Shown: piece by piece, positions 1 to 64,000 of the stretch
How positions within the stretch are numbered: position 1 is the stretch's first letter
How the letters are laid out: the number at the start of each line of letters is the position of its first letter
Assembly (NCBI RefSeq): GCF_000963925.1
Contig: NZ_BAMV01000011.1
Span: 186,001-250,000, forward strand
Direction: 5' to 3'
Source of the DNA: Acetobacter cibinongensis
Lineage (GTDB): Bacteria > Pseudomonadota > Alphaproteobacteria > Acetobacterales > Acetobacteraceae
Length of the DNA: 64,000 bases
Notes under the pieces: generated by a model
Told to the model about the DNA's origin: nothing
What the model saw: the letters and a program-made list of their open reading frames with translations, nothing else
Databases searched by the model: none
Program-made: the position numbers and the translations under genes

Positions 1-1
1 A

Positions 2-124
2 GTGCAGGATCTGGTGCCGACCGAACAGAACATCTTTGGTCTTCAGGAAGTCTCTCCAGAAGAAGAAGCCGCTGACGATGCTGGCGCTGTTGAAGCTGCA
101 CTCAGCGGGCGTACACGTCGGTAA
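2..124 (+). CDS. rpoZ: RNA polymerase omega subunit, C-terminal part (cut by window edge)
   Basis: The reading frame is open from the first bases and ends at TAA 122-124. The visible tail reads VQDLVPTEQNIFGLQEVS followed by an acidic stretch. The TEQNIFGLQ-type segment plus acidic end is typical of the alphaproteobacterial omega C-terminus, and rpoZ directly upstream of rel is the usual order in this class. Omega binds beta-prime and helps assemble RNA polymerase; in many bacteria it also contributes to the ppGpp response, which fits the neighbour. Only about 40 residues are visible, so the call rests on the tail sequence and context. Confidence 0.8.
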   Translation: MQDLVPTEQNIFGLQEVSPEEEAADDAGAVEAALSGRTRR

Positions 125-130
125 GAGCGT

Positions 131-2494
131 GTGACGCAGGCGGCGCGCGATACTCTGACGGGCACCCTGGCAGTGGTGCCTCAAGACGCAAAAGACACGC
201 TGCCGCCTGATGTGCATAAGGATGCACAGGACGCTTCCCCCATAGCACGGCCTGAAAAGGTGCGGGGGGACGTAGGCTGCGAGCGCCTGCTCTCTGTGGT
301 GCGGGACTACGCACCACAAGCGGATCTGGACTTGATCCGCCATGCTTTTGATGTGGCCAAAGCGGCCCACGAAGGCCAGCTTCGTGACAATGGTGACCCC
401 TACATAACGCACCCGTTGGCTGTGGCGATGATTCTGGCCGGTTTCCGGCTGGATGTGCCCTCCATTCTAACGGGGCTTCTGCATGATACGGTGGAAGATA
501 CCGGTATTTCGCAGGAAGAGCTGCGTACCCAGTTTGGTGGAACTGTAGCTGATCTGGTGGATGGCGTAACCAAGCTGACCCGGCTTGAGCTACAGTCAGA
601 CCGCACCAAACAGGCTGAGAATTTCCGCAAGCTTGTGCTGGCGATGTCTAAGGACATTCGCGTTCTGCTGGTTAAACTGGCGGACCGGCTGCACAATATG
701 CGCACCCTCCATTTTGTGGAGCGTACAGACCGCCGCCAACGCATTGCGCGTGAAACGCTGGATATTTATGCCCCCCTTGCCGAGCGTATCGGTATGGATA
801 GGGTCAAGACCGAACTCCAGAATCTGTCCTTTGCCCAGCTTGAGCCAGAAGCTGACGCGACCATTCGCGCCCGCCTGAACTATCTGCGCGGTCAAGGGGC
901 CGATGTTATTGAAGAAGTGCGGCGCGAACTGCTGCGTTTGTGCCATGAAGCCGGCCTGCAGAACGTTCACGTCTCCGGGCGTGAAAAGTCTCCTTATTCC
1001 ATTTGGGAGAAAATGCAGCGTCGGAATGTAGCGTTCGAGCAGCTTTCAGACATCATGGCGTTTCGTGTCCTCGTGGAAACACGGGAAGACTGTTACATGG
1101 GGCTGGGTGCAGTTCACGCGGCCTATCCGGTGATTGCTGGCCGGTTCAAGGACTATATCTCCACCCCCAAGGCCAACGGTTATCAGAGCCTGCATACGGG
1201 TGTTACGCTTCGTTCCCCGCGCAACCAGAAGATTGAGGTGCAGATCCGGACCTCAGCCATGCATGACGTGGCTGAAAACGGTGTGGCAGCGCATTGGGCG
1301 TATAAGGAAGGTACTGCGGAGGATGAAAGCGGTCCGGCTGCCTTCCGCCGCCCGCGCTGGGTGCAGGATCTTCTGGAAATTCTTGAAGCCTCGTCTGCGC
1401 CGGATGAGTTTCTGGAAAATACCAAGCTTGAACTGTACCAGGATCAGGTTTTCTGTTTCTCACCCAAAGGTCAGCTTATCTCTCTGCCACGCGGGGCTAC
1501 ACCGGTTGACTTTGCTTACGCCGTGCATAGTCAGATTGGGGATTCCTGCGTAGGCGCAAAGATTAACGGTCGCCTCATGCCTTTGCGGCATGAGTTGCAG
1601 AACGGTGATCAGGTCGAGATTATGACCGCACGCGGCGGTGCGCCATCGCCGTCGTGGGAACGGTTTGTGGTGACCGGCAAGGCGCGGGCGCGTATTCGCC
1701 GCTTTGTGGCAGCGGCGCAACGACAGACCTATCTGGATAACGGGCGCGCCGCTCTGGCCAAAGCCTTCCGGCAGGAAGGGGTTGATGGCTCTGAAAAAAT
1801 TATTGAGACAACCCTCAAGGGCCTGAAGCAGAGCAGCCTGCAAGATCTGTATGTGTCGGTCGGGAACAATAATCTCGGGGCGCGGGATGTTGTCTATGCC
1901 GCCTATCCTGAGCTTCGCCGGGCCTCCCGTGCGCCGCGTATGGTGCCCGGCCTGCCGGGTGTTCTGGGGACAGCCGGTCCACGCCCACGCGGGCAACTGG
2001 GTACAGGCAGTGGTGGCCGCCGTGCCGGTGCGAGCATTCCGCTTATTGGGCTGGGGCCGGGTGTTGCTGTGCATTTTGCAGCCTGCTGCCACCCTCTGCC
2101 GGGTGACCGGATTGTCGGGGTTGTGGCAACGGGGCGGGGTGTGACCGTCCATACCCGCACATGCCAGACGCTGGAAAGTTTTGCCGCAACGCCGGAGCGT
2201 TTTCTGGATGTTGACTGGGACTACGATGCCATGTCCCGTGTTGGCACTGGTGAAATGCGGATTGGGCGTATCAGTCTGGTGGCAGAAAATGAGTCGTCAG
2301 TTCTGGCCACAGTCACCAATACCGTTTCCAAATGTGATGCCTCTGTCGTTAACCTGAAAATTGTTAACCGGCAGCTCGATTTCATGGAAATTCTAGTGGA
2401 TGTCGAAGTACGGGACCTACGGCATCTGTCTTCAGTTATCGCCGGTTTGCGGGCTGCATCTGGTATTGCTCAGGCTGACAGGGCGCGGTCATGA
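131..2494 (+). CDS. rel: Bifunctional (p)ppGpp synthetase/hydrolase (Rel/SpoT family)
   Basis: At 787 aa this is a full-length long RSH protein that makes and degrades (p)ppGpp. An N-terminal extension of about 45 residues precedes the HD hydrolase domain, whose metal site is visible (H94, H118-D119, and the E122-D123 pair in HDTVED), so hydrolysis is expected to be active. The synthetase domain follows with REKSPYSIWEKM and the NGYQSLHT motif, then the TGS domain (VFCFSPKGQLISLPRGATP) and a C-terminal ACT domain near residues 710-785. The start is GTG, six bases after the rpoZ stop. The stop overlaps the acpS ATG (ATGA). Alphaproteobacteria usually carry a single such enzyme and this is probably it. 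Confidence 0.95.
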   Translation: MTQAARDTLTGTLAVVPQDAKDTLPPDVHKDAQDASPIARPEKVRGDVGCERLLSVVRDYAPQADLDLIRHAFDVAKAAHEGQLRDNGDPYITHPLAVAMILAGFRLDVPSILTGLLHDTVEDTGISQEELRTQFGGTVADLVDGVTKLTRLELQSDRTKQAENFRKLVLAMSKDIRVLLVKLADRLHNMRTLHFVERTDRRQRIARETLDIYAPLAERIGMDRVKTELQNLSFAQLEPEADATIRARLNYLRGQGADVIEEVRRELLRLCHEAGLQNVHVSGREKSPYSIWEKMQRRNVAFEQLSDIMAFRVLVETREDCYMGLGAVHAAYPVIAGRFKDYISTPKANGYQSLHTGVTLRSPRNQKIEVQIRTSAMHDVAENGVAAHWAYKEGTAEDESGPAAFRRPRWVQDLLEILEASSAPDEFLENTKLELYQDQVFCFSPKGQLISLPRGATPVDFAYAVHSQIGDSCVGAKINGRLMPLRHELQNGDQVEIMTARGGAPSPSWERFVVTGKARARIRRFVAAAQRQTYLDNGRAALAKAFRQEGVDGSEKIIETTLKGLKQSSLQDLYVSVGNNNLGARDVVYAAYPELRRASRAPRMVPGLPGVLGTAGPRPRGQLGTGSGGRRAGASIPLIGLGPGVAVHFAACCHPLPGDRIVGVVATGRGVTVHTRTCQTLESFAATPERFLDVDWDYDAMSRVGTGEMRIGRISLVAENESSVLATVTNTVSKCDASVVNLKIVNRQLDFMEILVDVEVRDLRHLSSVIAGLRAASGIAQADRARS

Positions 2495-2898
2495 CCTTGA
2501 TTGCCGCCGGTGTTGATCTGTGTGACATGCGCCGCATTGAACAGGCTATTGAGCGGTTTGGTGAGCGGTTTCTGCTGCGTGTGTTTACCCCGGCGGAGCG
2601 TGCACGCGCAGAGCGCCGCTCCGGGCAGGCGCGTATTGGCGCGTACGCCAAGCGATGGGCCGCCAAAGAGGCCTGCGCCAAAGCGTTGGGCACTGGTTTT
2701 GCCGAAGGGGTGGCGCATAGCCTGATAGGGGTTGAAAACCTGCCGTCCGGTCAGCCGACCCTTGTGCTGAAAGGGGGCGCGCTTACACGGTTGCAGTCCC
2801 TGATGCCGGCAGGAACAGTGCCGCATATTATGCTGAGCATGACGGATGAGCCCCCTTATGCCTTTGCTGAGGTGATTATATCGGCCAATCCGGGTTGA
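2491..2898 (+). CDS. acpS: Holo-[acyl-carrier-protein] synthase
   Basis: At 135 aa it has the length of the AcpS family. The enzyme moves 4'-phosphopantetheine from CoA to the serine of apo-ACP, activating fatty acid synthesis. Both family blocks are visible: GVDLCDMRRIE at the N-terminus with metal ligand D9, and KRWAAKEACAKALGTG with E60. The ATG overlaps the rel stop by four bases, implying translational coupling. Placement between rel and lepB is common in alphaproteobacteria. Confidence 0.95.
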   Translation: MTLIAAGVDLCDMRRIEQAIERFGERFLLRVFTPAERARAERRSGQARIGAYAKRWAAKEACAKALGTGFAEGVAHSLIGVENLPSGQPTLVLKGGALTRLQSLMPAGTVPHIMLSMTDEPPYAFAEVIISANPG

Positions 2899-2965
2899 CA
2901 TCACCCGGAGCGCACGGCTTGATCCCGTCATATTTTCTTTTTCCAACACCACCACAAAACAGGCG

Positions 2966-3784
2966 ATGCAGGACATGATCAAACCGGAACATCCTCCCCT
3001 AGAGGCAGGCGTGGATCGTCCCGCATCAACCGGGCAGGTCATTTTGGAATATGCCCGGACCATTATTACCGTGGCTATTGTGGTGACGTTTGTCCGGACA
3101 TTTCTGTTCGAATCCTTTGTCATTCCATCCGGGTCCATGATCCCCAGCTTACAGGTGGGGGACTATATCTGGGTCTCCAAATATAGTTACGGCTATTCAA
3201 AATACGCTCTGCCGTTTTCGCCCAACCTGTTTGAAGGGCGGATTTGGGGGAGTGAGCCGCATCGTGGGGATGTCGCTGTGTTCCGCTTCACCAAGGACAC
3301 GTCTATTGACTATGTGAAGCGTGTTGTCGGCCTTCCGGGTGACCGTATCCGCGTGACACAGGGGCATTTGTTCCTGAACGGTGAGCAAGTACCGTGTGTT
3401 GATGTGCATCCATATACCGCCATAGATGAATCCCATGTCGCTATGGAAGGGGAAGCCTGTCAGGAAACGCTGCCCGGCAGCGGCGGACATGCGCCTGTTC
3501 AACACGCCATCCTGAAACTGATGGATGACGGCCAGCAGAACAACACCCCAGAATATGTGGTGCCTCCCGGCTACTTTTTTGCCATGGGCGATAACCGTGA
3601 TGATAGTGCGGATAGCCGGTTTATGGGCGATGGCCCAAAAGACCTTGGGTTCGTGCCACAACAGAATTTGGTGGGCAAAGCGCAGATCGTCTTTTTCTCA
3701 ACAGATGCCACGGCACCTTTCTGGCAGTTCTGGCATTGGCCAGCGGAAATTCGCTGGGGTCGTCTGTTTAGGGGTGTCTCGTGA
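2966..3784 (+). CDS. lepB: Signal peptidase I
   Basis: At 272 aa it has one N-terminal membrane segment (about residues 28-48) followed by the periplasmic catalytic domain. It cleaves signal peptides from exported proteins at the inner membrane. The catalytic serine is in IPSGSM (S57), the catalytic lysine in YVKRVVGLPGD, and the late conserved box GDNRDDSADSR is present, as in type I signal peptidases of the Ser-Lys dyad class. A second ATG three codons downstream is an alternative start. The TGA stop overlaps the GTG of rnc. Confidence 0.95.
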   Translation: MQDMIKPEHPPLEAGVDRPASTGQVILEYARTIITVAIVVTFVRTFLFESFVIPSGSMIPSLQVGDYIWVSKYSYGYSKYALPFSPNLFEGRIWGSEPHRGDVAVFRFTKDTSIDYVKRVVGLPGDRIRVTQGHLFLNGEQVPCVDVHPYTAIDESHVAMEGEACQETLPGSGGHAPVQHAILKLMDDGQQNNTPEYVVPPGYFFAMGDNRDDSADSRFMGDGPKDLGFVPQQNLVGKAQIVFFSTDATAPFWQFWHWPAEIRWGRLFRGVS

Positions 3785-4527
3785 GCCGTACTGGCGCGGA
3801 GCAACCCGTGTCGTCACAGGTTGAACAACTGCAACGGCGTCTTGGGTACATATTTAAGAATCAGGCCCTGCTGCTTGAAGCACTGACGCATCGATCTGCG
3901 GCTTATCAGAATGCTGGTGGCCGCCGTAGAGGGCAAAAAGCCAAGGGCGCTGGGTCTAACGAACGTCTGGAATTCATGGGCGACCGCGTTCTGGGGTTGC
4001 TGATGGCAGAATGGTTGCTGGAGCGGTATCCGGATGAGCAGGAGGGAGCCTTGGGGTCCCGGTTGGCGCATCTGGTCTCGCGCACAACGCTGGTTGCCAT
4101 TGCTGAACGTCTGGATATAGCAACCAGCCTCACGGTTGCGGTGCATGAGGCCCGTGTGGGGGTTCAGGCAACAGCCAGTGTGGTGGCAGATGCTATGGAA
4201 GCCATTCTGGGGGCTGTTTTTCTGGATGGTGGGCTTGAGCCTGCCCGCAAAATCATGCGGACAGCGTGGAAGCCCTTGCTGGATGCGCAAGCCAAGCCGC
4301 CGAAAGACCCTAAAACTGCCTTGCAGGAATGGGTTCTTGGCCGGGGGCAGGCCTTACCTGTTTACAAGACTATTGGGGCAGATGGTCCGTCACACGCGCC
4401 TCTGTTTGTTATGGAAGTTCAGGCCGGGGGCCAGAGTGCTGAAGGTCGGGCTGGCAGTAAACGTGCGGCGGAAAGTGCTGCAGCAGCCAGTTTATTAGAG
4501 AAATTAGGGAATACTCGGCATGGGTGA
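3781..4527 (+). CDS. rnc: Ribonuclease III
   Basis: At 248 aa it has the two-domain layout of bacterial RNase III, which cuts double-stranded RNA in rRNA maturation and mRNA decay. The signature NERLEFMGDRVLG occupies about residues 60-72 with catalytic E and D, the second acidic pair lies in ADAMEAILGAVFLDGG, and a dsRNA-binding domain fills the last 70 residues. A basic insert (RRRGQKAKGAG) sits just before the signature. The GTG start overlaps the lepB stop, and the end overlaps the era start by eight bases, so lepB-rnc-era are probably one transcript. Confidence 0.95.
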   Translation: MSRTGAEQPVSSQVEQLQRRLGYIFKNQALLLEALTHRSAAYQNAGGRRRGQKAKGAGSNERLEFMGDRVLGLLMAEWLLERYPDEQEGALGSRLAHLVSRTTLVAIAERLDIATSLTVAVHEARVGVQATASVVADAMEAILGAVFLDGGLEPARKIMRTAWKPLLDAQAKPPKDPKTALQEWVLGRGQALPVYKTIGADGPSHAPLFVMEVQAGGQSAEGRAGSKRAAESAAAASLLEKLGNTRHG

Positions 4528-5419
4528 AACAACACGTTGCGGTTTTGCAGCATTGGTGGGGGCACCAAATGCGGGCAAATCAACCCTGCTGAACTGCATG
4601 GCAGGGGCTAAACTTTCCATTGTCAGCCCCAAGGCGCAGACAACCCGTTTCCGGGTTCTGGGTATCCTGATGCGTGGCCTGACGCAAATCCTGCTGGTAG
4701 ACACACCCGGAATTTTCCAGCCGCGTCGTAAGCTGGACCGCGCTATGGTGGCCGCTGCGTGGACCGGTTCTGATGATGCCGACATCACATTGCTGCTGAT
4801 TGATGCCAAGACTGGCATGACAGATGCCGTGCAGGAAATTATGGACCGCCTTGCCAGCACAGGCCGTAAGGTGTGGCTGGTCTTGAACAAGACAGATCTG
4901 GTGCAGCGTGATGCATTATTGCCGCTGACTGCGGCCATAACAGAAAAACTGCCAGTTGAGCATGTCTTTATGGTCAGCGCCAAGTCAGGCAACGGCGTAA
5001 ATGACCTTCTGGACCGCTTGGCCGCGACTCTGCCCGAAGGCCCTTACCTGTATCCGGAAGATGACCTGACCGATCTGCCAGACCGTTTGCTGGCTGCAGA
5101 ACTGGTGCGCGAGCAGGTGTTCATGCAGACGCATGAAGAAGTGCCGTATGGTGCCACGGTCGAGACAGAGAGTTATAAAGAGCGTCCGGACGGATCTGTG
5201 CGTATTGACGCCACCATTTATGTCTCCCGTGCAGGCCACAAGGCCATTCTTATTGGCGAAAAAGGGCAGAAAATCCGCCAGATTGGGGAAAAAGCCCGCA
5301 AGCAGCTTTGTTCTCTGCTGGAAAGGCCCTGCCATTTGTTCCTGAACGTCAAGGAACGGTCAGGTTGGGATGAAGAACGGGCGCGTCTGCGGGCCATTGG
5401 CCTGGATGATGTGCCCTAA
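4520..5419 (+). CDS. era: GTPase Era, 30S ribosome assembly factor
   Basis: At 299 aa, Era binds the 3' end of 16S rRNA and assists 30S maturation. G1 is GAPNAGKS (residues 14-21), G3 is DTPG, G4 is NKTD, and the C-terminal KH domain contains the ILIGEKGQKIRQIG loop. The start lies inside the end of rnc. A GC-rich hairpin follows 57 bases after the stop and probably closes this transcription unit. Confidence 0.96.
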   Translation: MGETTRCGFAALVGAPNAGKSTLLNCMAGAKLSIVSPKAQTTRFRVLGILMRGLTQILLVDTPGIFQPRRKLDRAMVAAAWTGSDDADITLLLIDAKTGMTDAVQEIMDRLASTGRKVWLVLNKTDLVQRDALLPLTAAITEKLPVEHVFMVSAKSGNGVNDLLDRLAATLPEGPYLYPEDDLTDLPDRLLAAELVREQVFMQTHEEVPYGATVETESYKERPDGSVRIDATIYVSRAGHKAILIGEKGQKIRQIGEKARKQLCSLLERPCHLFLNVKERSGWDEERARLRAIGLDDVP

Positions 5420-5475
5420 GCTGCCTCTTGCCCGCTTGTGGCCTGCGGCCATGAAGGATAAGAGAAGGGCACCAT

Positions 5476-5499
5476 GCCCTGCTCCTTGTTGAGCAGGGC
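5476..5499 (+). terminator. Hairpin after era
   Basis: A perfect 9-bp stem (GCCCTGCTC / GAGCAGGGC) with a six-base loop. It is followed by CTTCTTC rather than a clean T run, so termination may be partial. It separates the rel-era unit from pyrH. Confidence 0.5.
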
Positions 5500-5531
5500 C
5501 TTCTTCAGACTGTCTGCATGATCGAGGGCTA

Positions 5532-6269
5532 ATGACTGCTTCCACAGGCGAAACGCCAAGCCGCAAACGTGTGTTGCTCAAGGTTTCCGGTGAAGCCCTG
5601 ATGGGCGACGGAGCCTTCGGGGTCGATCAGAAAACAGTAGAACGTATTGCCGGAGATGTCTCTGACGTTGTGCGGGGCGGAACGGAAGTCTGTCTTGTTG
5701 TTGGCGGCGGCAATATTTTCCGTGGGGTTGCTGCGGCAGCCAAAGGCATGGACCGTGCACAGGGTGACTACGCCGGTATGCTTGCAACGGTTATCAACGC
5801 GCTCCTGTTGCAAAATGCACTGGAACGGGAGCAGATTCCCACCCGCGTCATGTCCGCTATTCACATGTCTTCCATTGCTGAGCCCTATATCCGCCGCCGC
5901 GCCGTGCGGCACATGGAAAAAGGCCGCGTGGTTATTTTTGCGGCAGGTACGGGCAACCCGTTCTTTACAACCGATACGGCTGCCGCCCTACGCGCTGCGG
6001 AAATGGAATGTGATATTCTGCTTAAGGGTACACAGGTAGACGGCGTCTATTCTGCAGACCCTAAAAAGGACCCCACCGCAAAACGCTATGACCAGCTGAC
6101 CTACATGGATGTGCTGGCCAACCAGTTGAGCGTTATGGATGCTGCGGCCATCAGCTTGTCGCGTGAAAACAAACTCCCCATTATTGTGTTCAATATTGGA
6201 GAATCTGGGTCTTTTGGCCGCGTGTTGCGTGGCGAAGGGCCGTTTACACAAATTATCGAAGCCTCCTGA
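5532..6269 (+). CDS. pyrH: Uridylate kinase (UMP kinase)
   Basis: At 245 aa it belongs to the amino-acid-kinase fold family and phosphorylates UMP to UDP. Visible motifs are [14 protein letters not shown] near the N-terminus, [10 protein letters not shown], and the uridine/phosphate region [23 protein letters not shown] Shine-Dalgarno lies just before the ATG. It heads the long pyrH-frr-uppS-cdsA-dxr-rseP-bamA run; the often-associated rpsB-tsf pair is not immediately upstream here. Confidence 0.96.
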
Positions 6270-6342
6270 GGAAAAATCCCTCAGTTTTTGCTTATGGAAA
6301 GAGCGGTAAAATGGCCGCTCGGGAAACGGGAGAAAAAGAACC

Positions 6343-6906
6343 GTGTCTGATCTGAATGCTCTTATGGATGACCTGACGCGCCGTATGGATGGCGCTCTGG
6401 AAAGCCTGCGTCGTGACTTTGCTGGCCTGCGCTCTGGCCGTGCCAGTCCTGCGCTGCTTGAGCCCGTGCGTGTGGAAGCCTATGGCGGTGAAGTGCCGTT
6501 GACACAGGTTGGCTCCATTGCTGTGCCAGAAGCCCGTATGTTGACGGTGCAGGTGTGGGACCGTGTCCTGGTTGGTGCGGTTGAACGCGCTATTCGCGAT
6601 GCAGGTCTTGGCCTGAACCCTGCTGCTGATGGTCAGGTTGTGCGCGTACCCATTCCGCAGTTGACAGAAGAACGCCGCCATGAACTGGCTCGTGCTGCGG
6701 CCCGTTACGCTGAAGGGGCAAAGATTGCTGCCCGTGGTGTGCGTCGTGACGGTATGGACAAAGCCAAGGCCTTTGAAAAGAAGGGTGACATCAGCCAGGA
6801 TGACGTCAAAACCTGGTCGGATGCCATTCAGAAGCTGACAGACCAGTATGTGAAAAAAATTGACGACATGCTGAGTGATAAAGAGCGCGAGATCAAACAG
6901 GTCTAA
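6343..6906 (+). CDS. frr: Ribosome recycling factor
   Basis: At 187 aa it matches RRF, which with EF-G splits the post-termination ribosome. The N-terminal block [21 protein letters not shown] and the C-terminal helix with [17 protein letters not shown] are family features. The start is GTG at 6343, preceded by GGGAGAAA. A short hairpin (GAGCGG...CCGCTC, 6301-6320) lies in the pyrH-frr gap and could be a processing or attenuation element. Confidence 0.95.
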
Positions 6907-6912
6907 CGCTAC

Positions 6913-7698
6913 GTGGCGTCAAGCATATTTTCCTTGGTTCGTGGTAATGGGTCAGCGCCAACTATGTCAGCGGTAAAAGCAGACAGAAAAGCTCCGGTGC
7001 CAGCGCATGTTGCCGTCATTATGGACGGTAACGGGCGGTGGGCGCTGGAGCGCGGGCTGCCGCGTCTGGCCGGGCACAAGGCCGGGGCGGAAGCTGTGTC
7101 CCGCTGTTTGCGGGCCGCTATTACCCGTGGCGTAAAATATCTGACACTCTACGCATTTTCCTCAGAAAACTGGTCGCGTGAGCCTGCTGAAGTCGCTGAC
7201 CTGACCAGTCTTCTGCGCTATTATCTGCGGCATAAAGTTGCAGAATTACACCGTGAAGGTGTGAGAATCCGCTTTATCGGTGACCTTGCGCGTTTTGACG
7301 AAAGCCTGCGCGCAGAGCTTGCCAAGGCGGAAGCAAAAACGCGCGATAACACGCGTATCACTCTTCTATTGGCCCTGTCCTATGGTGGCCGTGGAGACAT
7401 TGTTCAGGCAGCCCGCAGGCTTGCGCAGGCCGTGCAGAAGGGTGACTTGCAGCCTGAAAACATTACCGAAGCCCTTTTTACCGATAAGCTGTGGACTGCG
7501 GGCGTGCCGGACCCGGATGTTGTGGTGCGTACAAGCGGTGAATACCGGCTTTCCAATTTTCTTCTGTGGCAAAGTGCTTATGCAGAACTGATGTTTCTGG
7601 ATGTGTTCTGGCCTGATTTTAACGAAGGTCATTTTGCGACAGTGCTGGACAATTTTGCCCGCCGTGAACGGCGGTTTGGGGCGCGGCCTACGGTATGA
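6913..7698 (+). CDS. uppS: Undecaprenyl diphosphate synthase (cis-prenyltransferase)
   Basis: At 261 aa it condenses isopentenyl diphosphate onto farnesyl diphosphate to make the C55 lipid carrier for peptidoglycan and LPS. The signature MDGNGRWALERGLPR with the catalytic aspartate and the downstream LYAFSSENWSR block are present. The annotated start is GTG 6913, six bases after the frr stop. An internal ATG at 6964 would remove a 17-residue N-terminal extension and is a reasonable alternative because no strong Shine-Dalgarno is seen for either. It overlaps cdsA by ATGA. Confidence 0.94.
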   Translation: MASSIFSLVRGNGSAPTMSAVKADRKAPVPAHVAVIMDGNGRWALERGLPRLAGHKAGAEAVSRCLRAAITRGVKYLTLYAFSSENWSREPAEVADLTSLLRYYLRHKVAELHREGVRIRFIGDLARFDESLRAELAKAEAKTRDNTRITLLLALSYGGRGDIVQAARRLAQAVQKGDLQPENITEALFTDKLWTAGVPDPDVVVRTSGEYRLSNFLLWQSAYAELMFLDVFWPDFNEGHFATVLDNFARRERRFGARPTV

Positions 7699-8525
7699 GC
7701 ACGGCTAAACCGACAGCATGGCGTGACCTCAAACCCCGCCTACTTTCTGCCCTTGTGCTTGTGGCTGTAGCAGGGCTGGCTATTGGGGCAGGCGGCTGGG
7801 TCTATAAGGCTCTTATTCTTGCAGCCATGGCTGGCATGGCTGTTGAGGCCGCAACACTCTTTGATCTGCGCGTAAAGTCCTGGCGCGGCTGTCTGTATGT
7901 CTTGTGGGCCGTGGGTGCATGGCTTGCGGCGGCAACAGGCCGGTGGGATGCCTTTCCGGCTTTTTGCGTCACGGCGCTCGTGTTCGGGGCACCTCTGTGT
8001 CTTATCATGTGTATTGTCGTTCTTGCGGGCAATGCGCTGCTCTGGCTGCGGGTTGGCGGTATAATGCCGGTTCTGTTTGTCATATGCGTTGTGGTGGCCA
8101 GTGATAGCTGTGCCTATCTGACAGGCCGCATACTGGGTGGGCCAAAGCTGGCCCCCCGCATTTCCCCCGGTAAAACATGGTCAGGCTCTTTTGGTGGGTT
8201 GGTCGGGGCCGTTCTGTTCGGGGTGGGTCTGGCTGTGCTGTCAGGGCAGGGTGGGCTAATGCAGGCTGGTCTGTGGGCCGCCGCACTTGGTGTGGTTGCT
8301 CAGGCAGGAGACCTGGCAGAAAGCGGCATGAAGCGCTCTCTGGGGGTTAAGGATTCCGGGACCATGTTGCCGGGGCATGGTGGCTTGCTGGACCGGTTTG
8401 ATGGTCTGGTGTTTGCAGCCCCCCTCGCAGCGCTGGTTTCCCTTTGTGTGGCGCCGTCTGTTCCGTTCTGGGCAGCGGGGCTGCAAGATATTTTTGCGGC
8501 TTTGGCAGGTCATTTGCCAAGGTGA
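7695..8525 (+). CDS. cdsA: Phosphatidate cytidylyltransferase (CDP-diglyceride synthase)
   Basis: At 276 aa it is very hydrophobic, with about seven predicted membrane segments. It makes CDP-diacylglycerol, the branch point for phospholipids. The family signature near the C-terminus is clear: SPGKTWSG, then GDLAESGMKRSLGVKDSG and the GHGGLLDRFD motif with acidic catalytic residues. It is translationally coupled to uppS. Confidence 0.95.
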   Translation: MSTAKPTAWRDLKPRLLSALVLVAVAGLAIGAGGWVYKALILAAMAGMAVEAATLFDLRVKSWRGCLYVLWAVGAWLAAATGRWDAFPAFCVTALVFGAPLCLIMCIVVLAGNALLWLRVGGIMPVLFVICVVVASDSCAYLTGRILGGPKLAPRISPGKTWSGSFGGLVGAVLFGVGLAVLSGQGGLMQAGLWAAALGVVAQAGDLAESGMKRSLGVKDSGTMLPGHGGLLDRFDGLVFAAPLAALVSLCVAPSVPFWAAGLQDIFAALAGHLPR

Positions 8526-8583
8526 GAAGCTGAAGCGGTCCGAAATGACGTACCGCGTTTTGTGAAGGTTAAGAGTAAGGCGC

Positions 8584-9741
8584 ATGAAAACCGTAACCGT
8601 TCTGGGTAGCACTGGCAGTATTGGCTGCTCCACAGTCGATCTGCTTGAACAGGCACGCGACCAGTACCGGGTGCGGGCGCTTGTGGGCGGTAAAAATGCC
8701 TCTCGTTTGGCCGAACAGGCTAAAAACCTGAATGCTGAAGTGGCTGTTCTGGCAGACGAAGCTGCGTTTGACGAACTGCGGGCTTTGCTGGCTGGCACCT
8801 CTATTCGGGTCGCCTGTGGCCGTCAGGCTGTGATTGATGCAGCAGCTCTACCTGCGGACTGGACAATGGCGGCCATCACGGGTGCCGCAGGGCTGGAGCC
8901 AACACTGGCTGCCGTCAAAAACGGCAATTCAGTAGCCCTTGCCAACAAGGAAGCTCTCGTCTGTGCAGGGGACGTTATGCTGCGCGCGGTTAAAGAGGCT
9001 GGCGCAACCCTCCTGCCTGTCGATTCCGAGCATAACGCTGTGTATCAGTCCCTTGCTGACCGTCAGTATGATCAGGTTGAAAAAATTATTCTTACGGCCT
9101 CTGGTGGCCCCTTCCGCAACGCAACACTTGCGGAAATGGAAGCAGCCACCCCGGCACAGGCCCTGAAACACCCAACATGGAGCATGGGTGCGAAAATCAG
9201 CATTGATTCCGCCACCATGTTCAACAAGGGGCTGGAAGTTATTGAAGCCGCCCGTATCTTTAATCTGACAGAAGACCGGATTGACGTGCTGGTGCACCCT
9301 CAGTCTGTTGTGCACGGTATGGTGCAGTACACGGATGGCAGCCTGATTGCCCAGATGGGTTCTGCTGACATGCGTATTCCCATTGCGCACACGCTGGCCT
9401 GGCCGCAGCGTATGCCAACAACATCGTCCCGCCTTGACCTTGCGGCCTACGCCACGCTGGAATTTAGCGCACCGGATGAGCAGCGTTTCCCGGCGTTGCG
9501 TCTGGCGCGTGAGGCGCTGCGTGCAGGCGGGGCTGCTCCAGCTATTCTGTCTGCCGCCAATGAAGTGGCCGTTGAAGCATTCCTGAACGAGCAGATCGGC
9601 TTTCTGGACATTGCGAGAGTGGTGGAAAAAGTCATGCTGCAGCTCGGTGCACCGGCTGCTGACACACTGGAAGCCGTACTGCATTGGGATGCCGAAGCCC
9701 GCCAGAAGGCCAGTACCTTTATTCCTGCGGCTGTAGCTTGA
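8584..9741 (+). CDS. dxr: 1-deoxy-D-xylulose 5-phosphate reductoisomerase
   Basis: At 385 aa it catalyses the second step of the MEP isoprenoid pathway, DXP to MEP, with NADPH. The N-terminal nucleotide loop LGSTGSIG (residues 7-14) and the metal/substrate blocks PVDSEHNA, ASGGPFR and NKGLEVIEA are all seen. It supplies precursors for uppS two genes upstream. The MEP pathway is the expected isoprenoid route in alphaproteobacteria. Confidence 0.96.
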   Translation: MKTVTVLGSTGSIGCSTVDLLEQARDQYRVRALVGGKNASRLAEQAKNLNAEVAVLADEAAFDELRALLAGTSIRVACGRQAVIDAAALPADWTMAAITGAAGLEPTLAAVKNGNSVALANKEALVCAGDVMLRAVKEAGATLLPVDSEHNAVYQSLADRQYDQVEKIILTASGGPFRNATLAEMEAATPAQALKHPTWSMGAKISIDSATMFNKGLEVIEAARIFNLTEDRIDVLVHPQSVVHGMVQYTDGSLIAQMGSADMRIPIAHTLAWPQRMPTTSSRLDLAAYATLEFSAPDEQRFPALRLAREALRAGGAAPAILSAANEVAVEAFLNEQIGFLDIARVVEKVMLQLGAPAADTLEAVLHWDAEARQKASTFIPAAVA

Positions 9742-9775
9742 GTTTCAGGCTGCAAACGCCGATATTTGGATCATC

Positions 9776-10885
9776 ATGATACACGAATACCTCCGTACGC
9801 TCGTTTCCTTCGCCTTTGTGCTGGGTGTTCTCGTGACAATTCACGAGCTTGGTCATTACCTTGCCGCCCGCTGGCGCGGTGTGCATGTGGAGGTCTTCTC
9901 GTTAGGGTTTGGTCCGGCCCTGTTCCGCTGGCACGACAGGAGCGGTACGGAATGGCGTATATGCCCCATCCCGCTTGGTGGCTATGTGCGCCCGCATGGG
10001 TTTGAAGACCCGGAAGATGCAACGCCAGAACAAAAAGCTACCTGGATTCCCGGCCGTACGTTCCATGACAAGCCCGTTGGTTCACGCGCTATCGTTATTC
10101 TGGCGGGGCCGGTCTTTAACTTCCTGCTCGCTATTCTGCTGTTTACTATCCTGTTCGTCTCTACGGGGCAGCCCAAAGTGCGTAATCAGGTGGCAGAGGT
10201 CGTTCCCAACGGTGCAGCCGCGACTGCGGGTGTACAGAAAGGCGACGAACTGCTGAGAATCGGTACGCACACCATCAAGGATGTGCCGGATATTCAGGCA
10301 ACCGTTACAAACCAACCTGGCGCGCAAACCACGCTGACGGTGCGCCGTAATGGTGCGGACGTTGATCTCCCCCTCACCATTGGCTCCGTCACGGATTCGA
10401 CCAGCGCTGCACCGCATGGGCAATTGGGTGTCTTGTTTGCAACAGAAATTGGTAAACCTCTGCCTCTTCATAAAGCGGTTGTGGCAGGCGTTGCCCAGAC
10501 CTGGACCGTTTCTGTCCAGACATTGCATGGTGTGTGGCAGATCATAACGGGCCAGCACACCGCCAAAGACCTTGGTGGGCCGCTCAAAATTGCACAGTTG
10601 TCGGGGCAGGTGGCGCAATATGGGTTCGCAAGCCTTCTGTCTTTCATGGCTTTGCTTTCTGTGAATCTGGGGCTAATAAATCTATTCCCGATACCGCTTC
10701 TTGATGGTGGGCGGCTGGTATTCTATGTCATAGAGGCAGTAAGAGGGCGTCCGGTTTCCAAGCGCGTACAGGAAGTTAGTTTTCAGGCTGGTTTTGCTGT
10801 TCTTGCTGGTCTTTTTCTGTTTTCCACGTTTAATGACCTTTCCAGCTTTGGGTTGTTTAAATGGGTTGCCTCTCTTGTAAGCTGA
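9776..10885 (+). CDS. rseP: Site-2 zinc metalloprotease, RseP/MmpA family
   Basis: At 369 aa it is an inner-membrane intramembrane protease of family M50. The zinc-binding HELGH is at residues 23-27 inside the first membrane segment, one PDZ domain lies near residues 120-200, and the third zinc ligand is in FPIPLLDGG within the C-terminal membrane region. The family cleaves anti-sigma factors or signal-peptide remnants. The position between dxr and bamA is conserved in proteobacteria. Confidence 0.94.
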   Translation: MIHEYLRTLVSFAFVLGVLVTIHELGHYLAARWRGVHVEVFSLGFGPALFRWHDRSGTEWRICPIPLGGYVRPHGFEDPEDATPEQKATWIPGRTFHDKPVGSRAIVILAGPVFNFLLAILLFTILFVSTGQPKVRNQVAEVVPNGAAATAGVQKGDELLRIGTHTIKDVPDIQATVTNQPGAQTTLTVRRNGADVDLPLTIGSVTDSTSAAPHGQLGVLFATEIGKPLPLHKAVVAGVAQTWTVSVQTLHGVWQIITGQHTAKDLGGPLKIAQLSGQVAQYGFASLLSFMALLSVNLGLINLFPIPLLDGGRLVFYVIEAVRGRPVSKRVQEVSFQAGFAVLAGLFLFSTFNDLSSFGLFKWVASLVS

Positions 10886-11013
10886 GATTCGGCTAGCTCA
10901 GAACGGAAGAACTTGCGTGACAAGGGTTATATCGGATACGTCCGCTTGCGGGCGCAACACCAACGGGAGAAGTCTCCCGGCTACGGAACGACCCGGATGG
11001 AGGGTGGTAAATC

Positions 11014-13464
11014 TTGACGGGTAAGCGTTCAGCCCTTTTTGTATCCGCATGTGTGTTTCCTTTCCTGATTCAGGAAGGGCGTGCATCTGCGGCTACGGCA
11101 TCCCACTACAGCCGCGTTCAGCCTCCGGCGAGTGTCTCTGCTGTACGGCACGGCTCCTCCGCACGTTTGCAGAGTACCGAAGGTGCCTCCATTCGTCCTG
11201 GCTCGGTCATTGAGGATATTGAGGTCTCGGGGAATACCCGTATCGAGACCAATACAGTTCTCTCCTACATGGTCGTGCGCGCAGGGGACCCCTTTGCTCA
11301 AGACGATCTGGACCGCTCCCTGAAGACTTTGTACGCCACAGGTCTGTTCAAGGATGTCAGCCTGCGCCGTGAAGGCAACGTGCTGAAGGTGCGTCTGGTT
11401 GAAAACCCGATCGTCAATCGCATTGTGTTCGAGGGTAACCATGCGGCCAAGGATGAGGACCTGCGCAAGGTTATCTCTCTTCGCCCTCGTGCTGTGTTCT
11501 CTGCTGAAAACACAGCAGATGACCGGCAGAAAATTCTGGAAGTTTACGCGCAGAAGGCCCGTTATGCCGCTGTTGTAACGCCTCAGATTGTCAAGCTGGC
11601 CCATAACCGTGTGGATGTGGTGTTCCAGGTTGTAGAAGGGCCGCAAACCCTTATTCGCAAGATCGCGTTTGTCGGCAACAAAGCTTACGGCGAAAACCGG
11701 CTGGCTGGCGTTGTTTCCTCCAAGGAAACCGCTTGGTTCCGCTTTTTCTCGTCAGCGGACGAATATAACCCGGAGCGTTTGAAGTACGACGCAGAACTGC
11801 TGCGCCGCTTCTACCTCAATAACGGGTATGTTGATTTCCAGATCAAGAATGCTACGGGCGAACTGTCTCCAGACCGCAAGTCTTTTAACGTGACCTTCAC
11901 CATGGAAGAAGGAACACGGTACCGGCTGGGTAAAGTGGACATTCGCTCCAGCCTGCGCCATGTGCCAGCTAAATCCTTGCGTAAATATATCGAGCTGTTT
12001 GCGCACCAGTGGTACGATGGCAAGGCCGTGCAGGATAACGCGACAGACATGGAAGAGCTGTTGCAGTCCCAAGGTCACCCCTTTGCAATGGTTCGTCCAG
12101 AAATTGCCCGTAACCCTGAAAAGGGTGTGGTCAATCTGCTGTTTGACGTAAGCGAAGGCCCTCGCAGGTACATTGAGCGCATTGATGTGAACGGGAACAC
12201 CGTTACGCAGGATGACGTCATCCGCCGTCAGTTGCCGTTTGCCGAAAGCGACCCGTACACCCCAAGCTACAAAAAATACGCGAAGGCCGCTCTGCAGGAT
12301 CTGGGTTTCTTCAAAACGGTTTCCATTGACGAAACACCGGGCTCCGCGCAGGACCGCACCAACGTGGCGGTGAGCGTCGTTGAAAAGCCTACGGGTGAAT
12401 TCTCGCTTGGTGGCGGGTATTCAACAGACGTCGGGGTGATCGGCAACGTGGGGCTGAAGCAGCATAACCTGCTGGGTACCGGGGTTGACGCAGGTCTGTC
12501 CGGCACCATGTCCCAGTGGCAGAAGCAGGTTGACTTCTCTGTAACCGACCCGGCTTTCCTTGGTCGTAACCTTGTGGCTGGTCTGGACCTGTTCGGTATC
12601 CAGAACAAGTACATGACGTACCAGAACTACTCTGAAAGCCGGTATGGTCTCACCCTTCGTATGGGGTATGCCTATAACCGCTTCCTGTCACAGTCCTGGA
12701 ACTACACTCTGACACGTCGTGGCGTGGGAAGTGTCTGGGATGGCTCATCAATTTACGTGATTGATCAGAAAGGCCACTCCACACTCTCCCAGTTGGGCAC
12801 AACCCTCGTGTATGACACCCGGGATAACCACATGAACCCGCATAGTGGGTATATGGTGTCTCTGGGCGGTGACTTCGCGGGTATTGGCGGTAATGAACGC
12901 TACCTGCGTGGCAAGGTGAATGCCGCCTATTACATTCCGCTGGATGACCTGACGAATAGCCACGAATGGACGGTCGCGTTCCGTGCCGGGTTTGGGTATA
13001 TGACCGACTGGGGCGGTGGGCGTCACGATATCATCGATAACTTCTATCTTGGTGGTAACAACCTTCGCGGCTTCCTTGACGGGGGTGCCGGCCCACGAAG
13101 TGTAGGCGGCGGCGCGCATCCGGGTGAGGATCTGTTGGGTGGTCGTACAATGTATACGGCGTCCGCTCAGTTGAACTTCCCCATTCCGTTCCTGTCCGAT
13201 ATGGGTGTTAAAGGGCGTGCGTTTGTGGATACAGGTAGCCTTGCAGGTCTGCGTGTACGCCGGAACCTGACCAACCCTGTAACCGACCAGCCGGACTACA
13301 CACGCGTCAGTGGTAACTCCATCTCTCCGCGTGTCAGTGCCGGTGCGGGCTTCTCCTGGAAAAGCCCGTTCGGCCTGCTGAATATTGATCTTGGTGTGCC
13401 AGTTCTGCGTAGCCATAACGACCGCACACAGCTTCTTCGTTTTGGCTTCGGCCAGCAATTCTGA
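11014..13464 (+). CDS. bamA: Outer membrane protein assembly factor BamA
   Basis: At 816 aa it has a probable short signal peptide, five POTRA domains (roughly residues 60-430) and a C-terminal 16-strand beta-barrel ending in FGFGQQF with the terminal aromatic typical of outer membrane proteins. It inserts beta-barrels into the outer membrane. The start appears to be TTG at 11014, preceded by GGAGGG (10999-11004) with nine-base spacing. The upstream ATG at 10997 runs into a stop after six codons. A stem (CGGGAG/CTCCCG, 10964-10979) lies in the leader. Confidence 0.94.
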   Translation: MTGKRSALFVSACVFPFLIQEGRASAATASHYSRVQPPASVSAVRHGSSARLQSTEGASIRPGSVIEDIEVSGNTRIETNTVLSYMVVRAGDPFAQDDLDRSLKTLYATGLFKDVSLRREGNVLKVRLVENPIVNRIVFEGNHAAKDEDLRKVISLRPRAVFSAENTADDRQKILEVYAQKARYAAVVTPQIVKLAHNRVDVVFQVVEGPQTLIRKIAFVGNKAYGENRLAGVVSSKETAWFRFFSSADEYNPERLKYDAELLRRFYLNNGYVDFQIKNATGELSPDRKSFNVTFTMEEGTRYRLGKVDIRSSLRHVPAKSLRKYIELFAHQWYDGKAVQDNATDMEELLQSQGHPFAMVRPEIARNPEKGVVNLLFDVSEGPRRYIERIDVNGNTVTQDDVIRRQLPFAESDPYTPSYKKYAKAALQDLGFFKTVSIDETPGSAQDRTNVAVSVVEKPTGEFSLGGGYSTDVGVIGNVGLKQHNLLGTGVDAGLSGTMSQWQKQVDFSVTDPAFLGRNLVAGLDLFGIQNKYMTYQNYSESRYGLTLRMGYAYNRFLSQSWNYTLTRRGVGSVWDGSSIYVIDQKGHSTLSQLGTTLVYDTRDNHMNPHSGYMVSLGGDFAGIGGNERYLRGKVNAAYYIPLDDLTNSHEWTVAFRAGFGYMTDWGGGRHDIIDNFYLGGNNLRGFLDGGAGPRSVGGGAHPGEDLLGGRTMYTASAQLNFPIPFLSDMGVKGRAFVDTGSLAGLRVRRNLTNPVTDQPDYTRVSGNSISPRVSAGAGFSWKSPFGLLNIDLGVPVLRSHNDRTQLLRFGFGQQF

Positions 13465-13471
13465 GGTAATG

Positions 13472-14362
13472 ATGCCCTATTCATACAGAAAAGCCCTTTT
13501 CGGAGCGGCTCTCCTGTCATTTTCCGTTGCACTTGCGTCTGTTGCAAAAGCTCAGAACGCAGGTGGCGGCTGGTTCGTGCCCAAGGCGTCTCAACCCTCA
13601 GCGCCGCCAGTTGCGCATGCACCGCAGCGCCACGTTGCAGCCTCAGCGCCTGTCGCTATGCCTGGCCCCGCGGCTGAAGGTGGTGAATCTGATCAGAACC
13701 CACCCGTTCTGCCGCTGCCCCCCATTCCCAATGCACCGGAAATGCCTAAAGGCGCAGCTCCTCCGCCCACAGTTATGGGTGTTATCAGTGTTTCTGGCGT
13801 CATGAGCCAGTCTTCCGCAGGTATGCAGGTTGAGCGTATTCTGGGTGCACGGCGTGATGCTCTGGCGCAGGATCTTCAGAAAGAGCAGGCTGGCTGGCGT
13901 GATGAGCAGCAGAAGCTGCAGGCACAAGCCAAGTCCATGACGTCTGACCAGATCCAGACGCGTGAACGCAGCTTGCAGACGCGCGTCATGAAGGCACAGC
14001 AGAGCTTCCGTAACCGCAACCGTATTATTCAGGAAGCGGCTCAGGTTTCTCTGGGCCAGATTGAACGTGAGCTGGTACAGGTCATTCAGAAAGTTGCCGC
14101 AGCCCATGGCATGAATCTGGTGCTGCACAGTGAACAGGTGGCCCTGCACGTTGATGGGCAGGATATCACTAACGAAGTGGCAAAGCAGCTGAACGCCATT
14201 TTGCCAGCAGTTTTTATTCCTGAAGCCAATGTGGACCCGGAAGAGCTGGCAAAAACAGGTAAAATGCCCACCACGGCTGATGCAGGCCAGCAAGGTCCTG
14301 CAACAGGTCCGGCTCCGGCTGTGGCACCCGCACCGGCACCTGCTGCTGGCCCGAAAAAATAA
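13472..14362 (+). CDS. skp: Periplasmic chaperone, OmpH/Skp family
   Basis: The frame opens upstream inside bamA, but the start is best at ATG 13472 (or 13469), where GAGG is correctly spaced and an N-terminal signal peptide begins (MPYSYRKALFGAALLSF, cleavage near AKA). This gives about 296 aa. After a proline-rich linker, a helical region (about residues 130-200) rich in Q, K and R resembles Skp tentacles. The C-terminus is an A/P-rich low-complexity tail. Skp-like proteins carry unfolded outer membrane proteins to BamA, which fits the position directly after bamA. It is longer than the E. coli protein (161 aa) because of the linker and tail. Confidence 0.85.
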   Translation: MPYSYRKALFGAALLSFSVALASVAKAQNAGGGWFVPKASQPSAPPVAHAPQRHVAASAPVAMPGPAAEGGESDQNPPVLPLPPIPNAPEMPKGAAPPPTVMGVISVSGVMSQSSAGMQVERILGARRDALAQDLQKEQAGWRDEQQKLQAQAKSMTSDQIQTRERSLQTRVMKAQQSFRNRNRIIQEAAQVSLGQIERELVQVIQKVAAAHGMNLVLHSEQVALHVDGQDITNEVAKQLNAILPAVFIPEANVDPEELAKTGKMPTTADAGQQGPATGPAPAVAPAPAPAAGPKK

Positions 14363-14364
14363 GC

Positions 14365-15447
14365 ATGACGGCGCAGCAGACATCGCTTTCCGGTACGGCT
14401 GACCCACGTTTCTTTACCCGGTCTGGCCCGTTTGATGCGCAGGCTCTGGCAGATGCTGCCGGAGCCACGTTAGTTCAGCCAAAAAATGCAGGGGTACTTC
14501 CAGCGTTTACTGGAATTGCCCCTCTGCAGAATGCTGGCCCGAATGACGTCAGCTTTCTGGATAACCGTCGCTACGCACATTTGCTCGAAAAAACGCAGGC
14601 CGGACTGATTATTATTGCCCCGGCATTTGCAGACAAAGTGCCAGCACACTCTGCGGCTCTCGTTTCATCTGCGCCGTATCTGGCGTGGTCACGTGTGGCT
14701 CGGCTTTTCCACCCTAAAGATCCAGCCGCTCCGGGTATTCATCCAACAGCTTATGTGGATGCCACGGCGCAGGTTGATTCCTCATGTGAAATCGGACCAT
14801 TTGTTGTGGTTGGACCACATGCTGAAATAGGGCCACGCTGTATTATCGGGTCTCACGCGGTCATAGGGCAGGGTGTCCAGTTGGCAGCAGACTGCCGCAT
14901 TGGCAGTCATGTCACGCTCTCTCACGCTGTGATTGGCGAGCGCGTCATTATTCTTCCCGGTGCGCGCATTGGGCAGGATGGCTTTGGGTTTGCCGTTGGC
15001 CCGCAAGGGTTTGAAACCGTGCCACAGCTTGGTCGTGTTGTGCTTGAGCACGATGTGGAAATTGGTGCCAACACCACAATTGATCGTGGCTCTGTAACAG
15101 ATACGGTTATTGGTGCTGGTTCGCGGCTCGATAATCTGGTGCAGATTGGTCACAACGCCAAGCTTGGCCGGTGTTGCATTGTGGTTTCTCAAGCCGGTAT
15201 TTCCGGCTCTACCGTGCTGGAAGACTTCGTAACCGTTGCTGCTCAGGCTGGGTTGATCGGCCACATCCGCATTGGCGCAAAAGCGCGGATTGGCGCCCAG
15301 TGCGGTGTGATGTCAGATGTCGAAGGCGGCGCTGACGTGATTGGTAGCCCGGCCATGCCGTTCCGCGAATTTTTCCGAAATGTTGCGGTATTGCGTAAAT
15401 TGGCTAAAAAAGCGTCCGGACCGGCAGAAGACGGTTCGGGTAAGTAA
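14365..15447 (+). CDS. lpxD: UDP-3-O-(3-hydroxyacyl)glucosamine N-acyltransferase
   Basis: At 360 aa it has an N-terminal uridine-binding domain followed by a left-handed beta-helix of hexapeptide repeats (about residues 120-320). It adds the second acyl chain in lipid A synthesis. The catalytic-region motif QIGHNAKLG and the preceding NTTIDRGSVTDTVIG repeat are characteristic. It starts two bases after the skp stop, so it is in the same unit. Confidence 0.96.
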   Translation: MTAQQTSLSGTADPRFFTRSGPFDAQALADAAGATLVQPKNAGVLPAFTGIAPLQNAGPNDVSFLDNRRYAHLLEKTQAGLIIIAPAFADKVPAHSAALVSSAPYLAWSRVARLFHPKDPAAPGIHPTAYVDATAQVDSSCEIGPFVVVGPHAEIGPRCIIGSHAVIGQGVQLAADCRIGSHVTLSHAVIGERVIILPGARIGQDGFGFAVGPQGFETVPQLGRVVLEHDVEIGANTTIDRGSVTDTVIGAGSRLDNLVQIGHNAKLGRCCIVVSQAGISGSTVLEDFVTVAAQAGLIGHIRIGAKARIGAQCGVMSDVEGGADVIGSPAMPFREFFRNVAVLRKLAKKASGPAEDGSGK

Positions 15448-15493
15448 GTAAACAAACGCCGGTTATCCGGCCGAACAGGGTGGTCCAGGGGAC

Positions 15494-15970
15494 GTGGAGA
15501 CGAAACAAGAGTCGCAGCAGAGCGTGCAGACGATCGAGAAAATTGACGTCAACCGTATCATGCAAGCGATTCCGCACAGATATCCTTTTCTTCTTATCGA
15601 CAGAATGGTGGATATTGTTCTGGGGGAAGAGGCAACTGGTATCAAGAATGTTTCGGTCAACGAGCCGTTCTTTCAGGGGCACTTTCCCGAGCGCCCGGTG
15701 ATGCCCGGTGTATTGCTGATTGAAGCCATGGCGCAGACAGCAGCCACTCTTGTCGTGTTGACCTTAGGGGAAGCATTTGAGGGCAAGCTGGTCTACTTCA
15801 TGACAATCGAGGGTGCCAAATTCCGTCGTCCGGTTGAACCAGGCGATCAGGTGCGTATCCATGTCAAGAAAGAGCGCCACCGCTCCAATGTTTGGAAGTT
15901 TGGTGGTGTGGCCAAGGTTGATGGCGTGACAGTTGCCGAGGCAACCTTCAGCGCCATGATTATGGGCTGA
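15494..15970 (+). CDS. fabZ: 3-hydroxyacyl-[acyl-carrier-protein] dehydratase FabZ
   Basis: At 158 aa it has the hot-dog fold. Active-site blocks are IPHRYPFLLIDRM and GHFPERPVMPGVLLIEAMAQ, containing the catalytic His and Glu. It dehydrates 3-hydroxyacyl-ACP in fatty acid synthesis and competes with LpxA/LpxD for the same substrate, which explains its conserved place inside the lpx cluster. The start is GTG 15494. Confidence 0.95.
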   Translation: METKQESQQSVQTIEKIDVNRIMQAIPHRYPFLLIDRMVDIVLGEEATGIKNVSVNEPFFQGHFPERPVMPGVLLIEAMAQTAATLVVLTLGEAFEGKLVYFMTIEGAKFRRPVEPGDQVRIHVKKERHRSNVWKFGGVAKVDGVTVAEATFSAMIMG

Positions 15971-16105
15971 GAGTGGCCTTTTTCATCAGGCAGCCTACAA
16001 AAATAAAATCGAACTGCCCGGAAAACGCCAGCTTTCCGGGATACGATGACCTGTACCTTTCTTGCTCATGCAAGGAAGGGCAGTGCAAGCATAAGAGGAG
16101 CTGAG

Positions 16106-16963
16106 GTGGTGCACGCTGTAGAAGAAAGCAAGGCGGCAGTTGTTCATCCCACTGCCCTTGTCGCACCGGGAGCCCGGCTTGGTCGTGGGGTTGTTATTGG
16201 CCCGTGGTGCACGGTTGGCCCAGATGTCGTGATTGAAGACAATGTGGAACTGATTTCCCACGTTGTGATTGACGGTCACACTCGGCTGGGTCAGGGGTCG
16301 CGTTATTTTCCCTTCTGCACTGTTGGCATGGCCCCACAGGATCTGAAATATAAAGGTGAGCCAACCCGGTGTGAGGTTGGTGCCCGGACCGTTATTCGCG
16401 AGCATGTCACCATCCACCGTGGTACCGCCACGGGCAGCGGCGTGACGCATGTGGGTGACGATGTGCTTATTATGGCCAATGCCCATGTAGCGCATGACTG
16501 CTGGCTTGGAGACCGCGTTATTATCGTCAACAACGTGGTCATGGGTGGCCATGTGGTGATCGAGAACGATGCCCGCGTCATGGGGTCCGCTGCTATTCAC
16601 CAGTTTGTTCGTATTGGCCATGCCGCCCTTGTGGGGGGTGTTGCTGGTGTTGAAGCAGACGTTATCCCTTACGGCAGTGTGCTGGGCAACCGTGCGCGTC
16701 TGGTAGGGCTACACTGGATATGGCTGCGCCGTAATGGCGTGCAATCTTCTGAAATTCACCGTATGCGTAAGGCGTTTTTCACGCTTTATCCCAAAACGGA
16801 TGAAGAAGGTACATTCGCTACCCGGCTTGAAGCCGTTAAACGCGATTACAGCAATGACCCTCGCATTGCAGAAATTCTGGCGTTTATTGATGCGCCAAGC
16901 AGGCGTGGTCTGGTGCGTATTGCACGGGGTGATTACAGCGCGGCAGAAACCGAAGGCGCATGA
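16106..16963 (+). CDS. lpxA: UDP-N-acetylglucosamine O-acyltransferase
   Basis: It performs the first step of lipid A synthesis. The open frame extends to 16046, but the best start is GTG 16106 (or 16109), since AGAGGAG ends at 16100; this gives 285 aa. Hexapeptide-repeat helix and the catalytic block NAHVAHDCWLGD are present, as is IREHVTIHRGTA. A C-terminal helical domain follows. The end overlaps the lpxI start by four bases. Confidence 0.95.
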   Translation: MVHAVEESKAAVVHPTALVAPGARLGRGVVIGPWCTVGPDVVIEDNVELISHVVIDGHTRLGQGSRYFPFCTVGMAPQDLKYKGEPTRCEVGARTVIREHVTIHRGTATGSGVTHVGDDVLIMANAHVAHDCWLGDRVIIVNNVVMGGHVVIENDARVMGSAAIHQFVRIGHAALVGGVAGVEADVIPYGSVLGNRARLVGLHWIWLRRNGVQSSEIHRMRKAFFTLYPKTDEEGTFATRLEAVKRDYSNDPRIAEILAFIDAPSRRGLVRIARGDYSAAETEGA

Positions 16964-17802
16964 CATTTGCCATGGGAGCCGTTGGCATTTTGGCAGGGGG
17001 AGGGCCTCTTCCTGCTAAAGTGGCTGAGGCTGCCCACGCGCAGGGGCGCCCCGTTTTTATTCTGGGTTTTGACGGGTTTGCAGAGCCGGACGTTATTGGT
17101 CCATGGCCGCATGAAATGGTCAGGTTAGGCGCTGCCGGCCATATGCTCTCCCTGCTTAGGCAGCACGGCTGTACCGACCTGGTTCTAATAGGCCCTATCC
17201 GCAGGCCATCTCTCCGCAGTTTACGTCCTGATACAGAAGGTGCGCGTATTCTCACGCGCTTGGGTCGTGCTCTCTTTGCAGGGGATGACGGGCTACTGGC
17301 TGCTCTTGTTCGTATTTTGGCGCAAGAGGGGTTTACTGTTCGTGGAGCGCACGAATTTTTATCTCATGCAGTGGCACAGCCCGGTGTGCTGGGCACGGTT
17401 CAGCCGGACGCTCTGGCGCGTGCAGATATTCGACGCGGTATAGACGTTGTGCAGGCACTGGGCCGCATGGACATTGGGCAGGGATGTGTCGTGCAGAACG
17501 GCCTTGTTCTGGCAGTGGAAGCCATGGAAGGGACCGACCGTATGATAGCCCGCTCTGGTGAATGCCATCAGCCGGGAGAAGGTGGTGTGCTGGTCAAACT
17601 GCTTAAGCCAGGGCAGGAAAAGCGGGCGGATATGCCGACCATAGGCCCCGTAACCGTCCGGACCGCTCATGCTGCGGGTTTACGTGGCATTGCGTTTGAA
17701 GCAGCCCACACGCTTATGACTGATAAAGATGCCTGTATTCTGGAGGCAGACAAGGCTGGCATATTTTTGCTGGCAGTTGATCCAGACCAGTTTCAGCCCT
17801 GA
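16960..17802 (+). CDS. lpxI: UDP-2,3-diacylglucosamine pyrophosphatase LpxI
   Basis: At 280 aa it matches the LpxI (formerly DUF1009) family that replaces LpxH in alphaproteobacteria. It hydrolyses UDP-diacylglucosamine to lipid X and UMP. The opening VGILAGGGPLPAKVAEAA and the later GQGCVVQNGLVLAVEAMEGTD segment are recognisable. It overlaps lpxA. In many relatives lpxB follows directly; here the next gene is a glyoxalase and no lpxB occurs in this window. Confidence 0.92.
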   Translation: MTFAMGAVGILAGGGPLPAKVAEAAHAQGRPVFILGFDGFAEPDVIGPWPHEMVRLGAAGHMLSLLRQHGCTDLVLIGPIRRPSLRSLRPDTEGARILTRLGRALFAGDDGLLAALVRILAQEGFTVRGAHEFLSHAVAQPGVLGTVQPDALARADIRRGIDVVQALGRMDIGQGCVVQNGLVLAVEAMEGTDRMIARSGECHQPGEGGVLVKLLKPGQEKRADMPTIGPVTVRTAHAAGLRGIAFEAAHTLMTDKDACILEADKAGIFLLAVDPDQFQP

Positions 17803-17911
17803 CAGAATAAAAATGCAGGCAGGTTACAGGCGCTCACAGTGCGTCCATGCTTTTAACCGCTGAACTTCTCACGGGTTGAGACTTTAAGACTCTGCTTTAA
17901 AGGAGATAGCT

Positions 17912-18304
17912 ATGCCAAGTTACCTGCACACCATGGTGCGTGTTCGCAACCTTGAGAAAAGCATCGCATTTTATGCTTTACTGGGAATGCATGAACTCCG
18001 CCGCCGCGAGGTGCCAGAAGGGCAGTACACGTTGGTCTTTATAGGGTATGGAGATAATGCCTCCGGTCAGGCGGAAATTGAACTGACCTATAACTGGGGT
18101 CAGGACGACGGGTACGAAGTGGGCACAGGTTTTGGCCATTTTGCCGTTGGCGTGCCGGACGTGGCTGCCGCGGTGGAGGCTGTACGCGCAGGTGGCGGGA
18201 AGGTCACGCGTGAAGCAGGGCCGGTGAAATTCGGCACAAGCATTATTGCGTTTGTGGAAGACCCGGACGGCTATAAAATTGAACTCATCCAGCGCGCAGA
18301 CTGA
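17912..18304 (+). CDS. gloA: Lactoylglutathione lyase (glyoxalase I)
   Basis: At 130 aa it is a single-domain glyoxalase I, converting the methylglyoxal-glutathione hemithioacetal to lactoylglutathione. The four metal ligands of the family can be placed: H in LHTMVRV, E in AEIELTY, H in FGHFAVG and E in KIELIQ. AAAGGAG precedes the ATG at good spacing. It has a 109-base gap from lpxI, so it may have its own promoter, and it ends at a strong terminator. Confidence 0.94.
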
Positions 18305-18328
18305 CTGTTCCTGAGCTTATAAGTAAGA

Positions 18329-18362
18329 AACGCCCCCAGAGCTGCTTTGGGGGCGTTTTTTT
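18329..18362 (+). terminator. Rho-independent terminator after gloA
   Basis: A stem AACGCCCCC / GGGGGCGTT (18329-18337 with 18349-18357) is followed by a T run. The left flank is A-rich (AAGAA), so it may also work on the minus strand for the convergent gene at 18372-18770. Confidence 0.92.
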
Positions 18363-18371
18363 ATGACCCAA

Positions 18372-18770
18372 TCAACTGCCGGGGCGCTGTTTGAGGCGCT
18401 CAAGCAGGCGATTAAAGGATGCATTGATTGTTCCGGCCGCTTTCTGCACTAGCGGATCGGTACTGGCATCCAGTTGCTCGGCTGCCAACATGGCTGGGGA
18501 CAGAATGCCTTTAATATCATGTTTCAGTTTTGGGTCCGGGTCTTGCACGGTGACAGGCACCGTGGGTGCTACATCCTTCGACTCCGGTTGCAGAGAAGGC
18601 GGTATGTTGCGCAGTCTGCTACTCACCAGTGCTCCCACCACGGCAGCCAGCACAACAGGTAGCAGGCCAGCGGGGAAAGAAAGCCCCAATAGGCCAGAAA
18701 CCAGCGCCCCAAGGACAGGAAGGCTGAAGAGGGCGGCCAGTGAGAGTAAAGATGGGGAGGGCTGGTGCAT
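18372..18770 (-). CDS. Small membrane protein with histidine-kinase-like H-box
   Basis: A 132-aa protein of unknown function. Residues 8-50 form two hydrophobic segments (LAALFSLPVLGALVSG and LLPVVLAAVVGALVS). A linker leads to a cytoplasmic helical region, 80-126, that contains HDIKGILSPAMLAAEQL. This resembles the H-box of histidine kinase DHp domains (HD-x-R/K-x-x-L-x-P), followed by a second helix AAGTINASFNRLLERL where the second DHp helix would be. No ATP-binding domain follows. The resemblance is by eye; phosphotransfer is inference. It is a lone minus-strand gene between gloA and rpmH. Confidence 0.6.
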   Translation of the reverse strand: MHQPSPSLLSLAALFSLPVLGALVSGLLGLSFPAGLLPVVLAAVVGALVSSRLRNIPPSLQPESKDVAPTVPVTVQDPDPKLKHDIKGILSPAMLAAEQLDASTDPLVQKAAGTINASFNRLLERLKQRPGS

Positions 18771-18830
18771 GAAAAGACACTCTTTTTAGGGTTGGAGGCG
18801 AAAAGACCTGAAGAGACTCTGCCGTTATGA

Positions 18831-18859
18831 TTGACGTGCAGACATCTGAACAGTATAAG
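18831..18859 (+). promoter_or_regulatory. Sigma-70-type promoter of rpmH-rnpA
   Basis: TTGACG (18831-18836), 17-base spacer, TATAAG (18854-18859). A second perfect TATAAT at 18905-18910 lies closer to the gene but has no good -35 and would leave a leader of only about ten bases. Strong promoters are expected before rpmH. Confidence 0.65.
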
Positions 18860-18927
18860 CCGCCCCTGATCTGGGTAGGTGGTTTTGTGCTGCCTGCATG
18901 ACACTATAATGAAAAAGGAGTGCCGCA

Positions 18928-19062
18928 ATGAAGCGCACTTATCAACCGTCCCGGCTGGTCCGCAAGCGCCGCCATGGCTTCCGCGCTCGTATGGCAACCG
19001 TTGGTGGCCGCAAAGTCATTGCAAACCGTCGTTCAAAAGGCCGTAAGCGTCTCTCCGCTTAA
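18928..19062 (+). CDS. rpmH: 50S ribosomal protein L34
   Basis: A 44-aa very basic protein beginning [18 protein letters not shown] and ending SKGRKRLSA, which is diagnostic of bacterial L34. AAAAAGGAG precedes the ATG. It is followed by rnpA as in almost all bacteria. Confidence 0.98.
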
Positions 19063-19085
19063 GTCTTTACCGGTTATCCGGTACC

Positions 19086-19493
19086 ATGAACCGGTGTGAA
19101 GGCCAAGAAGACGCAGGGGTACGGCAGTGTCGTTCCCAGCGGCTCAAGAATCGGAAAGAGTTTCTCTTTCTCGCTTCCCGTGGGCGTAAAGCGCCTGCGC
19201 GGGGTCTTGTCCTTCAGCTTTTCCGGCGTCAGGACACGGGTGTAGCCCGTGTTGGATTTACAGTTACAAAAAAGGTCGGGAACGCCGTGGTTCGCAACAA
19301 GGCCAAGCGCCGGTTGCGGGAAGTGGTCAGAGTGGTGGAAGCCGACACGCCACTAAACGGACTTGATCTTGTTTTGATAGGTCGCGCTGCTACGGGTGAA
19401 CGTCTTTTTACGGACCTGGTGGCGGATTTTCGTAAGGCATTGACACTTTGCCTTACCGAAGCCGACAGGAAAACTCCAACCAGCAAGAATTAA
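19086..19493 (+). CDS. rnpA: Ribonuclease P protein component
   Basis: At 135 aa it is the protein subunit that helps the RNase P RNA mature tRNA 5' ends. The RNR-type motif VVRNKAKRRLREVVR (around residues 74-88) and the FTVTKKVGNAV block are present. It lies 23 bases after rpmH. I did not find a yidD gene in the 147 bases between rnpA and the chosen yidC start. Confidence 0.95.
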   Translation: MNRCEGQEDAGVRQCRSQRLKNRKEFLFLASRGRKAPARGLVLQLFRRQDTGVARVGFTVTKKVGNAVVRNKAKRRLREVVRVVEADTPLNGLDLVLIGRAATGERLFTDLVADFRKALTLCLTEADRKTPTSKN

Positions 19494-19640
19494 GGCACAT
19501 CCTTGAGCATGTGCTTGTGTGCTGCTTTCCCGGCTTGCATTTCTCCTCATCCTGCGCTGGAACCAGAGTGCCGTTAAGACTCCGTGCCTTACGGTGTGAT
19601 TTTTCTTAGGTTTCGTGCAAGGGGGCCAGCTGGCCAGCTA

Positions 19641-21380
19641 ATGGATACAAAACGTCTCATACTGGCAACGCTGCTGTCAGCCTCGGTTTTTATCGGGTTT
19701 GACTATTTCTTTCCGCATGCGGCCAAAACACCAGATCCAGCAGCACCCCAACAGACAGCCTCAGCGCCTGCGGTTTCCCAGCAGCCTGCTGCGTCTGCAC
19801 CTGTGGCTGATGCAGCAGCGCAGCCCGATGGGCCGGAAAGCCGGATTGCCATTGATGCACCGGCCGTACAGGGCAGCCTGAACCTGCGCGGCGCACGCCT
19901 TGATGATCTGGTGCTAAAAAATTACCGTGAAACCACGGACGCCAACAGCCCGGACGTACGGGTGCTTAGCCAGACAGGCAAACCCAATCCGGATTTTATT
20001 GATTTTGGCTGGCGTGCCCCGGCGGATGTAGCCGTTCATCTGCCAGACGCCACCACGCTGTGGAAAGCTGACAACACCCATCTGGACGCTACGCATCCGG
20101 TGACCCTGACCTGGGATAACGGGCAGGGGCTTGTTTTTGATGTTGCGCTGAGCATTGACCAGAACTTCATGTTCACGGTTACCCAGCGTGTGCACAATCA
20201 GACGGGGCAGGCTGTCTCTCTCTACCCTTATTACCGTGTCAATCGTGGTTACACGCCAGAGACCAATGGCGGCATGCTAGTGCATGAAGGGCCGATTTCC
20301 GTTATTGATGGACGCCTGAACGAAGGCTCCTACAAGTCTGTTCGGAATGATGGCGTCCCCCCCAACAACGTGTCCTGGAGTCATCAGGGTACAGGTGGCT
20401 GGGCTGGTATTACGGATAAATACTGGCTTATGGCCGTGCTGCCGGATCAGGCTGCACAGGTTGTTGGGACCTATGGGTATCAGCCACAAAACAGCACATA
20501 TCAGGTTGGCTTTACCGGTACCGCGCCCATACAGGTTGCCGCAGGCCAGACCGGCAGCAGCGAAACGCATGTTTTTGCAGGTGCCAAGGAAGTGCGGCTG
20601 CTGGACCAGTATGAGAAAAACCTGCACGTTCCCATGTTCTGGAAGGCTGTTGACTTCGGGTGGCTGTCTTTCCTGACACGCCCGGTGTTCTTTGTGCTGG
20701 ACTGGCTGTATTCTCTTTTCGGGAATTTTGGTCTGGCGTTGCTGACCTTCACGGTTATCGTGAAAATTGCCTTCCTGCCGCTGACAATCAAACAGATGCG
20801 CATGACATGGAAGACCAGCCGTCTGAAGCCCAAGGTTGATCAGCTGCGTGCCCGCTACAAAGATGACCCGATGGCCATGCAGCAACAGATGATGCTGCTG
20901 TACCGTCAGGAAGGTGTGAATCTGTTCGGTGGTTTCCTGCCGCTCTTTATTCAGGCTCCCGTGTTCTGGTGTCTGTACAAGGATCTGTACGTTACCATTG
21001 AAATGCGTCACGCGCCGTTTTTCGGCTGGATCAAAGACTTGTCTGCGCCGGACCCCACCAACATCTTCAACCTGTTCGGGCTTATCCCGTTTGACCCGTC
21101 ACATGTTCTGGCTCTGCTCTCGCTTGGCGCATGGCCCATCATTTATGGTGGCACCATGTTCCTGATGCAGAAGATCAGCGCCAGCTCCACCAGCATGGAT
21201 CCTGCTCAGCAGAAGGTCATGACCTTTATCCCGCTGCTGTTTACGTTCTTCATGGCGCACCAGCCGGTTGGTCTTGTGATCTACTATAGCTGGAGCAACC
21301 TGCTGACAGCCTTGCAGCAGGTTATCATTCTGGGGCGCTTTAAAGCCGCCGACAAAAAAGCCGTAGTGAGCAAGCCCTGA
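19641..21380 (+). CDS. yidC: Membrane protein insertase YidC
   Basis: The open frame begins at 19584, but the start is best at ATG 19641 (MDTKRLILATLLSASVF), which is the usual YidC N-terminus; this gives 579 aa. It has an N-terminal membrane anchor, an A/P/Q-rich linker, the large periplasmic P1 domain (about 75-340) and the conserved five-helix insertase core with the LTIKQMRM region. It inserts inner membrane proteins alone or with SecYEG. The TGA overlaps the ATG of engB. Confidence 0.96.
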   Translation: MDTKRLILATLLSASVFIGFDYFFPHAAKTPDPAAPQQTASAPAVSQQPAASAPVADAAAQPDGPESRIAIDAPAVQGSLNLRGARLDDLVLKNYRETTDANSPDVRVLSQTGKPNPDFIDFGWRAPADVAVHLPDATTLWKADNTHLDATHPVTLTWDNGQGLVFDVALSIDQNFMFTVTQRVHNQTGQAVSLYPYYRVNRGYTPETNGGMLVHEGPISVIDGRLNEGSYKSVRNDGVPPNNVSWSHQGTGGWAGITDKYWLMAVLPDQAAQVVGTYGYQPQNSTYQVGFTGTAPIQVAAGQTGSSETHVFAGAKEVRLLDQYEKNLHVPMFWKAVDFGWLSFLTRPVFFVLDWLYSLFGNFGLALLTFTVIVKIAFLPLTIKQMRMTWKTSRLKPKVDQLRARYKDDPMAMQQQMMLLYRQEGVNLFGGFLPLFIQAPVFWCLYKDLYVTIEMRHAPFFGWIKDLSAPDPTNIFNLFGLIPFDPSHVLALLSLGAWPIIYGGTMFLMQKISASSTSMDPAQQKVMTFIPLLFTFFMAHQPVGLVIYYSWSNLLTALQQVIILGRFKAADKKAVVSKP

Positions 21381-22066
21381 TGCCTGATGCAGATGCCCCC
21401 TCAGCCACGTTCCGTGAGCTGAAAGAGCCGACCGATATCGCCGCAGCGCTTGAACAGGGGCGCTTGCTGTTTGCCGGGTCCTGCGAGTTTATTTTTGGTG
21501 CTCAGAAACTGGGGCAGTTACCGCCCCAGACCTTGCCGGAAATTGCCTTTGCCGGACGCTCCAACGTAGGCAAGTCCAGCCTGATCAATGCTCTGACAGG
21601 CCGTAAGGCACTGGCCCGTGCCTCTTCCGAGCCTGGACGCACCAAGCAGCTCAATTTTTTTAATCTGGCAGACCGGCTTATGCTGGTTGATATGCCAGGT
21701 TACGGTTACGCCAAGGCTGCCAAGTCCGTTAAGGAAGACTGGCAGGAAATGATGTTTGACTATCTGCGGGGCCGTCCCGGCCTCAAGCGGGTCATGCTTC
21801 TGCTGGACGCCCGGATTGAGCTGAAGGCCCATGACCTTGAAGTCATGAAACTGCTGGACAAGGCTGCTGTCAGCTTTCAGATCGTGCTCACCAAATGTGA
21901 TGCCGTCAAACCGCAGGCTCTGGCGCGCAAGCAGGAAGCCATGCAGGCCCTGACAGCACGGCACCCGGCGGCTTGTCCTTTTTTGTCCCTCACCAGCAGT
22001 GAAGCTGGCGAGGGCATTGAAAGCCTTCGTGCCGAACTGGCCGAATTTGCCCTTCCGCCCACCTGA
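21380..22066 (+). CDS. engB: Ribosome biogenesis GTPase YsxC/EngB
   Basis: At 228 aa it is a TrmE-Era-EngA-YihA class GTPase needed for 50S assembly. G1 GRSNVGKS, G2/G3 blocks (EPGRTKQLNFF and DMPGYGYAKA) and G4 LTKCD are visible. It shares one base with the yidC stop. The yidC-engB-argB order is common in alphaproteobacteria. Confidence 0.95.
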   Translation: MPDADAPSATFRELKEPTDIAAALEQGRLLFAGSCEFIFGAQKLGQLPPQTLPEIAFAGRSNVGKSSLINALTGRKALARASSEPGRTKQLNFFNLADRLMLVDMPGYGYAKAAKSVKEDWQEMMFDYLRGRPGLKRVMLLLDARIELKAHDLEVMKLLDKAAVSFQIVLTKCDAVKPQALARKQEAMQALTARHPAACPFLSLTSSEAGEGIESLRAELAEFALPPT

Positions 22067-22104
22067 AAGCCCTCTGGCAGATTTAACAGCAGGAATAGTC
22101 CAGC

Positions 22105-23010
22105 ATGACCCCAGCGCAGCCCCCACTCATGGAGCCTCAGCAAGAGGCCGCCGTTCTGGCCGGTGCCCTGCCTTACCTGCGCCGCTACGCGGGTGACACC
22201 ATTGTGGTGAAATATGGTGGACATGCCATGGGTGACCCGGAGCTAGCCCAGACCTTTGGGCGGGATATTGCACTGCTCAAGCTGGTTGGTATCAATCCGG
22301 TTGTGGTGCATGGCGGCGGCCCGCAGATTAATGACATGCTGCGGCGTCTGGATATTAAATCCACCTTTGTTGATGGTCTGCGTGTGACAGACGCCAACAT
22401 GGTGGATGTTATTGAGATGGTGCTAGCGGGCTCCGTCAATAAGGAAGTGGCTGAGCTTATCAGTCAGGCTGGCGCACTGGCTGTTGGTATTTCCGGTAAG
22501 GACGGTAAGCTGATTACCGCCCGTAAGCTTGAACGCACAGTGCGCGACCCGGACAGCCAGATAGAGCGCGTGCTTGACCTCGGGTTTGTAGGTGAGCCCA
22601 TCAAGGTTGACCCGCGTGTTATTTATGCGCTGTCAGGCTCAGGGCTTATTCCGGTGATCGCACCGGTTGGGCTGGGCGAAGATGGCGCGACCTATAATAT
22701 CAATGCGGATACGGCTGCCGGGGCTGTGGCCGGAGCAGTTCATGCCACACGCCTGCTTATGCTGACAGACGTACCGGGTGTTCTGGACGCCAACGGTGAA
22801 CTGATCCCTGAGCTAACTGCCCAGCAGGCCCGTCAGGCCATTGCTGATGGGGTTATTACCGGCGGCATGATCCCTAAAGTTGAAACCTGCATTCAGGCCG
22901 TACAGGCTGGTGCACGGGCGGCTGTTATCATTAATGGTCGTATTCCCCACGCCTGTCTGCTGGAGCTGTTTACGACATCTGGCTCTGGCACCATGATCCG
23001 GGCAGACTGA
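22105..23010 (+). CDS. argB: Acetylglutamate kinase
   Basis: At 301 aa it phosphorylates N-acetylglutamate in arginine synthesis. Motifs KYGGHAMG and VHGGGPQIN in the N-terminal half and [20 protein letters not shown] later match the amino-acid-kinase family. A strong hairpin follows the stop codon. Confidence 0.96.
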
Positions 23011-23016
23011 GGTTTG

Positions 23017-23046
23017 GCCTGCCCATAGGGGCAGGCTTCCGCCTTT
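23017..23046 (+). terminator. Terminator after argB
   Basis: A perfect 8-bp stem GCCTGCCC / GGGCAGGC with loop ATAG, then TTCCGCCTTTTT. It ends the rpmH-argB unit; the remaining 147 bases to dapD presumably hold the dapD promoter, though I see no convincing -10. Confidence 0.75.
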
Positions 23047-23193
23047 TTCCGTGTTGGGACCATATGTTGGCGTAATCCTGCTCTCTGGCCGATGTGCGTT
23101 GACAGCGGCGAGCCCTGTCCGCATGGTCCTTTCCGTCTTTTCGTATCGGGCTGACATCTCCCGGTTAACGTTCACCCTGTTTGACGGTGTCTT

Positions 23194-24042
23194 ATGACTG
23201 AAGCAACTCTCCGCGCTCATATTGAAACTCTGTGGGATGCGCGCGACCGCGTGTCTTCCGCTACTGTTGGTGAAGACCGCAAGGCCATTGAAACCGCTCT
23301 TGAAGCGCTGGATTCCGGCCGCCTGCGCGTTGCTGCCCCCAGTGAAGACGGCTGGGTTGTGCATGAATGGCTGAAAAAAGCTGTTCTGTTGTCTTTCCGT
23401 CTGAATGACAGTGTGGTGGTGCCGGGTGCTGCCGCTGGTGCGCCTGCGTATGACAAGGTGCCAGTCAAGTTTCAGGGCTGGGATCAGGCCCGTTTTGAAA
23501 AAGCAGGATTCCGTGTAGTGCCGGGCGCTGTTGTCCGTTACTCCGCGCACATCTCACCAGGTGCTGTGCTGATGCCAAGCTTTGTCAACGTGGGTGCCCA
23601 TGTTGGTAGCGGGACCATGGTGGACACATGGGCAACTGTTGGAAGCTGCGCCCAGATTGGTAGCAACTGCCACATTAGCGGCGGTGCAGGCATTGGCGGT
23701 GTGCTGGAGCCGTTGCAGGCAGCGCCGGTTATTATTGAAGATAACTGCTTTATCGGTGCACGCTCTGAAGTGGCTGAGGGCGTTATTGTTGAACGTGGGT
23801 CCGTACTGTCCATGGGCGTGTTCCTTGGTGCATCCACCAAAATTGTGGACCGTGCCACGGGTGAAATCTTCATGGGGCGTGTTCCGGCCTATTCTGTTGT
23901 TGTGCCGGGTACGCTGCCTTCTTCCAACCCGATTGGGGCCGATGGCAAACCCAACCCGCAGTTGGCCTGTGCCGTCATTGTAAAGCGTGTTGATGAGCGT
24001 ACCCGCTCCAAAACGTCCATCAATGACCTGCTGCGCGACTAA
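23194..24042 (+). CDS. dapD: 2,3,4,5-tetrahydropyridine-2,6-dicarboxylate N-succinyltransferase
   Basis: At 282 aa it is a trimeric hexapeptide-repeat succinyltransferase of the lysine/diaminopimelate pathway. The N-terminal helical domain (1-100) is followed by the beta-helix with repeats such as [20 protein letters not shown] and [13 protein letters not shown]. It is followed 27 bases later by dapE, the succinyl-DAP desuccinylase, so both belong to the succinylase branch. Confidence 0.96.
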
Positions 24043-24069
24043 CGGCTAAAGAGACGACGGTAAAAACAT

Positions 24070-25272
24070 ATGAGCGGATCTGCTTCTGAGCCACAAACCG
24101 CCCCTATGCGGGATGATGCACAGGTTCTGCCTGTTGCAACCCATCCGGTCGCGGTGGCGCAGGCGTTGATCCGCCATCCATCTGTCTGTCCTGACCCCGG
24201 TCCGGCCCAGCACCTGCTGGCACGGGTGCTGGAACAGTTAGGTTTTACAGTTTGGCACTTGCCGTTTGGTGAGGGTGCGGAGCGTACCCCCAATTTTTTT
24301 GCCAGACTTGGTACAGCCAGCCCGCATATCTGTTTTGCCGGTCATACGGATGTTGTGCCGCCGGGTGATGAAGCCCTCTGGACGCACCCTCCGTTTGCCG
24401 CAGATATTCAGGATGATGTGCTGTACGGGCGTGGCGCCTGTGACATGAAGGGCGGCATTGCCGCCTATGTTGCCGCAGTGGCCCGCCTGTTGTCGCAAGG
24501 GAAGCAACCCGCAGGCTCCCTCAGCTTTCTTATTACCGGGGATGAAGAAGGTCCTGCCACATACGGCACACAAAAAGTGCTGGAATGGATGGCGCAGGAA
24601 AACCAGATACCCGATTATTGCGTGGTGGGCGAACCCACAAACCCCAGGACCATGGGGGATATGGTCAAAATCGGCCGCCGGGGCAGCCTGAACGCCCACA
24701 TTGTTGTGCAGGGTGTGCAGGGCCATGTTGCGTATCCGCACCGGGCTGATAACCCGGTACACCGGCTCTTGTCCGTACTGGATGCCCTGCGTGCGCAGCC
24801 GTTGGATAAGGGGTCAGACTGGTTTGAACCGTCCAGCCTCCAAGTGACGAGCGTGGATGTCGGGAATACAGCCACCAATGTTATCCCTGCAAAAGCTGAG
24901 GCCCGGCTGAATATCCGTTTTAATGACCTGCATACAGGGGCAGCGCTAACAGGCTGGCTCAAGACAGTTTGCCGCCAACACGCACCAAGCGCAGATGTCA
25001 GTGTGAAAATCAGCGGGGAATCCTTCCTGACGGCTCCGGGCGCGGAAACCGACGCGCTGGTCAAAGCCATTGAAACCGTGACAGGCCGTACGCCAAAGTT
25101 GGATACGGGGGGCGGCACCTCAGATGCGCGGTTTATTGCGCTTTATTGCCCCGTGTCAGAATTTGGTCTGGTAGGAGCCAGCATCCATAAAGTGGATGAG
25201 CATACTCACGTGGCAGACCTTGAAACCCTGACCCAAATTTATCAGACCTTTCTGGAAGGGGTGCTGGCGTAA
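24070..25272 (+). CDS. dapE: Succinyl-diaminopimelate desuccinylase
   Basis: At 400 aa it is an M20 family zinc hydrolase. Metal-binding motifs are GHTDVVPPGD, GRGACDMKGG and TGDEEGPATYG, and the C-terminal GGGTSDARF region is present. It has a slightly longer N-terminus (about 20 residues) than average. Its TAA overlaps the ATG of the next gene, so the membrane protein that follows is co-translated. Confidence 0.96.
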   Translation: MSGSASEPQTAPMRDDAQVLPVATHPVAVAQALIRHPSVCPDPGPAQHLLARVLEQLGFTVWHLPFGEGAERTPNFFARLGTASPHICFAGHTDVVPPGDEALWTHPPFAADIQDDVLYGRGACDMKGGIAAYVAAVARLLSQGKQPAGSLSFLITGDEEGPATYGTQKVLEWMAQENQIPDYCVVGEPTNPRTMGDMVKIGRRGSLNAHIVVQGVQGHVAYPHRADNPVHRLLSVLDALRAQPLDKGSDWFEPSSLQVTSVDVGNTATNVIPAKAEARLNIRFNDLHTGAALTGWLKTVCRQHAPSADVSVKISGESFLTAPGAETDALVKAIETVTGRTPKLDTGGGTSDARFIALYCPVSEFGLVGASIHKVDEHTHVADLETLTQIYQTFLEGVLA

Positions 25273-25895
25273 TGTCGTCCTACTCAGTCAAACCGGGTGC
25301 TGTCCGTCAAGTGTTTCAGGGTATGCTGTTGCTGGCCTGTGGACGGCGGGAAGGCATGCAGAACTTCTCTGGCACGGTTGATTCCTTTGGGGCCGCACTG
25401 GCTCCCCAACTGGCTTTTCTGCTGATAGGCGCGTTTCAGGCTTTGCTTGCCCCCGGCAAAGCATTGGGCATGACAAAAGTTCTGCTGTCTTTGTGTGTTG
25501 TTTTGCTGCCGGCTGTTGTCTCCCAGTTTTATGCCAAAAAATGGGGTAAGGAAGAGCAGTGGTTGCGCTACATTACAGCGGCAACATGGAGCAACTGGGT
25601 CGTTCTGCTGGTCACCATTGCTGCAACGGTGCTGGCTGGGCTTCTGTTCCCGGCATTATTGAGCCAGCCCGGCTTTCTTAAGGCGCTGCTTGTTGTTGCT
25701 GCTGCCTATGAAATCTGGTTGCAATGGTTCGTGGCACGGGCGGGCCTAGGTGTCAGCGGGCTTCGGGCCTGTGTTCTGTATGCGTCTATCTTGTTGGTTA
25801 CGTTTGCGCTCTATGCGCTGGCGGCTCTCTTACCACCGCATTACATGGTCCTTGCGGATCTGATGCAGTCGCCGGTTCCAGTCGCGGCGCACTAA
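25272..25895 (+). CDS. Integral membrane protein of unknown function coupled to dapE
   Basis: A 207-aa hydrophobic protein with about four or five predicted membrane segments (around residues 45-62, 66-85, 105-130, 135-155, 165-190). I do not recognise a characterised family or catalytic motif. It overlaps the dapE stop by one base and ends at a strong terminator, so it is the last gene of the dapD-dapE unit. Its role in the envelope or in DAP metabolism is unknown. Confidence 0.75.
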   Translation: MSSYSVKPGAVRQVFQGMLLLACGRREGMQNFSGTVDSFGAALAPQLAFLLIGAFQALLAPGKALGMTKVLLSLCVVLLPAVVSQFYAKKWGKEEQWLRYITAATWSNWVVLLVTIAATVLAGLLFPALLSQPGFLKALLVVAAAYEIWLQWFVARAGLGVSGLRACVLYASILLVTFALYALAALLPPHYMVLADLMQSPVPVAAH

Positions 25896-25912
25896 CACAC
25901 CACCCAACAGCA

Positions 25913-25957
25913 AGCCCCGGCATTCAGGACCATTTCCTGCACTGCCGGGGCTTTTTT
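25913..25957 (+). terminator. Terminator after the dapE operon
   Basis: Stem AGCCCCGGCA (25913-25922) pairs with TGCCGGGGCT (25943-25952), followed by CTTTTTTG. It lies between the convergent membrane gene and yaiI. Confidence 0.88.
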
Positions 25958-25959
25958 GT

Positions 25960-26493
25960 TTATACGGCAGGTGGGATAAACAGGGTGGGGCGCACCGGCT
26001 GTGCAGCCTTTTTCCTGGCTTTGACAACAGCCGTATCTAACGCAGACAGGAAGGTAGAACGGTCAGACTTGCTATAGCTACGACCGCCTTGCGTAATAGC
26101 CCCTGTAGAGCGAAGATCGTCCATCAGGTTTCTGACAGCCAAGGCCATCCCTATGGCGTTTTCATCCAACACCCGTCCACGGGCGTCCAGCACACAGGCC
26201 CCCTTGGCCACACATCGGGCCGCGAGCGGGATATCGCCCGAGATCACGATGTCATGGGCCTGTACCTGGTCAGCAATCCAGTTATCAGCCTCGTCCATGC
26301 CCTCAGATACAACAATGCGTTCAATGAGAGGGGAGGCCGGAACGCCTAAAAGCTGATTGGCCACAACATAGGTATGAAGGCCATAGCGTTGGGCCACGCG
26401 GTAGGTTTCGTCCCGCACCGGGCAGGCGTCTGCATCAATAAAAATACGGACAGTACGGAGAGCGGGACGGTCAGGCAAAGGGGTCTGGGTCAT
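25960..26493 (-). CDS. yaiI: UPF0178 (YaiI/YqxD) family protein
   Basis: The family contains FIDADACPVRDE at the N-terminus and ISGDIPLAARCVAKGA, typical of the YaiI/YqxD PIN-like fold; the aspartates suggest nuclease-like metal binding, but no function is established. The frame is open to 26565, but the family start is ATG 26493 (MTQTPLPDRPALRTVRIFI), giving 177 aa and a 23-base overlap with truA. The C-terminus carries a basic segment. Confidence 0.85.
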   Translation of the reverse strand: MTQTPLPDRPALRTVRIFIDADACPVRDETYRVAQRYGLHTYVVANQLLGVPASPLIERIVVSEGMDEADNWIADQVQAHDIVISGDIPLAARCVAKGACVLDARGRVLDENAIGMALAVRNLMDDLRSTGAITQGGRSYSKSDRSTFLSALDTAVVKARKKAAQPVRPTLFIPPAV

Positions 26494-27316
26494 AACCAAC
26501 ACCAGTGAGGTACAGGCCATCAGGCGGCGCTGTAGGCCCTGCGGCACTCCGGTTTCGGGCAGCAAGTGCTTCCGCTATACGGTCAGGCGCCCAGCGTCTC
26601 TGACCGACCAAACTGAGCGTGCCTACCATGTTACGGACCTGATGGTGCAGGAAGGAGCGGGCCTTGGCACTAATCCATACTTCCTCCCCATGGCGTTCAA
26701 CCGTCAGGACGTCCAGCGTGCGTATGGGGCTATTGGCCTGACAGGCGACAGCCCGGAAAGACGTAAAGTCGTGCAGGCCCAGCAGGTGGCGTGCACCTTC
26801 CTGCATCAGGTCAACATCCAGCGTGCCGCGTATGTGCCAAAGCTGGGATGCAGCAAGGGCAGGGCGTGTGGGGCGGTTGAGGATGCGGTAGCGGTAGGAC
26901 CGCCATGAGGCGGAAAATCGTGCGCTCCAGTCTGGTGCAACACGTGCCGCCTGCAGGACAGCCACAGCATGGGGTTTAAGGTAATAGCTCAACCCGTCCC
27001 GGACCCGATGCGGCACGAGCGTCATATCCACAGGGAAGTCCAGATGGGCAACCTGCCCTGTGGCATGGACACCGGAATCTGTGCGACCAGCCGTAATGCT
27101 TTTTACGGGCCTGCCATTGGCCAACCGTGTTGCGGCCTCTTCCAGTAACGCCTGTACGGACAGGCCATCGTTCTGCCGCTGCCAGCCCACCAGGCCGGTC
27201 CCGTCATATTCCAGCTTAACGGCCCAACGTTGATAGGGCGGTGCGCTGTCAATTTCTGTAACGGGGTGTGCGCCGGAATTGGGAAAGGGCATGTCCAGAG
27301 TCTGAGGCATGGTCAC
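26471..27316 (-). CDS. truA: tRNA pseudouridine(38-40) synthase TruA
   Basis: At 281 aa it converts U38-U40 in the tRNA anticodon arm. The catalytic aspartate lies in AGRTDSGVHATGQV (D80), and LEYDGTGLVGWQRQ near the N-terminus is typical. The start is GTG at 27316 directly after the fmt stop; the ATG two codons in is an alternative. The def-fmt-truA order is widely conserved. Confidence 0.95.
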   Translation of the reverse strand: MTMPQTLDMPFPNSGAHPVTEIDSAPPYQRWAVKLEYDGTGLVGWQRQNDGLSVQALLEEAATRLANGRPVKSITAGRTDSGVHATGQVAHLDFPVDMTLVPHRVRDGLSYYLKPHAVAVLQAARVAPDWSARFSASWRSYRYRILNRPTRPALAASQLWHIRGTLDVDLMQEGARHLLGLHDFTSFRAVACQANSPIRTLDVLTVERHGEEVWISAKARSFLHHQVRNMVGTLSLVGQRRWAPDRIAEALAARNRSAAGPTAPPDGLYLTGVGYDPDPFA

Positions 27317-28264
27317 TTAAGCTTGTGTGCCTGTTAAGTCCGGTGTGCTGCTAAAAATTGTGCCTTTGGGAAGGGAGAAGCCACGCAGGAAGGCATCAGC
27401 CTCCATCATGCCGCGGCCGGGTTTTTGCAGGTGCGTCAGTCGTAATGCCCCGGTGCCGCAGGCAATGGTCAGCGCGTCGTCCAGCACAGTGCCGGGTGTG
27501 CCAGTGTGGTTAAGGCTTGGCAGAGGCTGGGCTGCGCCAATTTTCAGCACGGTTCCATCCGCCATAAGCGTATAGGCACCCGGCCACGGGGTCAGGGCGC
27601 GGATGCGTCGGTCAAGAGCGGTCGCTGAGTCCTGCCAGTTGATCCGCCCGTCTTCCTTGGTGAGGCGTGGGGCATAGGTCACGCCTTCTTCCGGTTGCGG
27701 CACAGGGTCGTGGGGGGCTGCCAGAACCTTGGTAATGAGCGTGCTGCCCAGTGCAGACAAGGCATCATGCAGGCTGGTGGCTGTTGTGGTGGGGGTAATG
27801 TCCACAGCCTCACGCAGCAGCATGGGGCCAGTATCCAGCCCGGCTTCCATCTGCATGATGGTGACACCGCTCTGGGTATCGCCAGCCAGAATAGCGCTCT
27901 GGATAGGCGAGGCACCCCGCCAGCGCGGCAGCAGGCTTGCATGAATATTCAGGCAGCCAAGGCGCGGTGTGTCCAGCATGATCTGGGGGAGAATAAGGCC
28001 GTAGGCGGCTACAACCGCCACATCGGCGTCAAGCGCCTTGAAGGCCTCCCATTCCTCTGCATTTTTCCGCAGGGAGACGGGGTGGCGCACAGCAATGCCA
28101 AGCTGTTCCGCAGCCTGATGAACAGGAGAGGCCCTGAGCGCCTTGCCGCGCCCGGCAGGGCGGGGCGGCTGGGTGTAAACCGCAGCAATGTCGTGCCCGG
28201 CTGCATGGAGTGCTTGCAGGGCTGGCACGGCAAAGTCTGGCGTACCCATAAAAACAAGGCGCAT
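27317..28264 (-). CDS. fmt: Methionyl-tRNA formyltransferase
   Basis: At 315 aa it formylates initiator Met-tRNA. The N-terminal [14 protein letters not shown] and the active-site block [16 protein letters not shown] are present, followed by the C-terminal OB-like domain. It lies between def and truA on the same strand. Confidence 0.96.
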
Positions 28265-28282
28265 GGTGCTTCCTGTTCCGTA

Positions 28283-28849
28283 TTAGCTGCGTTTTTGCTT
28301 CTGTTCTTTTGCCAGACGGCGCAGGATCATGTTGCGGCGCAGGGTGGACAGGTGGTCCACAAACAGAATGCCTTCCAGGTGGTCAATTTCGTGCTGCATG
28401 CAGGTTGCAAGCAGGCCATCCACTTCACGCTCCATCACCTCACCGTCTACAGTGCGCCACTGGACGCGCACCTGTTCCGGGCGGGTCACTTCTGCATACT
28501 GGTTGGGCAGGGAGAGGCAACCTTCTTCCCGCGCAGCGAGTGTTTCCGTTTCGGCCAAAATCTCAGGGTTGATCATGATGATTGGCTCGCGGGCTTCCGG
28601 CTCACCAAGGTCCACCAGCGCAAAGCGCAGGCCCAGACCAACCTGTGGCGCAGCAAGACCTATACCAGGGGCTTCATACATGGCGGAGAACATGCTTGGC
28701 AGGATACGGCGAATATCGGCCATATCCTCAGGGCGCACGGTCCGGGTCTTGCGGCGCAGCACCGCATGCGGCGCAACAAGGATGGGCATGGGCGCGGCGT
28801 CCGCCGCAGCAGCGGCTATGGCTGCATCTGTCTGGGCTGCGTTTGTCAT
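28283..28849 (-). CDS. def: Peptide deformylase
   Basis: It removes the N-formyl group from new proteins. All three motifs are present: GIGLAAPQVG, EEGCLSLP and the zinc-binding QHEIDHLEG. The open frame reaches 29026, but the likely start is ATG 28849 (MTNAAQTDAA), giving 188 aa. GGGAGG lies upstream, at somewhat long spacing. An A-rich N-terminal extension of about 20 residues precedes the conserved MPILVAPHAVLRRK. It is divergent from the hsp20 gene. Confidence 0.94.
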   Translation of the reverse strand: MTNAAQTDAAIAAAAADAAPMPILVAPHAVLRRKTRTVRPEDMADIRRILPSMFSAMYEAPGIGLAAPQVGLGLRFALVDLGEPEAREPIIMINPEILAETETLAAREEGCLSLPNQYAEVTRPEQVRVQWRTVDGEVMEREVDGLLATCMQHEIDHLEGILFVDHLSTLRRNMILRRLAKEQKQKRS

Positions 28850-28977
28850 ATCAGCGATGTAGCCTCCCGTGCCGCCAGATGCCAGAGGAACATGCACACA
28901 AAAGCTATTAAACCGTGTGAAATATGCCGCATTGTGGCTGCTATGGACCAGGTGCCATGCGTTTGAGGATGGCCCGG

Positions 28978-29005
28978 CTTGCGTTTTGTGCCGCCGGTCC
29001 CATAT
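28978..29005 (+). promoter_or_regulatory. Candidate RpoH (sigma-32) heat-shock promoter for hsp20
   Basis: CTTG at 28978-28981, then an 18-base spacer, then CCATAT at 29000-29005. This matches the alphaproteobacterial heat-shock consensus (CTTG, about 17-18 bases, CCATAT-like -10) and sits about 65 bases upstream of a small heat-shock gene. Confidence 0.6.
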
Positions 29006-29070
29006 CGTAACAGGATCGGATGCCACATTGGGTCCGGTTTCTGTCTCGCTCAGGAAAGGAGGAGGCTCTT

Positions 29071-29571
29071 ATGTCAGGCAGACTATTTGGTTCGCCCATG
29101 TTTTTGGGGTTTGACCATCTTGAGCAAATGCTGGAACGCGCCAGCAAAGGGACCAGTGATGGGTACCCGCCCTATAATATTGAGCAGATGGCATCCAACA
29201 AACTCCGCATAACGCTTGCCGTTGCGGGGTTCAGGATGGATGACCTGCAAATTACGCAGGAAGACAACCAGTTGGTTATTCGTGGCCGACAGGTGGAAGA
29301 GGGTGAGGAACGGGTTTACCTGCATCGTGGTATTGCCTCTCGCCAGTTCCAGAAAGCGTTTGTGTTGGCGGAAGGCATAGAAATTGGAGGCGCCTGGTTG
29401 GATAACGGGCTGCTGCACATAGACCTGTTCCGCCCGCAACCGGATGTGCGCGTTAAACGGATCGAGATTATGCAACCTGGCCAGAAAGCCGCAGAAACCG
29501 CGGCGGCTCCGGTGCTTAAACCGCGGTCTGCACGGATGCTGCATCGGGTTGAGGATATAGAAAGCAACTAA
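29071..29571 (+). CDS. Small heat-shock protein, Hsp20/alpha-crystallin (IbpA-like)
   Basis: A 166-aa holdase chaperone with an alpha-crystallin domain at about residues 35-135, including NGLLHIDL (the A-x-x-x-n-G-v-L box equivalent). The start is ATG 29071, preceded by a very strong AGGAAAGGAGGAG. An upstream ATG at 29020 has no such site. It is followed by a DUF1150 gene, a pairing common in alphaproteobacteria. Confidence 0.93.
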   Translation: MSGRLFGSPMFLGFDHLEQMLERASKGTSDGYPPYNIEQMASNKLRITLAVAGFRMDDLQITQEDNQLVIRGRQVEEGEERVYLHRGIASRQFQKAFVLAEGIEIGGAWLDNGLLHIDLFRPQPDVRVKRIEIMQPGQKAAETAAAPVLKPRSARMLHRVEDIESN

Positions 29572-29650
29572 ATGCCTGCCGGTACCTTATATGTCCGTAA
29601 GGTTCGGCGCATCAGATGTGTCATAAAGGCCTAACCGGAAAGGAGCCACT

Positions 29651-29917
29651 ATGAGAGTCACTACCCAGAATGGGCGTGTGGTTCTTGCGCCAGACCAGCA
29701 GGAAAAGCCCGTAGATGTTCACGAGCTTTCTGAAAACCAGTTCCGTTCTCTTGGCCTGGCGAATGTAGCCTATATCCGCCCTGCCATGACGGAAGAAGGC
29801 GAGGAAGGCTGTGCAATTCACGCAGCAGATGGCTCCCCTCTGGCGTTTGTGGAAGATATTGAAACGGCATGGGGTGTCATTTTGCAAAATGACATGATCC
29901 CGGCCAGCCTTCAGTAA
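29651..29917 (+). CDS. DUF1150 family protein
   Basis: An 88-aa soluble protein. LRVAYIRP-like (here LANVAYIRPAM), GCAIHAADGSPLAFVED and a C-terminal NDMIPASLQ tail match DUF1150, which in alphaproteobacteria usually follows hsp20 and is probably heat-induced with it. Function is unknown. GGAAAGGAG precedes the ATG. Confidence 0.88.
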   Translation: MRVTTQNGRVVLAPDQQEKPVDVHELSENQFRSLGLANVAYIRPAMTEEGEEGCAIHAADGSPLAFVEDIETAWGVILQNDMIPASLQ

Positions 29918-29940
29918 GATCCTGACATCACGTTGACACG

Positions 29941-29983
29941 AAAAACCGGCTTGTATGGCAGCACATACAAGCCGGTTTTTTTT
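29941..29983 (+). terminator. Bidirectional terminator between DUF1150 gene and hpf
   Basis: A perfect 17-bp stem (29941-29957 with 29964-29980) with loop GCAGCA, flanked by A5 on the left and T8 on the right, so it can terminate both the plus-strand heat-shock unit and minus-strand hpf. Confidence 0.95.
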
Positions 29984-30046
29984 ATGTTGGAAATTATAAA
30001 GACCGTTTCAGAAGCAGAAAGTTTCCCGACACAGCTTTACTGAGGT

Positions 30047-30664
30047 TTAAGTTGGGCCGGTATCAACCCACCCGATATTGCCGTCATCCCGCCTGAAAAC
30101 AACATTGATTTGCTGGTTTTTGCGGTTTCTGAACAGCAGAATGCTGGATGCGGCAAGGTCCAGCCGCATTACGGCTTCCCCTACACTGAGAAGCGGTACA
30201 TCCGTTGTGTGCTCAGCAATAATTGCAGGAAAGGCTTCCTGCTCTTCAACTGCTTCAGGGGGTGTGGCGCTGGCGCCGCGTGCCTGCTTGCGTTTTGTGG
30301 GGGCTGCGGCGTCTCCGCTCAGCACATAGGAGCGGCCGGTTTCAGGGGCGGCTTCCGTTTTGGTGGCGCGGGCGTGGGTTGTTACGCGGCTATGGTACCG
30401 GCGCAGGCGTTTGGCGATGTGTTCGGCAGCGTCATCAAACGCTGCATTGGCATCGGCTGCCTCGCCTTCACCGCGGAGGGTGAGGCCGCGCCCGGCGTGA
30501 ACATTGATGTCGCATGTAAAAAAGGAACGGGCTTTGCTAAAAGTGACTTTAGCTTCAAGAGCTTTGTCAAAATAGCGGTCCGCAAGGTTGCCGAGATGGG
30601 CGTTGACCCGGTGCTTGAGCGCATCGGACAGATCAATCTGTTTACCAGAAACATGAATATGCAT
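30047..30664 (-). CDS. hpf: Ribosome hibernation promoting factor, long form
   Basis: At 205 aa it has the N-terminal S30AE domain (1-100, MHIHVSGKQIDLSDALK) and a C-terminal dimerisation domain (about 140-200, LSVGEAVMRLDLAASSILLFRN, then NVVFRRDDGNIGWVD), joined by an A/T-rich linker. Long HPF dimerises 70S ribosomes into inactive 100S particles in stationary phase. In many proteobacteria hpf follows rpoN and precedes ptsN; neither is next to it here. Confidence 0.94.
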   Translation of the reverse strand: MHIHVSGKQIDLSDALKHRVNAHLGNLADRYFDKALEAKVTFSKARSFFTCDINVHAGRGLTLRGEGEAADANAAFDDAAEHIAKRLRRYHSRVTTHARATKTEAAPETGRSYVLSGDAAAPTKRKQARGASATPPEAVEEQEAFPAIIAEHTTDVPLLSVGEAVMRLDLAASSILLFRNRKNQQINVVFRRDDGNIGWVDTGPT

Positions 30665-30994
30665 TCGGGCGTCCTTCCTTGCCAGTTACAAGCAGGACCG
30701 TCGCACCGTAAAAGGGAACCAGACCGATAACCCGGCCCCTTGAAAGGCGCTGGCGGCTTATGACCTTGGGTGGCGGCAGACAACGGAGTCTGTTCACCAC
30801 CGGATAGACATTGGGGCACGCTTTGCAGGTGCCTGTCTATGCTTTTGTTACAGATTTAATGCGTGGCCCGTCGGAGGGTTCCAAATTTTATGCAGTTTGG
30901 GGCAAAGGGTAAAAAACCAGCGCCTTGGGGTTGCTGCATAAGGGACAGCCAGCGCATACACACAGAACACACTTGGTAACCCAGACAGGATGCT
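30665..30994. other. Divergent intergenic region hpf / small membrane gene
   Basis: The 330 bases between the hpf start (minus) and the small plus-strand gene at 30995 carry no credible ORF. The most visible element is a hairpin at 30804-30840: ATAGACA pairs with TGTCTAT and, after a four-base bulge, GGCAC pairs with GTGCC. It is followed on the plus strand by GCTTTTGTT. It could be part of the hpf leader on the minus strand or end a short plus-strand RNA. Confidence 0.4.
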
Positions 30995-31270
30995 ATGCTT
31001 TTACGTTCCAACCCGCCGGTCAATATGCCCAAAATGCGTCCGGCATGGCGCATCAAGATGATTGTACTGTGTGTGCTGGCAGGGGGTTATGCGCTTTTTA
31101 TGTGGCACGTGGTGACAACCAAACCACGCGTCCTGATGCAGCGTGTGCTGATACCGGTGGATGTTGTTAAGCCAAAAACACAAACTCTCAAAGGGCCACC
31201 CGCACCGCCAGTGCCCCTTATGGATGCTCCCGCCATCGTAGTACCGCCCCCACATATTCCAGCGCGGTAG
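30995..31270 (+). CDS. Small single-pass membrane protein with proline-rich tail
   Basis: A 91-aa protein of unknown function. A basic N-terminus (MRPAWRIK) is followed by one hydrophobic segment at about residues 22-39 (MIVLCVLAGGYALFMWHV) and a tail rich in P, V and K (GPPAPPVPLMDAPAIVVPPP), which would be periplasmic by the positive-inside rule. It lies alone on the plus strand between hpf and lptB. The composition is like a short TonB or envelope linker, but I see no known family. CAGGA precedes the ATG. Confidence 0.6.
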   Translation: MLLRSNPPVNMPKMRPAWRIKMIVLCVLAGGYALFMWHVVTTKPRVLMQRVLIPVDVVKPKTQTLKGPPAPPVPLMDAPAIVVPPPHIPAR

Positions 31271-31282
31271 GCGGCAAACACT

Positions 31283-32098
31283 TTACAGAGAGAAGCTTTC
31301 TCCCAAATACACACGGCGGACATCCTCGTTCGCCACAATTTCTTCCGGCACGCCCTGCATCAGAACCTGACCGCTATGCATGATATAAGCGCGGTCAATA
31401 ACTTCCAGCGTTTCCCGCACGTTATGGTCGGTAATCAAAACCCCGATCTTGCGGTCTTTCAGGTGAGAGACGAGGTCACGAATTTCACCAACTGCAATGG
31501 GGTCAATCCCGGCCAGTGGTTCATCAAGCAGAATGTAGTTTGGCTGACTGGCAAGCGCTCGCGCAATTTCCAGACGGCGGCGCTCTCCCCCTGACAGAGC
31601 CAGAGACGGTGACCGGCGCAGATGGGAAATACCGAACTCGCTCAGCAGGCCATCCAGCATAACCTCACGTTTGTCCGGGTCCCGCTCTACCACTTCCAGG
31701 GCGGCCATGATGTTCTGTTCAACATTCAGGCCGCGGAAGATGCTGGCTTCCTGCGGTAGGTAGCCAATTCCCAGCCGAGCCCGGCGGTACATGGGCAGTT
31801 GGGTAATATCTGCACCATCCAGCGTGATGGAACCGGTATCTGGCTGCACCAGCCCGACGATCATGTAGAAACTGGTGGTCTTGCCTGCGCCGTTCGGGCC
31901 AAGCAGGCCGACAGCCTCCCCACGATGCACCTCGATCGAGACGTCTTTAACAACCTCACGCTTCTTGTAAGACTTGCCGATACCGCGTGCAAAAAGCCCG
32001 TGGCCAGGAATGTGAAGCGGGTTAAGAGAGACCGGATCAGGACCAATAATGGTTTCAGTTACGGTTTCCTCGGATGTCCAGGTGATTTCCTGAGTCAT
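31283..32098 (-). CDS. lptB: LPS export ABC transporter ATPase LptB
   Basis: At 271 aa it powers LPS extraction from the inner membrane. Walker A GPNGAGKTT, signature LALSGGERRRLEIARA and Walker B YILLDEPLAGIDP are present. An N-terminal extension of about 35 residues precedes the usual start of the domain (LFARGIGKSYKKREVV). It lies two bases after lptA and is the last gene of rnd-kdsD-lptC-lptA-lptB. Confidence 0.96.
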   Translation of the reverse strand: MTQEITWTSEETVTETIIGPDPVSLNPLHIPGHGLFARGIGKSYKKREVVKDVSIEVHRGEAVGLLGPNGAGKTTSFYMIVGLVQPDTGSITLDGADITQLPMYRRARLGIGYLPQEASIFRGLNVEQNIMAALEVVERDPDKREVMLDGLLSEFGISHLRRSPSLALSGGERRRLEIARALASQPNYILLDEPLAGIDPIAVGEIRDLVSHLKDRKIGVLITDHNVRETLEVIDRAYIMHSGQVLMQGVPEEIVANEDVRRVYLGESFSL

Positions 32099-32100
32099 CG

Positions 32101-33096
32101 TTATTTCCTGTCCGATCCATCGCCATTATTGGGCACAACAACACCACTTACCCGGCTGCCGGGATGTTCGGTCATGGTTGCAATGCCCGTGTGCATATTA
32201 ATAACTGCGGCAGCACCCTGAATTTGGTTGGGGCCACGCGTAATGTGTACGTTGCCAACTACGCGCGCGATGCCCGTGTCTGGCACATAAACGCCACGGT
32301 CTCCGGTGACAATTTCCGTCTGGGTCCGGACCCAGACATGCCCAAACGCATTCACTTTTTCCAGCTTGCCAGACCCATTGGCCAGCGGGTCTCCGCCAGC
32401 GGGTTTGGCGGCATCGGTCTGGGCGGGTTTGGGTGTGTTGTCCGGCGGAGCGCTGTACCCTACCAGCACGTCTGCCCGGATCTGGCGGTTATCATTAGTT
32501 GTAACCGTAGCGTTCCCGCGGCCAATGGAGATGCGCTGCTGGGAATAATACTCCATGGAATCCCGTGCAGTCAGAATATCCTGCGGTGTCACCAGCTTCA
32601 TGGCAGAACCGGTCATGACCAGCACGGCCTGGTCCATATCATAAACGGCTTTATCACCCCAGGCCTGATCGGTCTGGGTGTAAATATGGACATGTCCTAT
32701 GGCTTCCAGACGATAAATCTCGCTGGACCCCGAAGAGTCTGGGTCAGACCCTGTGCCGTCGGGCTTTTTGTCGGCGGGTGCGGCGTCAGCAGGGGGGGCA
32801 GCTGGCTCTGCGCCTGGTTCGGGTGTTTTTTTACGGTAATAGGCAATCAGCTTGTCAGCCGTAACAGTCACATCCCCACGGACGGCTTTTGCCTGATCAT
32901 ACGCGGTGACTTTTTTCTGGTTCTGGTCCCAGTCAAAGCCACCTACGGCAGTCACTGTAATCTGCCCACCGTGGGACAGATCAATGGATTGCGCGTGTGC
33001 TGCAACGGGAGGCAGCGCCGTAAGGCAGGTTGCCAGCGCAAGCGCCGCCAGTCCGTGCCAGCGGTAACGGAGGAGGGAAGAAGCAACAGGCTGCAT
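32101..33096 (-). CDS. lptA: LPS transport periplasmic protein LptA
   Basis: A 331-aa protein with a signal peptide (hydrophobic LAALALATCLTALPPVAAHA, cleavage near residue 35) and OstA-type beta-jellyroll sequence (ITVTAVGGFDWDQNQKKVTAYDQAKAVRGD, split here by the usual repeat spacing). It forms the periplasmic bridge between LptC and LptD. A proline/alanine/aspartate-rich insert of about 40 residues (around 95-125) makes it longer than E. coli LptA (185 aa). Confidence 0.88.
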   Translation of the reverse strand: MQPVASSLLRYRWHGLAALALATCLTALPPVAAHAQSIDLSHGGQITVTAVGGFDWDQNQKKVTAYDQAKAVRGDVTVTADKLIAYYRKKTPEPGAEPAAPPADAAPADKKPDGTGSDPDSSGSSEIYRLEAIGHVHIYTQTDQAWGDKAVYDMDQAVLVMTGSAMKLVTPQDILTARDSMEYYSQQRISIGRGNATVTTNDNRQIRADVLVGYSAPPDNTPKPAQTDAAKPAGGDPLANGSGKLEKVNAFGHVWVRTQTEIVTGDRGVYVPDTGIARVVGNVHITRGPNQIQGAAAVINMHTGIATMTEHPGSRVSGVVVPNNGDGSDRK

Positions 33097-33098
33097 GG

Positions 33099-33839
33099 TC
33101 AGGAGGCCTTCCCTTCCTGTGAGTGGCTACCGCGGTCGTCATTAAGAATCAGGCGTCCCGGCCCACGGAACTGCGCAACGCCATCATGTTGGGACAACAG
33201 ATAGCCTTTTGCATCCAGTACGCCAAACGGCCCTTCTGCTCTTACCCAGGAATCAGAGGCAATGACGCCGCGCTTAAGGTCAATATCCGCCACGGGACTG
33301 CGCATCATCAGGCCATCATCACGATACAGGGTTACTTCTCCGGTCAGGTCGAGCAGGTTGGCATGCTGCATGTAAACGCCTTTTTGGGAGCGCACCAGCA
33401 TCCAGTTATCTCCTTGAGACAGAACGTCTGCCGAAGGAGTGCGCAAATCCATCCGTTCAGACGTAACCTGATGGGCGCTGTCCGCCGTTATCATGAAGGG
33501 GCGGTTATGCTCATCCACACCCCGATAGGTGGCGCCCAGCAGGTTGCCGCTTTCAATTTTCACCTTTGCCATGTCCCGCAGGGCTGCGCTGTTGGCATTG
33601 ATCAACCGGTCAACTTCAGGCCAGATAGCAATGGAACTGAGCAGCAGGAGCGCTGTTGCCGGAAGTGCCCATTTGGCCCAGCGCAAGACCGTACGCCTGC
33701 GCGCCAGAGCGGAGGCTGAGGGCAGATTGCGGGGGTAGGATGCCGCCGCCAGTTGGTCCCGTTGCTGCCGCGTGACTTCTTCCGAACGGGCAAAGTCCTC
33801 TCGGCGCGGGGGGCTGTTAGGGGGGGTGGGTTCTGTCAT
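33099..33839 (-). CDS. lptC: LPS export system protein LptC
   Basis: At 246 aa it has a soluble N-terminus, one membrane anchor (about residues 50-68, WALPATALLLLSSIAIWP) and a periplasmic jellyroll domain. It passes LPS from LptB2FG to LptA. Its stop is two bases before the lptA start and its start overlaps the kdsD stop (ATGA), so the operon is tightly coupled. Confidence 0.88.
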   Translation of the reverse strand: MTEPTPPNSPPRREDFARSEEVTRQQRDQLAAASYPRNLPSASALARRRTVLRWAKWALPATALLLLSSIAIWPEVDRLINANSAALRDMAKVKIESGNLLGATYRGVDEHNRPFMITADSAHQVTSERMDLRTPSADVLSQGDNWMLVRSQKGVYMQHANLLDLTGEVTLYRDDGLMMRSPVADIDLKRGVIASDSWVRAEGPFGVLDAKGYLLSQHDGVAQFRGPGRLILNDDRGSHSQEGKAS

Positions 33840-34867
33840 CCCACACCGGCGCGCAGCAGATCATGCATGTGCACCACGCCCAAAGGCTTATGGGTGGCGT
33901 CCAGCACAAAAAGAGAGGTTATGGGGCGGTCACGTTCGTTCATCACGCGCAGCGCCTCCACGGCAAACACATCAGGCCCAATGGTGAGCGGTTTGCGGTT
34001 CATGATATCCTTTGCCTGCGTGGTCGCGAGATCAAGGTCCAAAGCGCGGCGCAGGTCACCGTCTGTAATCAGGCCTGCCAGCAGGCCATTATGGTCCAGA
34101 ATGCCTATGCAGCCTAGTGCCTTATGGGTCATTTCCATAATCACGTCCCGCATGGGGGTTTCCGGCAGGCCAACGGGCATGGCGGCACCCGTACGCATCA
34201 GGTCCCGTACCGTGCGCAGGCGCATGCCTAGCCTGCCACCGGGGTGATAGGTGCCAAAATCGTTGGCAGTAAAACCACGCTGCTGCAACAGGGCCACGGC
34301 CAGCGCATCCCCAAAGGCCAGTTGCATGGTTGTGCTGGTGGTGGGGGCCAACCCCATGGGGCAGGCTTCTTTCATGTTCGGTAGTGTCAGGGCAATGTCA
34401 GCCGCACAGGCAAGGGTTGATTGGGCGCGGCTGGTAACGGCCAGCAGGGGTAGGCCTGTCCGACGTGTATGCGCTGCAATATCGCCCAGTTCTGTTGTTT
34501 CTCCGGAATTGGAAAAAGCAATGACGGCATCTCCAGCCTGCAACATGCCCAGATCACCATGAGAGGCCTCGGCTGGGTGTACAAACAGCGCAGGCGTGCC
34601 GGTGGAGGCCATGGTGGCCTGTATCTTGCGGGCAATGTGCCCGGACTTGCCTATGCCCGTAACCACCAGGCGGCCTGGTAGCGTACCAATAAGCGTGACA
34701 GCCCGGGAGAACGCTCCCCCCAGTCCAGCTTCATCCTGCAAGGCAGCCTCCAGAGCCGCCAGCCCCTCACGCTCTGTACGCAGTACGGCCAGCGCATCAG
34801 CAATCTGTGTGGCTTGCGCCTGAGGGGACGGGGCCTTGAGGGGTACACCACTGGGGGAGTGCGTCAT
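33836..34867 (-). CDS. kdsD: Arabinose-5-phosphate isomerase (KdsD/KpsF/GutQ family)
   Basis: At 343 aa it has an SIS domain (about 50-180; VTGIGKSGHIARKI, HPAEASHGDLGML, FSNSGETTEL) followed by two CBS domains (about 215-335). It interconverts ribulose-5-P and arabinose-5-P, the precursor of Kdo for the LPS core. The location in the lpt operon fits this role. Confidence 0.94.
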   Translation of the reverse strand: MTHSPSGVPLKAPSPQAQATQIADALAVLRTEREGLAALEAALQDEAGLGGAFSRAVTLIGTLPGRLVVTGIGKSGHIARKIQATMASTGTPALFVHPAEASHGDLGMLQAGDAVIAFSNSGETTELGDIAAHTRRTGLPLLAVTSRAQSTLACAADIALTLPNMKEACPMGLAPTTSTTMQLAFGDALAVALLQQRGFTANDFGTYHPGGRLGMRLRTVRDLMRTGAAMPVGLPETPMRDVIMEMTHKALGCIGILDHNGLLAGLITDGDLRRALDLDLATTQAKDIMNRKPLTIGPDVFAVEALRVMNERDRPITSLFVLDATHKPLGVVHMHDLLRAGVG

Positions 34868-34894
34868 GCGTGTAGCGGTCCGGTCTCGAGCAGG

Positions 34895-35566
34895 TCAGGC
34901 CCGGTGGGAGAAGATATCTGGGTCTTCATATCCCAAAATATCAAGGCGGGCGCGTGCAGGCAGGAAGTCAAAACAGGCCTGCGCCAGTTCCCGGCGGCCT
35001 TCGCGTTCCAGCAGGGCGTCCATCTTGGCCCACAGAGCATGCAGGTACAAAACATCTGACGCAGCATAGGCAAGCTGTTCTGGCTTAAGGTCTTTGGCAC
35101 CCCAGTCAGAGGTTTGTTGCTGTTTGCTGAGTTCCACGCCCAGCATGTCCCGGCACAGCGCGGCCAGACCGTGCCGGTCTGTAAAGGTGCGGACCAGACG
35201 GGCTGCAATTTTTGTGCAGACCGTGGGGGTGACGGTAATGCCCAGCGCATGCTGGAGAATGGCAACGTCAAACCGTGCAAAATGCATGATTTTGGTAATG
35301 GCAGGGTCTGCCAGAACCTTCTTGAGGTTGGGGCAGTCATAGCCCTTGCCACCAAGAGAGGGGGGGATGATCTGCACAAGGTGGGCTGTGCCATCACCAG
35401 CGGAAAGCTGGACAAGACAAAGGCGGTCACGATGAGGCTTCAAACCCATGGTTTCCGTATCAACGGCAACAGAGCCGTTAAAGGTCAGGCCATCAGGTAA
35501 ATCGTTCCGGTGAAGAGTGATGGCACCATCGGACGAGGCCGGGGACGCATTCATGACCCGCTCCAT
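34895..35566 (-). CDS. rnd: Ribonuclease D family 3'-5' exonuclease (short form)
   Basis: At 223 aa it contains only the DEDD exonuclease domain: Exo I AVDTETMGLKPH, Exo II MHFARFDVAIL and Exo III with YAASDVLYLHAL (D at the Y-x-x-x-D motif). The HRDC domains of E. coli RNase D are absent, as is usual for the short alphaproteobacterial form found upstream of kdsD. Confidence 0.9.
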   Translation of the reverse strand: MERVMNASPASSDGAITLHRNDLPDGLTFNGSVAVDTETMGLKPHRDRLCLVQLSAGDGTAHLVQIIPPSLGGKGYDCPNLKKVLADPAITKIMHFARFDVAILQHALGITVTPTVCTKIAARLVRTFTDRHGLAALCRDMLGVELSKQQQTSDWGAKDLKPEQLAYAASDVLYLHALWAKMDALLEREGRRELAQACFDFLPARARLDILGYEDPDIFSHRA

Positions 35567-36098
35567 GTCTAGCTGTTAACGTGGCCCAGACCGATACAGC
35601 CCGGAAAGGGGATTGTCCATTCTCATGAGCATATCCACCCTTTGGGGCAGATTGATGGTCTGGCCCTGCGCATAGCCCTCTCCCTACGATGATAGAGACA
35701 CTCAGGCGTGTATGGCCTTGAGATGCGGTCAAGGCTTCAGGAAGATAACACACCTACTGCATAGTCTTTTTGTTGAGAGATATAGAACGACAAGACTGTA
35801 ATAATGATAATATATGATCAATAAAAATTTTCGCGTTACAAAAGTCATGAAAAAATTAAGAGAAGAAAAAACAAAGATGACATTGGAATGAAAAAATTTA
35901 AATGGTTCTTGGATTTAATTGGTGGTAAATTTTTTATTTCAATTTTTATAGTATTCTGTCATACACCCTCCCCATATTTAATTTTTGGGTATTTTGCCTG
36001 AGCATTCGCGTTGCGGCACGGTGCGCAACATCTTGCGTCAGAGCGCGTTACCGCGGAAACGCGGACGCCTGTATGCGTAGAAGAAAGGAAACAACACT
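35567..36098. other. Intergenic region rnd / proP with AT-rich block
   Basis: The 532 bases between divergent rnd and the proP-like gene. Bases 35760-36000 are strikingly AT-rich compared with the surroundings. Within them are two tiny overlapping ORFs, ATG 35847-35891 (14 aa) and ATG 35888-36001 (37 aa, hydrophobic, MKKFKWFLDLIGGKFFISIF...), without a clear Shine-Dalgarno. A GTTGCG-N8-CGCAAC inverted repeat lies at 36010-36029, about 70 bases before the transporter start, and could be an operator. Confidence 0.4.
36010..36029. promoter_or_regulatory. Inverted repeat upstream of the ProP-like gene
   Basis: GTTGCG, eight bases, CGCAAC: a perfect dyad with a protein-operator-like spacing in the probable leader or promoter of the transporter gene. 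No regulator gene is adjacent, so the binding protein is unknown. Confidence 0.35.
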
Positions 36099-37553
36099 AT
36101 GCAGGAGCCTGAATCGGCGCACGCCCATTTTGGGTGGTTCAAACGTCGTCGGCATATACAGGTGGATGATATCACCGTTGTAGATGGTGATATGCTTAAA
36201 CGGGCCGTGGGCGCAGCAGCTCTTGGCAACGCCATGGAATGGTTTGACTTCGGGGTTTACGGCTACATTGCCATAACCTTGGGGCGTGTTTTCTTTCCGT
36301 CTGCGGATGCAGCGGCCCAAATTCTTGCAACATTCGCAACCTTTACGGTGGCATTTATTGTTCGCCCCATTGGTGGGGCCATTTTTGGCCCCTTGGGTGA
36401 CCGATATGGCCGCCAGAAGGTGCTGGCCTTCACCATGATTCTTATGGCGATGGGCACATTCTCCATCGGGCTTATTCCGTCCTACGCCAGTATTGGCATC
36501 TGGGCTCCCATCCTGCTGATGCTGGCGCGTATGGTGCAAGGCTTCTCAACGGGTGGAGAATATGGGGGCGCGGCAACATTTATTGCTGAATACTCCACAG
36601 ACCGCCGGCGTGGCCTTATGGGAAGCTGGATGGAGTTTGGTACGCTGGCGGGCTACGTGGCCGGTGCCGGTTCTGTCACTATTCTTCAGTTGGCGCTGAC
36701 GGACAGCCAAATGCTGTCATGGGGGTGGCGCATCCCGTTTATGGTGGCTGGTCCTCTGGGGCTTCTTGGTCTGTATATGCGTACAAAGCTGGAAGAAACC
36801 CCGGCCTTCGCGGCCTATGCAGAACAGGCCGAGCAGCGTGAACAAGACAAACCGGGCTGGAAAGATCTGTTTCTTGTCCACTGGCGCCAACTGCTGAAGT
36901 GCGTTGGTTTGGTGCTGGTTTTCAACGTGACCTATTATATGGTTCTGACCTACATGCCCAGCTATCTGAGCGTGACTCTGGGCTACCCGGAAACCAAAGG
37001 CCTCCTGCTGATTATTCTGGTCATGCTGGTCATGATGCCTCTGAACGTGGTGGGCGGTTTGTTCAGCGATAAGCTGGGCCGCAGGCCGATGATCATTGGG
37101 GCCTGTCTTTCCCTACTCGTGTTGTCTGTACCCAGCCTATGGCTGATACAGACTGGTCATGACGGTCTTATTTTCCTAGGGCTGATGTTGCTGGGTGTAT
37201 CCCTCGTCTGCTTCACCAGTTCCATGCCAGCAACACTGCCTGCGTTGTTTTATACGCCAGTGCGGTACACAGCTTTGTCTTTGGCATTCAATGTGTCTGT
37301 GTCCCTGTTTGGTGGCACAACGCCGCTGGTAACGGCGTGGCTGATACAGCGGACAGGCAACCTGATGATGCCTGCTTACTACCTGATGGGTGCTGCCGTG
37401 ATTGGTATAGTCACGATGCTGACAGTAAAAGAAACAGCACGTCTGCCCTTGCGTGGCTCGCCACCCGCCGTGGCGACTGAAGAAGAACTGAAAGCCTTTA
37501 TGAAAGGTGACAAGCCCTTGACGGTTGATCCGTCCTTGCCGCCTGTCCCATAA
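36099..37553 (+). CDS. MFS transporter of the metabolite:H+ symporter family, ProP-like
   Basis: At 484 aa with 12 predicted membrane helices it resembles E. coli ProP closely by eye: LGNAMEWFDFGVYGY, RPIGGAIFGPLGDRYGRQK, ARMVQGFSTGGEYGG, NVTYYMVLTYMPSYLS and NLMMPAYYL all have counterparts. ProP imports proline, betaine and other osmolytes with protons. The C-terminal coiled coil that E. coli ProP uses in osmosensing is absent; the tail is short and ends in KPLTVDPSLPPVP. It may therefore be an osmolyte or an organic-acid symporter of the same family. It has its own terminator. Confidence 0.82.
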   Translation: MQEPESAHAHFGWFKRRRHIQVDDITVVDGDMLKRAVGAAALGNAMEWFDFGVYGYIAITLGRVFFPSADAAAQILATFATFTVAFIVRPIGGAIFGPLGDRYGRQKVLAFTMILMAMGTFSIGLIPSYASIGIWAPILLMLARMVQGFSTGGEYGGAATFIAEYSTDRRRGLMGSWMEFGTLAGYVAGAGSVTILQLALTDSQMLSWGWRIPFMVAGPLGLLGLYMRTKLEETPAFAAYAEQAEQREQDKPGWKDLFLVHWRQLLKCVGLVLVFNVTYYMVLTYMPSYLSVTLGYPETKGLLLIILVMLVMMPLNVVGGLFSDKLGRRPMIIGACLSLLVLSVPSLWLIQTGHDGLIFLGLMLLGVSLVCFTSSMPATLPALFYTPVRYTALSLAFNVSVSLFGGTTPLVTAWLIQRTGNLMMPAYYLMGAAVIGIVTMLTVKETARLPLRGSPPAVATEEELKAFMKGDKPLTVDPSLPPVP

Positions 37554-37581
37554 AAGCCACGAGTAAAAGCAGCCAGTTAAG

Positions 37582-37615
37582 ATAAGGCCAATGGGAGGTG
37601 TACCATTGGCCTTAT
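37582..37615 (+). terminator. Terminator after the ProP-like gene
   Basis: A perfect 13-bp stem ATAAGGCCAATGG / CCATTGGCCTTAT with an eight-base loop, followed by TCTATTG. The stem is strong but the T tract is weak. Confidence 0.7.
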
Positions 37616-37687
37616 TCTATTGTGGGCATAGCGTACCGTATACGCCCACTCTATTAGGGCATTAGGAAAACCAGAGGGAGAAAGACA

Positions 37688-38101
37688 ATCACCCTACAGA
37701 ACCATCAGCCGCGTGTTGGGTGCGGAGCGGTGATACTGCGTGCCGGGAAAATGTTACTCGTGAAACGCAAACGCTCCCCTGAAGCAGGATACTGGGGCTT
37801 ACCCGGCGGAAAAGTTGATCCGTATGAGACGGTGCCACAGGCTGTTGCCCGAGAAATTGCCGAGGAAGTCGCGTTAACCATTACGCCCGTCAGGCTACTG
37901 TGTGTTGTAGACCAGATAGACCAAGAACAGGCCTTGCACTGGGTAGCCCCTGTTTATCTGGTGGAAGACTGTGAGGGAGAACCGGTCGTGCAGGAGCCTG
38001 AGGCTTTGGCTGCCGCCGCATGGTTTGCGCTGGATGCACTGCCCACCCCTTTGACAGAGGCCACAAAGCAGGCCTTACAGGCCCTTGCCAACGAGAAATA
38101 A
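37688..38101 (+). CDS. NUDIX hydrolase (MutT-like, ADP-ribose pyrophosphatase type); start codon unclear
   Basis: The NUDIX box is complete: G(x5)E(x7)REIAEEV, starting at GKVDPYETVPQAVAREIAEEV. The first ATG/GTG in frame is GTG 37730, but that would cut off the first beta strand, which reads PRVGCGAVILRAGKMLLVKR when the frame is followed upstream. The frame is open back to 37658 with no ATG, GTG or TTG. The ATC at 37688 is seven bases after GGGAG and would give ITLQNHQPRVGCG, so I place the start there tentatively. The protein would be about 137 aa. Substrate unknown. Confidence 0.75.
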   Translation: MTLQNHQPRVGCGAVILRAGKMLLVKRKRSPEAGYWGLPGGKVDPYETVPQAVAREIAEEVALTITPVRLLCVVDQIDQEQALHWVAPVYLVEDCEGEPVVQEPEALAAAAWFALDALPTPLTEATKQALQALANEK

Positions 38102-38166
38102 GAGATAGCCCGTCACCCTGCACATGCTGTAGGGGGAAGATAAATTGAGAGAAAGCAAAGGTTGCA

Positions 38167-39009
38167 ATGCGTAATCCCCGTTCTGCCCGCCCGGCCCGTC
38201 GTCCACGCCCATCGTCTTCTACCGGGCGTGAAGGGGGAGGTGGTGCGCCAGCGGGGAGCGTGTGGCTGTTTGGGACCCACGCCGTTGCGGCCGCTCTTGC
38301 AAACCCTCAGCGCGTTTTCCAGCGCCTGCTTGTGGCAGAACCCGAACATCCGGCGTTAATTGCCGCGCGTGAAGCGGGGGCAACGCTGCGCATTGAACCT
38401 GAACTGACGCCCCGCGCCAAGCTGGACGACATGCTGGGTGCTGAGGCTGTGCATCAGGGTGTTGCCGCTCTGGTGAAGCAATTGCCCAACCTGTCTCTGG
38501 ACGAAGCGCTGGAACGGCCGGGTCCGGTGCTGGTGCTGGATCAGGTCACAGACCCGCGGAATATTGGTGCCATCCTACGGTCCGCTGCGGCATTTGGTGC
38601 TGCCTGCCTTGTGGTGCAGGACCGCAATGCCCCGGAAGAAACCGCAGTGCTGGCCAAGGCTGCTTCTGGCGCGCTTGAAACTGTGCCTGTGGTGCGAGAA
38701 GTCAATTTATCCCGTGCCATTGAAACACTGCAAAAAGGTGGCTGCTGGACAGTCGGGCTGGATGCTGGCGGCGGCTTGTTGGATGGCCCTTCTTTTGAAG
38801 GGCGGCGTGTTGCGTTGGTGTTGGGGGCAGAGGGCAAAGGCCTGCGCCGTCTGACGCGTGAAAGCTGTGATGAAGTGGCAGGCCTGTATATGCCGGGTGA
38901 TATGGAAAGCCTGAACGTTTCTGTTGCAGCAGCCGTTGGGCTTTACGAGCTGGCCCGGGTCCGCATGCCCAGCACATACCAGCCAGCAGCAACAAAAAAA
39001 CCCACATAA
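38167..39009 (+). CDS. rlmB: 23S rRNA (guanosine-2'-O-)-methyltransferase, RlmB/TrmH family
   Basis: At 280 aa it has a basic N-terminal tail, the substrate-binding L30e-like domain (about 35-105) and the SPOUT methyltransferase domain with knot motifs LDQVTDPRNIGAILRSAAAF, LVLGAEGKGLRRL and SLNVSVAAAVGLYE. It methylates the 2'-OH of a guanosine (G2251 in E. coli 23S). Its last 67 bases overlap the convergent NCS1 permease gene. Confidence 0.9.
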   Translation: MRNPRSARPARRPRPSSSTGREGGGGAPAGSVWLFGTHAVAAALANPQRVFQRLLVAEPEHPALIAAREAGATLRIEPELTPRAKLDDMLGAEAVHQGVAALVKQLPNLSLDEALERPGPVLVLDQVTDPRNIGAILRSAAAFGAACLVVQDRNAPEETAVLAKAASGALETVPVVREVNLSRAIETLQKGGCWTVGLDAGGGLLDGPSFEGRRVALVLGAEGKGLRRLTRESCDEVAGLYMPGDMESLNVSVAAAVGLYELARVRMPSTYQPAATKKPT

Positions 39010-40301
39010 TAGCCAATATCGGCCCCGTTCAGCCAACGCGCTACGGGGCCGGTATAGAGTGTGCTTGTTGAAAACAGGGCGATGGTCAAGCTCGCGGTCA
39101 CAACAAAAATAGTGGCTCCATAGGTCCAGCCCGGTGGCACGGCATGAACCTTGCGGTCCCCGCAATACCAGTCAGCCAGAACAATTCCCACCCAAGGGGC
39201 AATCCAGTACATCGTGACAAGCAGATAGTCCGTATAAAGCGCGGTATAGCGGCCTGCTCCGGCAACCGCCAGAACGTAGCCTAAAGCGGCAGTCAGAATT
39301 GCCGCCATAACACGCGGAATGCGTAAACCTGCGGAAATAAGGCTATAGCTGGCCGTATTGTCGTTAAACGCATTGCCAGTAATGGACGAGAGCGCGATGG
39401 CTGCCAGCGCCACAGCCCCAACTGGCCCCATGGCGTGCTGGAGCGAGGCAATAACCGCAGTTGGGGAGGGTTCGGCAACGGTGCTTGCCGTCAGAAGCCC
39501 CAGAATCTGGAACGGAATGGCAGAGCCAAGCAACCCGGCCAACGCCAGAAGAACAACCTTAACCGGGTTGGTTCTGGCTGGCAGATAGCGTGTATAGTCT
39601 GAAGAGTACGAGGCCCAGGACAGGTTGAAGCTTACCAGCACACCGGTTGCCAGCAGAAAGGTTTGCCATCTGACTGGATGATGGGCCGAGACGATGGACG
39701 CCCCTTGCGCCAGCTGCACACTCCCCATGAGCACAAAGGTGCCGAGCAGCAGAGCCCCCAGATATTTCTGCAAAATCTGTACAACATGGTGGCCGTAAAT
39801 AGAGGCCGCCATCTGCACAAGGGCCAAACAGCCCAACGCCAGCCAGAACGGCGTGGAGAGACCTGCCATAAGCAGCAGGGCGATCAGCGCGGTTGCTGCG
39901 GGCACATTGTTTACGGCGTCCCACCCCACGCAGTAAATCCAGTTCAGGAAAGCCGGAGGGCGTACGCCCAAACGCCCCAGTGCCCTGCGGGATGCCTCCA
40001 TTTGTGTAAGCCCCGTAGCAGGGCCAATGGAGGCCGCCAGCGCGACAGGCAAGGCCCCGATAATGTTGCCAAGTACAATGGCCATAACGCCGGTCCGGAA
40101 ATCCAGCCCCATGCTGATGAGCAATGCCCCTGTAACCCAGCCCCCTGGCCCAAGATTAGGGGAGAAGTGGCTCCAGAACACGCTGTCCACCCGCATGGTT
40201 TTCAGGTGGTCCGGTACCGGTTCCCGCACGGAGGCCTCGGAGAGATCTTCCATCAAACGGCGAGGGGGTGATTGAGGCATGGGGGGTGTCTGGAGGCTCA
40301 T
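38943..40301 (-). CDS. NCS1-family nucleobase permease (cytosine/purine permease-like)
   Basis: At 452 aa with about 12 predicted membrane segments. The NCS1 pattern is visible: a soluble N-terminus, then WVTGALLISMGLDFRTG, GNIIGALPVALAASIGPATG, and SFNLSWASYSSDYTRYLP, which resembles the cytosine permease CodB type. It probably imports cytosine, purine or a related base with H+ or Na+. No catabolic enzyme is adjacent to fix the substrate. The 3' end overlaps rlmB antisense by 67 bases. Confidence 0.8.
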   Translation of the reverse strand: MSLQTPPMPQSPPRRLMEDLSEASVREPVPDHLKTMRVDSVFWSHFSPNLGPGGWVTGALLISMGLDFRTGVMAIVLGNIIGALPVALAASIGPATGLTQMEASRRALGRLGVRPPAFLNWIYCVGWDAVNNVPAATALIALLLMAGLSTPFWLALGCLALVQMAASIYGHHVVQILQKYLGALLLGTFVLMGSVQLAQGASIVSAHHPVRWQTFLLATGVLVSFNLSWASYSSDYTRYLPARTNPVKVVLLALAGLLGSAIPFQILGLLTASTVAEPSPTAVIASLQHAMGPVGAVALAAIALSSITGNAFNDNTASYSLISAGLRIPRVMAAILTAALGYVLAVAGAGRYTALYTDYLLVTMYWIAPWVGIVLADWYCGDRKVHAVPPGWTYGATIFVVTASLTIALFSTSTLYTGPVARWLNGADIGYYVGFFVAAGWYVLGMRTRASS

Positions 40302-40334
40302 GCCGGGGGTATTCCTTGGCGGGGTGAGTTCAGG

Positions 40335-41153
40335 TCATGACAGGTCTGGTTCCGGCATAGTGCCAGCCGCGCCCGTAGGTTGATGAGTATAGTAGCGTTC
40401 CGCCAGCGCAATGGGGAGGAGGTCCATAAACCTTGATCCTGCCGCAAGCCAGAGCGGGAACACAATACGCCTTTCATTGCGGCGCAAACCGCGCAGGATG
40501 CGTCTGCTGGCGTTTTCTACATCTGTCATGCCGGGCATGGGAAAGTGGTTACGGGCGGTCATGGGGGTATTCAGGAACCCGCACACAACGGAAGATAGCA
40601 GGATTCCAGCCTGCTTCATATTGCCGCCGGTTGCCACCATAAAACGGTCAACAGCGGCTTTTGTGGCGCCGTAAGCCGGGGTGCCAGGGTAGGAAACCAG
40701 CCCAGCTACGGAGGAAATGGCACAAATTCTGCCCCTCATGCCATCTGCTGCGCGGGGTTGTTGCCGCATGATGGAAAGGGCAGGCAGTACGGTGTTCAAT
40801 ACCCCATCACAATTGGTCTGGAAAAACCTGCGTACCTGTGCGTCTGGCTCATACGGTGCATCATCCGGGCTATCGGGCCTGCGGGTGCCGCCTGTAATAC
40901 CGGCGCAGGCCAGCACAAGGTCCAGTGGTCCGCTAGTGCCAATCCAGTTTTCCATGTGGGTGCGGTCGCTAACGTCCCCCCGGCTTATTTCAACTCCGGC
41001 ACCCCGGCTTATGCAGTGCTGCGCAACCTCCATCAGACGAGACTCGTTTCGGCCGCCCAGATGCAGGGTGCGCCCGGGCCGCGCAAGGGTAAGAGCAAGG
41101 GAGCGCCCCAGACCTGAGGACGCGCCTGTTATGAGAATGCGATCATGTTTCAT
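40335..41153 (-). CDS. Short-chain dehydrogenase/reductase
   Basis: At 272 aa it has the Rossmann motif TGASSGLGRSLALTLA, NAG-equivalent ACAGITGG, catalytic Ser in ISSVAGLVSYPG and YGATK (YxxxK). The C-terminal part carries a hydrophobic patch (about 225-245), which some membrane-associated SDRs have. The substrate cannot be told from sequence. It is divergent from gmk. Confidence 0.88.
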   Translation of the reverse strand: MKHDRILITGASSGLGRSLALTLARPGRTLHLGGRNESRLMEVAQHCISRGAGVEISRGDVSDRTHMENWIGTSGPLDLVLACAGITGGTRRPDSPDDAPYEPDAQVRRFFQTNCDGVLNTVLPALSIMRQQPRAADGMRGRICAISSVAGLVSYPGTPAYGATKAAVDRFMVATGGNMKQAGILLSSVVCGFLNTPMTARNHFPMPGMTDVENASRRILRGLRRNERRIVFPLWLAAGSRFMDLLPIALAERYYTHQPTGAAGTMPEPDLS

Positions 41154-41273
41154 AGTCGCCCTCTTACCCCGAGGCTGTTAGAAGAGCAGCAGGCCTGTGG
41201 CAAACCCGGCATGCATTTTGCGTGTGCCGCCTGTCCGGCCCGGCCTGCGGGCCGCAGAAAACACTAGGGAGAG

Positions 41274-41939
41274 ATGGAATCCGGCATGGCTCATAGCAGA
41301 ACATCAGGCACCATAGAGGGTATGAAACGGCGCGGAGTCTGTTTTGTGATCTCGGCTCCCTCAGGGGCAGGGAAGTCCACCATCGCCAATGCCCTGCGGG
41401 CGTCTGAACCACACCTGCTGCATTCCGTGTCCGTGACCACACGCCAGCCCCGCCCCGGTGAGGCTGAAGGTGTGCATTATCACTTCCGCACCATGGACCA
41501 GTTTGAAGACATGGCCGCAAAAGGGGAACTGCTGGAGTGGGCTACGGTGTTTGGCCGTGGTTATGGCACGCCCCGCGCTCCGGTTGAGGCGGCTTTGGCC
41601 GCCGGGCAGGACATGGTGTTTGATATTGACTGGCAGGGGCACCAGCAGATCCGTCAGGCGCTGCCAAACGATGTTGTAAGCCTGTTTGTGCTCCCGCCCT
41701 CGTTGCAGGAACTGGAACGTCGCCTGACCTCCCGTGCGTCTGACCACCCGGATGAAATTGCCCGCCGTATGGCGGCTGCGCGGGATGAAATTTCCCATTG
41801 GCAGGAATTTGATCATGTGGTGATCAATAAGGATCTCGATCGTGCCATTTTTGAAGCACGATCCATTTTAACATCCGGCCGCCTTAAAACAGGGCGGCAA
41901 ACTGGCCTGACAGATTTTATCGCGACATTTGGAGCCTGA
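41274..41939 (+). CDS. gmk: Guanylate kinase
   Basis: It phosphorylates GMP to GDP. The P-loop SAPSGAGKST is followed by SVTTRQPRPGE and GVHYHFR, typical of GMP binding. The first ATG at 41274 gives 221 aa; internal ATGs (41286 and the MKRRGVCF codon about 16 codons in) are alternatives, the latter matching most homologues. It lies six bases before hldE. Confidence 0.95.
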   Translation: MESGMAHSRTSGTIEGMKRRGVCFVISAPSGAGKSTIANALRASEPHLLHSVSVTTRQPRPGEAEGVHYHFRTMDQFEDMAAKGELLEWATVFGRGYGTPRAPVEAALAAGQDMVFDIDWQGHQQIRQALPNDVVSLFVLPPSLQELERRLTSRASDHPDEIARRMAAARDEISHWQEFDHVVINKDLDRAIFEARSILTSGRLKTGRQTGLTDFIATFGA

Positions 41940-41944
41940 TTTTT

Positions 41945-43378
41945 ATGGATTTCTCCTCAGTTTCCGTTCTGTGTCTGGGTGATGTCATGCTTGACCGTTT
42001 TTTATACGGCAGCATGGAACGCATTTCGCCAGAAGCCCCGGTACCCGTGCTGTTGCTGGACAACCGGCGGGAAATGCCGGGTGGCGCGGGCAATGTGGCC
42101 AACAACATTACAGCACTTGGTGGCCACGCAGTACTGATCGGGCTGGTGGGGAAAGATGAGGCCGGGGGGCTGCTGCGGTCGGCATTGGCCAGACAGACCA
42201 GAGTGGTAGATGCAACTGTTGCAACCACAAGCCGACCTACTATTTGTAAAACGCGTTTTATTGCCGCCAACCAACAGGTTGTAAGAGCGGATGAAGAAAG
42301 CCGCCTGCCACTCCAGGCGACGGAGGCAGCTGCCCTCTGTGCCGCTATAGATGCCACGATAGAAGCGGTGCAGGCGGTTGTGGTGTCAGACTACGGTAAG
42401 GGTGTGTGCGGCCCACAGGTGCTGGAGCATGTGTTTTCTGCCGCCAAGGCACGCAACATTCCGGTGTTTGTAGACCCCAAATCTTCCGACTATCGCCTGT
42501 ATTGCGGCGCAACCTGCATTACACCCAACGGGAAGGAACTGGCAGCCGCCTCTGGCATGCCTGTGGATACGGAAGCACTGACAGAAGCCGCAGCCCGCAA
42601 GGTAATGGCAGATGCCGAGGCAGACGCCATTCTGGCAACACGGTCGGAAAAAGGCATGATGCTGGTGCGCCGTACCGGTGAGGTCCTCTCTGTGCCAGCG
42701 CGGGCGCGGGAGGTGTTTGATGTCTCCGGTGCCGGGGATACGGTGATTGCCACCATGGCGCTGGCAACGGGGGCTGGTCATTCTCTGGAGCAGGCCATGC
42801 GTGTGGCCAACGCCGCTGCCGGTGTTGTTGTGGCCAAACTTGGTACGGCAACGGCGGATATTCAGGAAGTGCTGCATGAGCTGGATGAACAGTCGGGCCC
42901 GGATGAAATGCCACATCTTCTGCCGCTGGCCGCAGCCCGTGCTCAGGTGCAGCGCTGGCAGAGCCGTGGCCTGAAAGTTGGTTTTACCAACGGTTGTTTT
43001 GATATTCTCCACCCCGGCCATGTCAGCCTCTTGGCTGAAGCCAGAGCAGCCTGTGACCGGCTGATTGTTGCTTTGAATACAGATGACAGTATCAGCCGCC
43101 TGAAAGGCCCGGAACGCCCCGTCAATACGCTGGATTCGCGGGCGCGCGTCATGGCGGCAGTTCGTTATGTGGATGCTGTTGTGGCTTTTGCGGAAGATAC
43201 CCCGCTGGAGGCCATTACCGCCCTGATGCCTGATGTGCTGATTAAAGGGGCAGACTACAAACCCGAGCAGGTTGTGGGGGCGGATGTTGTCATAGCTGCG
43301 GGCGGCTCTCTGGTTTTGGCTGATCTGGCACAGGGGCATTCCACAACGGCGACCATCGGTCGCATACGGCGGGTATGA
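41945..43378 (+). CDS. hldE: Bifunctional heptose-7-phosphate kinase / heptose-1-phosphate adenylyltransferase
   Basis: At 477 aa it is a fusion of a ribokinase-type domain (1-320; GDVMLDRFLYG, PGGAGNVANNI, and the active site DVSGAGDTVIA) and a cytidylyltransferase-type domain (345-477; GFTNGCFDILHPGHVSLL). It makes ADP-glycero-manno-heptose for the LPS core. Its stop overlaps the ATG of an AGE-family epimerase. Confidence 0.96.
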   Translation: MDFSSVSVLCLGDVMLDRFLYGSMERISPEAPVPVLLLDNRREMPGGAGNVANNITALGGHAVLIGLVGKDEAGGLLRSALARQTRVVDATVATTSRPTICKTRFIAANQQVVRADEESRLPLQATEAAALCAAIDATIEAVQAVVVSDYGKGVCGPQVLEHVFSAAKARNIPVFVDPKSSDYRLYCGATCITPNGKELAAASGMPVDTEALTEAAARKVMADAEADAILATRSEKGMMLVRRTGEVLSVPARAREVFDVSGAGDTVIATMALATGAGHSLEQAMRVANAAAGVVVAKLGTATADIQEVLHELDEQSGPDEMPHLLPLAAARAQVQRWQSRGLKVGFTNGCFDILHPGHVSLLAEARAACDRLIVALNTDDSISRLKGPERPVNTLDSRARVMAAVRYVDAVVAFAEDTPLEAITALMPDVLIKGADYKPEQVVGADVVIAAGGSLVLADLAQGHSTTATIGRIRRV

Positions 43379-44601
43379 TGGTAGGGCAGTTTTCTCCCGA
43401 GCACCCATCGCTTCAGGGGGTGCACCAACAGTTCAGACACTGGTTGTTTGACCAGGCTTTGCCATTCTGGGCAACCGTAGGATGTGACGGCAGCACGGTA
43501 AACCCGGCGCAGTACGGTGCGCAGGAAAGCCTTACTCTGGCAGGGGAGCCTGCCTTACCCCCGTTTAAGCGGGTCAGGGTGCAGGCACGGCAGCTCTTTG
43601 TTTTTTCATGGGCCGTGCTGCAAGGGCAGACGCACTATCAGGCCTGTGCAGACAGCATTTTCAGGTTCCTCCTCAAAGCCCAGAAGCCGGAGGGCGGTTG
43701 GGCACGCAGTCTCACTCCGGATGGCGCCGTGTTGGACCCAACGGCAGATTTGTATGATCTCGCCTTCGTTGTGTTCGCTCTGGCATGGTATGCGCGTGTT
43801 GAACCGGACGGGCAGGCGGTCTCTCTGGCACGCCAAACTGTGCTCTGGATTGAGCGCGCCATGAGCACACCAGAGGGCGGTTTTCTGAATAGCCTCCCAC
43901 AACCATCAGAACCCCGGCAGCAAAACCCGCATATGCATCTGTTCGAGGCTGTGCTGGCCCTGTATGAAACCACGCAGGACCCGACGGACCTCGCACTCGG
44001 CCATACGCTTTATGCGTTATTCAACAAGCATTTTCAGGATACACGCACAGGAACGCTGGGAGAGTTTTTTACCCAGGACTGGCACCCCGCATCAGGAGTG
44101 CAGGGCCAGTGGGTGGAGCCGGGCCATCATTTTGAATGGGTCTGGCTGCTGTCAGAATATGAGCGGCTGGCTGGAGTAGAAACAGGCGCTCAGGCTCGCC
44201 GGTTGTACGACTTTGCAACCCGCTATGGTGTTAAAGCAGAAACAGATCTGGTTTATGATGCCCTTGACCGTGATGGCGCGGTGCTCAAGGCCTCTTCCCG
44301 TCTATGGGTGCAGGGGGAAGCGCTTAGAGGGGTACTGGTGTTTGACCCGCAGGACCAGCAGGGCCTGGTGGCGCGTATGGTCAGGAATTTGCTGGAACGT
44401 TATTTCAAGGGCTGCCCGGCAGGCACCTGGCTGGACCAGATGGATGAAAAAGGGTTACCGATCTCTCACTCCATCCCCACTAGCTCCTTATATCACATTA
44501 CAACGGCTTTTGCTGCGTTGGACAAAGCTGTGACATCTGCTCCCTTGCTGCCAAGCAGAGCAGGTACGGCGTGTGCTGACGCACAAAGCAAGACCTGCTA
44601 G
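43375..44601 (+). CDS. AGE family sugar epimerase/isomerase (mannose-6-phosphate isomerase-like)
   Basis: At 408 aa it has the (alpha/alpha)6-barrel sequence pattern of N-acylglucosamine 2-epimerase relatives: QARQLFVFSWA, PTADLYDLAFVVFALAW, NPHMHLFEAVLALYE and EPGHHFEWVWLLSEYE, with the histidine-rich blocks that form the active site. Members interconvert glucosamine, mannose, cellobiose or phosphosugar epimers. Overlap with hldE (ATGA) suggests a role in supplying sugar for LPS or exopolysaccharide, but the substrate is not clear. Confidence 0.85.
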   Translation: MMVGQFSPEHPSLQGVHQQFRHWLFDQALPFWATVGCDGSTVNPAQYGAQESLTLAGEPALPPFKRVRVQARQLFVFSWAVLQGQTHYQACADSIFRFLLKAQKPEGGWARSLTPDGAVLDPTADLYDLAFVVFALAWYARVEPDGQAVSLARQTVLWIERAMSTPEGGFLNSLPQPSEPRQQNPHMHLFEAVLALYETTQDPTDLALGHTLYALFNKHFQDTRTGTLGEFFTQDWHPASGVQGQWVEPGHHFEWVWLLSEYERLAGVETGAQARRLYDFATRYGVKAETDLVYDALDRDGAVLKASSRLWVQGEALRGVLVFDPQDQQGLVARMVRNLLERYFKGCPAGTWLDQMDEKGLPISHSIPTSSLYHITTAFAALDKAVTSAPLLPSRAGTACADAQSKTC

Positions 44602-44610
44602 ACACACGGC

Positions 44611-46134
44611 GTGAGCATGACAAAAACAGACATAACGGCACAGGCTGACGACAGCATCCTGTCCCTTTCCCTCCGCCAGCCCCCCGCCAATATTGAAGCC
44701 GAACAGGCTTTGCTGGGGGCGTTGTTGACCAATAACCGCGCCTATGACCGCGTATCAGACTTTCTGACCGGGGCGCATTTTGCCAATCAGGTGAATGGCC
44801 GTGTTTACGATGCCATAGCCCGCCGTATTGAAAACGGCCAACTGGCAGACCCCGTAACCCTGCGTGCAGAGCTGGAAAACTCCGGTGTGCTGACAGAGGT
44901 AGGCGGCATGGCCTATCTGGGCAAATTGCTGACCTCCATGGTGGGGATCATCAATGCAGGTGACTATGGCCGCGCTATTCACGATGCGTGGATCCGGCGG
45001 CAGTTGATTGATATTGGGGAAGGTGTTGTCAACAACGCGTTTGGCGCAACATCCGCCCTGTCCGGCCCAGACCAGATTGCCGCAGGGGAAGAGGCTCTGT
45101 TCCGGCTTGCCACAGAAAAAGGGCAGGACGGCGGTTTTGTTGACTTTGACAGGGCTCTGACCAACGCCATTGCTACGGCCGAAAAAGCGTTCCAGAACGA
45201 CGGCCATGTTGCAGGGTTGACGTCTGGCCTGCGCGATCTGGATAAAAAAACCGGTGGATTGCATCCGTCCGATCTTCTTATTCTGGCAGGTCGTCCCGCC
45301 ATGGGTAAAACTGCTCTGGCAACCAAGGTCGCGTTTTCTGCTGCACGCGCGTTGTTGCAGGAAGCGGAAGACACAGGGCCGGGTGTACAGCCAAAGGGCA
45401 CCGTTGCGATCTTCTCGCTCGAAATGTCAGCCGAACAGTTGGCCGGGCGTATTCTGTCCGAGCAGGCCGAGGTGTCGGGTGAGCGTATTCGTCGTGGTGA
45501 CATCGGGCAGAAGGAATTTGACCGCTTTGTGCGTGTCAGCCGCGAATTGGCCCGCCTGCCGCTGGTCATTGATGATACACCAGCTATCTCCCTTTCCGCC
45601 ATGCGAACCCGCTGCCGCCGCTTAAAGCGTACACGTGGTTTAAGCTTGGTGGTGGTGGACTATTTGCAGCTTATGCGTCCCTCTGTCGGGACAAGGCCAG
45701 AAAGCCGCGTTCTTGAAATTTCCATGATTACGCAGGGTCTTAAAGCAATTGCAAAGGAACTTGAGGTGCCGGTTATTGCCCTCTCCCAGCTCTCTCGTCA
45801 GGTGGAATCACGCGAAGATAAACGCCCCATGCTGTCTGATCTTCGTGAATCCGGCTCTATTGAGCAGGACGCAGACGCCGTGATGTTTGTGTACCGTGAC
45901 GAATATTACCTGCAACAACGTATGCCTAAGGAAACAGCCTTTGATTCCATGGAAAAATACGGAGCAGCATTGGACGACTGGCAGCGTAAAATGGGTCTTG
46001 TGCATAACAAGGCTGAGCTGATTTTGGAAAAACAGAGGCATGGTCCCACAGGCACAGTGCATCTGTTCTTTGAAGGCGAATATACGCGCTTTGCTGATTT
46101 GGAAACACAACACGAAGATCAGCCCCACCATTAA
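44611..46134 (+). CDS. dnaB: Replicative DNA helicase DnaB
   Basis: At 507 aa it has the N-terminal domain (about 20-120; PPANIEAEQALLGALL), linker and RecA-like helicase domain with Walker A AGRPAMGKTALA, then VVVDYLQLM and LSQLSRQVESREDKRP. The start is GTG 44611, with an ATG two codons later. No intein is seen inside it. It ends shortly before a hairpin at the junction with the minus-strand Hint gene. Confidence 0.96.
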   Translation: MSMTKTDITAQADDSILSLSLRQPPANIEAEQALLGALLTNNRAYDRVSDFLTGAHFANQVNGRVYDAIARRIENGQLADPVTLRAELENSGVLTEVGGMAYLGKLLTSMVGIINAGDYGRAIHDAWIRRQLIDIGEGVVNNAFGATSALSGPDQIAAGEEALFRLATEKGQDGGFVDFDRALTNAIATAEKAFQNDGHVAGLTSGLRDLDKKTGGLHPSDLLILAGRPAMGKTALATKVAFSAARALLQEAEDTGPGVQPKGTVAIFSLEMSAEQLAGRILSEQAEVSGERIRRGDIGQKEFDRFVRVSRELARLPLVIDDTPAISLSAMRTRCRRLKRTRGLSLVVVDYLQLMRPSVGTRPESRVLEISMITQGLKAIAKELEVPVIALSQLSRQVESREDKRPMLSDLRESGSIEQDADAVMFVYRDEYYLQQRMPKETAFDSMEKYGAALDDWQRKMGLVHNKAELILEKQRHGPTGTVHLFFEGEYTRFADLETQHEDQPHH

Positions 46135-46150
46135 ACAGGGCTGATCAGAA

Positions 46151-46206
46151 GACAACGTTTTGAATGGGGAGTGATGCACACTGTCTATGTGCATCACTCA
46201 GTTGTC
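46151..46206. terminator. Strong hairpin between convergent dnaB and Hint gene
   Basis: A perfect 12-bp stem GAGTGATGCACA / TGTGCATCACTC (46169-46180 with 46188-46199), loop CTGTCTA. An outer GACAAC (46151-46156) also pairs with GTTGTC (46201-46206). It has no T tract on either side, so it may be a processing or Rho-stabilised 3' end shared by both genes. Confidence 0.6.
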
Positions 46207-46209
46207 GGC

Positions 46210-47898
46210 TTAAGCGGTCAGTTTTTTGCGGCGGTTTTTTTCTTGCAGGCTATAAGGGCCAGCCGCCAGTACTTCTACGGTAAGCAAGCTAAAGCCTTTA
46301 AGTGTTCCCTCGCCAAGAGACAGAGTGGCATCCCCGTTTGTCCAGCGGCAGGATGAAACTTGCTGCCCATGCCATCCCTGTAGATCCTGCTTGTCCAGAT
46401 GGCTGGTGATGGAAATTTTCTTGTTAGAGCCTAGTAGGGTAACAGCGCCGACCAGCACCCCAAGCTTACGGCGGTCATCTACAAACGGACCAATCGTGTC
46501 ACAAGGGCGGCTTGTGCGTGAAACCAGACGAACAGTTTTGATGTTGGCTGGCAACATGAAAACAACGGTATGATCTGTTGTGCGGATCTTGCGGATAATC
46601 TGACCGTTGTCAGTGACAATATGCAGGTCGGATTCCGGCGTGAGGGGGCGGGAGGGAGTCTGCTGGTGGTTGTCCGTGACGGTAAGGGAGCGCTGTTTTA
46701 GGGTGTGGAAAATTGTTTCCACAAAGTTGCGTTCAACACACAGGGGTGCGGCAGCATCTTTCTCCCATGAGCTCATTTTACCGTGCAAAGTCACAACTTT
46801 GCCTGGCTGCTGAAATGACAACCTATTGCCAGTATCAAGATAGCTTTCCGTCAGCATACCATTCGCTGTGATGACTGACTGATGCTCAGTCTCAATATGA
46901 TAGTAGTTATAAGACTGTATGGTTTTATCATAAAAAATGGATATGCCGTTAACTAGCATCCGTGCTGGAATAAATTTGCCCTCAAAAAACAAGCAATGTT
47001 CTGATGTAATCAGCAAATCTTTGTAAGGGACGCCATCGGAGAGGGCACCTTTGAGAATACGCACGGGATAACCTGATTGATCATCCGGCAGGTTAGGTTG
47101 TGCATTAACATGGCCAGTCCCAACCCAGACAACCCGACGCGTTACGTCCTTGTTGTTCTGCCAGTCAAAAGTGACGACCTCATCGCCAATTTGCAACGTT
47201 TCAACGGCCATATCTCCTTCAGGCGTGCGCAGCATGCTGCCACCCAGAAAGCAGACAATGACAGTGTCTGCCGTAAGGTAGGTTTTGCCATTCACTGATT
47301 TGACAATAAAGGTTGTACCTTCGTTTTCAGCCGGGAGCTGAAATGATGAAGTGCCTGAAATAGCCTGACCTTCGTCAGTAAGTGTGTAGACACCGTTAGT
47401 ATAAACATAATTGTCTGCTACAAGGCCGTCTATTATAATAGTATCTCCTTTTTGTATATTGGTAATGTAACCAATAATGCTAGCAGTTGTTCCTGCCGCA
47501 ATTTCGACTGTGCCGCCTGTTCCATCAAACTGGATGAGGCCCGCAGTGGTTGTGGCGTACCCCCCCAATATAAGCGTCCCGCCGTTGCTGACCACAACTT
47601 TGGAACCATTGGCGATAGCGTCTGCGTTGGTTAATGTTAAATTACCATTAACTGTTACAGTGGCAGGATGATCCGTATTGCCAACAGTCCAGCCCTTGCC
47701 ATTAATGCTGGTGCCATCAGCAATAACAACGTTTACGCCGGACGTTTCACCAGAGACGGTGTCACCACTCTGCTCGTCAGTAATGGTGATCGTGCTGTTT
47801 TCTGGTGCTGTGTAAGTTCCGTTTGTGCCCCAGCCAGAATCAGGAGAAGACCCATAATTCAGGGAGACAGAAGGGTTTGCGGGAAGCTTTCTGGCCAT
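46210..47898 (-). CDS. Hint-domain (hedgehog/intein-type autoprocessing) protein
   Basis: A 562-aa protein in three parts. Residues 1-210 are G/T/N-rich beta-repeat sequence (VNGNLTLTNADAIANGSK, VVVSNGGTLILGG), like surface or autotransporter passengers; there is no clear signal peptide. Residues 212-365 form a Hint_2-type domain: nucleophile Cys216 in VIVCFLGGSMLRTPEGD, the block-B TSEH at 298-301, and the ending HIETEHQSVITANGMLTESYL. Residues 385-555 form a C-terminal domain (VRLVSRTSRPCDTIGPFVDDRR, then GWHGQQ, RWTNGDATLSL) that recurs, as I recall, in Acetobacteraceae Hint proteins. Self-cleavage N-terminal to Cys216 is expected from the family. It has no established biological role. Confidence 0.8.
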   Translation of the reverse strand: MARKLPANPSVSLNYGSSPDSGWGTNGTYTAPENSTITITDEQSGDTVSGETSGVNVVIADGTSINGKGWTVGNTDHPATVTVNGNLTLTNADAIANGSKVVVSNGGTLILGGYATTTAGLIQFDGTGGTVEIAAGTTASIIGYITNIQKGDTIIIDGLVADNYVYTNGVYTLTDEGQAISGTSSFQLPAENEGTTFIVKSVNGKTYLTADTVIVCFLGGSMLRTPEGDMAVETLQIGDEVVTFDWQNNKDVTRRVVWVGTGHVNAQPNLPDDQSGYPVRILKGALSDGVPYKDLLITSEHCLFFEGKFIPARMLVNGISIFYDKTIQSYNYYHIETEHQSVITANGMLTESYLDTGNRLSFQQPGKVVTLHGKMSSWEKDAAAPLCVERNFVETIFHTLKQRSLTVTDNHQQTPSRPLTPESDLHIVTDNGQIIRKIRTTDHTVVFMLPANIKTVRLVSRTSRPCDTIGPFVDDRRKLGVLVGAVTLLGSNKKISITSHLDKQDLQGWHGQQVSSCRWTNGDATLSLGEGTLKGFSLLTVEVLAAGPYSLQEKNRRKKLTA

Positions 47899-47992
47899 AT
47901 TTCAAACCTTTATAAAATCTTAATTTCCGCAAAGTTTTTTTTGGTTTTTTGGCTATCAAAATTAACTTTCTTATTGCTTCCGAAACTTGTGT

Positions 47993-48043
47993 AGTATAAG
48001 GCTGTTAACGAGTTGTTAACCAAATGAGAGACGTTTTGTCTCT
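47993..48043. promoter_or_regulatory. Palindrome cluster between divergent Hint and recombinase genes
   Basis: Two GTTAAC sites (48004-48009 and 48015-48020) are separated by five bases, followed by AGAGAC-N5-GTCTCT (48027-48043). Divergent -10-like hexamers overlap at 47993-48000 (TATACT on the minus strand, TATAAG on the plus strand), and TTGGTT on the minus strand lies 19 bases from its -10 with the GTTAAC pair in the spacer. Such a layout suits an operator, or the crossover site of the adjacent recombinase. Confidence 0.4.
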
Positions 48044-48068
48044 TGCATAAATCAAGAATTACGCAAGA

Positions 48069-48092
48069 AACTCCCCTTTGTTATTGGGAGTT
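48069..48092 (+). promoter_or_regulatory. Hairpin masking the recombinase ribosome binding site
   Basis: AACTCCC (48069-48075) is complementary to GGGAGTT (48086-48092) with a ten-base loop. The right arm contains GGGAG, the only good Shine-Dalgarno for the TTG start at 48099, so folding would block translation. Confidence 0.45.
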
Positions 48093-48098
48093 TATGTC

Positions 48099-48692
48099 TT
48101 GGCCAACACAGATCAGTTGTATGATAAAATTGGATATGCCCGGGTTAGCACTGTGGGGCAGACTCTAGAGCTTCAACTGAAAACTCTCCAAAGCTATGGG
48201 TGCCGTAAAATCTATCGGGAAAAAGCAAGTGGTGCCAATTCCGATAGAGTAGAACTAAAAAAATTATTAGAAAAATTAAAAGAAAACCAAATAATTGTTG
48301 TTACAAGGCTAGATAGGATTGCGCGAAGTACTTTTGATTTATTTGCAATAGTGAAAGAAATTACAGATAAAAAAGCACAATTTTATTCCTTGGCGGAGCC
48401 GTGGACTGATACATCAACTAGTACGGGCCGCCTTATGCTTGCCGTTCTTGGTGGGTTAGGCGACGTAGAGCGTGATTTGATCCGTAACCGCACGGCAGAA
48501 GGGCGGGCTAGGGCAATGGAGCAGGGGAAAAAAATGGGGCGCCCTCCACGCATTACAGAGGGACAAAAAAAGGAAATACTTAAAAGGCGTGAGAATGGCG
48601 AATCTTTAAGCGCGCTTAGTCTTGCATTTGGGGTTAGCGAAAGCACCGTCTCACGGATTGGAAACGGGAAATATCTTAATATTAAAAAATAA
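48099..48692 (+). CDS. Serine recombinase (resolvase/invertase family)
   Basis: About 197 aa. The catalytic N-terminal domain has IGYARVST (Ser17 nucleophile, with the usual Tyr and Arg), VVTRLDRIARST and GRLMLAVLGGLGDVERDLIRNRT; a helix-turn-helix of the Hin type closes the protein (NGESLSALSLAFGVSESTVSRI). No ATG is available: the best start is TTG 48099 after GGGAG at eight bases, although the frame opens further upstream. Codon and base use is far more AT-rich than in neighbours, indicating acquisition. Substrate site and cargo are unknown; no transposase accompanies it. Confidence 0.88.
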   Translation: MANTDQLYDKIGYARVSTVGQTLELQLKTLQSYGCRKIYREKASGANSDRVELKKLLEKLKENQIIVVTRLDRIARSTFDLFAIVKEITDKKAQFYSLAEPWTDTSTSTGRLMLAVLGGLGDVERDLIRNRTAEGRARAMEQGKKMGRPPRITEGQKKEILKRRENGESLSALSLAFGVSESTVSRIGNGKYLNIKK

Positions 48693-48699
48693 TTAGACT

Positions 48700-48720
48700 C
48701 AGAATTTATTATTAATTCTG
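48700..48720 (+). terminator. Hairpin after the recombinase gene
   Basis: CAGAATT, seven bases, AATTCTG: a perfect 7-bp stem eight bases after the stop, followed by a mildly T-rich stretch. It is weak as a terminator because of low GC. Confidence 0.4.
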
Positions 48721-48915
48721 TTGCTATAACGTTTTGATTTCTGCTTCTGGAAAATGTCTCAATATTCTTTGGCCGGAGTGGGGGAGAGAGCACTTATTTT
48801 AAGGTCTCGGCCTGTCGACTGGTACGCTCCCGGTTTATTAGGCCGTTGGTTTATGACCCTCAACAGCAGAGCAAACTGACTCATACTTATAGCCAGCTTG
48901 CGCTGTTTGTTTTCC

Positions 48916-51378
48916 CTACGACTGAGACGGCGCGAGAGAATTGGGCACGGTGATAGGAATATCGTGCTGCTGAAAAGCCTGCCACAAATCAAATAAGGCT
49001 TCACTTCGCACTTTTGCAACGTCCAGTCCTTGCCGGGCACGGGCGGTGCCGGTCAACAACGCAGACCCATCAGTAATGGCTGTAATACTGGCGGTTGGTG
49101 CAAGTTGTGGATCTACGTTTTCACTGGCGGCCAGAGTTTCCACCATAACCTGCATGGCTTTCTGCAAATCAGATGAAAACGGAAGTTGCAGAACAGTTGT
49201 GAAAACTCCCGGCTTTTCAGCGCGTGTAGCGTTACGCACAGCAGAGGTAATGAACTGGGAGTTCGGGACAATCATGGTCGATCCATCCGCCAGTTTGATG
49301 TTGGTGGAACGCACGCTAATACGGGCAACTTCACCATGCGCACCGGCAATATCCACAACATCCCCAATGGAGACAGGGCGTTCCGCCATAAGAATAATGC
49401 CGGAGACGAAGTTCTGCACGATGGATTGCAGGCCAAAACCAATACCGACCGACAGGGCACTGACAACCCATGTCATGCTCTTCATGGTAACACCCAGCGC
49501 AGACGCCATGCTGAGGCCAATTAAAATCCAAGCAGCGTAGGTAATCACGTTCAGGATGGAGCTTTGTGCCCCAATATTGAGACGCGTTGTCGGGAAGAAG
49601 CGCTGCATAAACCATGTTTTGACGATTTTGATGGCGTAGTGCCCGATAACCGGCAAAATGGCACACAACAAGAGTGTGTCGAGCGAAATGGAAAAGCTGT
49701 CATCTGCTGGTTTCCCGCTCTGTCCACGGAAAATGTACAGAATGCGGTTGCCAACTTGTGCGGGGTCAAAGTCTGCCCCTGCCGTTGCAACAGATGAGGC
49801 AAGAATAAGCAGGAAAACGCTAATCAGCCCGGGAATAACAACGCTTGCCTGGTCCACAAGCCGGGCAGGTAGCCCAAGCTGCACCAAATGGTGCCCTATG
49901 GGGCCTTCAGACGGGAAAACGCTGCTTCCCAAAGCCGTTGCCAGTAGCGAGATCAGAAGCAGGCCCGTCAGGGTAATGGCCATGACGGAAATCCACGAAA
50001 TAATCGTATAGGCCAACGGAATATAGCCGGACAGCACCGCCAGCCAGCAGACGATAGAGACTGTCATGGCCAGCGTGCGGAGCAGCGGCGCGACCGTTGG
50101 GGGAGCGCCTGTTCCTTCTTCCGCAGAAATGCGGAGCTGCCGGGGGATCGCAAACAGCAGCGGGCTGACGGCAAGCGTATAAAGCCCGTCAAAAAACTGG
50201 ACATGCAGAATGCTCAGGCCGCTCTGGGTGTCTACGTACCGTAAAATACCCCGAATAATAAGAGCAACAGCAAACCAGATGGGGAAGAGGCGTAGATGAT
50301 GCGCCACCCGGTCGGGCATGGGGAAGACACGCCATTCTGCTTTGCGAGAAAGCAGGCTAATGCCTAACTCCACCACAAACCCGCACAGCGGAACCTGTGC
50401 CGCGACCATTTCAGCCAGATTGTCGAGGTCTTCACCCAGGGCGGGGTTGTCGAGCGCAATGCCCGCCCAGGCCAGACGGAACGCAAAAGCCCAGGCGACG
50501 ATACTTATAACTGCACACAAAACTGTCGCGGCAATTGGCCTGATGCGGCCGGTGGGCAGAATGCGCGCCACCAAAATACGTACTGGCTTATGGCAGAAAA
50601 AATACGCTGTCAGCAAAAGAGCGGAAAGCAGGAATGCCCCAAGAGTAATAAGGGCGTGTCGGCCAGTAAAGGCGTGCGCCAGAACAGCACGAGCCTCCTG
50701 CATCAGGTCGTTCGCACTGCTGGACGTTGCGGCGGACTCACTGCTCAGCTGAGACCAGAAGGTCACGCCAAGAGGGGATGGAAAGCGCTGCGTCAGGGTT
50801 GCTTGCTGGATGGCTGTACCATGTTGGCGTAACTCACCAACAAGTTGCTGTGCTTCAACCTGATACAGTTTCAGCCGGGTAATACGGTTGGAAATATCGC
50901 GCTGTTTTGCGGTCAGAGCCTTACGTTGGGCGGTAATGGCCGCAGGTTCAGCAGGGTCATCCTTGCCAGGTGGTTTGCCCAGCACGTCCAGAAAATTCTG
51001 ATAGACAGACTCATAAGGTTTGATTTTTGCAGCCAGAGCGTCGGTTTGTGAAGAAACCGCAGTTGCCCGTTTGAGCAGGGAGGCAAATGCCGCCGCATTA
51101 TCAGTCTTGCTATAGGGTTTTAAACTATCCTGATATATCGAATGAATTTCAGCCCCGATCTTCGCGAGCGTGTCATCAGAGACCGCGAGGGAGATGTCTG
51201 AAATAAGCGGCGTAACGGGCTGTGCATCAGCAGGGGATGCTGCGGCCGGAGACGGGGTATCCGCGCCAAATGCCTGAGGGGCTGAAAGAGGCAGGGCGGA
51301 AAGAAGCCCACCCCACAGAAAGATCATGGCAGGAAGAAGTGCGCGCAGCATCGATTTAGACATTAATTTTTTCTTCAC
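48916..51378 (-). CDS. Large mechanosensitive channel of the MscS family
   Basis: At 820 aa it has a signal peptide or first segment (residues 10-38), a periplasmic helical domain (about 60-230, like DUF3772-type regions), roughly ten membrane segments, and a C-terminal MscS core: the TM3-like SVGIGFGLQSIVQNFVSGIILMAERP, then the beta domain VSIGDVVDIAGAHGEVARI and MIVPNSQFITSAVRN. It probably relieves hypo-osmotic pressure or acts in envelope signalling. A start at ATG 51363 is also possible. Confidence 0.88.
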   Translation of the reverse strand: MKKKLMSKSMLRALLPAMIFLWGGLLSALPLSAPQAFGADTPSPAAASPADAQPVTPLISDISLAVSDDTLAKIGAEIHSIYQDSLKPYSKTDNAAAFASLLKRATAVSSQTDALAAKIKPYESVYQNFLDVLGKPPGKDDPAEPAAITAQRKALTAKQRDISNRITRLKLYQVEAQQLVGELRQHGTAIQQATLTQRFPSPLGVTFWSQLSSESAATSSSANDLMQEARAVLAHAFTGRHALITLGAFLLSALLLTAYFFCHKPVRILVARILPTGRIRPIAATVLCAVISIVAWAFAFRLAWAGIALDNPALGEDLDNLAEMVAAQVPLCGFVVELGISLLSRKAEWRVFPMPDRVAHHLRLFPIWFAVALIIRGILRYVDTQSGLSILHVQFFDGLYTLAVSPLLFAIPRQLRISAEEGTGAPPTVAPLLRTLAMTVSIVCWLAVLSGYIPLAYTIISWISVMAITLTGLLLISLLATALGSSVFPSEGPIGHHLVQLGLPARLVDQASVVIPGLISVFLLILASSVATAGADFDPAQVGNRILYIFRGQSGKPADDSFSISLDTLLLCAILPVIGHYAIKIVKTWFMQRFFPTTRLNIGAQSSILNVITYAAWILIGLSMASALGVTMKSMTWVVSALSVGIGFGLQSIVQNFVSGIILMAERPVSIGDVVDIAGAHGEVARISVRSTNIKLADGSTMIVPNSQFITSAVRNATRAEKPGVFTTVLQLPFSSDLQKAMQVMVETLAASENVDPQLAPTASITAITDGSALLTGTARARQGLDVAKVRSEALFDLWQAFQQHDIPITVPNSLAPSQS

Positions 51379-51570
51379 CCCTCAGGGAAAAACACAGTTC
51401 GGAATAAACGTGGTGACCAGCAAGGGGGTTGCGTTCCCCCGCAGGAAAAGCAGCCAAACTGTTATGGTAGGGGCGGGAAAGTGCCTATGGAATTTCCGCC
51501 TTTAGAAAAATGGTTTGGCAACCTGTTTCAAAAAACAGAAGGCTGGGCCACCACAGGCTAAAAAGAGCCG

Positions 51571-52212
51571 CTATGATTTTTGATAAGCAGAAATAATTTT
51601 GAAATATTCCGCCCGCGCGAATGAACACCATATGGCATAGGTTTTTTCAAGTTCAGACAAAGGTGTGCCGCGTACAATTTCCAGCGCCAGCCCGCGTAGC
51701 ATTGTTGTGGCCAGCAGGCGCAGCGGCTCCCATACGGTGGGGGGCACGTTGGATGTCAGGTTGGCAAGCCAGCGTGTCATGAAGGAATCAATGCGGGCCA
51801 GCACCGGGGCCGTGGCCTCAGCCAGTTCGGCATCACTGCGGCGGGCAAGTTCTATTTCAATGGTGGCAATAAATTCCGGCCCTTCGCAGATCAACGTCCA
51901 CAAAGCCCCCAACATGGCATCTATTTTTTCTGCGGGTGTTATCTTGTGGGTCATGGCGCGCCGGTAAAGGCTGGCCCGTTTAAGGCCATAGTGCCGTAGC
52001 ACCGCCGCCATCACCAAAGCTTTTGTGGGAAAGTGGTGCTGCATGGCACCAAGGCTTATGCCGCCTTGCCGTGCAATGGCCTGTACGGTTGTGGCCGCAT
52101 AGCCGTTGGTTTGCAGTAGGGCGGCCGCAGCGTGAACAACCTTTTCCTGAGTGGCAGCACTACGGTCAAGCTGCTTACGGCGGCGTGGGGCGGCAGGTGG
52201 GGGCAGTGTCAT
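51571..52212 (-). CDS. TetR family transcriptional regulator
   Basis: At 213 aa it has an N-terminal helix-turn-helix (about residues 18-64: AALLQTNGYAATTVQAIARQGGISLGAMQHHFPTK in successive helices, cited here only as the TetR pattern) and a ligand-binding C-terminal region. It is downstream of the mla genes on the same strand, separated by 107 bases from the small lipoprotein gene. Target and ligand are unknown. Confidence 0.88.
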   Translation of the reverse strand: MTLPPPAAPRRRKQLDRSAATQEKVVHAAAALLQTNGYAATTVQAIARQGGISLGAMQHHFPTKALVMAAVLRHYGLKRASLYRRAMTHKITPAEKIDAMLGALWTLICEGPEFIATIEIELARRSDAELAEATAPVLARIDSFMTRWLANLTSNVPPTVWEPLRLLATTMLRGLALEIVRGTPLSELEKTYAIWCSFARAEYFKIISAYQKS

Positions 52213-52319
52213 AGAGGTGTGTTATGTCTCATCCGGACAAAGGCTGTCTGGCGCGTGTAGTGTGCGCGTGGCGCTGTGGTGTGCTCGCGCCAAACCCGAC
52301 AGCGGCGACGATGTAACAG

Positions 52320-52463
52320 TTATTTGTGATTGCTGTGCAAGTTGTCGTGGTACCCGAACTTTTCCCATTCCTGCGGGGTCGTCATGCGTTTTGGCTCGCC
52401 TTTGAACATGCCACAGGCAGAAAGCGCAACAGCACATACCAGCATTAATACCACATGTTTCAT
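52320..52463 (-). CDS. Small lipoprotein (47 aa)
   Basis: Read on the minus strand from ATG 52461-52463 to TAA 52320-52322. The protein opens with a signal peptide, MKHVVLMLVCAVALSAC, with the lipobox LSAC, so Cys17 would be lipidated and the 30-residue tail (GMFKGEPKRMTTPQEWEKF, then YHDNLHSNHK) would sit in the periplasm. It starts 103 bases after the mlaF stop on the same strand and precedes the tetR gene. It is below usual gene-finding length limits. The lipobox and clean frame support it; function unknown. Confidence 0.7.
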   Translation of the reverse strand: MKHVVLMLVCAVALSACGMFKGEPKRMTTPQEWEKFGYHDNLHSNHK

Positions 52464-52565
52464 GGTCTTATTTCCATTCAGGTCTACCACCCTGTCTCTA
52501 TCTCATTCACAGGGCGGGTGGGCAAGCAATTAGACTGTAAAAAGCAACGTTAGACGGCAGAGTAT

Positions 52566-53345
52566 TTATTTGCGGAGTTCCATGCCAATAGGGCCTTCGC
52601 GTCTGCCATGTGTAAACTGGTCCACCATAGGGTTGCCACTGTTCATCAGGGAAGTAGCAGGCCCCTGCCAGATAAGTCTGCCTTTGTATAACATGGCGGC
52701 TTCATCCCCAATGCGCTGGGCGGAGGCCATGTCGTGCGTAATGGCTATGGCGGTTGACCCCAGTTTTTTGACGCAATCCACAATCAGGCCGTCAATAACG
52801 GCCCCCATAATGGGGTCCAGCCCCGTTGTGGGTTCATCAAAAAACAGGATGTCCGGCGTTGCGGCAATGGCACGTGCCAGCCCAACGCGTTTTTGCATGC
52901 CGCCAGACAGTTCGGATGGGTAAAGCTCACCGACAGAGGGGTCCAGCCCCACCTGTGCCAGAATGGTTCCGGCGTGTGTCCGGGCATCAGAGCGCTTCAG
53001 GCGTTTGCGTGCCAGAAGACCAAAGGTCACGTTTTCCCATACGGGCAGGCTGTCAAACAGGGCGCCGTTCTGGAACAACATGCCAATTTCGCTGCGTAGG
53101 GCTTCACGACGTTTGGTAGAGGCCGTGAGGATATTTTCCCCATCAATTTCAATGCTGCCGGAATCAGGAACAATCAGCCCCAGAATGCAGCGGAGCAGTA
53201 CGGATTTCCCACTGCCTGACCCACCGATAATAACAAAAGACGTGCCTTGCGGTACGTCCAGCGTAATGCCGTCCAGCACCTTCTTGGCACCAAAAGACTT
53301 GTGCAGATCACGGATGCGGATCTTGGGGGGGCGGGTATCTGTCAT
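52566..53345 (-). CDS. mlaF: ABC transporter ATPase MlaF (phospholipid transport)
   Basis: At 259 aa it has Walker A GGSGSGKS, signature ELSGGMQKRVGLARA and Walker B DILFFDEPTTGLDPI, and closely resembles MlaF/Ttg2A ATPases. It energises lipid movement between inner and outer membranes through MlaE. Its start overlaps the mlaE stop by four bases. MlaD and MlaC are not encoded in the following genes. Confidence 0.92.
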   Translation of the reverse strand: MTDTRPPKIRIRDLHKSFGAKKVLDGITLDVPQGTSFVIIGGSGSGKSVLLRCILGLIVPDSGSIEIDGENILTASTKRREALRSEIGMLFQNGALFDSLPVWENVTFGLLARKRLKRSDARTHAGTILAQVGLDPSVGELYPSELSGGMQKRVGLARAIAATPDILFFDEPTTGLDPIMGAVIDGLIVDCVKKLGSTAIAITHDMASAQRIGDEAAMLYKGRLIWQGPATSLMNSGNPMVDQFTHGRREGPIGMELRK

Positions 53346-54127
53346 TGTGAGAAGAACAGGTCTGTCAGGAGATAATCAAACGCCAGCAGCAGGATGGACG
53401 CCACAACAACCGCAGCCGTAGTGGCAGAACCGACGCCCTCAGCGCCGCCCTTGCTGTTGTAGCCATAGTAACAGCCCATCAGCGCGATCAGGAACCCGAA
53501 GAGCGCGGCCTTGACCAGCCCGACTGTTACGTCAATGGCTTTAAGAGAGTTGAGGGTGGACACGATATAAGCATGGGGCGAGAAGCCCAGCTTCATGACG
53601 CAGACCGTAAACCCACCAGCCACACCCAATACGTCTGCAATCAATACCAGCAGGGGCAGGGCAATAAGGCCCGCCAGCAGCCGGGGGGCGACCAGATATT
53701 TCATGGGGTTGGTGGACAGAGTGGTGAGTGCGTCCACCTGGTCTGTCACGCGCATGGTGCCAATTTGTGCGGCCATAGCAGCGCCCACGCGGCCGGCAAC
53801 CATCAAGCCTGCCAGCACGGGCCCAAGTTCACGCGTAACAGCCAGCACAACAATGCCTGCAATGGCGTTCTGCACATGGTACTGCGCAAAACCGGTGTAG
53901 GATTGCAGGGCAATGACACCACCTGAAAACAGGGCTGTCAGCGCCACAACTGGAAGGGAGAAAAAACCCGTTTCCATAAAAGCGCCAAAAAACACCCGTC
54001 CGTAGAAAGGCGGCCGCACAATATGTGAAAGACCTTCAAGCGCAAAGAGAGCCAGAGACCCGGCTGCCCGTATAAGCGCAAGCGTGGCACGGCCCAGTCT
54101 GGCCACAAGGTTGAGCACAATATCCAT
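53342..54127 (-). CDS. mlaE: ABC transporter permease MlaE (DUF140)
   Basis: The open frame reaches 54499, but the start is best at ATG 54127 (MDIVLNLVARLGRATLALIRAAG), giving 261 aa, the normal MlaE length; the upstream sequence is proline-rich and non-homologous. Family blocks include VALTALFSGGVIALQSY, RELGPVLAGLMVAGRVGAAMAAQIGTM, and EIDALTTLSTNP-like QVDALTTLSTNPM. About five membrane segments. Confidence 0.92.
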   Translation of the reverse strand: MDIVLNLVARLGRATLALIRAAGSLALFALEGLSHIVRPPFYGRVFFGAFMETGFFSLPVVALTALFSGGVIALQSYTGFAQYHVQNAIAGIVVLAVTRELGPVLAGLMVAGRVGAAMAAQIGTMRVTDQVDALTTLSTNPMKYLVAPRLLAGLIALPLLVLIADVLGVAGGFTVCVMKLGFSPHAYIVSTLNSLKAIDVTVGLVKAALFGFLIALMGCYYGYNSKGGAEGVGSATTAAVVVASILLLAFDYLLTDLFFSQ

Positions 54128-54362
54128 ACGCTGCGGCTGTCGCTCCTGATAGCAGTGTGGCAGGTCAATCAAGCCTACTGCCGTAGCCTGATACGCAGGG
54201 CACGTCAAAGCCTGAGTGGGTGTGTGGTGGGTGGACTGCGGTTTGGGGCACAAAATCACGGCTGTATTGGTGTTAGCCATTGCAGGTCCCGGCGGCTGAG
54301 GGCATGTGTTGGGCACAAACAGGCCTGTTGGGCCGGACAATAAAAAGGCGGGAGTGCTGCAA

Positions 54363-55688
54363 ATGCGTATAGCCATGATTGGCGGCGGGTATGTCGGGCT
54401 GGTGTCAGGCGCATGTTTTGCCGAATTTGGCATTAACGTGTCTGTGGTTGAAACAAACCCCACCCGTCTCTCCGCCCTGCGTGAAGGGCGTATTCCCATT
54501 TATGAACCCGGGTTGGATGCTCTGGTTGCCTCCAATAGTCAGGCTGGCCGTCTTACCTTTGGGGATGACATTGCACAGGCTGTTGCCGGGGCCGCCGCAG
54601 TTTTTATTGCTGTTGGCACCCCACCGCGCAATGGGGATGGTGCCGCGGACCTGCAATATGTTCACGCTGCCGCCCGCCAGATTGCGGAAGCCCTGACGGG
54701 CTATGCGGTTATTGTGACCAAATCAACCGTGCCTGTTGGCACCAGCCGCCGCATTGCTGAGATTATCCGCAGAACCCGGCCAGAGGCTGACTTTGATGTA
54801 GCCTCTAACCCCGAGTTTCTGCGTGAGGGCAGTGCTATTGGTGACTTCATGCGTCCTGACCGTGTGATTATCGGGCTGGACCAGAAGCGCCCGGAACGTG
54901 CCGCTCAGGCTGAAGCCGTGCTGCGCCAAGTGTACCGCCCCCTTGCCAGCAGCGAGGCCACTTTGCTGTTCACCGGCCTGGAAACGGCCGAGTTGACCAA
55001 GTATGCCTCCAACTCGTTCCTTGCCATGAAAATCTCGTTTATTAATGAAATGGCGGATCTGTGCGAAAAACTGGGTGCGGATGTGCATGAACTTGCACGT
55101 GGCATGGGGCTGGATACGCGTATTGGGCGGGACTTTCTTCAGCCCGGCCCAGGGTATGGTGGCTCCTGCTTTCCCAAGGACACGCTGGCTCTATCCCGCA
55201 TAGCGCAGGAAGCCCACAGCGCCAGCCGTCTGGTTGAGACAACTGTGCAGGTGAACGAGGCCCGCAAGGCTGGCATGGCTGGCCGCATTGCCAGTGCATG
55301 TGGTGGCTCTGTTGCAGGCAAGACCGTAGGGGTGCTGGGGCTGACTTTCAAACCGGAAACGGATGATATGCGGGAGTCAGCGTCCATTCCCATCCTGCAC
55401 CGTCTGGCAGAAGCTGGAGCGACCATTCGTGCATTTGACCCTGTTGGTATGGATGCAGCCAAGCCGTTGCTGCCTGAGGGGGTTGTGTATTGTGCCGATG
55501 CGCTGGAAGTGGCGGATCAGGCAGACGTACTGGTTGTGCTGACGGAGTGGAATATTTTCCGTGCACTCTCCCCCAATGAAATTGCAAAACGGATGCGTAG
55601 CGGTGTTGTGGTGGACCTGCGCAATATTTTCGACCCGCAGGCCATGCGGGCTGCGGGGCTTACCTATCAGTCTGTCGGGCGGCCTTGA
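54363..55688 (+). CDS. ugd: UDP-glucose 6-dehydrogenase
   Basis: It oxidises UDP-glucose to UDP-glucuronate, a precursor for exopolysaccharide and LPS sugars. The start is best at ATG 54363 (MRIAMIGGGYVGLVSGACFAEFG is split as the NAD-binding loop GGGYVGLVSG), preceded by GGGAG; this gives 441 aa. Catalytic Cys is in PGYGGSCFPKD and the NAD domain and C-terminal UDP-binding domain (GLTFKPETDDMRES) are complete. It is divergent from mlaE. Confidence 0.95.
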   Translation: MRIAMIGGGYVGLVSGACFAEFGINVSVVETNPTRLSALREGRIPIYEPGLDALVASNSQAGRLTFGDDIAQAVAGAAAVFIAVGTPPRNGDGAADLQYVHAAARQIAEALTGYAVIVTKSTVPVGTSRRIAEIIRRTRPEADFDVASNPEFLREGSAIGDFMRPDRVIIGLDQKRPERAAQAEAVLRQVYRPLASSEATLLFTGLETAELTKYASNSFLAMKISFINEMADLCEKLGADVHELARGMGLDTRIGRDFLQPGPGYGGSCFPKDTLALSRIAQEAHSASRLVETTVQVNEARKAGMAGRIASACGGSVAGKTVGVLGLTFKPETDDMRESASIPILHRLAEAGATIRAFDPVGMDAAKPLLPEGVVYCADALEVADQADVLVVLTEWNIFRALSPNEIAKRMRSGVVVDLRNIFDPQAMRAAGLTYQSVGRP

Positions 55689-55697
55689 GGAATGTGT

Positions 55698-55721
55698 CAT
55701 CAGGCACCAGATTGCCTGATG
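55698..55721 (+). terminator. Hairpin between ugd and radA
   Basis: A perfect 9-bp stem CATCAGGCA / TGCCTGATG with loop CCAGAT, just after the ugd stop. It lacks a T tract, so it may attenuate rather than fully stop transcription. Confidence 0.5.
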
Positions 55722-55741
55722 TATGACAGGGAGAAGTAAGC

Positions 55742-57130
55742 GTGGCTAAAAAACCGTCCCGCCAGTTTGTGTGCCGCAATTGTGGGACGGCTTACCCCAA
55801 GTGGGTTGGCCAGTGTGAAGCCTGCGGTGAGTGGAACACGCTGGAAGAAGAAACAGTTGAGCCGCTGGCAGCCTCCACAGCTTCGGGTTCTGCAAAAGGT
55901 CGGCGGATCAAACTGGAGGGGTTGGACGGTATAGCCAAGCCACCGCCCCGCATTGAGACGACCATTGCAGAGTTTGACCGCGTACTAGGGGGCGGCCTCG
56001 TACCGGCCTCTGTGGTGCTGGTAGGGGGCGACCCCGGAATTGGTAAATCGACCCTGCTGCTGCAAGCCGCGTGCCGCCTGGCGGGCAATGGCGAGCGCGT
56101 TCTCTATATCTCCGGGGAAGAAGCTGTTGATCAGATCCGCCTGCGCGCCCTGCGTCTTGGGGTGGGGACGACAAAACTCGACCTCGCGGCTTCCATTAAC
56201 GTAGCCGATATCGTCTCAACCCTTGAGGCAGAGACAGACGTTAAAGCTGTGATTATCGACTCTATCCAGACCATGTGGCTGGAAACCGTGGCCAGTGCGC
56301 CCGGGACGGTCTCGCAGGTCAGGGCGTGTGCGTTTGAGCTTATCCGGCTGGCTAAACGGCGAGGGTTCAGCCTTATTCTTGTGGGGCATGTCACCAAAGA
56401 AGGGGCGTTGGCTGGCCCTCGTGTGCTGGAACACATGGTGGATGCCGTGATGTATTTTGAAGGCGACCGGGGGCATCAGTTCCGCATTTTGCGGGCGGCC
56501 AAAAACCGCTTTGGCGCTACGGATGAGATTGGCGTTTTTGCCATGACAGATCGAGGGTTGGAAGAAGTCAGCAACCCGTCAGCATTGTTTTTGGCAGAGC
56601 GGCGGGGAAACATTGCCGGGTCTGCTGTTTTTGCAGGCCTTGAAGGGACACGGCCTGTACTGTTGGAAGTGCAGGCGCTGCTCTCTCCCAAAAGTGGCGA
56701 TGGCGCACCACGCAGGGCTGTTGTGGGGTGGGATACAGGGCGGTTGTCCATGCTGCTGGCCGTGTTGGAAACCCGATGCGGCCTTAAATTATCGGGCATG
56801 GATGTTTATCTGAACTTTGCCGGTGGGTTGAAAGTGGCGGAGCCAGCAGCCGACCTTGCTGTGGCAGCCGCGCTTATTTCCGCGGCCAGTGGCGTCCCCA
56901 CAAGCTCTGGCGAAGTCTATTTTGGTGAAGTCGGTTTGTCAGGTGAGGTCCGGCAGGTCGCGCAGGCAGATGCCCGTTTGAAAGAAGCGGCCAAACTGGG
57001 TTTTGATCAGGCAACCTTGCCTCGGCGCGTTGCGCGGGGGACTGTCCGCAATAAGCCGCCCGAAGGTCTGGCCCTGCGTGAGTTGGGGCATTTGTCTGAT
57101 TTGATTGGCGCAGACATGGACGCTGAATAA
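55742..57130 (+). CDS. radA: DNA repair protein RadA
   Basis: At 462 aa it is a RecA-like helicase that extends recombination intermediates. The C4 zinc finger (CRNCGTAYPKWVGQCEACGEW) is at residues 11-30, Walker A GGDPGIGKST near 97-105, the KNRFG motif is present, and the Lon-like C-terminal domain includes VYLNFAGGLKV. The start is GTG 55742. Confidence 0.96.
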   Translation: MAKKPSRQFVCRNCGTAYPKWVGQCEACGEWNTLEEETVEPLAASTASGSAKGRRIKLEGLDGIAKPPPRIETTIAEFDRVLGGGLVPASVVLVGGDPGIGKSTLLLQAACRLAGNGERVLYISGEEAVDQIRLRALRLGVGTTKLDLAASINVADIVSTLEAETDVKAVIIDSIQTMWLETVASAPGTVSQVRACAFELIRLAKRRGFSLILVGHVTKEGALAGPRVLEHMVDAVMYFEGDRGHQFRILRAAKNRFGATDEIGVFAMTDRGLEEVSNPSALFLAERRGNIAGSAVFAGLEGTRPVLLEVQALLSPKSGDGAPRRAVVGWDTGRLSMLLAVLETRCGLKLSGMDVYLNFAGGLKVAEPAADLAVAAALISAASGVPTSSGEVYFGEVGLSGEVRQVAQADARLKEAAKLGFDQATLPRRVARGTVRNKPPEGLALRELGHLSDLIGADMDAE

Positions 57131-57197
57131 GCCAGCAGGCGATAAAAGTGGATTGTCAGGGCGTGTGAAATCAGTATAGTGCGCGTCACACGCTTAC

Positions 57198-57271
57198 GCG
57201 GATGTAGTTCAATGGTAGAACGGCAGCTTCCCAAGCTGCATACGGGGGTTCGATTCCCCTCATCCGCTCCA
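57198..57271 (+). tRNA. tRNA-Gly (anticodon CCC)
   Basis: A 74-base cloverleaf with CCA encoded. Acceptor stem GCGGATG / CATCCGC, anticodon stem GCAGC / GCTGC with loop TTCCCAA (anticodon CCC), and T arm GGGGT TCGATTC CCCTC-type. It lies 67 bases after radA on the same strand. Confidence 0.95.
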
Positions 57272-57303
57272 GCCTGTTTTTCCCTAAAAACACACAGTTA
57301 TAT

Positions 57304-57440
57304 GGCTCTTGTCAGTGTTGTCGTGCGCTGAAGAGCGCGCTCACCTGCGTGTGAGAATACGCCCTCAGATTGGCGTCTTAAAAAATGGCTTAGTGCCTAA
57401 TGTTCCACGCTGGATGGCGCATTCCTTCCAGACAAGAGCC
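57304..57440 (+). ncRNA. Candidate structured RNA closed by a 10-bp stem
   Basis: GGCTCTTGTC (57304-57313) and GACAAGAGCC (57431-57440) are perfectly complementary across 117 bases. Inside, in order: GTGCGCT/AGCGCGC with GAAG tetraloop (57323-57340), TCAC/GTGA (57341-57354), ACGCC/GGCGT (57359-57376), and TCCA/TGGA nested in AATG/CATT (57399-57423). That number of consecutive hairpins inside a closing stem suggests a structured RNA. The strand is assumed, and there is no recognised family. Confidence 0.35.
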
Positions 57441-57914
57441 TTTGGGATATGGCACTTAGAGTTTTGTATCAAATTTATGTGACGTTTCTTCTTTGTAAAT
57501 ATTCAAAATCTTTTATTTTATTTCAAAATCGAAATAGAGTCTTTTCACCCAAGAAAATTCCAAAAACACTTTCGCGCAGACTACAAACGCAAAAAAAATT
57601 AAGAATTTTTGGGCATAGAATCGTTTATAATTCTCAATTCCGGCCATGAAACGATCACGATGTATTGAGATATATTTTGATTTATTTATAATGTTACAAA
57701 ATGCATCACCTTGTATTTGGGTGAATCCGTAGAAAAATCGCCTTGAAAATAATATATCCTCATGTAGAGTTTATATTACGTTGAAGATAATATATGGTCT
57801 ACTTTGTTCGTGATTGTAACCATGCTCAGGAATTTCTTGAGCAGGAGGAGTGAAGCCGCTTTTTGCATTGGGTACCTCACAAAAATAACAAGAATCATGA
57901 GGGAGGGCATAGGC

Positions 57915-57968
57915 ATGGAGAACGCACAGTTGAGGGCAGGCGTGTCAGATCAGGCAGGGAGACGCTGA
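57915..57968 (+). CDS. Upstream mini-ORF before the outer membrane protein gene
   Basis: ATG 57915 to TGA 57966-57968, 17 codons (MENAQLRAGVSDQAGRR), preceded by GGGAGGGC, the best ribosome site in the leader. The downstream gene starts six bases after the stop and has only a weak site of its own, so reinitiation or coupling is possible. Confidence 0.3.
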   Translation: MENAQLRAGVSDQAGRR

Positions 57969-57974
57969 AGAGTT

Positions 57975-59501
57975 ATGCGTCGTTTAGTGTATTCAAGCCT
58001 GGTGCTCGGTGCTGTTGCATCCCTGTCGTCTTACGCGAAGGCGGAAAAAACGCTGGTATCCGTTGGGGGGCTAACGGTGCAGGGTGGTCTGGACATTGGT
58101 GGCGCGGCCTTTTACCTGCCCGATGTCAATTTTGGCGCGGGGTCTTACGCTCCCCACTCTGATGGCCAGTATAAACGTACCAAAAGCCCTGCATCTGGCG
58201 AGTTATATGGCAAGCCTATACTGACAGGTCGGTGGGACTGGGGGCACGGCGTTGCCGTTATTGGCACGGCATCCGCGCTGGGTGCAGCAACACTTGGGCA
58301 TGGGGACGGACAAATCATGTCCCAAACCTCAGGGTCGCCACACTCCATTTATCTTGAAGAAGCCAACATTGGCCTGACCATGCCTGTGCGGATTGCCCAC
58401 GCCCCACATACCCTCACAGTGCTCGGTGGCAGGCAGGCTTTTATTGTTGATGATGGTTTTTTGATTGGTAAGGGCACCTATAGTGCAGGCCGAAGAGGGG
58501 CATGGTGGTATGCGCCGCGTTTTGCCTTCTCTGGGCCGGGCGTTATCAAACTGGAAGGCCAGTCTGTCAGGGCAGATGCCTTTATGCTGGAGAGCAATAC
58601 GGATAACGATATTGACAGAGGCTATGACAGGCCAAAAACTAAGTTTGTGGGTTTTGATGTCAGTTGGTTTACCAGCACACCCGGCGGGCATGGCGGGAGT
58701 GTGTATGCGGAGCGTGCCTCTTATGTAACGCTCACATATTTTCATGTGCGGGATGCAGATACCTCGTCAGGATATGATCGCTCAGCCCGCGCAGACCGTA
58801 ACGGCATGAATGTAGCATCCCTCAGTTGGGGTGGGACATTGTTCCCTGTAAAAGCACTTGGAATTTCAAAAAATTTCACATTTTACGGGAGCTTCGTTGC
58901 TGAACAGAATAGCCATGCGGGCAATGGCTACAAATCTGTAGAAGCATACGGCATGTATTTTGAACCGGGATACCGGTTTACGATGCTGCCATGGCAACCA
59001 AAGATTTTTTACCGCTACACGCAGTTTGGTGGCGGTAAAAACCCTAACGGCACAGTCAAGAGAAGTTACGATACGTTCTTCCTGTACGATGGCAAACGCT
59101 ATTGCTACGGCGGGTATTGGCCGGGTGAAATTGTAGGTATGTATCTTGCGCCTCTCTCAAACCTCAAGGTGCAGCAGTTTGACCTGACCGTGACGGCGCC
59201 CTTTCATCTCATGAAACCGGAAGATGGCTTGAAGCTTGGGGTGCATTATTACAATCTGTCCTTGTTGCACCCATCAGGCGCAGGGTTGCGGAATGTGGCC
59301 AACCATATTTCTGACGAGGTTGATGTCACGGCAGAATACGCAATGAATGCAACTACATCCGCAGCGCTTGCTGGAGGGATGGCTTTTTCCGGACCATCAG
59401 GCAAGGCGCTTGCACAAGCCGGATTGCCCGGGGGGTACCCTATGCCAAAAATAAGCAGGCATTCCGGTATTCTGGAATTCTATTTCTACAAACACTTCTG
59501 A
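57975..59501 (+). CDS. Outer membrane beta-barrel protein, alginate-export/porin-like
   Basis: At 508 aa it has a signal peptide (MRRLVYSSLVLGAVASLSS, cleavage near AKA at residue 23) and a body of alternating-hydrophobicity strands ending in EFYFYKHF with a terminal Phe, as in outer membrane barrels. GGRQAFIVDDGFLIGKG and the later pattern of DEVDVTAEYAM resemble the alginate-export (AlgE-like) barrel family. The substrate is unknown; the neighbouring amino-acid permease is separated by 79 bases. Confidence 0.75.
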   Translation: MRRLVYSSLVLGAVASLSSYAKAEKTLVSVGGLTVQGGLDIGGAAFYLPDVNFGAGSYAPHSDGQYKRTKSPASGELYGKPILTGRWDWGHGVAVIGTASALGAATLGHGDGQIMSQTSGSPHSIYLEEANIGLTMPVRIAHAPHTLTVLGGRQAFIVDDGFLIGKGTYSAGRRGAWWYAPRFAFSGPGVIKLEGQSVRADAFMLESNTDNDIDRGYDRPKTKFVGFDVSWFTSTPGGHGGSVYAERASYVTLTYFHVRDADTSSGYDRSARADRNGMNVASLSWGGTLFPVKALGISKNFTFYGSFVAEQNSHAGNGYKSVEAYGMYFEPGYRFTMLPWQPKIFYRYTQFGGGKNPNGTVKRSYDTFFLYDGKRYCYGGYWPGEIVGMYLAPLSNLKVQQFDLTVTAPFHLMKPEDGLKLGVHYYNLSLLHPSGAGLRNVANHISDEVDVTAEYAMNATTSAALAGGMAFSGPSGKALAQAGLPGGYPMPKISRHSGILEFYFYKHF

Positions 59502-59580
59502 CAAGACAAATGCGGGGTAGAAATTTCTTTCCGTTTGATAAATGATCTGAGCAAGAAACGAAACTAAGGGACACCAGCAT

Positions 59581-60939
59581 ATGGCCGAACAGGGCAGCAC
59601 CACCACACCGGTTTCTGCATCCGGAGGGTTAAAAAACCGGCATATTGCCATGATCGCACTGGGCGGCATTATTGGGGCAGGTCTGTTTGTTGGCAGCAGT
59701 GCGGCCATAGCCACAACCGGCCCTGGTGTGCTGGTTGCTTTTCTGGCGGTTGGTCTGCTGGTTATTCTGGTTATGCGTATGCTGGGCGAACTGGTTGTAG
59801 CTGACCCTGGCCGAGGTTCTTTTGTTGAATATATTCGTGAAGCCCATGGCAACCGTGCAGGGTTTACCGCAGGGTGGCTCTACTGGTTTTTCTGGGTTGT
59901 TGTGTTGGGAAGTGAGGCCATAGCAGGCGCATTGCTGGTGCGGGACTGGGTGGCTTTGCCAGTATGGCTACTCTCACTGCTGCTTATTGTTGCTTTAAAG
60001 CTCATCAATTTTGCAGCACCCCGAATTTTTGGTGAGTGCGAGTTCTGGTTATCCCTCATCAAGGTCCTCAGCATTGTTGCGTTTATTGGTGTAGCGTTGC
60101 TGTATGTGTTGCATGTCTTCGGCCCCGGTGTGCCAGCACTCCATAACTTTATTGGGCATGGCGGGTTTTTCCCGCATGGTATTGTTGCGGTTCTTGCCAT
60201 TATTCCAACCATCCTGTTCACAATGATGGGGTCTGAAATTGCAACAGTTGCTGCGGCAGAGTCCTCTGAGCCATCTAAAAATGTTGCGCGGGTTACGCGC
60301 ACAATCGGCACGCGTGTAACACTGTTTTATCTCTTCTCTGTGGCCATGGTACTGCTGGTGGTGCCTTGGACGAACATTGTGCCCGGTAAGTCTCCGTTTG
60401 TGACGGCTATGGATACAATGGGCATCCCAGGTGCTGGGCTGTTCATGCGCATTGTTGTCTTGAGCGCTATTTTATCCTGCCTGAATTCCAGCATGTATAT
60501 CACATCCCGTATCCTGACAGAGCTGGCGGGCCGTGGCGATGCACCCTCCAGTCTGGCACGGTCTAACGCGACTACGGTGCCGCGTATGGCGGTTGTGGTC
60601 AGCAGCATTGTCGGGGCATTGGTTGCGTTTTCATCTATCCTGTCCCCAGACACAATTTTTGCGTTTTTGCTGAGCTGTAGCGGCGGGGTTATTCTGGTTG
60701 TCTATTCGATGATTGTGAGCGCGTATCTGGTAACACGCCGTAGAGCAGAAAAAGCAGGGCAGGCTGAAGGCTTTAACTTACCTTTTTTCCCGGTCTGCAA
60801 TTATGTAACCCTGCTGGCTGTTGCGCTGGTTTTCGTTGCTATGATCTTTAATGATGCTGAGCGCATGACGGCCCTTGCCAGCCTTGGTACATCCATTGCG
60901 TTTTATGGCGCAGCATGTGTTTGGAGCAGGCGGTCCTGA
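59581..60939 (+). CDS. Amino acid permease (AAT/APC superfamily)
   Basis: At 452 aa with 12 predicted membrane segments. The N-terminal LGGIIGAGLFVGSSAAI, then MLGELVVADPGRGSFVEY, and the central GSEIATVAAAESSEPSKNVARV are typical of the gamma-aminobutyrate/aromatic/D-Ala-D-Ser permease group. The nearby putA suggests proline or a related compound, but APC substrate cannot be read from sequence. It ends at a strong terminator. Confidence 0.86.
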   Translation: MAEQGSTTTPVSASGGLKNRHIAMIALGGIIGAGLFVGSSAAIATTGPGVLVAFLAVGLLVILVMRMLGELVVADPGRGSFVEYIREAHGNRAGFTAGWLYWFFWVVVLGSEAIAGALLVRDWVALPVWLLSLLLIVALKLINFAAPRIFGECEFWLSLIKVLSIVAFIGVALLYVLHVFGPGVPALHNFIGHGGFFPHGIVAVLAIIPTILFTMMGSEIATVAAAESSEPSKNVARVTRTIGTRVTLFYLFSVAMVLLVVPWTNIVPGKSPFVTAMDTMGIPGAGLFMRIVVLSAILSCLNSSMYITSRILTELAGRGDAPSSLARSNATTVPRMAVVVSSIVGALVAFSSILSPDTIFAFLLSCSGGVILVVYSMIVSAYLVTRRRAEKAGQAEGFNLPFFPVCNYVTLLAVALVFVAMIFNDAERMTALASLGTSIAFYGAACVWSRRS

Positions 60940-60965
60940 ACCAGCCCGCACAGGCTGTTCTTTGC

Positions 60966-61002
60966 ACCCCTGCCGCATAACTGTGGCAGGGGTATTTTTT
61001 TG
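60966..61002 (+). terminator. Terminator after the amino acid permease
   Basis: Stem ACCCCTGCC (60966-60974) with GGCAGGGGT (60985-60993), followed by ATTTTTTTG. A classical Rho-independent terminator. Confidence 0.93.
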
Positions 61003-61029
61003 TGTGAAGAGCCGGGCCGCCTTTTGGCG

Positions 61030-61713
61030 TTAATGCACGATCAGATTATCCAGACCCGCTAACAACCGATGCTCACGTAGGTACAGCAATGTGCCAGCGG
61101 ACAAAATGGTGCCACCTGCGACGGCAATCGCTAAAGAGATGCTGTGGCTGGAGACAAGAGTGCCAATCACGGCACCAACAAAAAGACCGCAGATGGCTGA
61201 AAGCCTACGCCACGTTCCGGGGTTTTTGCCGCCCGCAAACGGGCTATTATGGGCAAGGCCGTGCAGCAACATTGTGGCGGCGGGCAGGCTCATATCAGCT
61301 ACTTTTGCGTGGCGTGTGGCAGACGTTTGCATCCCCATGGCAAAAGCCAGCAAGGCAAGCGTGATATAGGTTCTGCCAGGCGGGTTGGCTGCCCAGACCA
61401 ATGCGGTAAGCCCCACCAATAGCCCCACGCGTAACAAAATATCGCCTACCGCATATCGGATGCTGCGGTCACGCCGCGTAAGCCTGCCGCCGGTCATGGC
61501 GCCCAGAAGGTAAAAGCCAATAGCCTCAAACCCGGACAGAACAATGGTTTCTGATGTTGCTATATGGACGGCCATCAACAGCACTGTTGCTGTCATATAG
61601 CCTGCAAAAATTTTCAGATGCAGCAGGGAAATGGCGTCGAGCATGCCCATGGCCATGGTTACCAGAATAATGGCGGCAACCAGTCTAGGGTCATGTCCTG
61701 CGCGGGTGCTCAT
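61030..61713 (-). CDS. DUF1275 (YoaK) family membrane protein
   Basis: At 227 aa with about six predicted membrane segments. GMLDAISLLHLKIFAGYMTAT and LLAFAMGMQTSATRHAKV match the YoaK/DUF1275 family, whose function is not established. It is convergent with the permease and separated by 176 bases from putA upstream of it. Confidence 0.85.
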   Translation of the reverse strand: MSTRAGHDPRLVAAIILVTMAMGMLDAISLLHLKIFAGYMTATVLLMAVHIATSETIVLSGFEAIGFYLLGAMTGGRLTRRDRSIRYAVGDILLRVGLLVGLTALVWAANPPGRTYITLALLAFAMGMQTSATRHAKVADMSLPAATMLLHGLAHNSPFAGGKNPGTWRRLSAICGLFVGAVIGTLVSSHSISLAIAVAGGTILSAGTLLYLREHRLLAGLDNLIVH

Positions 61714-61841
61714 GATAGCTCCAGATTTATATATTGAAGAAATGGATAAGAGAGAGGGGTCTCATACCACTTTCTGGCCCATTTGTATGTGTTTTACGGC
61801 AGGGCCGTGTTGCATCCGGTGCAGACCCGGCCTTGCAATGG

Positions 61842-61870
61842 CCCCCACGCCTGTCAGACAGGTGTGGGGG
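61842..61870 (-). terminator. Hairpin after putA
   Basis: CCCCCACGCCTGT pairs with ACAGGTGTGGGGG with one G-T wobble and loop CAG, 19 bases beyond the putA stop. It has no T tract on the minus strand. Confidence 0.6.
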
Positions 61871-61889
61871 AGAACCATACGGGATTTGG

Positions 61890-64000
61890 TTAGGCGAGTG
61901 TCATCAGACTGGCGTTACCGCCTGCCGCCGTTGTGTTGATACTGCAGGACTGTTCCTCCAGCACACACTCAGTGCCCGGCAGGCTTGTGCCTGTGATCCA
62001 TGCTGACGCAATGGGGTAATCACCAGCGGAGAGAGCTTTGCGTGCTGCGGCGAAAGCCTCATCATCCCGCTCGGCCAGCACAATAGCGCAAGGCCTTGCT
62101 GTAGCACTGCTGACAATTTCAATGACGTTTTGCAGGGTGGCGGGGAGGGAAGAATGCCAGACGGCAGCAGAGTCGTGGGCCAGAACCAGCGCTTTATTCC
62201 CGCCAGAAAGAGCAAGCGAGATCTGGTTATACAGTCCGGACTTGGTCGCTGGAATACACAGGATGTTTCCGCGTGGCATCAGGCTATACAGGTTTTTCTC
62301 ACCAACGGGGCCGGGCAGGGTACATTCCCCTCCAACCAGAGGTGTTCGGCTTAGCGTTGCGGCGGTTGCAGCGCCGACGCTCTCGCCTTGCTCACGTAGC
62401 CAGTCCGTCCAGGCCCGCATGGAATCCGGCAGCTTGCCCCGTACCAGTGGCCCGACTGCTGGGGCCTGTGCCAGCAGGCGGCGTAGTATCAGTGGGCCGC
62501 CTGCTTTTGGCCCGGTGCCGGAAAGGCCACGCCCGCCAAAAGGCTGCACGCCAACAACAGCCCCAATGGTGTTGCGGTTTACATACAGGTTACCGGCCTC
62601 AACATGCGAGAGCACATGCGTGACGGTGGACTCAATCCTTGTATGCAGCCCGAATGTCAGGCCGTATCCTGTACCATTAATGTCTGTCAGCAAACGGTCC
62701 AAGTCTGTCCGGGCATAGCGTAAAACATGCAGAACCGGCCCAAAAACCTCAGCCCCCATTTCCCGCACAGAGGTAATTTCAATTAACGTTGGCGGTACAA
62801 AGCTGCCATTGGCGCAGGCTTCAGGCAGAGGCAGTGCGTAAACGGGTGCTTTTTTGGCGCGGAAGGCTTCAATATGTTTGGTAATGCCGTCTGCTGCCTC
62901 TGCTGTAATAACCGGCCCAACATCCGTGGCAAGATGTGCGGGGTTGCCAAGGCGCAGCTCGCGCATGGCCCCTCGGAGCATGGTGAGAATATGGTCAGCA
63001 CAGTCTTCCTGCACGCAGAGCAGCCGCAAGGCGGAGCAACGCTGTCCTGCACTGTCAAATGCTGAGGCCACGACATCTGCCACCACCTGTTCCGCCAGAG
63101 CTGAAGAATCAACAATCATGGCGTTCTGGCCACCGGTTTCCGCAATAAACGGAATAGGCTGGCCCGTGTGTGTACGGCGTGCTTCAATCTGACGGTTGAT
63201 GATTTGTGCGACAACGGTTGAGCCGGTGAACATAACACCAGACACATGCTCATCCCCAACCAGAGCGGCACCGGTTTCTCCATCGCCCGTCAAAAGCTGC
63301 ACGGCACCCGCAGGCACACCGGCTTGGTGCAGAATATCAACTGCAAGGGCTGCAATAAGGGGTGTTTCTTCAGCAGGTTTTGCCAAAACAACGTTACCAG
63401 CAGCAAGGGCCGCAGCAATCTGACCAAGGAAAATGGCCAGCGGAAAATTCCAGGGGCTGATGCAGGCCACAATGCCAAGGGGCACATGGGTAGCGTTCGT
63501 GAAGTCTTTGCGGATGGTTGCGCTGTAATAGCGCAGGAAGTCCACCGCTTCCCGTACCTCTGCAATACCATTTGGCAGAGACTTCCCGGCTTCACGGGAG
63601 AGAAGAGCCAGTAATTCATCCTGGCGTTCTTCCAGAAGATCAGAGGCTTTTTCCAAAATATCAGCGCGTTGCGCCGGAGGTGTGTCGGCCCAGGCCGTTT
63701 TTGCTTTCTTGGCGGCTATAGCCGCTTTTGCCACGATCTCTGGTGTTGCCTGAATAACGGTTCCCACACAGTCCGAGCGGTCAGCCGGGTTGGTGACGGG
63801 CTGTGCGTCCCCTTTAGGTTTGAGGCCTGCAACCAGAGGAGCAGACTTCCAGCTTTTGGGGGCTTTTTCTATGCCAGCAGCAAGATCCGCTAACACTTTG
63901 TCATCTGCCAGGTCTGTGCCTGCGGAATTGCGGCGTTCTGGCGCAAACAGATCTGTGGGTTTATGAATTTCTGTATGCGGTGCTCCATACGGCGTAAAAC
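61890..64000 (-). CDS. putA: Bifunctional PutA, L-glutamate gamma-semialdehyde (P5C) dehydrogenase part (5' end outside window)
   Basis: The frame is open to the window edge on the minus strand; the internal TTG/GTG-type starts near 63896 are not the real start, because the upstream sequence continues as FTPYGAPHTEIHKPTD, then NSAGTDLADDKV, matching the PutA linker before the aldehyde dehydrogenase domain. Visible are SPWNFPLAIFLGQ, the catalytic Cys in SAGQRCSALRLL, the Glu in FIAETGGQNAM, and the C-terminal extension of long PutA proteins. It oxidises P5C to glutamate; the proline dehydrogenase half should lie beyond the window. Its presence suggests proline use as carbon and nitrogen source. 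Confidence 0.93.
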   Translation of the reverse strand, partial: FTPYGAPHTEIHKPTDLFAPERRNSAGTDLADDKVLADLAAGIEKAPKSWKSAPLVAGLKPKGDAQPVTNPADRSDCVGTVIQATPEIVAKAAIAAKKAKTAWADTPPAQRADILEKASDLLEERQDELLALLSREAGKSLPNGIAEVREAVDFLRYYSATIRKDFTNATHVPLGIVACISPWNFPLAIFLGQIAAALAAGNVVLAKPAEETPLIAALAVDILHQAGVPAGAVQLLTGDGETGAALVGDEHVSGVMFTGSTVVAQIINRQIEARRTHTGQPIPFIAETGGQNAMIVDSSALAEQVVADVVASAFDSAGQRCSALRLLCVQEDCADHILTMLRGAMRELRLGNPAHLATDVGPVITAEAADGITKHIEAFRAKKAPVYALPLPEACANGSFVPPTLIEITSVREMGAEVFGPVLHVLRYARTDLDRLLTDINGTGYGLTFGLHTRIESTVTHVLSHVEAGNLYVNRNTIGAVVGVQPFGGRGLSGTGPKAGGPLILRRLLAQAPAVGPLVRGKLPDSMRAWTDWLREQGESVGAATAATLSRTPLVGGECTLPGPVGEKNLYSLMPRGNILCIPATKSGLYNQISLALSGGNKALVLAHDSAAVWHSSLPATLQNVIEIVSSATARPCAIVLAERDDEAFAAARKALSAGDYPIASAWITGTSLPGTECVLEEQSCSINTTAAGGNASLMTLA

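Follow-up and report, generated by a model that had tools for sequence, protein, structure and literature searches.

A putative invertible promoter segment between divergent Hint_2-domain and serine recombinase genes in Acetobacter

The 64-kb stretch of DNA analysed here (the window) contains a Hint_2-domain gene and a Gin-like serine recombinase gene that are divergently arranged and flanked by dnaB and an MscS gene. Comparisons of this pair with its relatives make it highly probable that the module is a phase-variation switch, in which an inverting promoter segment would face either the Hint gene or the gene of its own invertase, combined with an exchange of passengers. In the mechanism we propose, the serine recombinase would act on two inverted 26-bp sites and thereby flip the bracketed 132–135 bp of intergenic DNA. 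One orientation of this segment would drive the Hint gene and the opposite orientation the recombinase, because the promoter-like element that it holds, along with a 5' hairpin, points one way. The joining of half-sites from different loci would additionally allow partners and passengers to be exchanged.

The Hint gene and its divergent recombinase

An earlier note on this DNA had placed two genes between dnaB and an MscS-type channel, in agreement with the positions determined here, and was also right that the recombinase has a lower GC than its neighbours (0.428 vs 0.547 for dnaB and 0.543 for mscS) and that no tRNA flanks the pair, the sole tRNA found in the window being at 57198. The GC is 0.557 for the window, 0.486 for the Hint gene and 0.320 for the intergenic DNA.

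The Hint_2-domain gene (46210–47898, - strand) encodes a protein of 562 aa (Hint_2 PF13403, E 2.5e-31), consisting of a variable passenger (aa 1–215), a Hint domain that starts from Cys216 (CFLGGS) and a conserved C-terminal region. The N-terminal Cys and the TxxH block are present, with Cys216, Thr298 and His301 being invariant in all 14 sequences of the Hint alignment. By our reading, the His-Asn at the end of the domain, which marks the A-type BIL, was not seen in alignment A2, and hence we did not file the protein as one. A structure model of the protein was weak (mean pLDDT 59), and a fold search with it gave no match at E <= 0.001; the four best matches, at E about 0.01, were BIL domains (2lwy, 6y75, 6tmm). 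The structure is therefore taken only as supporting the Hint assignment. The protein may undergo self-cleavage, and may be located and have a role at the cell surface; we know of no role described for Hint_2 proteins.

The small serine recombinase (Gin/Hin-like; Resolvase PF00239, E 5e-39) is encoded on the + strand at 48099–48692. When read against its relatives, the TTG at 48099 is the likely start, with the ORF list giving 48078; the window recombinase has TTG starts only, many relatives have ATG, and some have TTG or GTG only. A GYARVS motif is invariant in 15 of 15 recombinases, and HTH_7 was detected with an E of 1.4e-4 at 22.4 bits, slightly below the cut-off of 23.8. In a search of the recombinase profile against the PDB, the best two of 21 matches were the DNA-invertases 4m6f and 3uj3. 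The protein has the Hin/Gin-type architecture, with a serine-recombinase catalytic domain and a C-terminal helix-turn-helix in about 190 aa.

The pairing of the two genes is not by chance: a Hint gene lies divergently beside the recombinase in 38 of the 47 recombinase frames of the subfamily that were examined, a set in which some copies are damaged and one gene (L137) is split in two. The other frames are either convergent with a Hint gene (4) or near contig ends (5). Six further recombinase rows of at least 60% lie outside the 47 (G024:C18, G031:C62, G047:C5, G047:C39, G010:C23 and G025:C2), and all of them but G025:C2 were used for the analysis of contig ends and the Hint comparison.

Paired sites and inversion of the intergenic segment

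Site A (47908–47933) reads TTTGCGGAAATT.AA.GATTTTATAAAG on the - strand, with its core at 47920–47921 and its outer half reaching the Hint gene's ribosome-binding region. Site B (48042–48067, + strand; core 48054–48055) reads CTTGCATAAATC.AA.GAATTACGCAAG and is inverted with respect to site A. Both are 26 bp long with a 12-2-12 layout, their centres are 134 bp apart, and they are the sole such pair found by a scan of the window; they had been overlooked by the earlier note. The predicted invertible segment is the GC-poor 132 bp between the cores (47922–48053).

Across the recombinase subfamily two inverted sites are present in 40 of 47 intergenic entries (L145 and L147 each being read from both sides), and in 36 of these 40 the spacing is 134–137 bp. 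In Gluconacetobacter sacchari, A. farinalis and pGOX3 it is 124–126 bp, or about one helical turn shorter. The core dinucleotides of the two sites, AA/AA in the window, match in 37 of 38 entries, as against a mean of 18.7 and a maximum of 29 upon shuffling, an agreement that is partly inherited (5–6 changes on the recombinase tree) and for which an independent-pairs test had too few pairs. Both L145 entries were left out of this comparison, and site B of L136 was taken on the strand given by the layout rather than on the best-scoring one. Mismatched cores were seen at two places with site pairs (L181 and L191).

Comparisons of close relatives captured the segment in both orientations. The complete plasmids NZ_CP042809 of A. 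oryzoeni and pSH1 of A. pomorum are identical at 1999/2000 and 700/700 positions of the flanks, while the 134 bp between the cores are inverted, with 133/134 identical when flipped and 48/134 in direct alignment. Similarly, the interior is inverted between A. orleanensis and A. malorum, while its flanks stay collinear over 3312 nt (85%) and 1535 nt (93%). In A. senegalensis and A. tropicalis contigs stop exactly at the shared inner half-site, on the Hint and recombinase sides alike, as would be expected had the culture contained both orientations. The alignments of close relatives show inversion between the cores, and the window, which holds one orientation only, is predicted to be invertible. 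The recombinase presumably performs the inversion, and the window copy is predicted to be active.

Within the segment lies a directional promoter-like element, TTATTGC ... TATAAG (47971–48000, + strand), which as sequenced appears, with some uncertainty, to point toward the recombinase. A small hairpin (48027–48043), terminator-like on the - strand, directly precedes site B, and stronger folding at the hairpin end than at the other end of the segment is a feature of the family. In 21 of 22 representatives a TTG falls inside the same 16-nt stretch, as against 2 of 22 for the opposite strand, a directionality that is favoured by the orientation of the interiors having been chosen for mutual similarity. 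The scores of 38 interiors for E. coli-type promoters were mostly not above those of shuffled sequences; by the same scoring, the sole match in the window interior that exceeds shuffled sequences (8.6 vs 6.0 ± 1.2) faces the Hint gene, with the recombinase direction reaching 3.6. We suggest from the family comparison, with uncertainty, that the segment of the window faces the recombinase, a state in which the Hint gene is predicted to be off; since the sole match above shuffled faces the Hint gene, the state could be the opposite. In the orientation comparison 10 of 38 entries were assigned as reverse, the assignment being uncertain for the most diverged ones (L127, L131, L136, L142_12274 and L144). 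We infer that the element is a promoter and that its orientation affects expression.

Exchange between loci and distribution of the module

In relatives, half-sites are also exchanged between loci. In A. pasteurianus NBRC 101655 Hint1 together with its interior (1840 nt, 100%) is joined to a recombinase from a different locus, with the identity starting a single base outside the site B core, and in further plasmids recombinases and Hint genes from different loci are rejoined at half-sites. In the Hint genes a Hint part that hardly varies is combined with passengers that can be exchanged: the Hint/C-terminal parts are at least 76% identical in 113 gene pairs, of which 63 gave no passenger match at E < 1e-5 (L032 and L159 being one gene entered twice). 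The edge of homology falls at the Cys codon and at site A. Such trading of partners and passengers would follow from half-sites of different loci being joinable and from the near-identity of the Hint/C-terminal parts of paralogues. Homologous recombination in the Hint part can also serve passenger exchange, as suggested by an inversion of 12 kb that distinguishes A. pasteurianus 386B from A. oryzifermentans. A site-flanked passenger cassette with a site at the Cys codon was considered and rejected, the best score among 63 sequences being 6.0 as compared to about 20–38 for most true sites. Further Hint genes in the genome that contains the window were likewise rejected as targets in trans; within the extent of the 19 stretches around them, only C86 has a site pair besides the window.

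The earlier note had held that the recombinase could switch or exchange the gene beside it, and in essence this is borne out. Exchange is supported by the traded partners and passengers; as to switching, the pair recurs and intergenic DNA is inverted between close relatives at two sites, but what is inverted is the 132–135 bp intergenic segment and not the gene. The pattern that the note named as speaking against its idea, a fixed gene order with vertical inheritance and no inversion, is not what we found.

A wider reading, about as likely as not, is that acetic acid bacteria possess a combinatorial system akin to antigenic variation. A directional promoter would serve the variable Hint protein and, once flipped, the serine invertase of the module itself. 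Each genome would have several independent copies of differing core classes, which would also occur on plasmids capable of transfer, and the interchangeability of half-sites would let loci trade passengers before the constant, intein-like processing domain. The Hint-on state would then be self-stabilising, because the invertase would be expressed only in the Hint-off state.

The frequent absence of a passenger match and the homology edges at the Cys codon and site A could also mean that passenger exchange between Hint genes is the chief role of the system, with intergenic inversion as its by-product. We consider this improbable, given that local inversion requires just such a fixed distance and inverted arrangement as the local sites have, and that homologous recombination, as between 386B and A. 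oryzifermentans, could achieve the exchange.

Alternatively, the recombinase might be the enzyme of a mobile element, with the Hint gene as cargo and the sites as the element's ends. Among plasmid records with a recombinase relative at E <= 1e-40, 41 of 58 were typed as mobilizable or conjugative, though some are without a Hint gene. The surroundings of the pair are themselves ordinary: an MscS gene was seen downstream of dnaB in 15 of 29 other loci of the genus (within about 230 nt in 12, about 1 kb off in 3), and in the other 14 it lay beyond the reach of the up to about 1.5 kb examined. None of the 29 has a Hint gene in this downstream range, so that of the 30 only the genome of the window has the pair at dnaB-mscS; among the three species compared, intergenic sequences have diverged too far for exact insertion ends to be placed. 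Yet the sites enclose intergenic DNA only and not the gene pair, the repeats around the pair are short (12–17 nt, 82–92%) and taken by us as chance, and close relatives display inversion rather than excision, all of which renders a mobile element very improbable. The location of the sites, close to where both genes start, would suit operators for autoregulation of the recombinase, with the inversions as rare accidents between short repeats. This too is very improbable, since near-identical plasmids show inversion and joining of half-sites exactly at the cores; together with the core agreement and the contig ends at half-sites, this indicates that the sites recombine and are not simply bound.

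The exact double half-site pattern occurs in only 13 of 49 genomes of the genus, and a strict scan of 299 family genomes gave 5 matches, all in the genus; the pattern misses variants, including the locus in the window. The module is also carried by pGOX3, G. sacchari and a Gluconobacter MAG, the latter two being the only ones of 39 loci with recombinase relatives outside Acetobacter that have a Hint gene and site pair. Both were missing at the remaining 37, of which 7 have less than 600 nt upstream; one of these 7, in Asaia platycodi, has a contig beginning inside a site-like sequence. Also among the 37 is the 70% identical recombinase of Acidomonas methanolica (L243). This case, the 13 of 49 genomes, the mismatched cores at L181 and L191 and the TTG-only starts of the window recombinase weigh against the switch.

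Relationship to known inversion systems and Hint_2 proteins

Phase and antigenic variation have been studied mostly in pathogens and gut Bacteroidales, and among the matches listed in the literature searched we found no description of such a phase-variation system in acetic acid bacteria. The same logic would now extend to bacteria of food, vinegar and the Drosophila gut, in the form of a highly compact switch based on a serine invertase whose own expression it would govern, and it predicts differences between the cells of such populations.

The module resembles Hin of the Salmonella flagella and Gin of phage Mu in its small serine recombinase with a C-terminal HTH, and in the inversion between the cores of inverted 26-bp 12-2-12 sites, the layout also of the hix sites of Hin. 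However, Hin and Gin invert segments of about 1–3 kb with genes, whereas here the segment is 132–135 bp of non-coding DNA with the invertase outside it and a near-fixed spacing of about 13 helical turns. It is also similar to the fim/mrp-type switches, in which one short promoter segment is inverted next to its recombinase; there the enzymes are tyrosine recombinases and the targets fimbrial operons, while this module has a serine recombinase and Hint_2 proteins. The invertible promoters of gut Bacteroidales (Mpi, invertons) are similar in that short inverted repeats flank intergenic segments upstream of a variable gene family, but each Acetobacter locus has its own adjacent invertase, which we propose to be driven by the inverted segment. 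In the hCom2 survey (PMC11892184), invertases near invertons are described as generally non-regulatable and hence unlikely to be under inverton promoters.

With BIL and Hint_2 proteins the module shares the Hint_2 domain and a variable sequence adjoining a conserved Hint part. A review (PMC7765530) locates BIL domains in hypervariable regions. Control of BIL/Hint_2 proteins by a DNA switch was not reported among the literature matches listed. Unlike BIL proteins, the Hint protein of the module shows no His-Asn end in alignment A2, has a long conserved C-terminal region and would be under the control of a DNA switch, by which Hint_2 proteins would gain a regulatory context along with a clear architecture of passenger and constant part.

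A Hint gene and a serine recombinase around two inverted sites

The pair comprises a Hint_2 gene encoding 562 aa (46210-47898, minus strand) and a divergent small serine recombinase gene (plus strand, probable start 48099, end 48692), flanked on the left by dnaB (44611-46134) and on the right by an MscS-type gene (48916-51378, minus strand). The GC content of both genes (0.486 and 0.428) and of the DNA between them (0.320) is below that of dnaB (0.547) and the MscS gene (0.543), and none of 29 further dnaB loci in the genus has a Hint gene within the stretch, up to 1.5 kb long, that was examined downstream. On both counts the pair has the look of accessory DNA at the dnaB-mscS position, in keeping with the AT-rich accessory segment proposed in the earlier note. 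The MscS gene itself follows dnaB in 15 of these 29 loci (within about 230 nt in 12), and lies beyond the stretch examined in the other 14. The window recombinase, which probably begins at 48099, offers TTG start codons only, so this copy could be weak; many relatives have an ATG and some lack one. Elsewhere in the window, the GC content dips to 0.439 at 57001-58000, at a tRNA-Gly gene (57198-57271) that is followed by an outer-membrane porin-like gene, judged by eye (57975-59501).

A conserved inverted repeat in the aligned intergenic regions defined two 26-bp sites with a 12-2-12 layout. In the window, site A (47908-47933) extends into the Hint gene's ribosome-binding region and site B (48042-48067) lies 5' of the recombinase, inverted relative to site A; both have an AA core, and they are 134 bp apart, forming the only site pair found in the 64 kb. 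The two sites were recovered in 40 of 47 intergenic entries, at distances of 134 (6 entries), 135 (11), 136 (17), 137 (2), 125 (1), 107 (1) and 16 bp (2, being a single locus read from two sides); the distance is 124 bp in Gluconacetobacter sacchari and 126 bp in plasmid pGOX3. About one helical turn separates the distances around 135 bp from those around 125 bp, which would fit a requirement that the sites face one another over a short loop. When 49 genus genomes were searched for a strict pattern of paired inner half-sites in inverted orientation, facing the interior between the cores, 15 places in 13 genomes matched; the window's own locus is not an exact match, and the backward-read control gave 0 matches.

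Hint proteins are by themselves common in the window's genome (3.1 Mb), with 24 Hint_2 matches, fragments counted; a site pair was found at only 2 of these 24 places, and there is one intact recombinase of the window's subfamily. The second switch of this genome (contig C86, 12359-12519, in fetched stretch L167) has matched AC/AC sites 135 bp apart, and its neighbours are a Hint gene that runs off the contig and a recombinase-like frame interrupted by six stops. Across the 49 genus genomes scanned, recombinases closely related to that of the window (about 60-74% identity) repeatedly adjoin Hint genes: a divergent Hint gene lies beside 38 of the 47 recombinase frames in the window and 40 fetched stretches, and the remaining frames either lie less than 950 nt from the end of their contig (5) or form two head-to-head recombinase pairs (4). 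The pairing, previously drawn from proximity and a shared leader, is thus more than coincidence. Carriers include A. senegalensis, A. persici, A. pomorum, A. orleanensis, A. malorum, A. farinalis, A. cerevisiae and A. indonesiensis, and outside Acetobacter G. sacchari and plasmid pGOX3 of Gluconobacter oxydans 621H. In the stretches examined, the genome whose contigs match A. oryzifermentans plasmid records had seven such loci and one broken recombinase. Near a recombinase of Acidomonas methanolica (L243, 70% identical) neither a Hint gene nor a site pair was found. Several plasmids carry another recombinase gene, probably a plasmid resolvase, between the switch recombinase and parA, close to parA and in the orientation of the switch recombinase (L322 5709-6326; L324 4818-5414; L325 5750-6346). 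A short sequence, TCTGTGAGATTTCCGCGT, is found repeatedly where contigs end close to Hint genes (both ends of L225, the end of L234) and may be the terminus of an insertion sequence.

Inversion of the segment and matching of cores

The cleanest case of inversion is seen between the complete plasmids of A. oryzoeni (NZ_CP042809, contig C2 of G026) and A. pomorum (pSH1, NZ_CP023190). Their flanks are identical at 1999/2000 positions on the Hint side and 700/700 on the recombinase side, and the 134 bp between the cores agree at 48/134 positions directly and at 133/134 when flipped, with the inner half-sites swapped and the outer ones in place. The interior is also inverted between A. orleanensis and A. 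malorum, within collinear flanks of 3312 nt (85%) and 1535 nt (93%), and A. senegalensis C112 and A. persici C226 have interiors that match at 58% directly and 96% flipped. We also noted that a Hint contig (C80) and a recombinase contig (C122) of A. senegalensis both terminate on the same inner half-site, at its first base, as do C181 and C22 of A. tropicalis, and that A. pomorum C152 begins at the first base of an inner half-site. Such ends would be expected of an assembler if the reads held both orientations, and each of the two contig pairs would represent one locus; a repeat shared between loci could likewise break an assembly. The earlier note suggested that the recombinase could switch its neighbour gene: a switch is supported by inversion between relatives, but what inverts is the intergenic segment, not the gene. 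For the window's own strain, switching is a prediction.

Serine recombinases require matched cores for ligation. The A/B core pairs of 38 entries were AG/AG (24), AA/AA (10), AC/AC (3) and GG/AG (1), the last apparently reflecting a one-base deletion. Cores thus match within the locus in 37/38 entries (shuffled mean 18.7, maximum 29). Part of this agreement is inheritance, since 6 changes of A cores and 5 of B cores are required on the recombinase tree; an independent-pairs test was too small to reach significance. Mismatched cores were seen at two further places, L181, whose neighbouring recombinase is 34% alike, and L191, where no neighbouring recombinase was found.

Passenger exchange and joins between loci

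Taking the catalytic Cys codon as the boundary, we divided 61 Hint genes into a variable passenger and a Hint/C-terminal part. Passengers lacked a match (E < 1e-5) in 63 of 113 gene pairs with Hint/C-terminal parts at least 76% identical, so the exchange earlier envisaged for the Hint gene does hold for its parts, passengers being swapped on near-identical Hint parts. At the extreme, L144 and L233 have Hint parts 99.4% identical and passengers 31% alike, of 458 and 239 aa; in one genome, L129 and L130 have passengers 22% alike, while their recombinase-switch blocks agree at 97.6% over 817 nt and their Hint-downstream blocks at 97.1% over 2990 nt. The window passenger is nearest to that of A. 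farinalis (74%), though the Hint parts are only 51% alike. The point where homology sets in is no more than 20 nt from the Cys codon in 8/8 compared pairs with the codon located by script and, from separate coordinates, also in L129/L130; on the opposite side homology ends at site A when the A. orleanensis and A. malorum orthologous loci are compared. Since a recombination site was looked for at the Cys codon and not found, this edge probably reflects homologous recombination within the conserved Hint part, to which an inversion of about 12 kb between A. pasteurianus 386B and A. oryzifermentans offers a parallel.

Half-sites of different loci are also joined. In A. pasteurianus NBRC 101655, 1840 nt that are 100% identical to the locus 1 Hint gene and interior of A. 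oryzifermentans are joined to the locus 2 recombinase, the identity starting one base outside the site B core. In A. pomorum LHT 2458 (L147:3494-4970) two recombinases lie head to head around the locus 1 interior with no Hint gene between them, and the recombinase-1 side is identical to A. oryzifermentans over 2521/2521 nt. Another such pair, also without a Hint gene between, occurs in A. oryzoeni (L145:6598-7951), with sites 16 bp apart. Both pairs are apparent products of recombination between loci.

The interior and comparison with known systems

We propose that the recombinase inverts the intergenic segment; as this is nearly all the DNA between the divergent genes, the promoters of both would be expected inside it. 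Of 36 oriented interiors, 22 representatives (<75% identity) were kept, and TTG falls inside one common 16-nt stretch in 21/22, as against 2/22 on the opposite strand (shuffled mean 7.6, maximum 16), a figure inflated by the choice of orientation for mutual similarity. Folding gave -10.5 kcal/mol at the downstream end, -2.4 at the other and -6.7 for shuffled sequences. On these figures the interior is directional. Were the conserved element a promoter, it would serve the Hint gene in one orientation and the recombinase in the opposite one, and the window would then be in the recombinase-facing state. In E. coli-type scoring interiors mostly did no better than shuffled, and the window's sole match above shuffled faces the Hint gene, which speaks against that state. 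The orientation with the recombinase off would remain stable until the segment is inverted again by background recombinase. In one interior family (L122, L134, L150, L152, L155, L158) the presumed transcribed side has a short open frame, possibly a leader peptide, with a ribosome-binding-like sequence (MEQVGLTSLA in A. persici, by eye), which ends in the inner half-site.

The two best solved relatives of the recombinase are DNA-invertases, which places it with the Gin/Hin invertases by sequence. The full-text matches listed for phase variation, invertible promoters and DNA invertase/inversion in Acetobacter or acetic acid bacteria (subscription literature being mostly outside this scope), and for the Hint domain in Acetobacter or Komagataeibacter, held no description of the switch. 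Among them, a single paper mentions a Hint protein in acetic acid bacteria; it describes a cellulose-overproducing mutant that has a point mutation in such a protein, whose function is unknown (PMC11999647). Cleavage by the Hint domain and surface location of the protein are putative. The system reads as a form of invertible-promoter phase variation whose apparently new features are a tiny segment of near-fixed length and a private serine invertase predicted to be driven by it. According to a survey of gut invertons, invertases close by are as a rule not controlled by inverton promoters (PMC11892184), whereas here the segment would drive its own invertase. Further new traits would be that the switch exists in several copies, is carried on plasmids and acts on Hint_2 genes whose passengers can be exchanged.
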